NCBI GenBank assembly: GCA_902624785.1
Contig: CACNYU010000009.1
Coordinates: 1-38,888, forward strand
Direction: 5' to 3'
Length of the DNA stretch: 38,888 bases
Source of the DNA: an uncultured Prochlorococcus sp.
Lineage (GTDB): Bacteria; Cyanobacteriota; Cyanobacteriia; PCC-6307; Cyanobiaceae
Shown here: in pieces, positions 1 through 38,888 of the stretch
Layout: each line of letters starts with the position of its first letter
Numbering within the stretch: the stretch's first letter is position 1
Made by a program: the position numbers and the translations under genes
Notes under the pieces: generated by a model
The model's database searches: none
Told to the model about the DNA's origin: nothing
Seen by the model: the letters and a program-made list of their open reading frames with translations, nothing else

Positions 1-168
1 AGAACACCCATTACAGCAATGTTTCTAGCCTTCGCTTTAACTAAAAATTTAGTAATACTCAAACCGGTTCTTATAAGCTGCATAACCAGTTTCTTAGTGG
101 CAAGATTATTCAACGAGAAATCTATTTATGAAAGACAAATTCAAATTGAGATAGAAAACCAAGTCTAA
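1..168 (+). CDS. ClC-type chloride channel/antiporter, C-terminal fragment
   Basis: The first reading frame is open from base 1 to the TAA at 166-168 and encodes 55 residues; the start lies outside the window. The peptide has a hydrophobic helix-forming stretch (RTPITAMFLAFALTK) followed by a charged tail ending in ENQV. This resembles the last membrane helix region of voltage-gated ClC chloride channels or H+/Cl- antiporters, where a T-P-[IL]-T motif is common. The protein would move chloride across the inner membrane. The stop lies only four bases from the purU stop on the opposite strand, so the two genes converge. Family assignment rests on a short fragment and on remembered gene order in Prochlorococcus. 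Confidence 0.6.
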   Translation, partial: RTPITAMFLAFALTKNLVILKPVLISCITSFLVARLFNEKSIYERQIQIEIENQV

Positions 169-172
169 GAAT

Positions 173-1027
173 TTAATCAAATACAGCTGTTTTTCTGTTA
201 TAGACAAAGACTTGATGATTAAGATGCATTAGCACAGCCCTAGCAAGAGAAATTCTTTCAATATCTCTCCCCTTCCTGATTAAATCATCAACTTCATCTC
301 TATGGCTAACTCTAACCGTACGCTGGTCTATGATTGGCCCTTCATCTAAATCTTTTGTAACATAATGAGCGGTTGCTCCAATTAACTTTACTCCTCTTTT
401 CCAAGCACGATGATAGGGCTGAGAGCCTTTAAATGCAGGTAGAAAAGAATGATGAATATTAATTATTTCAGGAAATTCATTCAAAAAAGATTCGCTAAGA
501 ATTTGCATATATTTGGCTAAAATTGCAAATTTTATGTCAAACAATTTTAACTTATTTAAAATTTGTTTTTCAATCTCTGATTTCTGATTATATGTTGCAT
601 CATAATAAATAAACTTAGCATTAAAATCATTAGCTAATCCTTCAAGGTCGGGATGATTAGAAATAATTAATGGAACATTCATTTTTAATTCACCATTTCT
701 CACCCTCCATAACAAGTCGATCAAACAATGATTTTGCTTACTAACGAATATTGCTACATTTGGAATTTCATCAGTATAATTTATAGTGAATTTTGCATTA
801 ATATTTTTTGCAATTTGTTGAAACCCCTTAAATATCTCTAACTTATTTATGGGATAACTATTTATATCCCACTCAATCCTACTCAAAAAAAGTTCTGCAT
901 CTTGATCTGTATGATGATCAGAGTGTTTAATATTTCCACCAGAACTATTGATCCAACTAGTTAGCTGGCATACTAATCCTGGTTGATCGGGACAAACAGT
1001 TCTTAAAATGATAGAGGGATTTTCCAA
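173..1027 (-). CDS. purU: Formyltetrahydrofolate deformylase PurU
   Basis: PurU hydrolyses 10-formyl-THF to formate and THF, balancing one-carbon pools in the cytoplasm. The 284 residues fit the family length. Residues 5-85 form an N-terminal ACT-like regulatory domain (ILRTVCPDQPGLV). Residues 88-284 form a formyltransferase-fold hydrolase domain with SNHPDLE (123-129), the NIHHSFLPAFKG catalytic segment (190-201, with the active-site Asn/His) and the conserved aspartates in DLDEGP (226-231). The ORF begins with TTG; there is no upstream ATG in frame and the encoded start MENPSIILRTVCPDQ fits the family. It converges on the ClC fragment and diverges from the FAD oxidoreductase across 42 bases, which presumably holds both promoters. 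Confidence 0.93.
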   Translation of the reverse strand: MENPSIILRTVCPDQPGLVCQLTSWINSSGGNIKHSDHHTDQDAELFLSRIEWDINSYPINKLEIFKGFQQIAKNINAKFTINYTDEIPNVAIFVSKQNHCLIDLLWRVRNGELKMNVPLIISNHPDLEGLANDFNAKFIYYDATYNQKSEIEKQILNKLKLFDIKFAILAKYMQILSESFLNEFPEIINIHHSFLPAFKGSQPYHRAWKRGVKLIGATAHYVTKDLDEGPIIDQRTVRVSHRDEVDDLIRKGRDIERISLARAVLMHLNHQVFVYNRKTAVFD

Positions 1028-1069
1028 ATAAATAAGTTTATTTAAATTTTATAATTAAATAATATATTA

Positions 1070-2149
1070 ATGAATAAAGCAATTACTAACTTTAGCAAAA
1101 TAAGAATATTAATTATAGGTTCAGGAATAATTGGAAAATCTAACGCTTTTACATTATCAAATCACGGATTTGATATAACCCTAGTTGATCAAAATGAACA
1201 GCATAACAGCAGTAATGCTGCCCTTGGTATCTTAATGGGTAAGGTTTATCAAAAGAGAAAAGGTAGAAGTTGGGCACTAAGGCAAAAAAGTTCAGAATTA
1301 TGGCCTAAATGGATAAAAATTTTGCAAAATTATAATTCAAAATTAAGATTTGAAAAACCATTTTTTCAACTTACTAATGATTTAGAAAAATTTAAAAAAT
1401 TGACAACATTTGCTAATAATAATCCAAATGATGATTTAGAAACAGTTATAGCCAATTCATATATTCTAAATTCAATTAATAAAATTTTTAAAGGAAATAA
1501 ATTACAAGGTATAATTTCCCATCAAGATGGCAGAATCAGTCCAAGAGTTTTAATAGAGACGCTAAACGTAGTTTTAAAATCAAAAAATATAAAAACGATT
1601 AATAATAAAATAATTAAGATTGAAAAAATAAATAAAAGTTGGTACTCAAAACTTAAGACCGGTGAAATTCTAATCAGTGAAATAGTTATACTTTGTAATT
1701 CGCTAGATGCATTAAAATTAATTAGTCCAGAAAAATACGACATCAAATTGAAACCTGTTGTTGGGCAAGCTGTAGAAATAACAAATAGAGAAAAGAATTC
1801 AGATTTTTTATCCTTACCAAAAGTTTTAAATATCAATGGTAAAAATTTGATAACTATAAGCAATAAAAAAATTATTATAGGTTCAACAGATGAATATAAT
1901 TTTAAACCAGAAGAATTCTATTTAAATGAACTTTTTGAATTCCTCGAACAAAGGCCAAATTGGCTCAATAAGAAAAACATAACTAGAAAATGGTTTGGTA
2001 TTCGCTCAAGACCTGAAGGTGAGGGTTCACCATTATTAAAATCATTAGAAAAAGGATTAATCTTATGCTCAGGTTTTTACAAAAATGGGATATTACTTGC
2101 CCCTGCCTGCTCACATTGGGTATCAGAAGAAATTAAAAAGCATATTTAG
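1070..2149 (+). CDS. FAD-dependent oxidoreductase, DAO/glycine-oxidase (ThiO-like) family
   Basis: The 359-residue protein starts with a beta strand and a Rossmann GSGIIG motif (residues 17-22), followed by the acidic VDQN that would hold the FAD ribose. The length and the C-terminal segment (FGIRSRPEGEGSPLL, then LILCSGFYKNGILLAPA) match D-amino-acid oxidase-like flavoproteins. In these the C-terminal GxxxGxxLAP element closes the FAD site. Glycine or another D-amino acid is a possible substrate; if it is ThiO it would supply dehydroglycine for thiazole synthesis. I cannot settle the substrate. The gene ends in TAG at 2147-2149, which abuts the dnaK stop on the opposite strand with no base between. 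Confidence 0.75.
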   Translation: MNKAITNFSKIRILIIGSGIIGKSNAFTLSNHGFDITLVDQNEQHNSSNAALGILMGKVYQKRKGRSWALRQKSSELWPKWIKILQNYNSKLRFEKPFFQLTNDLEKFKKLTTFANNNPNDDLETVIANSYILNSINKIFKGNKLQGIISHQDGRISPRVLIETLNVVLKSKNIKTINNKIIKIEKINKSWYSKLKTGEILISEIVILCNSLDALKLISPEKYDIKLKPVVGQAVEITNREKNSDFLSLPKVLNINGKNLITISNKKIIIGSTDEYNFKPEEFYLNELFEFLEQRPNWLNKKNITRKWFGIRSRPEGEGSPLLKSLEKGLILCSGFYKNGILLAPACSHWVSEEIKKHI

Positions 2150-4042
2150 CTATTTCGTTTCAGTAAAATCAGCATCGATAACATCATCTCCATCATCTTT
2201 AGGTGGAGACTGGTTAGTATTCCCAGGAGCTGTTGATTGAGTACCAGGTTGTTGATAGACAGAAGATCCAACAGCATACAATTCTTGTTGAAGTTCTTCA
2301 AGCAATTTCTTCATAGCATCATAATCTTCTTTATTAGTAGCCTCTTTAAGTGACTTGCTTTTTTCTTCTACCTTTTCTTTTGTTGCAGAATCAATTTTAT
2401 CTCCAAGTTCTGCTAATTGCTTCTCTGTTTGATAAATAAGAGTTTCAGATTGATTCTTTAAATCAATACGTTCTCTTTTTTCTTTATCAGAAGAAGCATT
2501 TGTTTCAGCATCTTTTACCATTTTATCGACTTCATTATCTGACAATGTTGAAGCACCTGTTATCGAAATACTTTGCTCTTTTCCACTACCTTTATCTTTG
2601 GCAGTAACACTCAAAATACCATTAGCATCAATATCAAAAGTAACTTCAATTTGAGGTACTCCTCTTGGAGCGGAGGGGATTCCATCCAATCTAAAGGTGC
2701 CTAAACTTTTATTATCAGAAGCCATTTCTCTTTCCCCTTGCAAAACATGTATTTCAACATTTGTTTGACCATCTACAGCAGTTGAATAAGTTTCTGATTT
2801 CTTAGTAGGTACTGTAGTATTACGTGCAATCATTTTTGTCATCACACCACCAAGAGTTTCTACTCCTAAAGATAAAGGTGTCACATCTAATAGAAGTATA
2901 TCTTTCACTTCACCAGCTAAAACTCCTCCTTGAACAGCAGCTCCAACAGCAACAACTTCGTCTGGATTAACAGTTTGATTAGGATCTTTACCAGTAATTG
3001 TCTTAACTAAATCTAACACTGCAGGAATCCTTGAAGAGCCTCCAACCATAACTACTTCATCTATCTCACTTGTAGAAATTTTGGCATCTTTGAGGGCTTG
3101 TTCTACAGGAATCTTACATCTATTTATTAAAGATGAAGCTAATTCCTCAAATTTTGCCCTTGTAAGATTTAAATCAAGATGTTTTGGACCTTCTGGAGTA
3201 GCAGTAATAAAAGGTAAATTAATTTCGCTTTGAGTAGCATTTGATAATTCAATTTTTGCTTTTTCAGCAGCTTCTGTTAAACGCTGTAATGCTTGCTTGT
3301 CTTGTCTTAAATCTATTCCTTCATTTGATTTGAATGTATTAGCCAAATGATCTACTATACACCTATCGAAATCATCACCTCCAAGGTGAGTATCTCCAGA
3401 GGTTGAAAGAACTTCTGTTACTCCATCTCCAGCCTCAATAACTGACACATCAAAGGTTCCTCCACCTAAATCAAAGACAAGTATTTTTTCGTTTTCTTTA
3501 TCTAAGCCATAAGCTAAAGCTGCGGCGGTAGGCTCATTGACGATTCTTAGAACTTCTAATCCTGCAATCTTACCAGCATCTTTTGTTGCTTGTCTTTGTG
3601 AATCATTAAAATAAGCTGGGACTGTAATAACAGCTTGGGTTACTGTTTGACCTAAATATTTTCCAGCATCTTCAGCTAACTTTCTTAAAACTTGAGAGCT
3701 TACTTCTTCTGGAGAAAATTGTTTATCTAAAACAGGACACTTTAATTTCACACTAGAGCCTGATTTCTCTACAACATAACTTACTTCTTTAGATTCTTGA
3801 CTAACTTCATCAACTCTTCTACCAACAAACCTCTTAGCAGAGTAAAAAGTATTTTCAGGATTCATAACTGCTTGTCTTTTTGCTATTTGACCAACAAGCT
3901 TATCTTGATTTTTTGTATAAGCAACTACTGATGGTGTAGTTCTGAAACCTTCGGCATTTGCTATTACAGTAGGTTTACCACCTTCCATAACTGCAACGCA
4001 ACTATTCGTTGTCCCTAAATCAATTCCAACAACCTTACCCAT
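2150..4042 (-). CDS. dnaK: Hsp70 chaperone DnaK (cyanobacterial DnaK2 type)
   Basis: DnaK is the ATP-driven chaperone that folds and rescues cytosolic proteins with DnaJ and GrpE. The 630 residues start with [14 protein letters not shown] (phosphate-1 loop). They continue with the ATPase signatures [12 protein letters not shown]-like and [10 protein letters not shown], the [16 protein letters not shown] linker to the substrate domain, and a C-terminal lid ending in the usual acidic [12 protein letters not shown] tail. Cyanobacteria carry several DnaK paralogs; the standard length and EEVD-like acidic tail fit the main, essential DnaK2, but this is an inference. The partner genes grpE and dnaJ lie about 33 kb away at the other end of the window. 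The gene diverges from aroE across a 114-base gap. Confidence 0.96.
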
Positions 4043-4097
4043 GTTTAAAAATTATCTTTAATATTCTCCATAATCGGTCATCCTCGTCATTATTGTT

Positions 4098-4114
4098 ACT
4101 CAAAAACGGGGAGT
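4098..4114. promoter_or_regulatory. Degenerate CIRCE-like inverted repeat between dnaK and aroE
   Basis: ACTC, nine bases, then GAGT lies 56-72 bases upstream of the dnaK ATG and 43 bases upstream of aroE. CIRCE, the HrcA operator, has nine-base arms ending ACTC / GAGT with exactly nine bases between them. Only the inner four bases of each arm are symmetric here, although the outer bases keep a few consensus positions. This may be a decayed operator or chance. Confidence 0.2.
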
Positions 4115-4156
4115 GGTTTCCGAACAAATCAAAATTTTATACCAAATTCTAAAAAC

Positions 4157-5017
4157 ATGATCACAAGTAAGACTAATTTTCTTGCATTAATTGGGAACCC
4201 AGTAAATCATTCGTTGTCACCGATAATGCATAATGCCGCTATTGAGTATTTAGGCCTTGATTTAATATATTTTTCAATTCCCTGTAATGAAAAAGACTTT
4301 GAAATTGTTATCAAATCATTAAGTAAAATTAATTGCAAAGGAATAAACGTAACAATCCCCTTCAAAGAAAAAGTACTAAATTACTGCAGTAAAATTTCTC
4401 CTTTAGCAAAAGAAATAAAGTCTGTTAACACATTAAAGCTTAATGGGAAGGGAGAATGGCATGGAATTAATACTGATGTAGAAGGTCTCATTTATCCGTT
4501 AAAAAACTATGATCTTCTCAATAAACAGGCAATCATATTAGGTTCAGGAGGCGCAGCAAGAGCAGCGATACAAGGATTAATTAATTTAAAAATGTCAGAA
4601 ATAATAGTTATTTCAAGAAATCAAATTTCACTTAATTCCTTGTTAAATGATTTTAAAAATCAGCATTCTATAAAAGGTCTTTCATTTAAAAATCCAAAAA
4701 TACTTAATTTAGTTAATTCTGCAGATTTAATAGTAAATACTACCCCTGTAGGAATGATTAACAATACAAGTACAATAAAAGAACTACCCTTTGGTGATCA
4801 TGTTTGGACATCACTTAACTCTAGAACACTTGTTTATGATTTGATTTATAATCCTCAGGAAACTCATCTTTTAAATTATAGTCGCAGAAAAGGTTGTCAA
4901 ACAATTAATGGTATGAAAATGTTAGTAGCTCAAGGAGCAAAATCTTTATCTTACTGGACAGATGGTTTAGAAATCCCTATTGAAGTAATGGAAAAGGCTA
5001 TTAAAAAACATCTCTAA
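4157..5017 (+). CDS. aroE: Shikimate dehydrogenase AroE
   Basis: AroE reduces 3-dehydroshikimate to shikimate with NADPH in the pathway to aromatic amino acids, folates and quinones. The 286-residue protein has the substrate-binding NHSLSP (17-22), the catalytic lysine in NVTIPFK (Lys70), the catalytic aspartate in GINTDVEG (Asp107), the NADP-binding glycine loop GSGGAAR (129-135), and a C-terminal NGMKMLVAQGA segment. All key residues are present and the length is typical. The ATG at 4157 is the first in frame and sits at the family N-terminus. It is transcribed away from dnaK; the next gene, rpsF, follows after 118 bases with its own leader. Confidence 0.96.
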   Translation: MITSKTNFLALIGNPVNHSLSPIMHNAAIEYLGLDLIYFSIPCNEKDFEIVIKSLSKINCKGINVTIPFKEKVLNYCSKISPLAKEIKSVNTLKLNGKGEWHGINTDVEGLIYPLKNYDLLNKQAIILGSGGAARAAIQGLINLKMSEIIVISRNQISLNSLLNDFKNQHSIKGLSFKNPKILNLVNSADLIVNTTPVGMINNTSTIKELPFGDHVWTSLNSRTLVYDLIYNPQETHLLNYSRRKGCQTINGMKMLVAQGAKSLSYWTDGLEIPIEVMEKAIKKHL

Positions 5018-5090
5018 TTTTTTTATTTTTAACTTAAAGTTATTGAATTTTTTATAAATTAACCTCAATAATGTATTCTAATAAATGAAC

Positions 5091-5130
5091 AGACGCTCAT
5101 CATTATCGAGTGAGCCTATTGACCTAGTCT
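5091..5130 (+). promoter_or_regulatory. Possible structured rpsF leader (two-tier hairpin)
   Basis: Just before rpsF an outer four-pair stem (AGAC 5091-5094 with GTCT 5127-5130) encloses an inner five-pair stem (GCTCA 5095-5099 with TGAGC 5111-5115). The inner loop has 11 bases and there is a one-sided bulge at 5116-5126. The structure ends five bases before the ATG, so it would overlap the ribosome-binding region. Many bacteria regulate rpsF through an S6:S18-binding leader. I see neither the CCG bulge of that motif nor other conserved bases, so identity is uncertain. Confidence 0.3.
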
Positions 5131-5135
5131 GAAAA

Positions 5136-5588
5136 ATGCAAAACCAAGAAATCTACTACGAAACAATGTATATTCTTCGTCCTGATATTGCGGAAGAAGA
5201 AGTAAGTAACCATATAGAAAAGTATAATAAATTACTTGAAAACATAGGAGGAAGAATTTTAGATAGCCAAATGAGAGGAAAAAGAAGATTAGCATATACT
5301 ATTGCTAAAAACAGGGAAGGTATATACGTTCAATTAAGTCATCAAGGAGATGGACAACACATAGAAAAATTTGAAAAAGCTATGAGACTTGGCGATGATG
5401 TAATTAGATATATGACTATAAAACAAGAAGGGCCTTTACCAACTCCAAAGCCAAAAGTGAAATCCACTGAAGGTTTAAAAGATCAAGAAAATATGAAAAG
5501 TGAAGATAATTCTCTTACACCTGTTGCTTCAGGAGAAGACTCAAAAAGTAATTCTGAAAAGATTGATAAAGATAAACCTAATGAGTAA
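5136..5588 (+). CDS. rpsF: 30S ribosomal protein S6 with extended polar tail
   Basis: S6 binds the central domain of 16S rRNA together with S18 in the 30S platform. The core (about residues 5-100) is standard: [12 protein letters not shown], then [12 protein letters not shown] and a final beta strand with VIRYMTIK. The protein continues to 150 residues, where S6 is often 95-135. The last 50 residues are rich in Lys, Glu, Asp, Ser, Pro and Asn, are probably disordered, and end in DKDKPNE. rpsR is not in the window, unlike the rpsF-ssb-rpsR cluster of many bacteria. The gene converges on argG with five bases between the stops. Confidence 0.95.
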
Positions 5589-5593
5589 AATAT

Positions 5594-6808
5594 CTATTTG
5601 ATGTTGTTGTTATTAGACTCAGCCCAAATTTTATTAGACATACCCCACATATAAATAAAACCTTTAGCACTCTGGTGATTAAAACTATCATCTTTACTAT
5701 AAGTTGCTAAATCTTCTCTATACAATGAATTCTTGATAGAGGATCTTCCAATAACAAAAGCATTTCCTTTATGTAATCTAATTTTTACTAATCCATTTAC
5801 TGAATGCTGAGTGGAAGAGATAAACTCATCGAGAGCATATTTTAATGGACTGTACCAAAAACCTCGATAAACTAATTCCCCCCATTTCTTATCAACTAAA
5901 CTTTTGAATTCTAAAACATCTGGATTTAAAGTTAAACTCTCCATTTCCTTATGAGCTTTAATCAATAAAAGAAGTCCTGGAGTTTCGTAGATCTCTCTAC
6001 TTTTTATACCAACAATCCTATCTTCCATCATATCCAGCCGACCAAAACCATGTTTACCAGCAATTAAATTAGCTTTTCTCATTAATTCCAAATAGTTGAA
6101 TTTTTCTTCATTAATAGACACGGGAAATCCATTTACAAACTCAATAACAATGTCTTCTGGGTCTTCTGGAGCATCTTTGATTGATGATGTCATTTCAAAT
6201 ATATCTTCACAAGGGGGTGACATGGGATCTTCAAGAATACCTGCTTCAATACTTCTACCTAATATATTGACATCAATTGAGTAGGGAGATTTTTTTGAAA
6301 CCGGTGCAGGAATTCCAAATCTTTCTCCATAATTAATTGCCTCTTCTCTGCTCATATTCCACTCTCTCGCAGGTGTAATAATTTCTAAATCTGGACCTAA
6401 TGCGTTAATTGTCAAATCAAATCTAACTTGGTCATTACCTTTTCCGGTACATCCATGAGCAACAGCATCTGCTTTAAACTCTCTAGCAATTGCAACTAGA
6501 TTTCTTGCTATTAAAGGTCGAGCTAAAGCAGTAGAAAGAGGATACTTCTCTCCATATAATGCATTTGCTCTAATTGCTGGAAAAGCAAATTCATCAACAA
6601 AAGGTTTTACTAAATCTCCTATAATTGATTTAAATGCACCAGATTGCAACGCTTTTTGTCTTATATTCTCTAAATCCTCACCTTGGCCCAAATCAGCTAC
6701 AAAAGTAATAACTTCTGATACACCATATTTTTCTCTGAGATAAGGAATACAAACACTCGTATCAACACCTCCTGAATATGCCAAAACAACTCTCTTTAAA
6801 TCTTTCAT
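5594..6808 (-). CDS. argG: Argininosuccinate synthase ArgG
   Basis: ArgG joins citrulline and aspartate with ATP to form argininosuccinate, the penultimate step of arginine synthesis. The 404 residues match the family. The ATP-pyrophosphatase P-loop AYSGGVDTS is at residues 10-18, and [12 protein letters not shown] and [17 protein letters not shown] follow in the expected places. The tail ends in a run of asparagines (NNNN), as is common in such AT-rich genomes. The next enzyme, argH, lies 27 kb away on the other side of the proposed origin, so the two are not co-transcribed. The ATG at 6808 gives the canonical N-terminus. The small membrane-protein gene lies 26 bases upstream on the same strand and may share its transcript. 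Confidence 0.97.
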
Positions 6809-6834
6809 TTAATATTCTCCAATAGAATAAATAA

Positions 6835-7029
6835 TTAGTGCTTTAATAGTTTTTTCAAAATTATTATCATTGTAACTACCAATGAAGGAGCAAAAACCAA
6901 TAAGAAAATAATCTCATAATTAATTGATAATTGTTCTGAATGTTTAAAACCATATAATTTAAAACCTAATGACAAAGCAATAGAAATAATCCAAATCATG
7001 AAATATTTTAAATTTCCTTTATCAAACAA
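6835..7029 (-). CDS. Small two-helix membrane protein, function unknown
   Basis: This 64-codon frame starts with TTG. An internal ATG (6999) would give 54 residues. It encodes two hydrophobic helices, about residues 10-25 and 40-58, joined by a short polar loop (YGFKHSEQLSINYE), and it ends in KKLLKH. Such a protein would sit in the inner or thylakoid membrane with a basic tail. I do not recognise a family. It resembles small conserved hypothetical proteins of Prochlorococcus. It lies 26 bases upstream of argG on the same strand and diverges from the DUF3134 gene across a short shared promoter gap. The start codon is unsettled. Confidence 0.6.
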   Translation of the reverse strand: MFDKGNLKYFMIWIISIALSLGFKLYGFKHSEQLSINYEIIFLLVFAPSLVVTMIIILKKLLKH

Positions 7030-7060
7030 AGATTTTAAAAATGGACAGCATGTATTATCT

Positions 7061-7066
7061 TATAAT
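7061..7066 (+). promoter_or_regulatory. Possible -10 element for the DUF3134-mraY operon
   Basis: A perfect TATAAT stands 16 bases before the ATG at 7083. If it is used, transcription would begin about ten bases before that ATG, which argues that the more upstream in-frame ATG at 7041 is not the start. No clear -35 is visible at the right distance. Confidence 0.3.
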
Positions 7067-7082
7067 AAGAGTAATCAATTCT

Positions 7083-7361
7083 ATGACTTCGGATAAACTT
7101 CAAATAAGATTAAATGAAATTGCGGAAATCAATCCAGCCTTAACATGCTATAGAAGAGATGAAGCTGCTCCAGTTTTGCCTCTTCGAGAGGAACCAGATC
7201 TATTATCTTGGCTTGAAGATAGTGGAAGATTAGTAACCGAAGAGTCAGGCGAATCACAAGAAATTAGTACTATAGAAGAAGAAGAATTATCAGCGTTAAT
7301 GGGTGAGAAAGAAGACTATAAAGGTGAAGATGACTTACTAGAAGATGACTGGGAAGAATAA
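7083..7361 (+). CDS. DUF3134 family protein
   Basis: The frame is open from an ATG at 7041 (106 residues), but 7083 is preferred because MTSDKLQIRLNEI begins a plausible domain and a TATAAT lies between the two ATGs. That gives 92 residues. The core YRRDEAAPVLPLREEPDLLSWLEDSGRLV matches the DUF3134 pattern of cyanobacteria, with a proline-rich R-x-E segment followed by a conserved tryptophan-leucine helix. The C-terminal third is very acidic (runs of Glu and Asp). The function is unknown. The last 17 bases overlap the start of mraY in another frame, so the two are almost certainly translated from one mRNA and may be translationally coupled. Confidence 0.75.
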   Translation: MTSDKLQIRLNEIAEINPALTCYRRDEAAPVLPLREEPDLLSWLEDSGRLVTEESGESQEISTIEEEELSALMGEKEDYKGEDDLLEDDWEE

Positions 7362-8406
7362 TATTTTTAATTACTGCATTTTAATATTAATAATTTCGTT
7401 TATTACTTTAATCAATTCAATATATATAAATAATTTTTCTATTTTTATTTTTTACATTCTTTCATTTATATCAGCTACTCTCTCAACTAAATATGGTATT
7501 AAATTTGTTAAAAATTACAATCTTTTACAAACAATAAGGACTGAAGGACCAAGATCTCATCTAAATAAAAGCAAAACACCTACAATGGGAGGATTGTTCA
7601 TAATTCCTATTTTCTTTTTAATATTATCATGTGCAAATATTATTTCCTTGAAATTTAAATTAGCTTTATTCATAACAATATTTGGTTTCTTTTTTATAGG
7701 TTTTTTAGATGATTATTTAGGTATAAAAAATAAAAAAAATTTAGGACTTAAAAGTACAGAGAAATTAATACTTCAAGTATTCTTTTCATCATTTTTCGTA
7801 TTGTTTTTATTTAATAATAATTTGTTAAATAATAATTTAATTTTTTTTGATGATTTAATAATTAATGCAAAAAACTTTATTATCCCAATATCTATAATCA
7901 CAATAATTGCTTTAAGTAATGCTGTAAACTTAACTGATGGACTTGATGGGTTAGCAACTGGATGTAGTTCTGTTGTGTTTTGCGGATTAGGAACAGAAAT
8001 CCTACTAAGTAATGATAAAAACTACTTAATATTTAGCCTGCTCTCATTCTGTATGTCAGGTATATGTTTAGGGTTTTTAAAGCACAATAAGTATCCTGCA
8101 AAAATTTTTATGGGTGATACGGGTTCGCTAACTATTGGAGCAATCATTGGTGTCATTTGTGTAATTACAAATAGTTTTTTTACGACGTTTATAATATCTG
8201 GAATATTTATTGCAGAAGCTTTATCAGTAATACTACAAGTAAGTTATTTCAAAATTACAAAAAAATTATTTAAACAGGGTAAGAGACTTTTTTTAATGAC
8301 TCCTATTCATCATCATTTTGAATTAAAAGGTATTAGAGAAGAAAAAATAGTAGAAATTTTTTGTTTAATTAACATTGTTCTTATATTTTTTAGTATAGTC
8401 ATGTAA
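7345..8406 (+). CDS. mraY: Phospho-N-acetylmuramoyl-pentapeptide-transferase MraY
   Basis: MraY moves phospho-MurNAc-pentapeptide to undecaprenyl phosphate to make lipid I, the first membrane step of peptidoglycan synthesis. The 353-residue polytopic protein has about ten hydrophobic helices and the family motifs in order: TPTMGG near residue 80, FLDDYLG with the Asp pair, NAVNLTDGLDGLATG, FMGDTGSL with the catalytic Asp, and the PIHHHFELKG cytoplasmic loop. Its ATG overlaps the DUF3134 gene by 17 bases and its stop abuts the next small gene, so the three form an operon. It is not inside a classical mra/mur cluster, which is usual for cyanobacteria. Confidence 0.96.
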   Translation: MTGKNNIFNYCILILIISFITLINSIYINNFSIFIFYILSFISATLSTKYGIKFVKNYNLLQTIRTEGPRSHLNKSKTPTMGGLFIIPIFFLILSCANIISLKFKLALFITIFGFFFIGFLDDYLGIKNKKNLGLKSTEKLILQVFFSSFFVLFLFNNNLLNNNLIFFDDLIINAKNFIIPISIITIIALSNAVNLTDGLDGLATGCSSVVFCGLGTEILLSNDKNYLIFSLLSFCMSGICLGFLKHNKYPAKIFMGDTGSLTIGAIIGVICVITNSFFTTFIISGIFIAEALSVILQVSYFKITKKLFKQGKRLFLMTPIHHHFELKGIREEKIVEIFCLINIVLIFFSIVM

Positions 8407-8421
8407 ATGGTGGTTCATGCT

Positions 8422-8682
8422 ATGAGCTTTTTTACATGGAAAGATAAAGGTTTAACAAGTGATTGTGTTAGCCTTGACGCTATGGCTTCAAGATTTGAAG
8501 AAACTGCTAAACTAATGAAAAAACTTTCAAAAAAAGGGTTTAAGCTAAAAAAATATAAAAAAAATCAACTTATCATCCATTCAGATCCAGATGTTTTTGA
8601 TGAGTGGGGCTTTATTAGTGAAGAACGACCTTTTAAGCAACTTAGTTTAATTCCAGAAGATGAAAGCAAACTTAATTTTTGA
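8422..8682 (+). CDS. Conserved cyanobacterial small protein, function unknown
   Basis: The frame is open from an ATG at 8407, directly after the mraY stop. The ATG at 8422 (86 residues) is preferred because it begins MSFFTWKDKGL and has a GGTGG about nine bases upstream. The protein is basic in the middle (LMKKLSKKGFKLKKYKK) and acidic at the end. The pattern MASRFEETAKLMKKLSKKGFKL looks like one amphipathic helix followed by a beta hairpin. I do not recognise a characterised family. Its position at the end of the mraY operon is the only context. Its last 118 bases are also read on the other strand as the tail of sucrose-phosphate synthase. Confidence 0.7.
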   Translation: MSFFTWKDKGLTSDCVSLDAMASRFEETAKLMKKLSKKGFKLKKYKKNQLIIHSDPDVFDEWGFISEERPFKQLSLIPEDESKLNF

Positions 8683-10013
8683 TCTTGCTGACAAATATTA
8701 AATAAATAATTTCTCACATGGCTACTCCAACTGAAGTGCCTACTAACTGCCTCTATCCCATTTCTACTCCATAATCTCCATTGACTTTTACTGGATATTG
8801 CTTTTTCAAGCGCAAGTTTAAATTTATTTAAATCAGTTACATCTGCTAATAACCCATTCTCACACTTTAAATTAATTTCTTGTGGACCTCCATCATTTGT
8901 TGCGACCATTGGCAAGCCACAAGAAGCAGCCTCTAACAAGGTCAATCCAAAAGGCTCAGTTAATGCAGGGTTTACAAATATACCTCTTCGACTTGCTGCC
9001 CATCTATAAATTGAAGGTATTTGATCTGGTGTATGTTTTTTTGGATAAGCAACTTTACCATATAAATTATATTTATCAATAATCTCAAAAATTTGCTGGA
9101 AAACATCTTTTTGCTGAGAATCCATTTTAGATAAATTATCTCTACAACCCAAAACAAGAATTAGATTATTATTCTTTTTTAATTTTTCTGAACGCCCAAA
9201 AGCTTCAACAAGAGATGGAACATTTTTGCGCCTTACTGCTCTAGATATCGCCAAAAGCGGAGGCTTAAAAGAATCAATCAAAAAAGGATTCATCATATTA
9301 TCAATATCACTTGTCTCCGTTGTTGAATGAACATGATGAAATTTTTTATAATCAACACCTGGAAAGATAACTCTAGCTTTTAATGATTCAAATGATTTAT
9401 AAGCAGAATATTGATAAACGGACTCTTGTTTAGTACTAGTTACTATCATAGAAGCCTGTTTTAAAGCTTCTTCCTCTGCCAATATTCTTTTAGAGATGCA
9501 ATATGATTTTTCAATTTGACTTTGAGTTAAACCTGCATCTAAAAGTCTTCTTTTCTTTTCTCTCCCCAACGAATGAGCAGTAAAGACTAAAGGTATTTTC
9601 AAATTTCTACACAAGCGAACACCTACATAACCTGCATCAGCGTAATGGGCATGAATCCAGTCAGGCTTATTTTCAGGCTTTTCGTAAAATTTAGATAATT
9701 TACTAATAAGTTCTTCTAAAAAAGGCCACAGTAATTCTTTTCTCAAATACTTCTGGGGTCCAAATTCAAATCTTAAAATCCTAGCGCCCAATTCAATAAA
9801 CTCTCTCTCCTTTGAATATTGATCATTTACTCTTTTATCTTTTATTAATCTAGTTACTAAATCTACCTGTTCAACTTCAGAAGTATTAGCTAAACTTTTA
9901 ACTAATTCAAGAACATATTGCGTTTGCCCTCCAGTATCTGGATCACGGCCTAGCTCTAAATCGCTAGAACGTATCAAACCATGTAAATGAAGATGTAAAA
10001 TTTTTAAACCCAA
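8565..10013 (-). CDS. sps: Sucrose-phosphate synthase, glucosyltransferase domain only
   Basis: SPS transfers glucose from UDP- or ADP-glucose to fructose-6-phosphate to give sucrose-6-phosphate, for compatible solute or carbon storage. The 482 residues form one GT-B glycosyltransferase of family GT4. They include HLHGLIRSSDLELGRDPDTGGQTQYV (read around residues 10-34), IHAHYADAGYVG (120-131), and the E-x7-E nucleotide-sugar site from Glu353 to Glu361 in EPFGLTLLE. The start is TTG at 10013; MGLKILHLHLHG is the normal family N-terminus and no ATG precedes it. There is no C-terminal HAD phosphatase-like domain, which many cyanobacterial SPS proteins have. From about residue 444 the sequence is a low-similarity Ser/Lys-rich tail overlapping the small gene on the other strand. 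Confidence 0.88.
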   Translation of the reverse strand: MGLKILHLHLHGLIRSSDLELGRDPDTGGQTQYVLELVKSLANTSEVEQVDLVTRLIKDKRVNDQYSKEREFIELGARILRFEFGPQKYLRKELLWPFLEELISKLSKFYEKPENKPDWIHAHYADAGYVGVRLCRNLKIPLVFTAHSLGREKKRRLLDAGLTQSQIEKSYCISKRILAEEEALKQASMIVTSTKQESVYQYSAYKSFESLKARVIFPGVDYKKFHHVHSTTETSDIDNMMNPFLIDSFKPPLLAISRAVRRKNVPSLVEAFGRSEKLKKNNNLILVLGCRDNLSKMDSQQKDVFQQIFEIIDKYNLYGKVAYPKKHTPDQIPSIYRWAASRRGIFVNPALTEPFGLTLLEAASCGLPMVATNDGGPQEINLKCENGLLADVTDLNKFKLALEKAISSKSQWRLWSRNGIEAVSRHFSWSSHVRNYLFNICQQDQKLSLLSSSGIKLSCLKGRSSLIKPHSSKTSGSEWMIS

Positions 10014-10213
10014 TTACATAACTCCATACCTGGTATTAATTAATAAGCTATTTATTTAGTTCAAATCTTAAGAAAGGGTTATGTTTTTACATGATAATTA
10101 AAGAAATGTACAAAAAAAACCAGTTATCAGAACAGTTCTTGCAATTTTTTGAAATTAGAAAAAGTTCATCAAATTATTTCTAATACAAAGAAATACAACA
10201 ATTATTGTTTATT

Positions 10214-13108
10214 TTATAGCAATACCTCTTTTAAATATTTGGCAGTATAACTTGTTGGATGTTTGGATACTTCTTCGGGAGTCCCCTGAGCGATTATTAC
10301 ACCTCCTTTATCTCCACCATCTGGCCCTAAATCAATTATCCAATCAGAGCAACGAATTACATCTAAATTATGCTCAATGACAATAACTGAATTACCTTTA
10401 TCTACAAGCCTCTGTATCACATCCATTAATTTATGAACATCATAAAAGCTTAGCCCAGTAGTTGGTTCATCTATCAAATACAATGTTTTACCAGTCGCTC
10501 TTTTAGATAATTCAGTAGCTAATTTAACTCTTTGCGCCTCACCCCCAGACAAAGTAGGTGCTGGTTGACCTAATTTTACATAACCAAGGCCAACATCAAC
10601 CAATGTTGACAACCTTTCGGCAGCTTGAGGAATTGCAGAAAAAGCATCGGCAGCTTGCTCAACGGTCATTTCTAAAACATCTGAAATGGTAAAACCTTTA
10701 TATTTAACTTGAAGAGTTTCTCTATTGAACCTTGCACCTTTACAAACATCGCATTGAACATATACATCAGGGAGAAAATTCATTTCTATGATATTTACAC
10801 CTTGTCCACGACAAGCTTCACACCTCCCACCTTTGACATTAAAACTAAACTGTCCAGCTTGATAGCCTCTGGCCTTTGCTTCAACAGAAGCTGCAAATAC
10901 TTGTCTTATAGGATCAAAGGCGCCAGTGTAGGTTGCTGGGTTTGATCGAGGTGTTCTACCAATAGGGGACTGATCTATGACAATTACCTTGTCAATTGCT
11001 TTTATTCCTTTTAGTTCCTTAAGCCCTTTCGGGAAAGGAACTTTTAATCCAAGCGAATGACTTAAAGCTGGATGTAATAATTCATTAATTAGAGTACTTT
11101 TTCCACTACCACTTACTCCAGTGACAGAAACAAGTCTACCTAAAGGAAATTCTACTGATATATCTTTAAGATTATTTTTATTGCAATTATTGAGAATTAA
11201 ACTCTTTTTAACAGATGAACGTCTCTCTTTTGGCGTAGGAATCGTTTTTCTTCCACTTAAATAAGCTCCTGTTAGAGAGTTTTTTGCTTTAACAACATCA
11301 TCAAAAGAGCCTTTTGCAACTATCTCACCTCCATAAACACCTGCCCCTGGGCCAATATCCACAATATAGTCAGCAGCTCTCATTGTGTCTTCATCGTGTT
11401 CGACAACTACTAATGTATTACCTAAGTCTCTAAGTTTTTTTAAAGTTTCTAATAACCTATCATTATCTCTTTGATGAAGACCTATGCTCGGTTCATCAAG
11501 AACATACAAAACTCCAGTCAATCCTGCACCAATTTGTGTTGCCAGTCTTATTCTCTGAGCCTCACCCCCAGAGAGAGTCATAGCTGGTCGATCAAGAGTT
11601 AAATAATCTAATCCAACATCTATGAGAAACTTTAGTCTTAATCTTATCTCCTTAAGAACTAAGTCTCCTATCTGTTTTTGTCTCTCCGATAAAACATCCT
11701 TCTTATCATCACTTAAACCCATAATTTTTTCAACATGTTTTAATGTATCAAAAACACTTATCGAAGTTAAATCAGTAATAGCATAAGGCCCAACTTTTAC
11801 AGCCAATGCTTCAGGCCGTAATCTTTTGCCAGCACAAGTTTTACAGGGCACCAATTCTAAATATTTTTCTAACTTTTGTTTGAGAGATTCGCCATTTGTT
11901 TCATTTAACTGACGTTCTAAAATATTTAAAATACCCTCGAATGGTCTTTCAAACCCTGAAGAAGTATTAAATCTACTATCAGCTTGAATAAGTATTGGTT
12001 TTTCAGAGCCAAGTAATAAAACTTTTTGTTGAAGGTCAGTCAACTTATTCCATGGAGTTTTTAATTCAAATCCATAAGCTTGACCTACTGAATATAACAA
12101 TGAGAAATAATACGTATTATCTTTCTCACTCCATGGAGCAACTGCTGCGTAAACAGGCAAAGAGGGTTCAGGGATAACTCTTTCAAAAGTAAATTTTTTC
12201 AAATAACCAATGCCATGACAATCTTGACAAGCTCCATAAGGACTATTAAAAGAAAATAACCTAGGAGATAATTCTTCAACTATTGAGCCATGTACAGGGC
12301 ACGCAAAATTTTCAGAATATAATCTTTCTCTTGTTAAATCAGGTGGTAATTGTTCTCCTTTTTTTGGAACGACCTCAATGATAGATAAACCGTCACCACG
12401 TTTAAGAGAAGTTCTTAATGAATCATTCAGCCTTTCTTGAATACCTTCTCGTGCAATGAGTCTATCAACAACAACTTCGATATTATGTATTTGATTTTTA
12501 TCTAATTCGATACTATCTGACAACTCTCTTACTTCCCCGTTAATTCTTACTCTTGCAAAACCTTCAGAAGCCAATCCAGTTATTAATTTTGAATGAGTCC
12601 CTTTTTTTCCGCGAACAACCGGCGATAGTATCTGATATCTAGTGCCCTCTGGCAAAAGAAGAATTTGATCAACCATTTCATCAATTGTCTGTGGGCTAAT
12701 TTTTCTATTGCAATGATGACAATGAGGCTCACCTGCCCTCCCAAATAAAAGTCTTAAATAATCCTGTATCTCAGTAACGGTTCCAACGGTAGATCGAGGG
12801 TTATGACTAGTTGACTTTTGATCAATAGATATAGCGGGAGAAAGACCCTCAATATTATCAACATCAGGCTTATCAACTTGTCCCAAAAACTGTCTAGCGT
12901 AAGCAGACAGACTTTCTACGTACCTTCTTTGACCTTCAGCAAATATTGTATCGAATGCTAATGAACTTTTACCACTACCACTTACACCTGTAAAAACAAT
13001 AAACTTATTTCTAGGTAGTGTAAGATCTAAATTTTTTAAATTATGCTGTCTTGCTCCTCTTATAGTTATTAAGTTTTCATCTGCTAAGTTATTTTTTTTT
13101 CGTACCAT
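10214..13108 (-). CDS. uvrA: Excinuclease ABC subunit A, UvrA
   Basis: UvrA is the damage-recognition ATPase of nucleotide excision repair and loads UvrB. The 964 residues match the family. The first Walker A GVSGSGKSSLAFD starts at residue 41, and the second GVSGSGKSTL is near residue 665. Both LSGGEAQR signatures and both Walker B elements (YVLDEPSIGLHQRD and YLIDEPTTGLSFYD) are present. Zinc-finger cysteine pairs appear in CHHCNRK, CPVHG/CQDCHGIG and CEACRGQG/CDVCKGAR. Reading leftward it is followed after 200 bases by sps. recN lies 53 bases upstream on the same strand, so recN and uvrA may be one repair transcript. Confidence 0.98.
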   Translation of the reverse strand: MVRKKNNLADENLITIRGARQHNLKNLDLTLPRNKFIVFTGVSGSGKSSLAFDTIFAEGQRRYVESLSAYARQFLGQVDKPDVDNIEGLSPAISIDQKSTSHNPRSTVGTVTEIQDYLRLLFGRAGEPHCHHCNRKISPQTIDEMVDQILLLPEGTRYQILSPVVRGKKGTHSKLITGLASEGFARVRINGEVRELSDSIELDKNQIHNIEVVVDRLIAREGIQERLNDSLRTSLKRGDGLSIIEVVPKKGEQLPPDLTRERLYSENFACPVHGSIVEELSPRLFSFNSPYGACQDCHGIGYLKKFTFERVIPEPSLPVYAAVAPWSEKDNTYYFSLLYSVGQAYGFELKTPWNKLTDLQQKVLLLGSEKPILIQADSRFNTSSGFERPFEGILNILERQLNETNGESLKQKLEKYLELVPCKTCAGKRLRPEALAVKVGPYAITDLTSISVFDTLKHVEKIMGLSDDKKDVLSERQKQIGDLVLKEIRLRLKFLIDVGLDYLTLDRPAMTLSGGEAQRIRLATQIGAGLTGVLYVLDEPSIGLHQRDNDRLLETLKKLRDLGNTLVVVEHDEDTMRAADYIVDIGPGAGVYGGEIVAKGSFDDVVKAKNSLTGAYLSGRKTIPTPKERRSSVKKSLILNNCNKNNLKDISVEFPLGRLVSVTGVSGSGKSTLINELLHPALSHSLGLKVPFPKGLKELKGIKAIDKVIVIDQSPIGRTPRSNPATYTGAFDPIRQVFAASVEAKARGYQAGQFSFNVKGGRCEACRGQGVNIIEMNFLPDVYVQCDVCKGARFNRETLQVKYKGFTISDVLEMTVEQAADAFSAIPQAAERLSTLVDVGLGYVKLGQPAPTLSGGEAQRVKLATELSKRATGKTLYLIDEPTTGLSFYDVHKLMDVIQRLVDKGNSVIVIEHNLDVIRCSDWIIDLGPDGGDKGGVIIAQGTPEEVSKHPTSYTAKYLKEVLL

Positions 13109-13161
13109 TTAAAATCTATATCATAAATTATTAGTTTTTTATTATAGTCAAAAATTTTATT

Positions 13162-14862
13162 TTAAGCGGCTGATTTATTTAATAATGTTAAAGCATAATT
13201 ACTTGCTTCCTCAAAACCACCACCAATTAACTCAGCTAACTCATTTTGTTTATCTTTTATAGTTACTAACTTTTTCAAAGTAGTTGAAGTTAAACCATTA
13301 CTTAAAGTTTTTTGAACTTTGTAATGAATATCTGCAGAGGCTGCTAGAAGAGGATGATGAGTAATACATAAAGTTTGCTGGTTAAGAGCAATTTTTTTAA
13401 TTAAATTAATTGTTGATAATAAAGATTTACCACTAAGCCCATTATCAATTTCATCAAGGAATATTGTATTAGATTGTCTTGATAAATTAAATTTTAAAGC
13501 CAATAAGAATCTTGACATTTCACCTCCAGAAATAACACTTAAGATTGAAGCTAATTTTTGATCAGGATTTGCAGAGAATAAAAACTGTATGAAATCTGAA
13601 CCATGATGTGTAGGTTCAATTTTATTTATCTTAATAGCAAAATTAGCATTAATTAATCCCAAGTCTTTTAAAGTGATAGCAACCATTTTTTCTAATTTAG
13701 TTGCAACTATCCCCCTCTGCAGAGATTGTTCACTTAATAATTTTTGAAACTTACTATTCAAACGACTATGTTCATTTTTTAAAGTTTCTAATTCTTTATT
13801 ACTTCTATCAAGAGACGGTAACTTTCTTAATTCGTTTCTTTTACTAATAAGTGATGGTAAATCAAGAGAAAAAGTTTTTTCTAAATTTTGTAATTTAAAT
13901 AATCTAGATTGAACCTCTTCTAGATTATCCTCCTCATTATCAAATGCCTCAAGATATCTTGTGATCAAGAATACTACTTCCTCGATTTGAGATTGAGAAT
14001 CTACTAATTTATCAGATAAATCTTGGATTGAATGATCGTATTTTGTGAGCCGACTTAAGTGTTTAATAGATTCAGAAATAAAACTATTTGCACAATTATT
14101 ATCATTCCGAAAATCACTTAAAAAAGATGAAATCAGATTCAACTTATTTTTAAGTTCGTAATTATTTGCTAACTTTAATTGCTTTGCCTTTAGGATATGT
14201 ATTTCATTCTCATTAATAAGATTTGCTTCTTCCAGTATTTGTAAAATTTTTGCATTCGCAAAATAATTCTCTTTATTTTTTTTGATAATCTTTAAATTAG
14301 TCTCAATTTTATTTTTTAAATTATTTAATTTTTTATAACTTTCTTGAATATTAATCCTTAAATCTTTTAATTGTTTAGAACCAGACTCATCCAAAATATT
14401 TCTTAAATAATCCTGTGAATTAAATAAAAAAGTATCATTCTGTCCAGAAAAATCTATTAATAAAGCACCCAACTCTACCATAAATTTTTTCTTTACAATC
14501 CTGCCATTTATGGTGAACTTTGAAACTATTTTAGACCCCTTTATAAAAGAATTTCTAGATATTATTAATTTATTATTTAGAATAATTTGATTATTATTTA
14601 CTAAAAAATTACTAATAAAAGGGGTGATTTCAAATATTGCCTGGATTAAACATTCATTTTTTCCTGGACGAATTAAATGATTAAGAGGTATATTGGTTCC
14701 ACCAAACAAAGAATTCAAAGAATCTAAAATTAAAGACTTGCCTGACCCAGATTCTCCAGTAAAAACATTCAAACCTTTTTTGAAATTAATTTCTATAATT
14801 TCTATTAAGGCTAGATTTTCCAATTTTAATTTTTTTAACACAGTGATTAATCTCTTAAACAA
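13162..14862 (-). CDS. recN: DNA repair protein RecN
   Basis: RecN is an SMC-like ATPase that acts at double-strand breaks. The protein starts with the typical LKLENLALIEIIEINF strand and the Walker A GESGSGKSL (36-44). It has a long Lys/Glu/Asn-rich coiled-coil middle (about 170-370), and closes with the ABC signature VISGGEMSRFLLALK, Walker B TIFLDEIDNGLSG and a CITHHPLLAA switch. The start is ambiguous. The TTG at 14862 has a good AAGAGG about eight bases upstream and gives 566 residues. The GTG at 14841 gives 559 residues and a family-like MLKKLKLEN N-terminus. It diverges from the ABC1 gene across about 50 bases. Confidence 0.93.
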   Translation of the reverse strand: MFKRLITVLKKLKLENLALIEIIEINFKKGLNVFTGESGSGKSLILDSLNSLFGGTNIPLNHLIRPGKNECLIQAIFEITPFISNFLVNNNQIILNNKLIISRNSFIKGSKIVSKFTINGRIVKKKFMVELGALLIDFSGQNDTFLFNSQDYLRNILDESGSKQLKDLRINIQESYKKLNNLKNKIETNLKIIKKNKENYFANAKILQILEEANLINENEIHILKAKQLKLANNYELKNKLNLISSFLSDFRNDNNCANSFISESIKHLSRLTKYDHSIQDLSDKLVDSQSQIEEVVFLITRYLEAFDNEEDNLEEVQSRLFKLQNLEKTFSLDLPSLISKRNELRKLPSLDRSNKELETLKNEHSRLNSKFQKLLSEQSLQRGIVATKLEKMVAITLKDLGLINANFAIKINKIEPTHHGSDFIQFLFSANPDQKLASILSVISGGEMSRFLLALKFNLSRQSNTIFLDEIDNGLSGKSLLSTINLIKKIALNQQTLCITHHPLLAASADIHYKVQKTLSNGLTSTTLKKLVTIKDKQNELAELIGGGFEEASNYALTLLNKSAA

Positions 14863-14912
14863 AAAAATAACCTCTTTTCTAAAAATTTAAAAGGTATTTA
14901 ATATATAAAGTT

Positions 14913-16763
14913 ATGAAAGAAGATTTCACAGATTTTATTGAGGCATCTGGTTTACTAGAATATGATCCTGATACGATCTCTAAAATTTATCGTAAAAATC
15001 CAAAAAGATTACTAAAAAGGCTTTGGCAAACATTAGTCCCGATATTCGCATATATTTTTTCTGTTGGTTTAGATAAAATCACAGGTAAATTAAAAGATGA
15101 GTCTCACGCAAGATATAGAGCTAATCAACTTACAAATTTACTAGTTGAACTTGGTCCAGCTTTTGTAAAGGCTGGACAAGCACTATCAACAAGACCAGAC
15201 ATAATACCAGTAATTTTATTAGAAGAATTATCACAATTACAAGATCAACTCCCAGGATTTAATGGTGATAAAGCTATGGAATTAATTGAAGAGGATTTAC
15301 ACAAAAATATTAAAGATATTTTTTTAGAAATAGATAAAGAACCTATATCTGCTGCCTCATTAGGACAGGTTCATAAAGCTATTCTAAGAGATGGAAAAGT
15401 TGTAGCAGTTAAAGTTCAGCGGCCAGGATTAAGAGAACAAATAACACTAGATTTATACATAGTAAGAAATATTGCTATTTGGCTTAAAAATAATATCGGT
15501 CTTATTAGAAGTGATCTTGTTGCTTTGATAGATGAACTTGGTAAAAGGGTATTTGAAGAGATGGATTATATAAATGAGGCAGAGAATGCAGAAAAATTTA
15601 GAGAAATGCACCAAAAAAATACAAAAATAGCTGTTCCAATAATTTATAACGAACTAACATCTAGAAGAGTATTAACGATGGAATGGATAGAAGGAACTAA
15701 ATTAACCAATTTAGATGATGTTAAAAAACTTGGTATAGACCCAGATAAAATGATAGAGATTGGTGTTCAATGTAGCTTAGAACAGCTTTTAGAACATGGA
15801 TTCTTTCATGCAGATCCTCATCCTGGAAACTTATTAGCATTAAATGATGGAAGATTATGTTACTTAGATTTTGGAATGATGAGCGAGGTCTCAAGAGATT
15901 CAAGATCTGGATTAATTCAAGCGGTTGTTCATTTAGTAAATAAAAACTTTGATAAACTATCTCATGATTTTGTCAAACTTGGTTTTCTTTCTAGTGAAGT
16001 GAATTTGGAGCCAATCGTACCAGCTTTTCAAGATGTTTTTGTAAATGCAATAGAATTAGGTGTTTCCAAAATGGACTTTAAGAGTGTTACTGATGATATG
16101 TCTGGGGTAATGTATAAATTCCCTTTTAAACTACCCCCATACTATGCTCTGATAATAAGGTCGCTAATAACTCTAGAAGGAATAGCCTTAAGTGTTGATC
16201 CAAATTTTAAAATATTAGGTGCTGCATATCCATATTTTGCTAGAAGATTAATGGAAGATCCAGATCCACAATTAAGAGAAAGTTTAAAAGAAATGCTTTT
16301 TGATAACAAACAATTTAAGTGGGATAGACTTGAAGATTTATTATCTAATGCTGCGAAACAAACTGATCTAGATCTTGAAAAATTACTGGATGAAGTTATA
16401 AATCTACTCTTTTCTCAAAAAGGAGGCTTCTTAAGAGATGAGATCGTTAATGGATTAACTAATCAAATTGATAACATCAATTTAAAAGTTATAAATAACA
16501 TCAATTATTATTTACCAAAATCATTAAAAATCAATATTATTCAAAATAAAATGAGTGGCGTTATTTTTTCTATTGAACCATTTACAAAATTTTTAGATGT
16601 ATTACAAAAAGTTCCAGGATACTCTATGGAAATTTTCCTAAAAAGAATACCAAGATTACTTAATGAACCATATACAAAAGAAATGAGCATAAAAATAGCT
16701 CAAAAAGTTACAGAAAAAAGTGTTGTTAGATTAGTCAAACTTGCAGCAGGAACAAGTATTTAA
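14913..16763 (+). CDS. ABC1/ADCK/UbiB family atypical kinase
   Basis: The 616-residue protein has the hallmarks of ABC1 kinases: KAGQALSTRPDIIP (the KxGQ motif that replaces a normal kinase N-lobe element), AASLGQVHKA (the Ala-rich loop), VAVKVQRPG (ATP lysine), HADPHPGNLL (catalytic loop) and LDFGMMSEV (DFG). Family members support quinone synthesis or, in plastids and cyanobacteria, tocopherol/plastoquinone and lipid metabolism. The exact substrate is not known. The C-terminal 180 residues carry amphipathic or membrane-associating helices. The stop is one base from the ATG of the DUF1400 gene, and thrC follows, so the three are likely one transcript. Confidence 0.9.
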   Translation: MKEDFTDFIEASGLLEYDPDTISKIYRKNPKRLLKRLWQTLVPIFAYIFSVGLDKITGKLKDESHARYRANQLTNLLVELGPAFVKAGQALSTRPDIIPVILLEELSQLQDQLPGFNGDKAMELIEEDLHKNIKDIFLEIDKEPISAASLGQVHKAILRDGKVVAVKVQRPGLREQITLDLYIVRNIAIWLKNNIGLIRSDLVALIDELGKRVFEEMDYINEAENAEKFREMHQKNTKIAVPIIYNELTSRRVLTMEWIEGTKLTNLDDVKKLGIDPDKMIEIGVQCSLEQLLEHGFFHADPHPGNLLALNDGRLCYLDFGMMSEVSRDSRSGLIQAVVHLVNKNFDKLSHDFVKLGFLSSEVNLEPIVPAFQDVFVNAIELGVSKMDFKSVTDDMSGVMYKFPFKLPPYYALIIRSLITLEGIALSVDPNFKILGAAYPYFARRLMEDPDPQLRESLKEMLFDNKQFKWDRLEDLLSNAAKQTDLDLEKLLDEVINLLFSQKGGFLRDEIVNGLTNQIDNINLKVINNINYYLPKSLKINIIQNKMSGVIFSIEPFTKFLDVLQKVPGYSMEIFLKRIPRLLNEPYTKEMSIKIAQKVTEKSVVRLVKLAAGTSI

Positions 16764-16764
16764 G

Positions 16765-17337
16765 ATGAATATCAGAAAGAAATTCATTCATAAATTTCTT
16801 TTATGTTTTATATTAGTTAATCCATTCTTATTCATAAATAAAGTTCAGAGCGCAGATGAAATTAAAATAACATATAGTATTTTTTCTAGAACAATAAGTA
16901 TTAATTCACTAAAAAGATATTCCTTAACAGGTAAAGCTGAAAAAAATTTAGAAAGACTATTAAAAACTACAAATGCTTCAAATAAAGAAATTCTTGATAT
17001 TTTAAATAAAAACTTTGATATTCCTTTACCTATTGCAAGCAAGCTTTTATATTCTGAAATTGGCAGTAGTGTTTTAACAAGGTTATCAAAAATTATACAT
17101 CCTCCAAACGCAAGAGATGAAACAACTGGAAAATTAGCATTAAGATCTAGCGTTATTAAAGGTATTGATATGGGAGAAGGAAAAATAAATCTAATAAGAT
17201 TTTTTGAAAGTTACCCTACGAAAACTGTAATTTTAAATGTAAGTGCATTAAGTAAAATATTAAATAAAGTAGAATCAATAAATGAACTATTAAAGTTTTT
17301 TACTGATTCCCCTCTGAATAAAATCAAAGACAGTTAA
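16765..17337 (+). CDS. DUF1400 protein with signal peptide
   Basis: The ATG at 16765 follows the ABC1 stop by one base and gives 190 residues. The first 29 residues are a signal peptide: MNIRKKF basic end, a hydrophobic core [13 protein letters not shown], and a likely cut after VQSA. The mature part, starting [27 protein letters not shown], matches DUF1400. In cyanobacteria this domain is often N-terminal to alpha/beta hydrolases; here it stands alone with no hydrolase fused. The protein would lie in the periplasm or thylakoid lumen. The frame can be extended upstream to a TTG at 16741, but that would run through the end of the ABC1 gene and ahead of a clean signal peptide, so it is unlikely. 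Confidence 0.8.
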
Positions 17338-17347
17338 TTTTTTTATT

Positions 17348-18448
17348 ATGATATTAAATTCAATTAAACAAAAGTTACTTTCAAAATATAAGAAAAAACG
17401 TTGGCCTGGTCTTATTAATGCATATAAGAGTTATTTACCAGTTACAAAAAATACTCCTATTATCACTTTAAAAGAAGGAAATACTCCTTTAATTTTTAGT
17501 GAGAACCTTAGCAATTTAATTGGAAACAATACAAAAATTTATCTCAAATATGATGGATTGAATCCTACTGGATCTTTCAAAGATAGAGGAATGACAATGG
17601 CCATCAGCAAAGCAAAAGAAGAAGGATGCGAAGCTGTTATTTGTGCTAGCACAGGAAATACTTCTGCCTCTGCAGCAGCTTATGCTGCTAGAGGAGGGTT
17701 AAAATCATTTGTATTAATACCTGATGGGTTTGTCGCACAAGGTAAACTCGCACAAGCTTTAATGTATGGTGCTGAAGTATTATCAATCAACGGAAATTTT
17801 GACGATGCGTTAGAAATCGTACAACAACTTTCAAAAGAATATCCAATAACTCTTGTAAATTCTGTTAATCCTTATAGGATTGAAGGTCAGAAAACTGCTG
17901 CTTTCGAAATCATGGATGACTTAAAAACATCTCCTGATTGGTTATGTATCCCTATGGGAAATGCTGGAAACATAACTGCATACTGGAAAGGTTTTAATGA
18001 ATATTATAAAAAAAATAAGAAATACAAGTTACCAAAAATGATGGGATTTCAATCTTCAGGTTCTGCTCCATTAGTTGAAAATATAATAGTAAAAAACCCT
18101 GAAACAATAGCAACTGCCATAAGAATAGGCAATCCAGTAAATAGAGAAAAAGCAAAAGTCGTAAAGAAGGAAAGTAAGGGTGATTTTCAATCAGTAACAG
18201 ATGATGAAATCATTGATGCTTATAAAGTACTTGCAAAAGAAGGTGTATTTTGCGAACCGGCAAGTGCAGCCTCAGTAGCAGGATTAATAAAAAATAAAAA
18301 TAGAATAAAGAAAGACTCTCTGATTGTCTGTGTACTTACAGGTAATGGATTAAAAGACCCAGAATGCGCTATTAAAAATAATGATGCAATTTTTCAAAAA
18401 AACGTTGAACCATCATTAAATAATATTTCAAAAATATTAGGATATTAA
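17348..18448 (+). CDS. thrC: Threonine synthase ThrC
   Basis: ThrC converts O-phosphohomoserine to threonine with PLP. The 366-residue protein is of the short bacterial type. The PLP lysine is in [30 protein letters not shown] forms the phosphate/substrate loop, [14 protein letters not shown] binds the PLP phosphate, and [11 protein letters not shown] and [10 protein letters not shown] occur near the end. These are all expected positions. It starts ten bases after the DUF1400 gene and is the last gene before the proposed origin. Its transcription runs rightward towards the origin, so its + strand lies on the lagging-template side if replication starts at about 18.65 kb. Confidence 0.96.
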
Positions 18449-18471
18449 TAGTGGTCAAAGAATAAAGTGGT

Positions 18472-18480
18472 TGTGGAAAA
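18472..18480 (-). other. DnaA box (reverse)
   Basis: TGTGGAAAA here is the complement of TTTTCCACA, the form of the DnaA box reported for cyanobacteria. It is an exact match. It is the first of three reverse-oriented sites at about 30-base intervals. Confidence 0.75.
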
Positions 18481-18501
18481 GAAAGATTTATAACTTAAAA
18501 A

Positions 18502-18510
18502 TGTGGAAAC
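18502..18510 (-). other. DnaA box (reverse), one mismatch
   Basis: TGTGGAAAC is the complement of GTTTCCACA, one base from TTTTCCACA. It is identical to the second forward box of the right cluster (18654-18662). It starts 30 bases after the previous box. Confidence 0.65.
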
Positions 18511-18532
18511 AACCTTTAAAATTCATCTAAAA

Positions 18533-18541
18533 TGTGTAAAA
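18533..18541 (-). other. Degenerate DnaA box (reverse)
   Basis: TGTGTAAAA is the complement of TTTTACACA, one mismatch at a core C. It would be a weak site on its own. It is listed because it continues the 30-31 base spacing of the two better boxes. Confidence 0.35.
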
Positions 18542-18644
18542 TTTTTAAAATGAAAAATAATTTCTAAAATTTATAAACAAATAACTATTTTTTTTAACAA
18601 TAATTATTTCTTAAAAATTTAATGATGGAAATATATTGATTGTG

Positions 18645-18653
18645 TTATCCACA
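18645..18653 (+). other. DnaA box, perfect consensus
   Basis: TTATCCACA is an exact match to the strong bacterial DnaA box. The next box abuts it with no gap, so two DnaA molecules could sit head to tail pointing at the CTA repeats. Confidence 0.85.
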
Positions 18654-18662
18654 GTTTCCACA
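18654..18662 (+). other. DnaA box, abutting the consensus box
   Basis: GTTTCCACA is one mismatch from the cyanobacterial TTTTCCACA. It lies immediately after the consensus box in the same direction and four bases before the CTA trinucleotides. This is the box from which DnaA would be loaded onto single strands. Confidence 0.75.
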
Positions 18663-18666
18663 AGTA

Positions 18667-18678
18667 CTACTACTACTA
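18667..18678 (+). repeat. (CTA)4, candidate DnaA-trio element
   Basis: Four CTA trinucleotides in register begin four bases after the last forward DnaA box. The complementary strand reads 3'-GAT-5' four times, which is the DnaA-trio consensus bound by a DnaA filament on one strand during origin opening. The orientation and order (box, short spacer, trios, A/T tract) are those of the B. subtilis unwinding region. An A/T-only stretch (AAATATAAATATTTAAAA) follows at once. Confidence 0.7.
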
Positions 18679-18795
18679 AATATAAATATTTAAAATTAAT
18701 TACTTTAGATATTTATTGAATAATTAAAAAAAAATAAGAGATGGAATTCCTTTAAAAGTAGAACTAATATATATTTATTAAACAAAAAATTTCAG

Positions 18796-19959
18796 ATGGA
18801 GATAGTTTGTCAACAAAGTGAGTTGAACATTGCTATTCAATTAGTGAATAAAGCTGTAGCTTCTAGACCTACACATCCTATACTATCCAATATTTTATTT
18901 ACAGCGGATGAGGTTACTAATAAAATTAGCTTGACAGGATTTGACTTGAATTTAGGAATTCAAACTTCTTTTGACGCTAATGTAGCTAAAAGTGGTGCTA
19001 TCACAATTCCTTCAAAAATTTTATCTGAAATAGTTTCTAAACTACCTAGCGAATCTCCAGTAACCCTGACAGTAGAAGAAGATTCAGAAAATATTTTATT
19101 AAAAAGTGATCGAGGATCTTTTAATTTAAAAGGAATAGCCTCTGATGATTATCCTAAGTTGCCCTTTGTAGAGAGTGGAGCTTCTTTAGATATCAATCCT
19201 GTTGTTTTTTTACAAGCTTTAAAACTAACAATGTTTTCTAGTAGTAATGACGAATCCAAACAGCTACTTACAGGCGTTAATTTTAAATTCAAAAATCACT
19301 CTTTAGAATCAGCAGCTACCGATGGACATCGATTAGCTGTTGTATTAACTTCTGAAGGAGAAAATTTTTCTAAATTAGAAATGATTAATAATTTAAATAG
19401 TGATGATAATTATTTATCTGTGACAATACCTACTAGATCTCTCCGTGAGATAGAAAAACTTGTTAATACAAAAATAAAAGAGGATTCTATTAAATTGTTT
19501 TATGATAAAGGACAGGTTGTTTTTATTTCCTCTAATCAAATCATTACTACGAGAACTTTAGAAGGAAGTTATCCGAATTATTCACAACTTATCCCTGATA
19601 ATTTTTCAAAAGTTTTCAAATTTGAAAGGAATTTATTTATTAACTCTTTGGAACGTATTGCTGTTTTAGCTGATCAACAAAGTAGTGTAGTAAAAATAAA
19701 TATAAATGACGATAAATTTGCTTCAATAAGTGCTGATGCTCAAGACATAGGAAATGCTAGAGAATTATTGCCTGTTTCTTTTGATGGTGATCAAATTGAT
19801 ATAGCTTTTAATGTAAGATATTTACTAGAGGGATTGCGAGTGATTACTTCTGAAAATATTTTATTGAAATGTAATTTGCCTAATACCCCAGCAGTCTTAG
19901 TACCTGACGATGATAGCTCTTTCACTTATTTAGTTATGCCAGTCCAAATTCGATCATAA
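18796..19959 (+). CDS. dnaN: DNA polymerase III beta sliding clamp DnaN
   Basis: The clamp is a ring-shaped dimer that tethers polymerase III to DNA and recruits repair and replication partners. The 387 residues form three similar domains of about 125 residues each. Typical segments are TILSNILF-like near residue 30, the conserved TDGHRLAV in domain 2, and the C-terminal YLVMPVQIR, whose MPVQ/MR end is nearly invariant. The ATG at 18796 is the first in frame. The gene is adjacent to the proposed origin without dnaA, as in other marine picocyanobacteria. The next gene starts one base after the stop, so the two are co-transcribed. Confidence 0.98.
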   Translation: MEIVCQQSELNIAIQLVNKAVASRPTHPILSNILFTADEVTNKISLTGFDLNLGIQTSFDANVAKSGAITIPSKILSEIVSKLPSESPVTLTVEEDSENILLKSDRGSFNLKGIASDDYPKLPFVESGASLDINPVVFLQALKLTMFSSSNDESKQLLTGVNFKFKNHSLESAATDGHRLAVVLTSEGENFSKLEMINNLNSDDNYLSVTIPTRSLREIEKLVNTKIKEDSIKLFYDKGQVVFISSNQIITTRTLEGSYPNYSQLIPDNFSKVFKFERNLFINSLERIAVLADQQSSVVKININDDKFASISADAQDIGNARELLPVSFDGDQIDIAFNVRYLLEGLRVITSENILLKCNLPNTPAVLVPDDDSSFTYLVMPVQIRS

Positions 19960-19960
19960 G

Positions 19961-20686
19961 GTGAAATTACCTCAACAATATCTTTTAAGTAATTTATTAA
20001 GTCATAATGTTCGAAAGAATATGACATTATCTTATGGTGTAGGTGAAACTGTATGGATGCATCCACCTGTTCATCGTATCCTTGGCTGGTCCTCGAGACC
20101 TTCAAATTTAAATTTAAAAAGAAATGTTTGGAGATTAAATCAAATAAGCCAAATTGTCGATAGTGATATTTTTGTTAAAGGGGAGCCAGCTATATCAGAT
20201 TTGAATACATTAAATAGATTTCCTAGTCTTTTATTTGCAAATTTAATCAATAAAAATGGTTTAAAAATTGGTTCAATAGCCGATTTTATTTTTGATTTTA
20301 AAACAGGCAATATTTTAAGCTATTTAATCTCTAGGTCTAATCCTCGTATCCCTGGGTCTAGTCGATGGAAATTAAATATTAAAAGTATTACTGATCAGCA
20401 GCCAGGATTAGTCTTTTGTTGTGAAGAATCTCTTGATGACTTTGTGTTAATAAAATCTAGTATTAAAAATGAATTTTTTAAAAAAGGAAAAAACTTATTT
20501 AATAAATTTGATGATATGAGAAACATTGCTACTAATAAATTAGAAGATTGGTTAGAAGAGGATGACTTTTATAGCTCAAAATTTGATTCAGCAGATGATC
20601 AATTAATAAATAAAAATAATAAAATCAAACCAGATGTTAAAAATTCAAATTATTCTAATAATAGAGAAAATGATCCTTGGATTTGA
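19961..20686 (+). CDS. PRC-barrel domain protein
   Basis: The gene starts with GTG one base after the dnaN stop and encodes 241 residues. Residues about 85-165 form a PRC-barrel-like domain, a short beta barrel around GLKIGSIADFIFDFKTGNILSYLISR. Such domains bind proteins or pigments in photosynthetic reaction centres and RNA-maturation factors. The N-terminal part has a conserved WMHPPVHRILGWSSRPSNL segment shared with other cyanobacterial homologues as I recall them. The last 70 residues are Lys/Asn/Asp-rich and probably unstructured. It is always next to dnaN in the picocyanobacteria I recall, but the function is not established. purL begins three bases after the stop. Confidence 0.82.
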   Translation: MKLPQQYLLSNLLSHNVRKNMTLSYGVGETVWMHPPVHRILGWSSRPSNLNLKRNVWRLNQISQIVDSDIFVKGEPAISDLNTLNRFPSLLFANLINKNGLKIGSIADFIFDFKTGNILSYLISRSNPRIPGSSRWKLNIKSITDQQPGLVFCCEESLDDFVLIKSSIKNEFFKKGKNLFNKFDDMRNIATNKLEDWLEEDDFYSSKFDSADDQLINKNNKIKPDVKNSNYSNNRENDPWI

Positions 20687-20689
20687 ATA

Positions 20690-23032
20690 ATGGTAAATTC
20701 TTCAGATATTAATTCATATGATGTTCCTCAAGCTCTCAAAACTGAAAATTTAACAGATAATGATTATCAAGAAATCTGTTCAAGACTAGGAAGAAAACCT
20801 AATAGAACTGAACTAGGAATGTTTGGCGTTATGTGGTCTGAGCATTGCTGTTACAGAAACTCAAAACCTTTACTGGCAAAATTTCCCGTTAAAGGTGATT
20901 ATGTTCTGATTGGTCCAGGTGAAAATGCAGGAGTTATTGATGTTGGTCACAATCAAAAATTAGTTTTTAAAATTGAAAGTCATAATCATCCTTCTGCTAT
21001 AGAACCTTTTCAAGGTGCAGCAACTGGTGTTGGCGGTATTTTAAGAGATATTTTTACTATGGGTGCTAGACCTATAGCAGTTTTAAACTCTTTAAGATTT
21101 GGAAATATTGACAACCCATCTAATTTAGCCTTATTAAGAGGAGTTGTTTCAGGAATCTCTCATTATGGAAATTGTGTTGGGGTTCCCACCGTTGGAGGTG
21201 AAATAAGTTTTGATGATAGTTATTCTGGGAATCCTCTTGTAAATGTAATGGCTTTAGGTTTGTTAGAAACTGATGAAATAGTATGTTCAGGAGCAAAAAA
21301 TGTTGGATCTCCTGTCCTATATGTCGGGAATACAACTGGAAGAGATGGAGTTGGAGGGGCAAGTTTTGCTAGTTCCGAACTAACATCTTCTTCGTTAGAT
21401 GATAGACCAGCTGTTCAAGTAGGTGATCCCTTCTTAGAAAAGAGTTTAATTGAGGCATGCTTAAGTGCTTTTAAAACAGGAGATGTTATAGCTGCTCAAG
21501 ATATGGGAGCTGCCGGTATTACCTGTAGTACTGCAGAAATGGCTGCTAATGGTGATCTAGGTATTAGTGTTGATTTGGATTTGGTACCATCAAGAGAACA
21601 GAATATGACTGCTTATCAATATTTGCTTTCAGAGTCGCAAGAAAGAATGTTGTTAGTAGTTAAAGAAGATAAGATAAATACTCTTATTAATGAATTTCAT
21701 AAATGGGGGTTATATGCTTGTGTTATTGGAAAAGTTATAAAAGAAAAGGAAGTTATAATTTCTCATCAAAAGCGAGTTGTAGCAAGAATCCCAACATCAG
21801 CTTTATCGGATCAAACTCCTGTGAGTTATCATAAAGTATTAAATGAACCACCAAACTATTTGTTAAACAAATGGAAGTGGAATGAAAATGAATTACCTAA
21901 GGACAAAAATAATAGTGTATATTCATTAAAATTCAAGAAGGAATTTTCTTGGTCAGAGATTATTTTACTTTTGTTATCTAATCCTACAATTGCTTCAAAA
22001 AAATGGGTTTATCAACAGTATGATTATCAAGTTCAGTTAAATACAATTTTCAGTCCTGGGGAGTCTGATGCAGCAGTTATAAGGTTAAGAAATCAAAATG
22101 ATAAAAGAAATAAGATAAATAATGAATACTCTGGGATAGCTGCTTCAGTTGATTGTAATAATAGATGGGTTGCTTTGGATCCATTAAGAGGAAGTATTGC
22201 TGCAGTGGTTGAATCAGCAAGAAATGTAAGCTGTGTAGGAGCTTTACCAGTGGCAATTACAAATAATTTAAATTTTGCATCGCCTGAGACAGAAATAGGT
22301 TATTGGCAGTTATCAAGTTCTTGTGAGGGTATCGCAATAGCATGTGAAGCTTTAGAAACTCCAGTTACAGGAGGAAATGTATCTTTATATAATGAATCAA
22401 TAGATGATGAAGGAAATAAGAAACCAATTCAACCAACGCCTGTTATAGGAATGGTTGGTATTCTAAAAAATGTAAAAAATGTAGTCTCATCCGGATGGAA
22501 AAACATCAATGATGAGATATGGATTATTGGATCTAGGGATTCAGGTTTAACTTTGGGAGCCACTTCGTATCTAGAATATTTCCATGGACAAGTAACAGGT
22601 AGGCCTCCTAGTTTAAATTTAATAGACGAGAAATTATGTCAATTGTTTATCAGAAATGGAATCTTAAATAATTTAATAATATCTTGTCATGATATCAGCG
22701 ATGGCGGTTTAGCTATTGCATTGGCAGAGGCTTGTATTATTTCAGACAAAGGGGCTTCAATAAATCTTACAGGGGATGCTAGAAAAGATAATCTTCTTTT
22801 TGGTGAAGGGGGGTCAAGAATTATTTTTTCAATACCCCAGATAAGAAAAGATGAATGGCTAAGATTTGTTTCAGAAGAAAGTAAAAAATTTACAGACAGT
22901 ATTTACGTTTCAAAAATTGGAACCGTTTCTCAAGACGTATTAAAAATAAAAAATTTAGACAATATACTTTGTGATTTAAAAATAAGCACGTTAGCTGATA
23001 AATTTAATAATGGTTTATCAAATAATTTTTAA
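20690..23032 (+). CDS. purL: Phosphoribosylformylglycinamidine synthase subunit PurL (small type)
   Basis: PurL converts FGAR to FGAM with ATP and ammonia, step four of purine synthesis. The 780 residues match the small PurL that works with separate PurQ (glutaminase) and PurS; neither is in the window. Features in order are MWSEHCCYRNSKPLL (substrate-binding), KIESHNHPSAIEPFQGAATGVGGI, the GMGA-like AQDMGAAGITCSTAEMA and, in the second half, DPLRGSIAAVVESARN, TGGNVSLYNE and HDISDGGLAIALAEA. It follows the PRC-barrel gene by three bases and precedes purF by 40 bases, so the first purine steps are grouped with dnaN. Confidence 0.97.
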   Translation: MVNSSDINSYDVPQALKTENLTDNDYQEICSRLGRKPNRTELGMFGVMWSEHCCYRNSKPLLAKFPVKGDYVLIGPGENAGVIDVGHNQKLVFKIESHNHPSAIEPFQGAATGVGGILRDIFTMGARPIAVLNSLRFGNIDNPSNLALLRGVVSGISHYGNCVGVPTVGGEISFDDSYSGNPLVNVMALGLLETDEIVCSGAKNVGSPVLYVGNTTGRDGVGGASFASSELTSSSLDDRPAVQVGDPFLEKSLIEACLSAFKTGDVIAAQDMGAAGITCSTAEMAANGDLGISVDLDLVPSREQNMTAYQYLLSESQERMLLVVKEDKINTLINEFHKWGLYACVIGKVIKEKEVIISHQKRVVARIPTSALSDQTPVSYHKVLNEPPNYLLNKWKWNENELPKDKNNSVYSLKFKKEFSWSEIILLLLSNPTIASKKWVYQQYDYQVQLNTIFSPGESDAAVIRLRNQNDKRNKINNEYSGIAASVDCNNRWVALDPLRGSIAAVVESARNVSCVGALPVAITNNLNFASPETEIGYWQLSSSCEGIAIACEALETPVTGGNVSLYNESIDDEGNKKPIQPTPVIGMVGILKNVKNVVSSGWKNINDEIWIIGSRDSGLTLGATSYLEYFHGQVTGRPPSLNLIDEKLCQLFIRNGILNNLIISCHDISDGGLAIALAEACIISDKGASINLTGDARKDNLLFGEGGSRIIFSIPQIRKDEWLRFVSEESKKFTDSIYVSKIGTVSQDVLKIKNLDNILCDLKISTLADKFNNGLSNNF

Positions 23033-23072
23033 TAATGAATGCAATATATAAATTTAAATCAAAAATTTAATT

Positions 23073-24530
23073 ATGTGTGGAATTGTAGGAATTGTTTCTT
23101 CAGAAGATGTAAATCAACAGTTATACGATAGTCTTTTGCTTCTTCAGCACAGAGGTCAAGATTCAACTGGAATTGCTACTATGGATAATTCCATGTTTCA
23201 TATTTATAAAGCAAAAGGTCAAGTTAGTACGGCTTATAGAACAAGAGATATGAGGAATTTGATTGGGAAGATTGGATTAGGACATGTAAGATATGCGACA
23301 AAGGGCTCTGCCGAAAGTATTGAGGAAGCCCAACCATTTTACGTTAATGCACCTTATGGAATAGTGTTAATTCATAATGGAAATCTTACTAATACAAGAG
23401 AATTAGAAAAACAATTATTTAATATAGATAAACGCCATACAAATTCATCTAGCGATACAGAAATGTTATTAAATGTTTTCGCTACGGAATTACAATCTCA
23501 AGTACAAAATCAAGAATTAGATCCGAATCATATTTTTAAAGCAGTACGTTCTTTACATAAAAGAATTCAAGGATCATATGCTGCCATTTCATTGATTTCT
23601 GGTCATGGAATATTAGCATTTAGAGATCCTTTTGGCATAAGACCTTTGGTTATTGGAAAAAAGGTATCTGTTCAAAATAAAGATGAATGGATGATCGCAA
23701 GTGAGTCTTTGGTTTTAGAAAATAATGATTATACAATTGAAAGAGATGTTAGGCCTGGTGAGGCTATCTTTATTAGTAATCAAGGGGAATTTTTTTCACA
23801 ACAATGCTCAGATGATCCTAAATTATTTCCTTGCTCATTCGAGTATGTTTATTTAGCTAGACCAGATTCAATAATGAATGGTATTTCTGTTTATAAAGCG
23901 AGATTAAGAATGGGTGATTTTTTAGCAGAAACTATTAAAAAAACAATAACAAGTGGTGATATTGACGTTGTCATGCCTATCCCTGATTCTTCTAGACCCG
24001 CAGCCATGCAAGTTGCACGTCAATTAGCAATCGAATATAGAGAGGGTTTCTTTAAAAATAGATATGTAGGTAGAACATTTATCATGCCAGGCCAACAAAA
24101 AAGAAAGCAATCAGTTAGGCAAAAACTTAATGCAATGAGTACAGAGTTTAAAAATAAAAATGTATTAATAGTGGATGATTCTATTGTTAGAGGAACCACC
24201 TCTAAACAAATTGTTCAGATGGCAAAAGATGCTGGTGCAAATAAAGTTTTTTTCACATCTGCGGCACCGCCAGTTCGTTATCCTCATGTTTATGGTATAA
24301 ACATGCCAACACGTGAAGAATTAATTGCTCATAATAGATCGATAAGTCAAATAGCAGAAAGATTAGAAATAAATAATTTAGTTTATCAAAGTGTTGAAAA
24401 TTTAAAAAAATCAATTATTGATGATTCATCTGTTGAAGATTTAGATATGTGCTGTTTTACAGGATCATATGTAACTGGAAATATCAATGAAGAATATCTA
24501 GATTGGATAGAAAGGGAATATAAATCTTAA
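23073..24530 (+). CDS. purF: Amidophosphoribosyltransferase PurF
   Basis: PurF makes phosphoribosylamine from PRPP and glutamine, the committed step of purine synthesis. MCGIVGIVS at the N-terminus exposes Cys2 as the glutaminase nucleophile once Met is removed; there is no propeptide. [22 protein letters not shown] and HNGNLTN follow as in class II amidotransferases. The PRPP site [17 protein letters not shown] lies near residues 365-381. The C-terminal part ([15 protein letters not shown] and [11 protein letters not shown]) reads like the E. coli type. At the place where the B. subtilis Fe-S enzyme has a ligand cysteine before the tyrosine-glycine, this one has His-Val. The last four bases overlap the stop of the topoisomerase gene on the other strand. 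Confidence 0.96.
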
Positions 24531-26968
24531 TTAATTAAGGTTTTTGAAAAATAAATATTATTTATGTATTCATCATTTTCAAAATCTAAAAAATCAATTT
24601 GATATTTTTTAGTATTTATATCTATTTTTAATTTGGAAAAATTTATGTTTGATGATCTACCCTTGTTTGTTATTATTTCACAATTTTTATTATCTATATT
24701 TATACTAAAATATTCATCATTTTTAATTTCTAATTTCTTATCTATAAAACCTAATTTTGAATTATAAGAATTATATATTTCATTTTCTTTAATTCTAAAA
24801 AACCTACCTTTTTTGGTAATTATTACAATTTGGTCATCTTTTATGCATGTGCAGCAAGATATTATCTCCTCGCGTGGAAAAAGTTTATTTAGGATAGTTC
24901 CTTGAGCTTGTTTAGATACAGGAGGAATATATTTATTGTTTAGTTTATATTTAAATAATCTTCCAAGTGATGTAAGTATAATAATTATCATATTTTCTTT
25001 AGATATAAATGAATTTATAATTTTATTTTCTTTTTTTGTTTTCATAATAGAAAATGCTCTATTTGTTTTTTGCATTTCATCATCATATAAAATCTTTTTA
25101 AATCGACCATCTTTGCATAAAACACATAAATAATTTTCTGTATTATTATCTAAATCATGAAAATTAACTATTTCATATGGATTAATATTACCTAATAATT
25201 TATTGTCTAATTTATAATCACAATTTAAATATCTTTTCCAGTCAATATTAATAACCTTACCACTAGATGTTAAAGCAAAAAGATTTAAATTGTAATTAAA
25301 ATCACATATAAATTGATATATATTTTTTTTAATAATTAATTTATTATGACTTTCAAGTAATTTTTTATAGTTATTATTTAATAAACTTTTTACATTGAAT
25401 TTACTATCAATTGTTATTTTTGTTTTATTAATAATAAACTCATCAAGAATTTGTTTACTAATAAATTTATTTTCATCCTCTAGATTAATATTTTTAATAA
25501 TTTTTGTAAATCTTTTTGTATTATATTTTTTCTTCAAGCTGATTAATTCATCTTCTAATATATTTAATAAAACCTCTCTTTCTCTTAATATTTTTTCAAG
25601 TGATTCTTTTTTTTCTTTCAAATCTATAATATTTTGATTTATTTGTATTCTTTCTAGGTTTGTTAATTTTTTTATTGGCATACTTAGAACAGCATCACTT
25701 TGTTTACTTGTTAAATCAAGTTTATTTTCCAACAATGATTTTGCTTCATTGGTGTTTTCAGAGTTTTGAACTATTTCAATGATTTTTTTTATATTTTTAA
25801 CTGCTAATGCAAAACCCTGAAGGATTTCTAACTTTTCTATTGTTATCTGTAAATAATGTTTTGTTCTTTTTAAAACAGTAAGTTCTCTGAATTCTAAAAA
25901 ATGTTTTAAATATTCTTTTAAGGATAGTTGAACCGGTTTCCCATCAATTAAAGCTAAAAATATAGCCCCAAAATTAGTTTGTAATGATGTCTTTTTGTAT
26001 AGATCAGATATAACTAAATCACTATTGATGTTCTTTTTCAATTCTATTATTATTCTCATACCATCCCTATCGCTTTCGTCGCGAATATCTGAAATACCAC
26101 TTATTTTTCCACTATTTACTAGATCAGCTAATTTTTCAATCCAAGCTGCTTTGTTGGTTTGGTAAGGAAGCTCTGTTACGACAAGTGCATTTCTCTTGTG
26201 CTTACCTTTTCCAGTATTAATTTCTTCATGATGTATGATTCCTCTTATTGTTAGCGATCCTCTTCCTGTCTTGTAAATTTCTTTGATATTGTCAGAATAG
26301 ATTAGTTCACCACCCGTAGGAAAATCTGGGCCTTTAACTATAGAAATTAGCTTTGATTCTTCTATTTCAGGATTATTAATAAGTTGAACTAATGCATCTA
26401 TAATTTCTCCTAAGTTGTGAGGAGGGATATTTGTTGCCATTCCTACTGCAATTCCAGACGAGCCGTTTAGTAACAAGAAAGGTAATTGAGCTGGCAAAAC
26501 ATCAGGTTCTTTTTGTGAACCATCAAAATTATCTGAGTAAGTTACTGTTTCTGATTCTATTTCTTTTAGTAATGCTTCATTAGCTATCGGAGCTAGCCTT
26601 GTCTCCGTATATCTCATAGCAGCAGGCGGATCGTCATCAACTGATCCAAAATTTCCATGACCATGAAGAGTAGGATATTTTGTTGAAAAATTTTGTACTA
26701 ATCTAACTAATGCGTCATATACTGCTTGATCTCCGTGTGGGTGATATTTTCCTAAAACATCTCCAACAACTCTTGCGCATTTCCTGAAAGGTCTATCAGG
26801 AGTTAAGCCTAACTCATGCATGGCGAAAAGAATTCTTCTTTGTACAGGCTTAAGGCCATCCCTAGCGTCTGGAAGAGCACGGCCAACTATCACGCTCATT
26901 GCATATTCCAAATATGAGCGTTGCATCTCTTGATGCAAAGATATAGATATGAATTTTTCCTTAACCAT
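24527..26968 (-). CDS. Type IIA DNA topoisomerase subunit A (GyrA/ParC-like)
   Basis: The A subunit cuts and rejoins DNA to change supercoiling or decatenate chromosomes. The 813 residues start with an ordinary breakage-reunion domain: [31 protein letters not shown], then [27 protein letters not shown], and the catalytic Tyr120 in AAMRYTE. A ParC/GyrA tower and coiled coil follow. The C-terminal third (from about 500) is Lys/Asn/Ile-rich and only faintly shows beta-pinwheel repeats. I do not see the QRRGGKG GyrA box; the nearest similar place reads [16 protein letters not shown]. That favours a topoisomerase IV-like role with a second, true gyrA elsewhere. No B subunit is adjacent. It is the last gene of a queG-TPR-topoisomerase run. 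Confidence 0.9.
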
Positions 26969-27054
26969 TAATTAGGAATACTGTGTAATTCTAAAAATAA
27001 CTATGTTTACATTAATAGGAAAAAAAATATTTTCCAGTAGGAATAATAGTAATT

Positions 27055-27915
27055 CTAATTTTTATATAGATTTGCAATAGAAATATCTTGCTTCAATTCT
27101 TTACTTTTAAAAAGTTCTTCAGTTGCCTTTTGTAATTTTTCTCCCCATAGCTGCTCCTCTCTAAATTCGAAAGATACATAATTTGGATTTTTTTGTAATG
27201 CTTCTTTTACAAGTAATATAGACTTTTTTTTATTTGATTCTTTTAATGATACGCCTAAAGCAAGCATTGATTCAGCATTGTTTTCAATTTCTATTGCTTG
27301 GGTGAAATTATTAATTGCTAAAAGTATTTCGTCTCTTTCGAAATATATTAAACCTTTGTTATTGATTGCTTGCCAAAAATTTGCTTTGATTTCATTGATT
27401 TTGTTGTATTTTGATAAAGCTTTTTCATAATTTTTCTCCATTAGAAATATATTTCCATATTGAAAGAGAGCATTTATATTATCTGGCTGTATTCTTAACC
27501 CCTGTTTAAGTGATCTTTTCGCTTTTTGTTTTTTGTTTTGATTTATATAAATTGCTCCTTCCGCGAAATATAATTCACTCACTAATGGATTTAATAACTT
27601 TCCTTTTTCAATTGATACAAGAGCATCATCAAAAAGTTTATTATTTACTTGAGCTTCAGCTAAAAGAACCCAAAGATTCACATCTATTGGATTTAATGAG
27701 ATTGCTAATTTAGCTAATGCTAAGCCTTCTTTGAATTGCCCAAAGTATAAAAGTTGATATGCACTTTTTCCAATTTCTGAGCCATTTTTTTTTAAAAATT
27801 TTTTGGAAGGTAAATCATAGTAAGGAATAAAAGCATTTGTTTTTTGTGCGTTAAAAAAATTTAATCCAATAAATTGTAAAAATAATATTTTAAATATTAA
27901 AAGTTTTTTAAACAT
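27055..27915 (-). CDS. TPR-repeat protein with signal peptide
   Basis: The 286-residue protein begins with a basic and hydrophobic signal segment (MFKKLLIFKILFLQFIGLNFF) and a likely cut after NAQKTNA. About five tetratricopeptide repeats follow, with the usual small residues at helix crossings: GQFKEGLALAKLAISLNP, KLFDDALVSIEKGKLLNP, QKAKRSLKQGLRIQPDN, NYEKALSKYNKI and DEILLAINNFTQAIEI. It would be a periplasmic or lumenal protein-binding scaffold; partners are unknown. The ATG at 27915 is six bases after the queG stop, so both are on one mRNA. The gap to the topoisomerase gene downstream is 86 bases. Confidence 0.82.
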   Translation of the reverse strand: MFKKLLIFKILFLQFIGLNFFNAQKTNAFIPYYDLPSKKFLKKNGSEIGKSAYQLLYFGQFKEGLALAKLAISLNPIDVNLWVLLAEAQVNNKLFDDALVSIEKGKLLNPLVSELYFAEGAIYINQNKKQKAKRSLKQGLRIQPDNINALFQYGNIFLMEKNYEKALSKYNKINEIKANFWQAINNKGLIYFERDEILLAINNFTQAIEIENNAESMLALGVSLKESNKKKSILLVKEALQKNPNYVSFEFREEQLWGEKLQKATEELFKSKELKQDISIANLYKN

Positions 27916-27921
27916 AATGGA

Positions 27922-28851
27922 TCATTTTTTTTGAAGAGATGCTCTTATATTTCTTCGCCACATCCATGGTTTAATTCTTCTAAGTGTATTACCCTGTAAT
28001 TTTTCTGACCATTCATGATCCTTCCATTTAAGTGAATCTAAAGTGAGTTCTTGCATCCATTGTTTTGGAATTGCATCAATATTTTTATTTGTTGGTGTTG
28101 ATTTGTTCCATGGACAGACATCTTGACAAATATCACAACCTGCTATCCAGCCGTTAAGATTTTTTTCGATATTAGAGGGTAAATGTAAATCTCTATTCTC
28201 TATAGTATGATATGCAATACATAATTTTGAATTAATAACGAATGGCTCGGTAATAGCTTTAGTTGGACATTTATCTATACATTTTTCACATTGCCCACAC
28301 TGAGGTTTTGTAGGTTTATCTGCCTCAAGTTTTGTATTAAAAATTATAAAGCCTAAAGAAATCCAAGAACCATTTTCCTTGTTTATTAAATTACTATTTT
28401 TGCCAATCCATCCTAAACCTGATTCTTCTGCCCAAGCTTTTTCAAGTAATGGAGAGCTATCAACACAAATTTTCCATTTGCATGCTGGTAATTGAGAATT
28501 AATCCATTTCCCAAGGTTTTTTAATTTCTTATGTATCAATTTATGATAATCTTCTCCTTGACCAAATTTTGCAATTTTTAATTGATTTCTTTCAATACTT
28601 TTTTCACTTAAATAGTTGTAGCCAACAGCTAAAACACTTTCTGCCCCATTTAGAAGCAAATTTATATTTTTTCTTTTTTCTGCTTCCATCCACTTCATTT
28701 CGCTATGGAAATTATTATCTAGCCATCTATCTAGAGCTTTAGTTCTTAAATTTATTCTAGAACTACCAGGAATATTTGCAATTCCTGCTATTGCAAAGCC
28801 TTCTTCTATCGCTTTTCTTTTCAGTTCTTTACTTAATTCTTTAATGTTCAT
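27922..28851 (-). CDS. queG: Epoxyqueuosine reductase QueG
   Basis: QueG reduces epoxyqueuosine to queuosine in tRNA, the last step of queuosine synthesis, using cobalamin and two 4Fe-4S clusters. The 309 residues carry VDSSPLLEKAWAEESGLGWIGKN with the conserved Asp-Ser near residue 125. The first cluster motif is CGQCEKCIDKCPTKAI. A further cysteine lies in LCIAYHTIENR, and a second cluster motif is CDICQDVCPWN. This is the short form without the C-terminal HEAT-like domain found in some species. The ATG at 28851 is used. The gene diverges from the DUF502 gene across 151 bases that hold promoters for both. Confidence 0.95.
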   Translation of the reverse strand: MNIKELSKELKRKAIEEGFAIAGIANIPGSSRINLRTKALDRWLDNNFHSEMKWMEAEKRKNINLLLNGAESVLAVGYNYLSEKSIERNQLKIAKFGQGEDYHKLIHKKLKNLGKWINSQLPACKWKICVDSSPLLEKAWAEESGLGWIGKNSNLINKENGSWISLGFIIFNTKLEADKPTKPQCGQCEKCIDKCPTKAITEPFVINSKLCIAYHTIENRDLHLPSNIEKNLNGWIAGCDICQDVCPWNKSTPTNKNIDAIPKQWMQELTLDSLKWKDHEWSEKLQGNTLRRIKPWMWRRNIRASLQKK

Positions 28852-28976
28852 TCGTTAAGTAACGGTGTTGTAATTTTAAAAATTTTTATTTATTAGATAA
28901 AAATCATTGGTTTTTTGAAGTGATTATCAGAAAAATAATTTAAATAATTAGTTAACTTGTTAATTTACTAGTAAAG

Positions 28977-28982
28977 TATAAT
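28977..28982 (+). promoter_or_regulatory. -10 element for DUF502-nusB, inside an inverted repeat
   Basis: A TATAAT stands 20 bases before the TTG start at 29003. Together with CAT and ATTATA (28983-28991) it forms a perfect six-base inverted repeat around a three-base centre. A regulator binding there would cover the -10. The left arm itself is the -10, so the symmetry may be a by-product of high A/T content. Confidence 0.4.
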
Positions 28983-29002
28983 CATATTATACGAATTTTA
29001 TT

Positions 29003-29737
29003 TTGGTTCAATCTACTCCTAAACAAGATTCGAACTTAGCTTCTAGGCTTCAACAGGATCTTAAAAATGATCTTATCGCTGGATTGTTAGTTGTTATACC
29101 TTTAGCAACTACTATTTGGTTATCATCTGTTGTCAGTAAATTTGTCTTAACCTTAGTTACATCAATACCAAAACAACTTAACCCATTTATTACTTTAAAT
29201 CCTCTATTACAAGATTTAATTAATTTAAGTTTAGGTTTAACTGTTCCACTTCTAGCAATTCTACTTATAGGCTTAATGGCAAGAAATTTTGTTGGAAGAT
29301 GGTTATTAGAATTTGGGGAAGGTACTTTATCAAAAATACCAGTGGCAGGTTCAGTATATAAAACTTTAAAACAATTATTAGAAACTTTTTTGAGAGATAA
29401 TTCAAAAAGATTTAGGAGAGTAGTATTAGTTGAGTATCCTAGAGAGGGATTATTTAGTGTTGGATTTGTTACTGGAGTAGTAGGACCTTCTTTGCAACCA
29501 GAATTAGAACAAACATTATTAAGTGTTTTTATTCCTACGGCACCAAATCCTACAACTGGTTGGTATACATTGGTTCCAGAATCATCTGTTAAAGATTTGG
29601 ATATTTCTGTAGAGGATGCATTTAGGACAATTATTTCAGCAGGAATTGTTAATCCCGATGAAAAGAATACTTCTAGTAATCCAACTTTTTCTAAATTATT
29701 TTCTCAGTTTAGAGCAGCTACTAATACTTCTAATTAA
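29003..29737 (+). CDS. DUF502 family membrane protein
   Basis: The 244-residue protein has a short polar N-terminus and then two hydrophobic segments (about 26-47 and 72-93) around a periplasmic loop. A cytoplasmic domain follows with conserved GEGTLSKIPVAGSVYKTLKQLLETF, FRRVVLVEYPREGLFSVGFVTG and the strongly conserved PTAPNPTTGWYTLVPE. This is the DUF502 pattern found across cyanobacteria, plants and proteobacteria. The biochemical role is unknown. The start is TTG; the protein begins VQSTPKQDSN in the expected place and no ATG lies upstream in frame. nusB starts seven bases after its stop, and ftsY follows. Confidence 0.85.
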   Translation: MVQSTPKQDSNLASRLQQDLKNDLIAGLLVVIPLATTIWLSSVVSKFVLTLVTSIPKQLNPFITLNPLLQDLINLSLGLTVPLLAILLIGLMARNFVGRWLLEFGEGTLSKIPVAGSVYKTLKQLLETFLRDNSKRFRRVVLVEYPREGLFSVGFVTGVVGPSLQPELEQTLLSVFIPTAPNPTTGWYTLVPESSVKDLDISVEDAFRTIISAGIVNPDEKNTSSNPTFSKLFSQFRAATNTSN

Positions 29738-29744
29738 TAATTTT

Positions 29745-30386
29745 ATGGACCATAGATCTCTTTCAAGAGAGTTATCATTAATTTCACTTGGCCTTATAAA
29801 GGATAATAAATATCTAAACAATTTTGATATTGATGACATAAATTTTGAAAGTATTTTCGAAGCTGGGATTGAATTAATGATTAATCATTGCCGAGAAGAA
29901 TTAGATGAATGTGAAGATAATTTAGAGAAAACTTACAATAAAATTTTAGATAGTGAATTGTCTGATGTTAAAAATGAACTGTTAGAGAAATCAAGAAATG
30001 AGATTAAAGAGACTGTCTCTCAAATTGAATTAATAATGAATACCTTATCAGATATTTTAGACTTACCAAAATTAATCGCAATTAGTGATCATAGAGAAGT
30101 AAGAAATGATATAAAATATAGAATTTCAAATGTTTTAAAAAATATTTTTAATATTGATAAGAATATTGATAATGTTATGGAGGGTTGGAGATTTAAAAGA
30201 TTACCAAGGGTAGACAGAGATATTCTTCGTTTGGCTTATGTTGATATTGAATATTTAAATATTCCTATATCAGTTGCATGTAATGAGGCTGTTAATTTAG
30301 CTAATAAATACAGTGATAAACAAGGTAGAAAAATGATAAATGGTATTTTAAGAAGATTGCAAAATAAAAAACTTAACAACATATAA
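29745..30386 (+). CDS. nusB: Transcription antitermination factor NusB
   Basis: NusB binds boxA RNA with NusE (S10) to prevent early termination in rRNA operons. The open frame extends upstream into the DUF502 gene, but the ATG at 29745 begins MDHRSLSRELSLISLGLI, which is the RxxARE-like helix of NusB, so it is chosen. That gives 213 residues. The C-terminal half is the clearest part: VMEGWRFKRLPRVDRDILRLAYVDIEY, IPISVACNEAVNLANKYSDKQGRKMINGILRRL. It is longer than the roughly 140 residues of E. coli NusB because of an inserted N-terminal helical region rich in Glu and Ile. That is usual for cyanobacterial NusB as far as I know. Confidence 0.92.
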   Translation: MDHRSLSRELSLISLGLIKDNKYLNNFDIDDINFESIFEAGIELMINHCREELDECEDNLEKTYNKILDSELSDVKNELLEKSRNEIKETVSQIELIMNTLSDILDLPKLIAISDHREVRNDIKYRISNVLKNIFNIDKNIDNVMEGWRFKRLPRVDRDILRLAYVDIEYLNIPISVACNEAVNLANKYSDKQGRKMINGILRRLQNKKLNNI

Positions 30387-30430
30387 ACATGAGTTAATAT
30401 AATTATTGTGATTTTGAATATTTATACTTC

Positions 30431-31696
30431 ATGACCAATAATAATAATATAGAAAATTCTACTGATTGGGCAAAACAAGCTTATGCTCAATTAAAACAAA
30501 AGCAAGAGCAACAAAAGCAAGAGCAACAAAAATTAGAACAACAAAAGCAAGAGCAGCAAAAATTAGAACAACAAAAGCAAGAGCAACAAAAGCAAGAGCA
30601 ACAAAAGCAAGAGCAACAAAAGCAAGAGCAGCAACTCAAAAAAAACGATCGAGATTTTTTTGATGATAGTAAACCAAAATTAGGAAAATTTGATGAAGAA
30701 TTTACTTGGTCAGCTATGGTTTTAGCTGCTCAAGGGAAAAAAGTAGATCAAATTTCATTAGATGAAATTGATTGGTTAAGTAGATTAAGGAGAGGCTTAG
30801 AAGAAACTAGAAAAGGATTTGTTTCGGAATTATTAGATAATTTAGGAGATGATCCTTTAACCCCTGAAACTTTAGATGATCTTGAGACTTTATTATTAAG
30901 AGCTGATGCAGGCATCAACTCTACAGAGAAAATAATGAATTCTTTAAGGAAGAAACTTAATGAAGAAGTTGTTGGAGGTGAAGAGGGGATAAAGTTTTTA
31001 AAACAAGAATTAATATCAATTTTAGAGGAGCCAATTAAAAATTCAAATAAGACAATTCTTGTTCCTGAAAAGGGTAAATTAAATATTTGGTTAATTGTTG
31101 GTGTTAATGGCGTTGGAAAAACAACTACTATTGGTAAATTAGCTCATTTATCTACAAGAAGTAGTTATAAAACTTTAATTGCGGCAGCAGATACATTTAG
31201 AGCAGCTGCTGTTGAACAATTAATGATCTGGGGAGAAAGAAGTAATATTGATGTTATTTCTAATCAATCTAGAAATGCTGATCCAGCCGCAGTTGTTTTT
31301 GATGCAATAAATTCTGCCGTCAATAGGGGTACAGAATTATTATTAGTTGATACGGCAGGTCGTTTGCAAAATAAAAATAACTTAATGGATGAATTATCAA
31401 AAATCAGAAAAATAATTGATAAAAAAGTTCCTAATGCAAATGTTGAATCATTATTAGTTCTTGATGCAAGTCAAGGTCAAAATGGCTTAAAACAAGCAAA
31501 AGGATTCTCTAAGTCTGCAAATCTGTCTGGAGCTATTATTACAAAATTAGATGGTACATCACGAGGAGGAGTTTCTTTAGCAGTATCTTTGGAGGTTAAT
31601 TTGCCAATCAGATTTATTGGAGCTGGCGAAGGTATAAGGGATCTAAGACCTTTTAATAGCTTTGAATTTATTGAAGCTTTGTTAGCAGATAAATGA
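30431..31696 (+). CDS. ftsY: Signal recognition particle receptor FtsY
   Basis: FtsY docks the signal recognition particle at the membrane so that membrane proteins are inserted as they are made. The 421 residues end in a normal NG GTPase domain. The N domain is at about residues 80-200. G1 GVNGVGKTTT is at 224-233, followed by DTFRAAAVEQL, DTAGRLQNK, TKLDGTSRGG and GAGEGIRDLRPF. The first 70 residues replace the acidic A domain of E. coli FtsY with a Gln/Lys/Glu-rich helix made of nine tandem KQEQQ-like units. The ATG at 30431 is used. It follows nusB by 44 bases. Confidence 0.96.
   Translation: MTNNNNIENSTDWAKQAYAQLKQKQEQQKQEQQKLEQQKQEQQKLEQQKQEQQKQEQQKQEQQKQEQQLKKNDRDFFDDSKPKLGKFDEEFTWSAMVLAAQGKKVDQISLDEIDWLSRLRRGLEETRKGFVSELLDNLGDDPLTPETLDDLETLLLRADAGINSTEKIMNSLRKKLNEEVVGGEEGIKFLKQELISILEEPIKNSNKTILVPEKGKLNIWLIVGVNGVGKTTTIGKLAHLSTRSSYKTLIAAADTFRAAAVEQLMIWGERSNIDVISNQSRNADPAAVVFDAINSAVNRGTELLLVDTAGRLQNKNNLMDELSKIRKIIDKKVPNANVESLLVLDASQGQNGLKQAKGFSKSANLSGAIITKLDGTSRGGVSLAVSLEVNLPIRFIGAGEGIRDLRPFNSFEFIEALLADK
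30500..30634 (+). repeat. Nine 15-base tandem repeats inside ftsY
   Basis: Nine contiguous copies of a 15-base unit (AAGCAAGAGCAACAA and close variants) encode KQEQQ at residues 24-68; copies three and five encode KLEQQ. Because each unit is five codons, gain or loss of copies keeps the frame. The encoded segment should be a single charged helix or coiled coil. Copy number is likely to differ between close relatives. Confidence 0.95.
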
Positions 31697-31762
31697 ATCT
31701 TTAATTAATTTTTCTTAAAAAATATTTTTTGTGTTAAAACATATTTATATATAAACAAGTTT

Positions 31763-33052
31763 TTGAAAATAAATAAAGATTTAGCAAGCAATCAAAATAA
31801 AGATTTAGAGTTAATTTTATCTTTAACTTACTATTTAAAATTATTCTCAAGTTTAAAAAGATTTTTAGAGTATGTTTCTTTAGTTTCAAAATATTTTATT
31901 CATCAAGAATTTTCTTTGTTAATCCCATTAGATGAAAAAGGGCAAATATGGTTTGAGAACATTTATTTTTCTGATAATAAGTTAAGGGATAAAATCATTT
32001 TAGATTTGCAGGAATTTTGCAAAAATAAAGGTCTTTTCAATAATTTTAAACTAAAAAATATTAATATTTTTGAAAGTTTTTTAGAAGCAAAATTTGATTC
32101 TTTTATTTTAAAGACATATGAAATTGTTGCCAGAGGTAAGTGTAGAGGTTTCTTTTACGTTTTTTATAAAAAATCTGATCAGCAAAAAATTCAATTAGAT
32201 ACCAATAGCATTAATATTTTAGTTAACTTGTTGGCTGTAGGAATTGAAAATTATATCTTATTAAAGATTAATAAAAAACATGAAAATGTTGATAGAGAAA
32301 TTTCAAGTGGTGCAGAAATACAATCCAGATTGTTACCTGATTTCTGCCCCAAAATATATGGAATAGATTTAGCTGCGCATTGCAGACCAGCCTTGCAGCT
32401 TGGAGGAGATTATTTTGACTTTATGTCAATAAAACCAAATGTGGGAGACAAAAGGCGACAGCGTGGAAGGTGGGCGCTGGTAATAGGCGATGTAATGGGC
32501 AAAGGAATTCCTGCAGGTTTACTAATGACTATGCTTAGAGGGATGCTTAGAGCAGAAGTTTTAACAGGTCTTCCGCCAGATAGAATACTACATGATTTAA
32601 ATCAACTTGCTATTTATGATTTGGATCAATCCCATAGGTTTATTACTTTATTTTATTCAGACTATGATCCAAGAACAAAAAAATTAAGGTTTGCAAATGC
32701 AGCTCATAATCCCCCCTTATTATGGCGTGGCTCAACAAATAAAATTTTAAAATTAGATGCTGAAGGTTATGTAATTGGTCTTCAAAAAGATGCTGAATAT
32801 CAATGTGGAGAGATACAGTTAAAATCTTGTGATTTGATTTTATATTATACGGATGGAATAACAGAAACTTCTAATTCTTCTGGTGAAAGATTTGGTGAAA
32901 AAAATTTAATAAACACTTTTACTAAGTTATGTAAGAAATCATTATGTTCACAAGATATTTTAAATGAAATTTTTAAAACATTAGAAAAATATTCTGGTAA
33001 TAAAAAAACGTTAGATGACGATGCATCAATTGTAATTTTTAAATTAGAATAA
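31763..33052 (+). CDS. rsbU: SpoIIE/RsbU-type PP2C protein phosphatase with N-terminal sensor-like region
   Basis: The 429-residue protein has a C-terminal PP2C domain of the SpoIIE/RsbU group: HCRPALQLGGDYFDF, VIGDVMGKGIPAGLLM, FITLFYSDYDPRTKKLRFANAAHNPP, LILYYTDGITET and the final DDASIVIF. These supply the metal-binding aspartates. The N-terminal 180 residues look like a GAF-type sensor region without a recognisable ligand site. Such phosphatases reset anti-sigma factor antagonists in partner-switching; no STAS or anti-sigma gene lies nearby. The start is TTG at 31763; there is no ATG upstream in frame. Confidence 0.87.
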   Translation: MKINKDLASNQNKDLELILSLTYYLKLFSSLKRFLEYVSLVSKYFIHQEFSLLIPLDEKGQIWFENIYFSDNKLRDKIILDLQEFCKNKGLFNNFKLKNINIFESFLEAKFDSFILKTYEIVARGKCRGFFYVFYKKSDQQKIQLDTNSINILVNLLAVGIENYILLKINKKHENVDREISSGAEIQSRLLPDFCPKIYGIDLAAHCRPALQLGGDYFDFMSIKPNVGDKRRQRGRWALVIGDVMGKGIPAGLLMTMLRGMLRAEVLTGLPPDRILHDLNQLAIYDLDQSHRFITLFYSDYDPRTKKLRFANAAHNPPLLWRGSTNKILKLDAEGYVIGLQKDAEYQCGEIQLKSCDLILYYTDGITETSNSSGERFGEKNLINTFTKLCKKSLCSQDILNEIFKTLEKYSGNKKTLDDDASIVIFKLE

Positions 33053-33117
33053 TGTATTAATGGCAGTTAGAAAAAAAAATGCTTTATTAGATATAAATAA
33101 CCAGGTAATTTTTTAAT

Positions 33118-34497
33118 ATGTCAAAAGCTTGGAGCGCAAGATTTGAAAATAGTCTTAATCCATTTATTCAAGAATTTAATGCCTCTATTCAATTTGATCA
33201 AACTTTAATTATAGAAGATATTGATTGTTCAATAGCACATGCTAGGATGCTTGGAAACAAAGATGTTATTACGAAAGAAGAATCTAAGAAAATAATAGAG
33301 GGTTTAATCGAAATAAAAATTGATTATCAAAAAGGAATATTCCATCCTGCGTTTCCATCTGAGGATATACATTATGCTATAGAAAATCAACTGATTCATA
33401 AAATTGGAGATTTAGGGAAGAAATTGCACACTGGCAGGAGCAGAAATGATCAAGTAGGGACTGATATAAGACTCTGGCTTAGGAAGAAAATAAATGAAAT
33501 AGATAATCTTCTTTTATCTTTTCAAAAATCGTTATTAAAAATTGCGCAACAAAATAAAAAAGTATTAATTCCTGGGTATACGCATTTGCAAAGAGCTCAA
33601 CCTCTTTCTTTATCTCATCATATACTTGCTTATTTGGAAATGTTTCAAAGGGATAGAGATAGACTGAAAGAAGTTCAAAATAGAGTGAATATTTCACCTC
33701 TCGGAGCAGCTGCGTTAGCGGGTACAAAAATCAATATTGATCGATATATGACTGCTCAAGAGTTAGGATTTAAAAATATATATATGAATAGTGTTGATGC
33801 AGTTAGTGATCGAGATTTTGCAATAGAATTTCTTTCTTCTTCATCCTTAATAATGACTCATTTAAGTCGTTTATCCGAAGAGATAATATTTTGGGTTACT
33901 GAGGAATTTGCGTTTGCAGAACTAACTGATAGTTGTGCTACTGGAAGTAGTTTGATGCCTCAAAAAAAGAATCCTGATGTTCCAGAACTAATCAGGGGAA
34001 AAACGGGAAGAGTTTTTGGACATTTGCAAGGACTATTAACTACTGTAAAAGGTTTACCATTAGCCTATAACAAAGACTTACAAGAAGACAAAGAACCTAT
34101 CTTTGATGCAGTAAAAACAGTTTCTGATTGTTTAAAGGCCATGACAATATTATTTGATGAAGGCCTAAAATTTAATAAGGTTAATTTAATGCAATCGGTT
34201 GAAAATGATTTCTCTAATGCAACTGACATAGCAGATTATTTAGTGAATAAGGGTGTTGCTTTTCGCGAGGCTTATCAAATCGTTGGAGGTATTGTAATGT
34301 TTTGTGTCTCAAAAAAAATATTATTTAAAGAACTTCCTTTAAATGAGTTTAAGAGATTCCATAAAGCTTTTGATCAAGATATATTTGAGAATATCTTGCC
34401 AGAAAATGTAGTGAATTCTCGTAATAGTATTGGGGGTACAAGTTTTCAGCGGGTTGAAGAAGAATTGATTAGTTGGGATAATAGATTATTAAACTAA
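33118..34497 (+). CDS. argH: Argininosuccinate lyase ArgH
   Basis: ArgH splits argininosuccinate into arginine and fumarate, the final step of arginine synthesis. The 459 residues fit the family. [19 protein letters not shown] opens the protein, [12 protein letters not shown] and [17 protein letters not shown] form the active site. The fumarase/lyase signature [12 protein letters not shown] begins at residue 276 with the catalytic Ser in the mobile loop, and [19 protein letters not shown] follows. The ATG at 33118 is used. The gene stands alone between rsbU and the RRM gene. Its partner argG is on the other side of the proposed origin. Confidence 0.97.
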
Positions 34498-34559
34498 TCA
34501 AGTCATATTCTTACAATTAGTTATATAGTTAAGTAGTATTGTTTAATATCTTAATCGCA

Positions 34560-34565
34560 TATAAT
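34560..34565 (+). promoter_or_regulatory. -10 element upstream of the RRM gene
   Basis: A TATAAT stands 37 bases before the GTG start of the RRM gene, in a 105-base gap after argH. It would give a leader of about 30 bases, which could hold the cold-responsive elements known for cyanobacterial rbp genes, although none is recognised. A -35 is not clear. Confidence 0.4.
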
Positions 34566-34602
34566 GTGATTTAAATATAAGTTAATTTTAATTGAGTTTA
34601 AA

Positions 34603-35166
34603 GTGAGTATTTTTGTTGGTAATTTACCATTCCGTGCAGAACGCGAAGACGTACTTCAATTGTTCACCCCTTTCGGTGAAGTAACGAATTGTTCTCTTCC
34701 TTTAGAGAGGGATACAGGAAGAAAGAGAGGATTTGCATTTATTGAGATGGCAGATGAAGCTCTTGAGTCTACTGCTATAGAATCTTTGCAAGGAACTGAA
34801 ATGATGGGTAGACCATTGCGAATTAATAAAGCAGAACCAAGAGGAAATTCTCCAAGGAGAAATTTTAGTAATGGTAATACACGCCAATATAATAATGGTG
34901 GTGGTTATAATTCAGGGCAAAATAATGGATATAGAGATAATAATTCTTATGGGCATAATGGTAATTCCTATAATGCTGGTTATAGCTCAACAAACTATTC
35001 AGGCGGAGATCAAAATGCAAATAATGTAAATAGGTCTTCTGGAGCTAAAGGATGGGAGGATAGAAGTTACGGTAATAATGCCGAAAACTCTGAATTTGAA
35101 AATGGTAGAAGTAGAAGAAAAAGAAAAGGTGGATCAAACGAATCAGATGACAATGGAGATAACTAA
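34603..35166 (+). CDS. Single-RRM RNA-binding protein with Gly/Asn-rich tail
   Basis: This is a cyanobacterial Rbp-type protein with one RNA recognition motif at residues 1-80. RNP2 is SIFVGNLP (2-9) and RNP1 is RGFAFIEM (42-49), with the aromatic residues that stack on RNA. The tail (about 85-187) is low-complexity, rich in Gly, Asn, Tyr and Ser, and ends in a basic SRRKRKGGSNES stretch. Proteins of this family bind AU-rich or structured RNA, are often cold-induced and some localise mRNAs to thylakoids. The start is GTG at 34603, where the RRM begins. The last four bases overlap the stop of the dihydrouridine synthase gene on the other strand. Confidence 0.92.
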   Translation: MSIFVGNLPFRAEREDVLQLFTPFGEVTNCSLPLERDTGRKRGFAFIEMADEALESTAIESLQGTEMMGRPLRINKAEPRGNSPRRNFSNGNTRQYNNGGGYNSGQNNGYRDNNSYGHNGNSYNAGYSSTNYSGGDQNANNVNRSSGAKGWEDRSYGNNAENSEFENGRSRRKRKGGSNESDDNGDN

Positions 35167-36167
35167 TAACCCATTGATTTCAGCTCATTAGTAAAAGTTA
35201 AAAGCATTTCTAAACTTAAAGATCCTTCAATTGATAGTAAAGAAATTTTATTTCTCCATTTTTTTGCATTTGGTATGCTCTCGACGATATTAATCAAATG
35301 CTTACAAATATCCCAAGATTTTTTTCCTTTCTGTAAATGGTTTTCTATATAGGGAATTAGGGAAAAAATAATATCTGAGGCTTTTAAAGGCAAAAATTTT
35401 TCGCCATATATTTTATTATCAATCTCATTCCATCTTAAAGGATATTTATAAGCACTTCTCCCAATCATAATTCCATCAAAAATTTTTAAACCATTAATGC
35501 ACTCTTGTATATCAGTAAACCCCCCATTTATTTCAATAGCAAGATAAGGATTTTCATCTTTTAATCTTTTAACAATATCGTATCTTAGCGGAGGTATATT
35601 TCTGTTCTCTTTTGGATTTAAACCTTTTAGAAAAGCTTTTCTTGCATGAATTATAAATCTTTCTGTCCCTGCATTAGATATATGTCTTACAAAATTATTT
35701 AAATTTGAAAAGCTATCATTATTATCTACACCGATACGATGTTTTATTGTGATAGGTAAATCGCAATTATTTTTCAATGCTTCAATGCATTTTGCGACTT
35801 TAGATGGATAATTCATTAATGATGCTCCGAAATTTCCTGAGCAAACTCTTGGGCTAGGGCATCCAACATTAAAATTTATCTCATCATATCCCCAGTCTTG
35901 GGCCATTTTTGCTACTTCTTTCAAGTGTTTTGGATTGTCCCCACCAAATTGTATTGATAATGGATGCTCTTCCTTATTAAAATTTAAAAATTTACTTCTA
36001 TTGTCTGTATATATTAAACTTTGCGCAACAATCATTTCTGTATATAAGAGTGCTTTAGAACTTATTTTTCTCATAATCATCCGGAAATGTGTATCTGTGC
36101 AATCCATCATCGGTGCAATACTGATTTTATGTAGTTTATTTATAGAATTAGATATATATCTCACCAT
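35163..36167 (-). CDS. dusA: tRNA-dihydrouridine synthase (DusA-like), catalytic Cys replaced by Ser
   Basis: Dus enzymes reduce uridines in tRNA to dihydrouridine with FMN. The 334-residue protein has a DusA-like order: IAPMMDCTDTHFR (residues 17-29), SIQFGGDNP, DEINFNVGCPSPRV (about 95-108), ITIKHRIGVDN, RFIIHARKAFLKGLNPKENR and EINGGF. In DusA the segment VQxGxFGACLM carries the cysteine that protonates the uracil. Here it reads VCSGNFGASLM, with Ser at residue 116 (codon 35820-35822) and a cysteine at residue 109 where Gln is usual. The fold and FMN site look intact, so the gene is not obviously broken. It may be inactive, use Cys109, or have a changed role. Nine bases separate its ATG from that of msrB on the other strand. 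Confidence 0.86.
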   Translation of the reverse strand: MVRYISNSINKLHKISIAPMMDCTDTHFRMIMRKISSKALLYTEMIVAQSLIYTDNRSKFLNFNKEEHPLSIQFGGDNPKHLKEVAKMAQDWGYDEINFNVGCPSPRVCSGNFGASLMNYPSKVAKCIEALKNNCDLPITIKHRIGVDNNDSFSNLNNFVRHISNAGTERFIIHARKAFLKGLNPKENRNIPPLRYDIVKRLKDENPYLAIEINGGFTDIQECINGLKIFDGIMIGRSAYKYPLRWNEIDNKIYGEKFLPLKASDIIFSLIPYIENHLQKGKKSWDICKHLINIVESIPNAKKWRNKISLLSIEGSLSLEMLLTFTNELKSMGY

Positions 36168-36176
36168 TTATTAAAA

Positions 36177-36671
36177 ATGAATCAGTTTCTTAGCAGGAGA
36201 TTTTTTATTTTAATTCCTTTTGTACCATTTTTAAAATCTGTATTAAATCCTCTTAAAGTTTATGCGGCCTCAAAGGAATTTAATGAAAATTGGAATTTAA
36301 CCAAAGAAGAGTGGAGAAAAAGACTATCTCCTAAAAGTTTTAATGTTCTAAGAGAAGAGGGGACAGAGCCTCCTTTTAGTAGCCCTTTAAATAATGAAAA
36401 AAGAAAAGGTATATTTTATTGTGCGGGATGTAATCTTGGTTTATTTTCTTCCAATACAAAATTTGATAGTGGCACTGGTTGGCCTAGTTTTTGGGATTCT
36501 CTTGAAAATGCAATTGAAACTAAAATTGATTTTAAATTAATTGTTCCGAGGACTGAATATCATTGTTCAAGATGTGGTGGTCATCAAGGGCATGTATTCA
36601 ATGATGGACCTAAGCCTACTGGAAAAAGATATTGTAATAATGGATTAGCTTTAACTTTTAAACCAGAATAA
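36177..36671 (+). CDS. msrB: Peptide-methionine (R)-S-oxide reductase MsrB, predicted exported
   Basis: MsrB repairs methionine-R-sulfoxide in oxidised proteins. The 164 residues contain a full MsrB domain from about residue 38: WRKRLSPKSFNVLREEGTEPPFSSP, zinc-binding CAGC (82-85) and CSRC (130-133), DSGTGWPSFW, RCGGHQGHVFNDGP and the catalytic Cys153 in RYCNNGLAL. The first 31 residues are a signal segment that fits a Tat motif (SRRFFIL) with a likely cut after VYA. If so, it acts in the periplasm or thylakoid lumen. The ATG at 36177 is only nine bases from the dus start, so the promoters overlap the other gene. Confidence 0.92.
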   Translation: MNQFLSRRFFILIPFVPFLKSVLNPLKVYAASKEFNENWNLTKEEWRKRLSPKSFNVLREEGTEPPFSSPLNNEKRKGIFYCAGCNLGLFSSNTKFDSGTGWPSFWDSLENAIETKIDFKLIVPRTEYHCSRCGGHQGHVFNDGPKPTGKRYCNNGLALTFKPE

Positions 36672-36680
36672 ATAGATTGG

Positions 36681-36694
36681 TGCGGGCTTCCGCA
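36681..36694 (+). terminator. Short GC hairpin after msrB
   Basis: TGCGG (36681-36685) pairs with CCGCA (36690-36694) around a GCTT loop. It lies nine bases after the msrB stop and is followed by a T-rich but interrupted run. It is the only GC-rich hairpin between genes that I noticed on this arm. It may end msrB mRNA, but the short stem and weak T run make it a modest terminator. It lies 53 bases before grpE. Confidence 0.45.
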
Positions 36695-36747
36695 ACTTGT
36701 TTTGTCTATTGTTTTCATACAAAATAATTAGATATTAATTAAATATA

Positions 36748-37482
36748 ATGATTGAAAATCATTCTGATAATATCGACAATCCTGAAAAATTTGTTGAAGA
36801 TAATTCTCAGGAAGTTCCTTCTGATTCTGTTAATGAAGATAATCCTAATAAAGATGTAAATTTAGAGGTTAATTCTGAAGGAGCATCAAAAGAATTAGAA
36901 GAAAATTCTAATAAGCAAGAAGATTCTTTAAATACGGTTGCTAGACTTGAACAACTTGAAAAAGAACATCAAACTTTAAAAGATCAATATGTAAGAATCG
37001 CAGCAGATTTTGATAATTTTAGAAAAAGACAATCCCGTGATCAAGATGATCTTAAGGTACAGCTAATATGTAAATCATTGAGCTCTATACTTCCTATCGT
37101 AGATAATTTTGAAAGAGCTAGGCAACAGTTAAAGCCTGAAAGTGAAGAGGCTCAAACTCTCCATCGAAGTTACCAAGGTTTATATAAACAACTTGTTGAG
37201 GTATTGAAACAACAAGGAGTTGCACCTATGAGAGTATTAGGTCAGCAATTCGATCCAAATTTGCATGAAGCTGTCCTCAGAGAGCCAAGTGAAAAGGAAA
37301 AGGAAGATATAATTATTGAAGAATTGCAAAGAGGGTATCACCTAGATGGCAAGGTGTTAAGACATGCTTTAGTAAAAGTTTCTATGGGACCTGGCCTAAA
37401 CGAAGTTTCGCAAGAAGAAAAAGAAAAAGATAAAGTTGAAGAGGATCTCACTTCAAATGAAAATTTGAATGGTGAGAAATAA
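36748..37482 (+). CDS. grpE: Nucleotide exchange factor GrpE
   Basis: GrpE drives ADP release from DnaK. The 244 residues start with an acidic, Asn/Asp/Ser-rich region (1-65). A long coiled-coil helix follows ([29 protein letters not shown]), then the C-terminal beta domain with [13 protein letters not shown] near the end. The conserved RxxADFDN[FY]RKR is present. The long acidic N- and C-termini (ending ENLNGEK) are above average but common in cyanobacteria. dnaJ starts 30 bases after its stop, so the two co-chaperones form an operon. The dnaK they serve is the gene at the left of the window. Confidence 0.96.
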
Positions 37483-37512
37483 TTAACCTAATTTTTCGTT
37501 CACAATGTTCTA

Positions 37513-38637
37513 ATGGCTGATTTTTATCAATTACTTGGTGTTTCTAGGAGTGCGGATGCTGATACTCTTAAAAGAGCCTATAGAAAATTAGCTAGACAAT
37601 ATCATCCTGATATCAATAAAGATCCAGGCGCTGAAGAGAAATTTAAAGAGATTGGCCGTGCTTACGAGGTTTTGGCTGACCCAGATACAAGAGCGAGATA
37701 TGATCAGTTTGGTGAGGCCGGTTTAGGGGGCGCGGCAGGGATGCCAGATATGGGAGATATGGGTGGTTTCGCCGATTTGTTTGAAACTTTTTTCAATGGT
37801 TTTGGAGGACAAGGTCCACAAGGTTCAAGAACGCAAAGAAGAGGTCCTCAGCAAGGGGATGATCTTAGATATGATTTAACTATTGAATTTAAACAAGCAA
37901 TATTTGGTGAACAAAAAGAAATAAAAATACCACATTTAGAAACTTGTCTTACATGTAAAGGAGTCGGGGCAAAGCCTGGTAGTGGCCCTGTCAATTGTTC
38001 TACTTGTGGAGGCAGTGGTCAAGTAAGAAGAGCAACCAGAACTCCTTTTGGAAATTTCACACAAGTTGCAGAATGTCCTTCATGTGCGGGAGTAGGGCAA
38101 ATAATTTCTGATCCATGTGCAAATTGTGGTGGTAATGGCGTAAAACAAGTTCGTAAAAAATTGCGTATAAATATTCCTCCAGGAGTAGATACTGGTACTA
38201 AATTAAGAGTGACTGGGGAAGGTAATGCAGGATTAAAAGGAGGACCATCTGGCGACTTATATGTTTTCATAAAGGTTAAAACAGATCCGAAGCTGAGAAG
38301 AGATGGGATTAATATTTATTCAGAAATTTCAATAAGTTATCTACAAGCAATATTAGGAGATACATTAGCTATCGATACTGTTGATGGGAGAGTTGATTTG
38401 CAAATACCTGGTGGAACTCAGCCTAATAGTACGCTTACTCTTGATAATAAAGGTGTGCCAAGATTAGGTAATCCTGTGGCTAGAGGTAATCAAGAAGTCC
38501 TTATCAAAGTAAAGTTGCCAACCAGAATAAATGAAGAGGAAAGAAAGCTTTTGGAAAAATTAGCATCACATTACTCTACTCAAAATCAAACTACAAATAG
38601 TGGATTATTTAGTAAGTTTTTTGGAAAAGATTCTTGA
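37513..38637 (+). CDS. dnaJ: Chaperone DnaJ (type I Hsp40)
   Basis: DnaJ delivers clients to DnaK and stimulates its ATPase. The 374 residues show a J domain (1-70, HPD at 31-33), a Gly/Phe-rich region (about 75-120, including [18 protein letters not shown]) and a zinc domain with four CxxCxGxG motifs: [24 protein letters not shown] and CANCGGNG. The substrate-binding C-terminal domains follow. It is the full-length type I form. The stop TGA at 38635-38637 overlaps the TTG start of the next gene (TTGA), so translation of the two is probably coupled. Confidence 0.97.
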
Positions 38638-38870
38638 CTTTGGATTCTAAGTTCATTGATTTGAAATCAGTTCCCTGTCCTTTAAATGTAGTTAAGTGTA
38701 AATTAGCGTTAGAGAAAATTACCAAAAAAGATATTCTCTTTGTAGAACTTGATAAAGGTGAACCGGAAATTATGGTGAAAGAAACCTTAGAAAGTATGGG
38801 ATATAAGTTAGATATAGTTAAATCTGAAAAAGATTGGATTAGATTCAAAGTTAGATATGAATTTAGTTAA
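38634..38870 (+). CDS. TusA/SirA-like sulfurtransferase-fold protein
   Basis: This 78-residue protein begins at a TTG that overlaps the dnaJ stop. The fold is TusA-like: [20 protein letters not shown] has the Cys15-Pro16 pair of the family. The signature is usually Cys-Pro-x-Pro; here it is Cys-Pro-Leu-Asn, as in the cyanobacterial branch as I recall it. [19 protein letters not shown] follows. TusA carries sulfur as a persulfide for tRNA thiolation and other pathways; the exact role in cyanobacteria is not known. Downstream, only 18 bases remain in the window, with no recognisable gene start. Confidence 0.8.
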
Positions 38871-38888
38871 TGTAAATAAGGGTTTAGT

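Follow-up and report, generated by a model that had tools for sequence, protein, structure and literature searches.

A probable DnaA-trio unwinding module ahead of dnaN in HNLC-type Prochlorococcus, and its occurrence across cyanobacteria

The intergenic region between thrC and dnaN in the DNA analyzed here (38,888 nucleotides from an uncultured Prochlorococcus, the whole of which is referred to below as the window) very probably contains the segment of the chromosomal origin (oriC) of an HNLC-type Prochlorococcus that DnaA binds and opens, at positions 18472-18702, within which positions 18645-18702 form the unwinding module, a basal unwinding system (BUS) made up of DnaA boxes and DnaA-trios. 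Few photosynthetic organisms are more abundant than Prochlorococcus, and a literature search found no description of its unwinding site. This kind of element is already known, and it is the comparative material that merits a second look. The distribution of the element among cyanobacteria suggests in which lineages it is still used to begin replication and in which it has been abandoned.

The window is contig C9 of a 1.12-Mb genome that is 55.6% complete and in which dnaA was not found. The product of its dnaN is 94% identical to DnaN of the relative G214, and we infer that the source organism is a Prochlorococcus of the HNLC kind. The gap between the two genes (18449-18795; 347 bp, 18% GC) is bordered opposite dnaN by thrC rather than dnaA, as expected from an earlier note on this DNA, which held that dnaA is not next to dnaN. 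The open reading frame directly 3' of dnaN (19961-20686) had no NCBIfam match. An RNA element and a terminator were both rejected as readings of the region, the first because positions 18300-18900 gave no Rfam match at the gathering score and the second because no terminator was found within 18400-18820. Chromosome records of many relatives begin ∼130 to 205 bp upstream of dnaN, and therefore their depositors take that place as the origin. The window has several local GC-skew switches, and one of them, ∼4 kb left of the element, gives weak support for an origin here.

Table 1. Features of the thrC-dnaN region (positions in the window)
Feature	Position	Strand	Remarks
thrC (threonine synthase)	17348..18448	+	Left border of the origin gap; TIGR00260, 329 bits, above cut-off
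Distal inverted DnaA box TTTTCCACA	18472..18480	-	173 bp before BUS box 1
Inverted DnaA-box-like sequence GTTTCCACA	18502..18510	-	Offset -143; also in near relatives G214 and G135
Inverted DnaA-box-like sequence TTTTACACA	18533..18541	-	Offset -112; also in near relatives G214 and G135
BUS DnaA box 1, TTATCCACA	18645..18653	+	0 mismatches to consensus
BUS DnaA box 2, GTTTCCACA	18654..18662	+	Abuts box 1 head to tail
Spacer AGTA	18663..18666	+	4-nt length conserved, bases free
Four DnaA-trios, CTACTACTACTA (CTA x4)	18667..18678	+	3'-GAT-5' x4 on the - strand
A/T-only tract, 24 bp	18679..18702	.	Presumed site of further duplex opening
dnaN (DNA polymerase III beta)	18796..19959	+	Right border of the origin; TIGR00663, 332 bits, above cut-off

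The abutting boxes, four intervening bases, four CTA copies and A/T-only tract that the earlier note had listed were all found at the positions that it gave (Table 1). Its description of a perfect consensus box holds for box 1 but not for box 2, which has G in place of T at position 1. A published survey of BUS elements accepted distances of up to 16 nt between the better box and the first trio, with a peak at 10 to 13 nt (PMC8287927). In the window the first trio lies 13 nt from box 1, the better of the two boxes, and 4 nt from box 2; where a BUS may have two mismatches in its DnaA box, TTATCCACA has none, and where at least three in-phase 3'-NAN-5' trios (consensus, 3'-GAT-5') are looked for, there are four, all of them 3'-GAT-5'. 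Location in the chromosomal origin is indicated by linkage and homology, namely, the dnaN side and the same place and orientation as at dnaA-BUS-dnaN loci elsewhere.

In order to evaluate conservation within the genus, dnaN was located in 188 of 249 Prochlorococcus genomes and the DNA upstream of it was read in 102, of which 100 contained the element. The module could be aligned without gaps, with a fixed 4-nt spacer, in 97 genomes, which were picked by a score that assumed this spacer length; box 1 starts at -163 to -135 from dnaN. Three further genomes hold the element, two of them (G147 and G120) with sequence cut by the contig start and one (G125) with box 1 shifted by 1 bp, and in these three the spacer is also 4 nt. 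G089 has just 71 bp upstream of dnaN, too little for the element to be read. In G081 (contig C30, locus L013) only approximately the last 50 bp before dnaN match relatives and other sequence replaces the origin module, which reflects either a chimeric contig or a rearrangement. CTA was present at trios 1, 2, 3, and 4 in 97, 96, 86, and 87 of the 97 aligned genomes, respectively. The spacer took 35 different sequences at a constant length of 4 nt. Mean information per column was 1.6 to 1.7 bits in the boxes and 1.7 to 2.0 bits in the trios, compared to 0.75 bits in the spacer and 0.6 to 0.85 bits in the flanks. Constraint thus falls on boxes, trios, and spacer length but not on spacer bases; boxes and trios are kept while spacer and flanks drift, the outcome that the earlier note had proposed as a check.

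Upstream sequence reached far enough in 83 of the aligned genus genomes; 76 of these have an inverted box at -171 to -175 from BUS box 1, and in 64 it stands at exactly -173. The distance from BUS to this box was rigid (standard deviation, 0.52 bp) compared to that from BUS to dnaN (4.3 bp). The other cyanobacterial origins analyzed (n = 58) contain 265 inverted boxes in the interval -230 to -75, and these follow a period of 10.5 bp, locked to the BUS, with a resultant of 0.80, a value reached in none of 2,000 uniform draws. The peaks fall at -83, -114, -135, -145, -156, -177, and -188, with direct boxes at -65 and -54, and of 207 intervals between adjacent inverted boxes, 129 measure 11, 21, or 31 bp. 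These 58 origins are related, and therefore the lattice shows conserved geometry and not independent events. Helical phasing of DnaA sites is known in Escherichia coli. A contrast set of 15 Clostridia origins with 31 inverted boxes gave a best period of 12.0 with other offsets and layout; the Nocardia contrast set consisted of one usable origin. Prochlorococcus seems to have a reduced version of the cyanobacterial layout, its -173 box lying 4 bp from the -177 peak.

The same module was found ahead of dnaN in all 31 family genomes searched, with the first trio at -121 to -203 (the match in G513 is weak). That search relied on boxes, spacer, and trio 1, trios 2 to 4 being left out of the scoring, and covered 31 of the 32 genomes drawn; G553 was excluded because its dnaN starts at a contig edge. 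Outside the family, a flexible scan that penalized G at the middle trio base placed the module near dnaN in 13 of 50 dnaA-bearing genomes of the class. The same penalty caused five GC-rich family members (G513, G509, G420, G541, and G551) to be missed, and their modules were found by direct reading and by the scan without trios 2 to 4. Among 30 further class genomes chosen to cover families, 24 had the module near dnaN, and four of the other six carry the strict pattern elsewhere in the genome. G284 has the trios CTA TTA CTA CTG and five inverted upstream boxes, compared to one in most Prochlorococcus.

An annotation-blind scan of GTDB genome contigs for the exact composite gave at least 116 stretches, of which 80 loci were examined. 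Of these 80, dnaN followed within 600 bp in the same orientation at 68 and dnaA lay upstream at 40, so that 73 loci, from several phyla, have one or both genes in the neighborhood. Half of the loci examined (40/80) are cyanobacterial, and 38 of those 40 have dnaN within 600 bp downstream; the 40 non-cyanobacterial loci belong to Nocardia, Mycobacteroides, Clostridia, other Bacillota, one Chloroflexi, and others, and 35 of them have dnaN downstream or dnaA upstream. Of the seven examined loci with neither gene, four lie near the end of their sequence (three with no more than 200 bp and one with no more than 800 bp downstream), and another (L265) has the module ahead of dnaA. The composite lies between dnaA and dnaN in Nocardia, Clostridia, and others, and dnaA-BUS-dnaN is the usual non-cyanobacterial order among the matches listed. 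Boxes, plus-strand CTA, and A/T tract have the same orientation in the window as at the dnaA-dnaN loci of other phyla. In Prochlorococcus dnaA is elsewhere and the BUS has stayed with dnaN. The reverse arrangement was observed in G275 (G275:C1:37-1889 and G275:C1:3080768), in which the BUS comes just after dnaA and dnaN is ∼3 Mb away. In two genomes of one genus (G656 and G709; family f23, genus g183) the BUS pattern matches twice on a single contig, at a distance of ∼920 bp, which may reflect duplication of the unwinding module.

The element might instead be a regulatory site of the dnaN promoter, at which DnaA binding times dnaN expression, with trios that are incidental and no origin. It sits 118 to 151 bp ahead of the dnaN start, promoter-like sites within 18400-18820 number 7 compared to a shuffle mean of 3.7 (standard deviation, 1.9), and DnaA is a transcription factor in other bacteria (PMC7198777). 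However, spacing to dnaN is loose and spacing to the distal inverted box is rigid, and trio phase and the 4-nt spacer are fixed beyond the needs of double-stranded DNA binding alone. Furthermore, the element is beside dnaA, far from dnaN, in G275, and four genomes (G519, G628, G634, and G660) carry the strict pattern but not within 1.5 kb before dnaN. Thus, it seems very unlikely that regulation of dnaN accounts for the element.

Across the class the strict pattern was detected in 194 of 388 genomes, nearly always once, versus one hit for a reversed-pattern control. dnaA was found (E ≤1e-50) in 370 of the 388 genomes, in 368 of them above the curated cut-off; the 18 others are the incomplete window genome and 17 more. 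The strict motif was present in 193 of the 370 genomes with dnaA versus none of the 17 without it (Fisher test, P about 1e-5, kinship ignored). The earlier note held that some cyanobacteria tolerate dnaA loss; dnaA is reported to be dispensable in Synechocystis 6803, Nostoc 7120, and Synechococcus 7002 (PMC7198777), strains with which the analyzed genomes likely overlap. Irregular GC skew is also reported for much of the part of the tree that includes these strains (PMC7198777).

The strict pattern misses modules that are degenerate or have 8-bp spacing (families f18 and f47 and marine Synechococcus), and therefore a pattern-negative genome is not always BUS-negative. Because of these misses a looser pattern was run on 79 pattern-negative genomes, 62 with dnaA from thirteen families and 17 without (16 of the earlier 17 plus G543). 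Searched anywhere in these genomes, it gave 13 matches in 11 genomes versus 9 for the reversed control, which is about chance, and it matched the positive control, G284, at the known place. The dnaA-less G299 and G475 are among the 11, with a 21-mer that is identical in G493 and G335. Near-complete genomes G299, G475 (both family f7, genus g26), and G363 also gave no match to the DnaN query; it is possible that their dnaN is split or intein bearing.

On a tree of 93 DnaN proteins, 13 of them from dnaA-less genomes, dnaA was lost 7 to 8 times, in every case on branches scored as BUS lacking, which make up 36% of the tree length. A branch-length estimate for this coincidence gave P of about 8e-4 (∼1e-3 without the long BUS-positive branch G584), with mapping by parsimony on a single-gene, midpoint-rooted tree of hand-chosen rows. 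Three apparent BUS gains on the tree are more likely retentions, and G415, which was labeled BUS-negative there and scored low in the flexible scan, probably holds a degenerate BUS. The dnaA-less rows neighbor rows that lack the BUS and have dnaA, which suggests that the BUS goes first. DnaA-independence before loss of the gene has already been proposed (PMC7198777), and no paper linking BUS absence to dnaA loss was found in the literature search. Absence of the BUS, which we propose as a mark of replication independent of DnaA and oriC, does not apply to the window, where the BUS is present.

If anything less probable than a dnaN-promoter site is a relic, an ancestral origin element in a Prochlorococcus that now replicates without DnaA as some cyanobacteria do (PMC7198777). 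dnaA is not adjacent to dnaN here, and two base-capture residues of the protein are changed in some of the genus. With B. subtilis residue numbering from 8btg, 30 cyanobacterial DnaA proteins were aligned and examined for the BUS-type residues Asn187, Ile190, Ile193, Arg202, and Glu228. Equivalents of Ile190, Ile193, and Glu183 are kept in all 30, which favors a DnaA-dependent module. In four of the five Prochlorococcus proteins (G214, G015, G022, and G225) Asn187 is replaced by Ser and Arg202 by Lys; that of G214 (HNLC1; L487) retains Ile190 and Ile193. G227, the fifth, has Asn and Arg at these positions, and Asn occupies the 187 equivalent in all 26 of the other proteins, G227 included. Both residues contact captured bases, Asn187 the middle trio base, and therefore trios may be read differently in detail in these organisms. 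Arguing against a relic, the dnaA-less genomes have no strict element, yet the element is nearly invariant in the 97 Prochlorococcus genomes, and dnaA was retained in all 18 genus genomes searched, which were chosen by hand.

Chance, whereby a CTA microsatellite would have arisen next to DnaA boxes in an AT-rich intergenic region, can be dismissed with near certainty on the basis of the shuffles below, the reversed-pattern control, and conservation in the genus and across phyla, even though the gap is short and AT rich and (CTA)4 on either strand arose in 1 of 20,000 dinucleotide shuffles of it. A box with at most one mismatch followed within 16 nt by three or more CTA copies did not arise in 20,000 such shuffles and arose in two when two mismatches were allowed; the exact NTTTCCACA-4-CTAx3 unit was likewise absent from 20,000. 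In the 38.9-kb window (CTA)4 or (TAG)4 occurs a single time. The pattern of two boxes, 4 nt, and CTAx3, with at most three mismatches, has one match in the 1.12-Mb assembly and none when reversed. The judgment in the earlier note that the arrangement was unlikely by chance in a 347-base gap is in line with these results.

The relatives of the window genome offer a natural mutational series in the trios. A recent cryo-EM structure indicates that DnaA captures two bases of the 3'-GAT-5' trio, the G and the A, with the amine of the A contacting Asn187; both in vitro and in vivo, C is a better substitute for the middle A than is G or T (PMC10721633). The family scan took only CTA, CGA, and CTT as trio 1, which barred a middle C from that trio, and therefore trios 2 to 4 are quoted. 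In the 31 family genomes the middle plus-strand base at these 93 positions was T in 50, G in 40, A in 3, and C in none, and the third base was A in 58, G in 34, T in 1, and C in none. Adding 17 dnaN-linked loci gave 48 relatives with 144 positions, at which the middle plus-strand base was T in 79, G in 61, A in 3, and C in 1, that is, A in 79, C in 61, T in 3, and G in 1 on the trio strand (counts are per genome, kinship ignored). The pattern that located the 17 added loci left the middle bases of trios 2 to 4 free; trio 1 was fixed, as were C as the first base of trios 2 and 3 and A as the third base of trio 2, and the third base of trio 3 could be A or G. This pattern had yielded 30 loci; 2 were duplicates, and 11 were dropped because they lacked a dnaN hit, 6 of these 11 being one recurring 21-mer that is probably coding. 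Among loci left out, L501, L506, L517, and L521 have A or C at a middle position and L516 has GCT trios.

Transitions are thus common at the third trio base and nearly absent at the middle, where A-to-C transversion dominates. The A-to-C middle change was found in 10 genera and the A-to-G change in one (G811). Both changes raise GC, and therefore composition alone fails to explain the choice. The middle-base substitutions in the 48 relatives follow the prediction of the published base-capture (amine) rule. Within the AT-rich genus Prochlorococcus, the middle plus-strand base was T in 383, A in 4, and C in 1 of 388 trios, and these rare changes depart from the rule. No statement of a natural middle-base substitution pattern was found in the accessible text of PMC10721633 or in the literature search. 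The published BUS search program required A at the middle position (PMC8287927) and therefore would pass over trios of the GC-rich type.

The preferred reading is a DnaA-dependent unwinding module. From the biochemistry of other BUS elements, DnaA on the two boxes would seed an oligomer of ATP-DnaA, which would step onto the minus strand with one protomer per 3'-GAT-5' trio; by capturing the G and A of each trio, the protomers would pull the strands apart into the A/T tract, where helicase would load. At -173, the distal inverted box probably serves to position additional DnaA at a constant distance from the module. Duplex opening is predicted at 18667-18702. The proposal of the earlier note that the element operates here as it does elsewhere is most likely right and gains support from genus conservation and from the same composite at dnaA-dnaN loci of other phyla; replication in vivo would then start at the element. 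Some dnaA-bearing cyanobacteria do not need dnaA (PMC7198777), and therefore DnaA sites alone do not prove use.

A broader proposal, for which we consider the chances to be about even, is that the BUS acts as the switch by which cyanobacteria are tied to DnaA. Every lineage that relies on DnaA to start replication, Prochlorococcus included, would keep the BUS together with upstream boxes on the 10.5-bp lattice, and disappearance of the BUS from the genome would precede and permit the repeated loss of dnaA. As long as the BUS was retained, the exocyclic amine at the middle position of the trios would have been under selection, leading GC-rich picocyanobacteria to shift GAT to GCT or GCC without passing through GGT. 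A short element with a fixed readout could predict DnaA-dependent replication from cyanobacterial genomes, and the order of BUS first and gene later would make the discarding of DnaA by free-living cyanobacteria testable at the sequence level. The trio series, in addition, agrees with the nucleobase-capture structure.

Cyanobacterial origins in DoriC and from Ori-Finder (PMC6323995, PMC10225481, and PMC4674748) likewise lie on the dnaN side with TTTTCCACA-type boxes. DoriC 10 lists DnaA-trio annotations for origins (PMC6323995), and box counts and a consensus are given in these papers; their accessible portions make no mention of a phased lattice, of GCT or GCC trios, or of a link between BUS absence and dnaA loss. 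The closest known counterpart is the BUS of B. subtilis oriC (boxes 6/7 and DnaA-trios; PMC6669920, PMC8287927, and PMC10721633), compared here by its published description. Both have tandem boxes of which the upstream one matches better, a distance of 13 nt between box 1 and the first trio, in-phase 3'-GAT-5' trios, and an A/T tract beyond. Unlike B. subtilis, Prochlorococcus has a 4-nt gap of free sequence between box 2 and the trios, four perfect trios, no adjacent dnaA, and upstream boxes that are mostly inverted, and in other cyanobacteria the upstream boxes are helically phased, which also differs from B. subtilis. The term Bacillus-like used in the earlier note is correct as to the kind of element but undersells it, as the BUS has been described as bacteria-wide and was reconstituted with DnaA of Synechococcus elongatus (PMC8287927). 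The oriC of S. elongatus, from the same phylum, also combines boxes and trios according to its published description, and S. elongatus DnaA needs both to unwind its cognate scaffold in vitro (PMC8287927).
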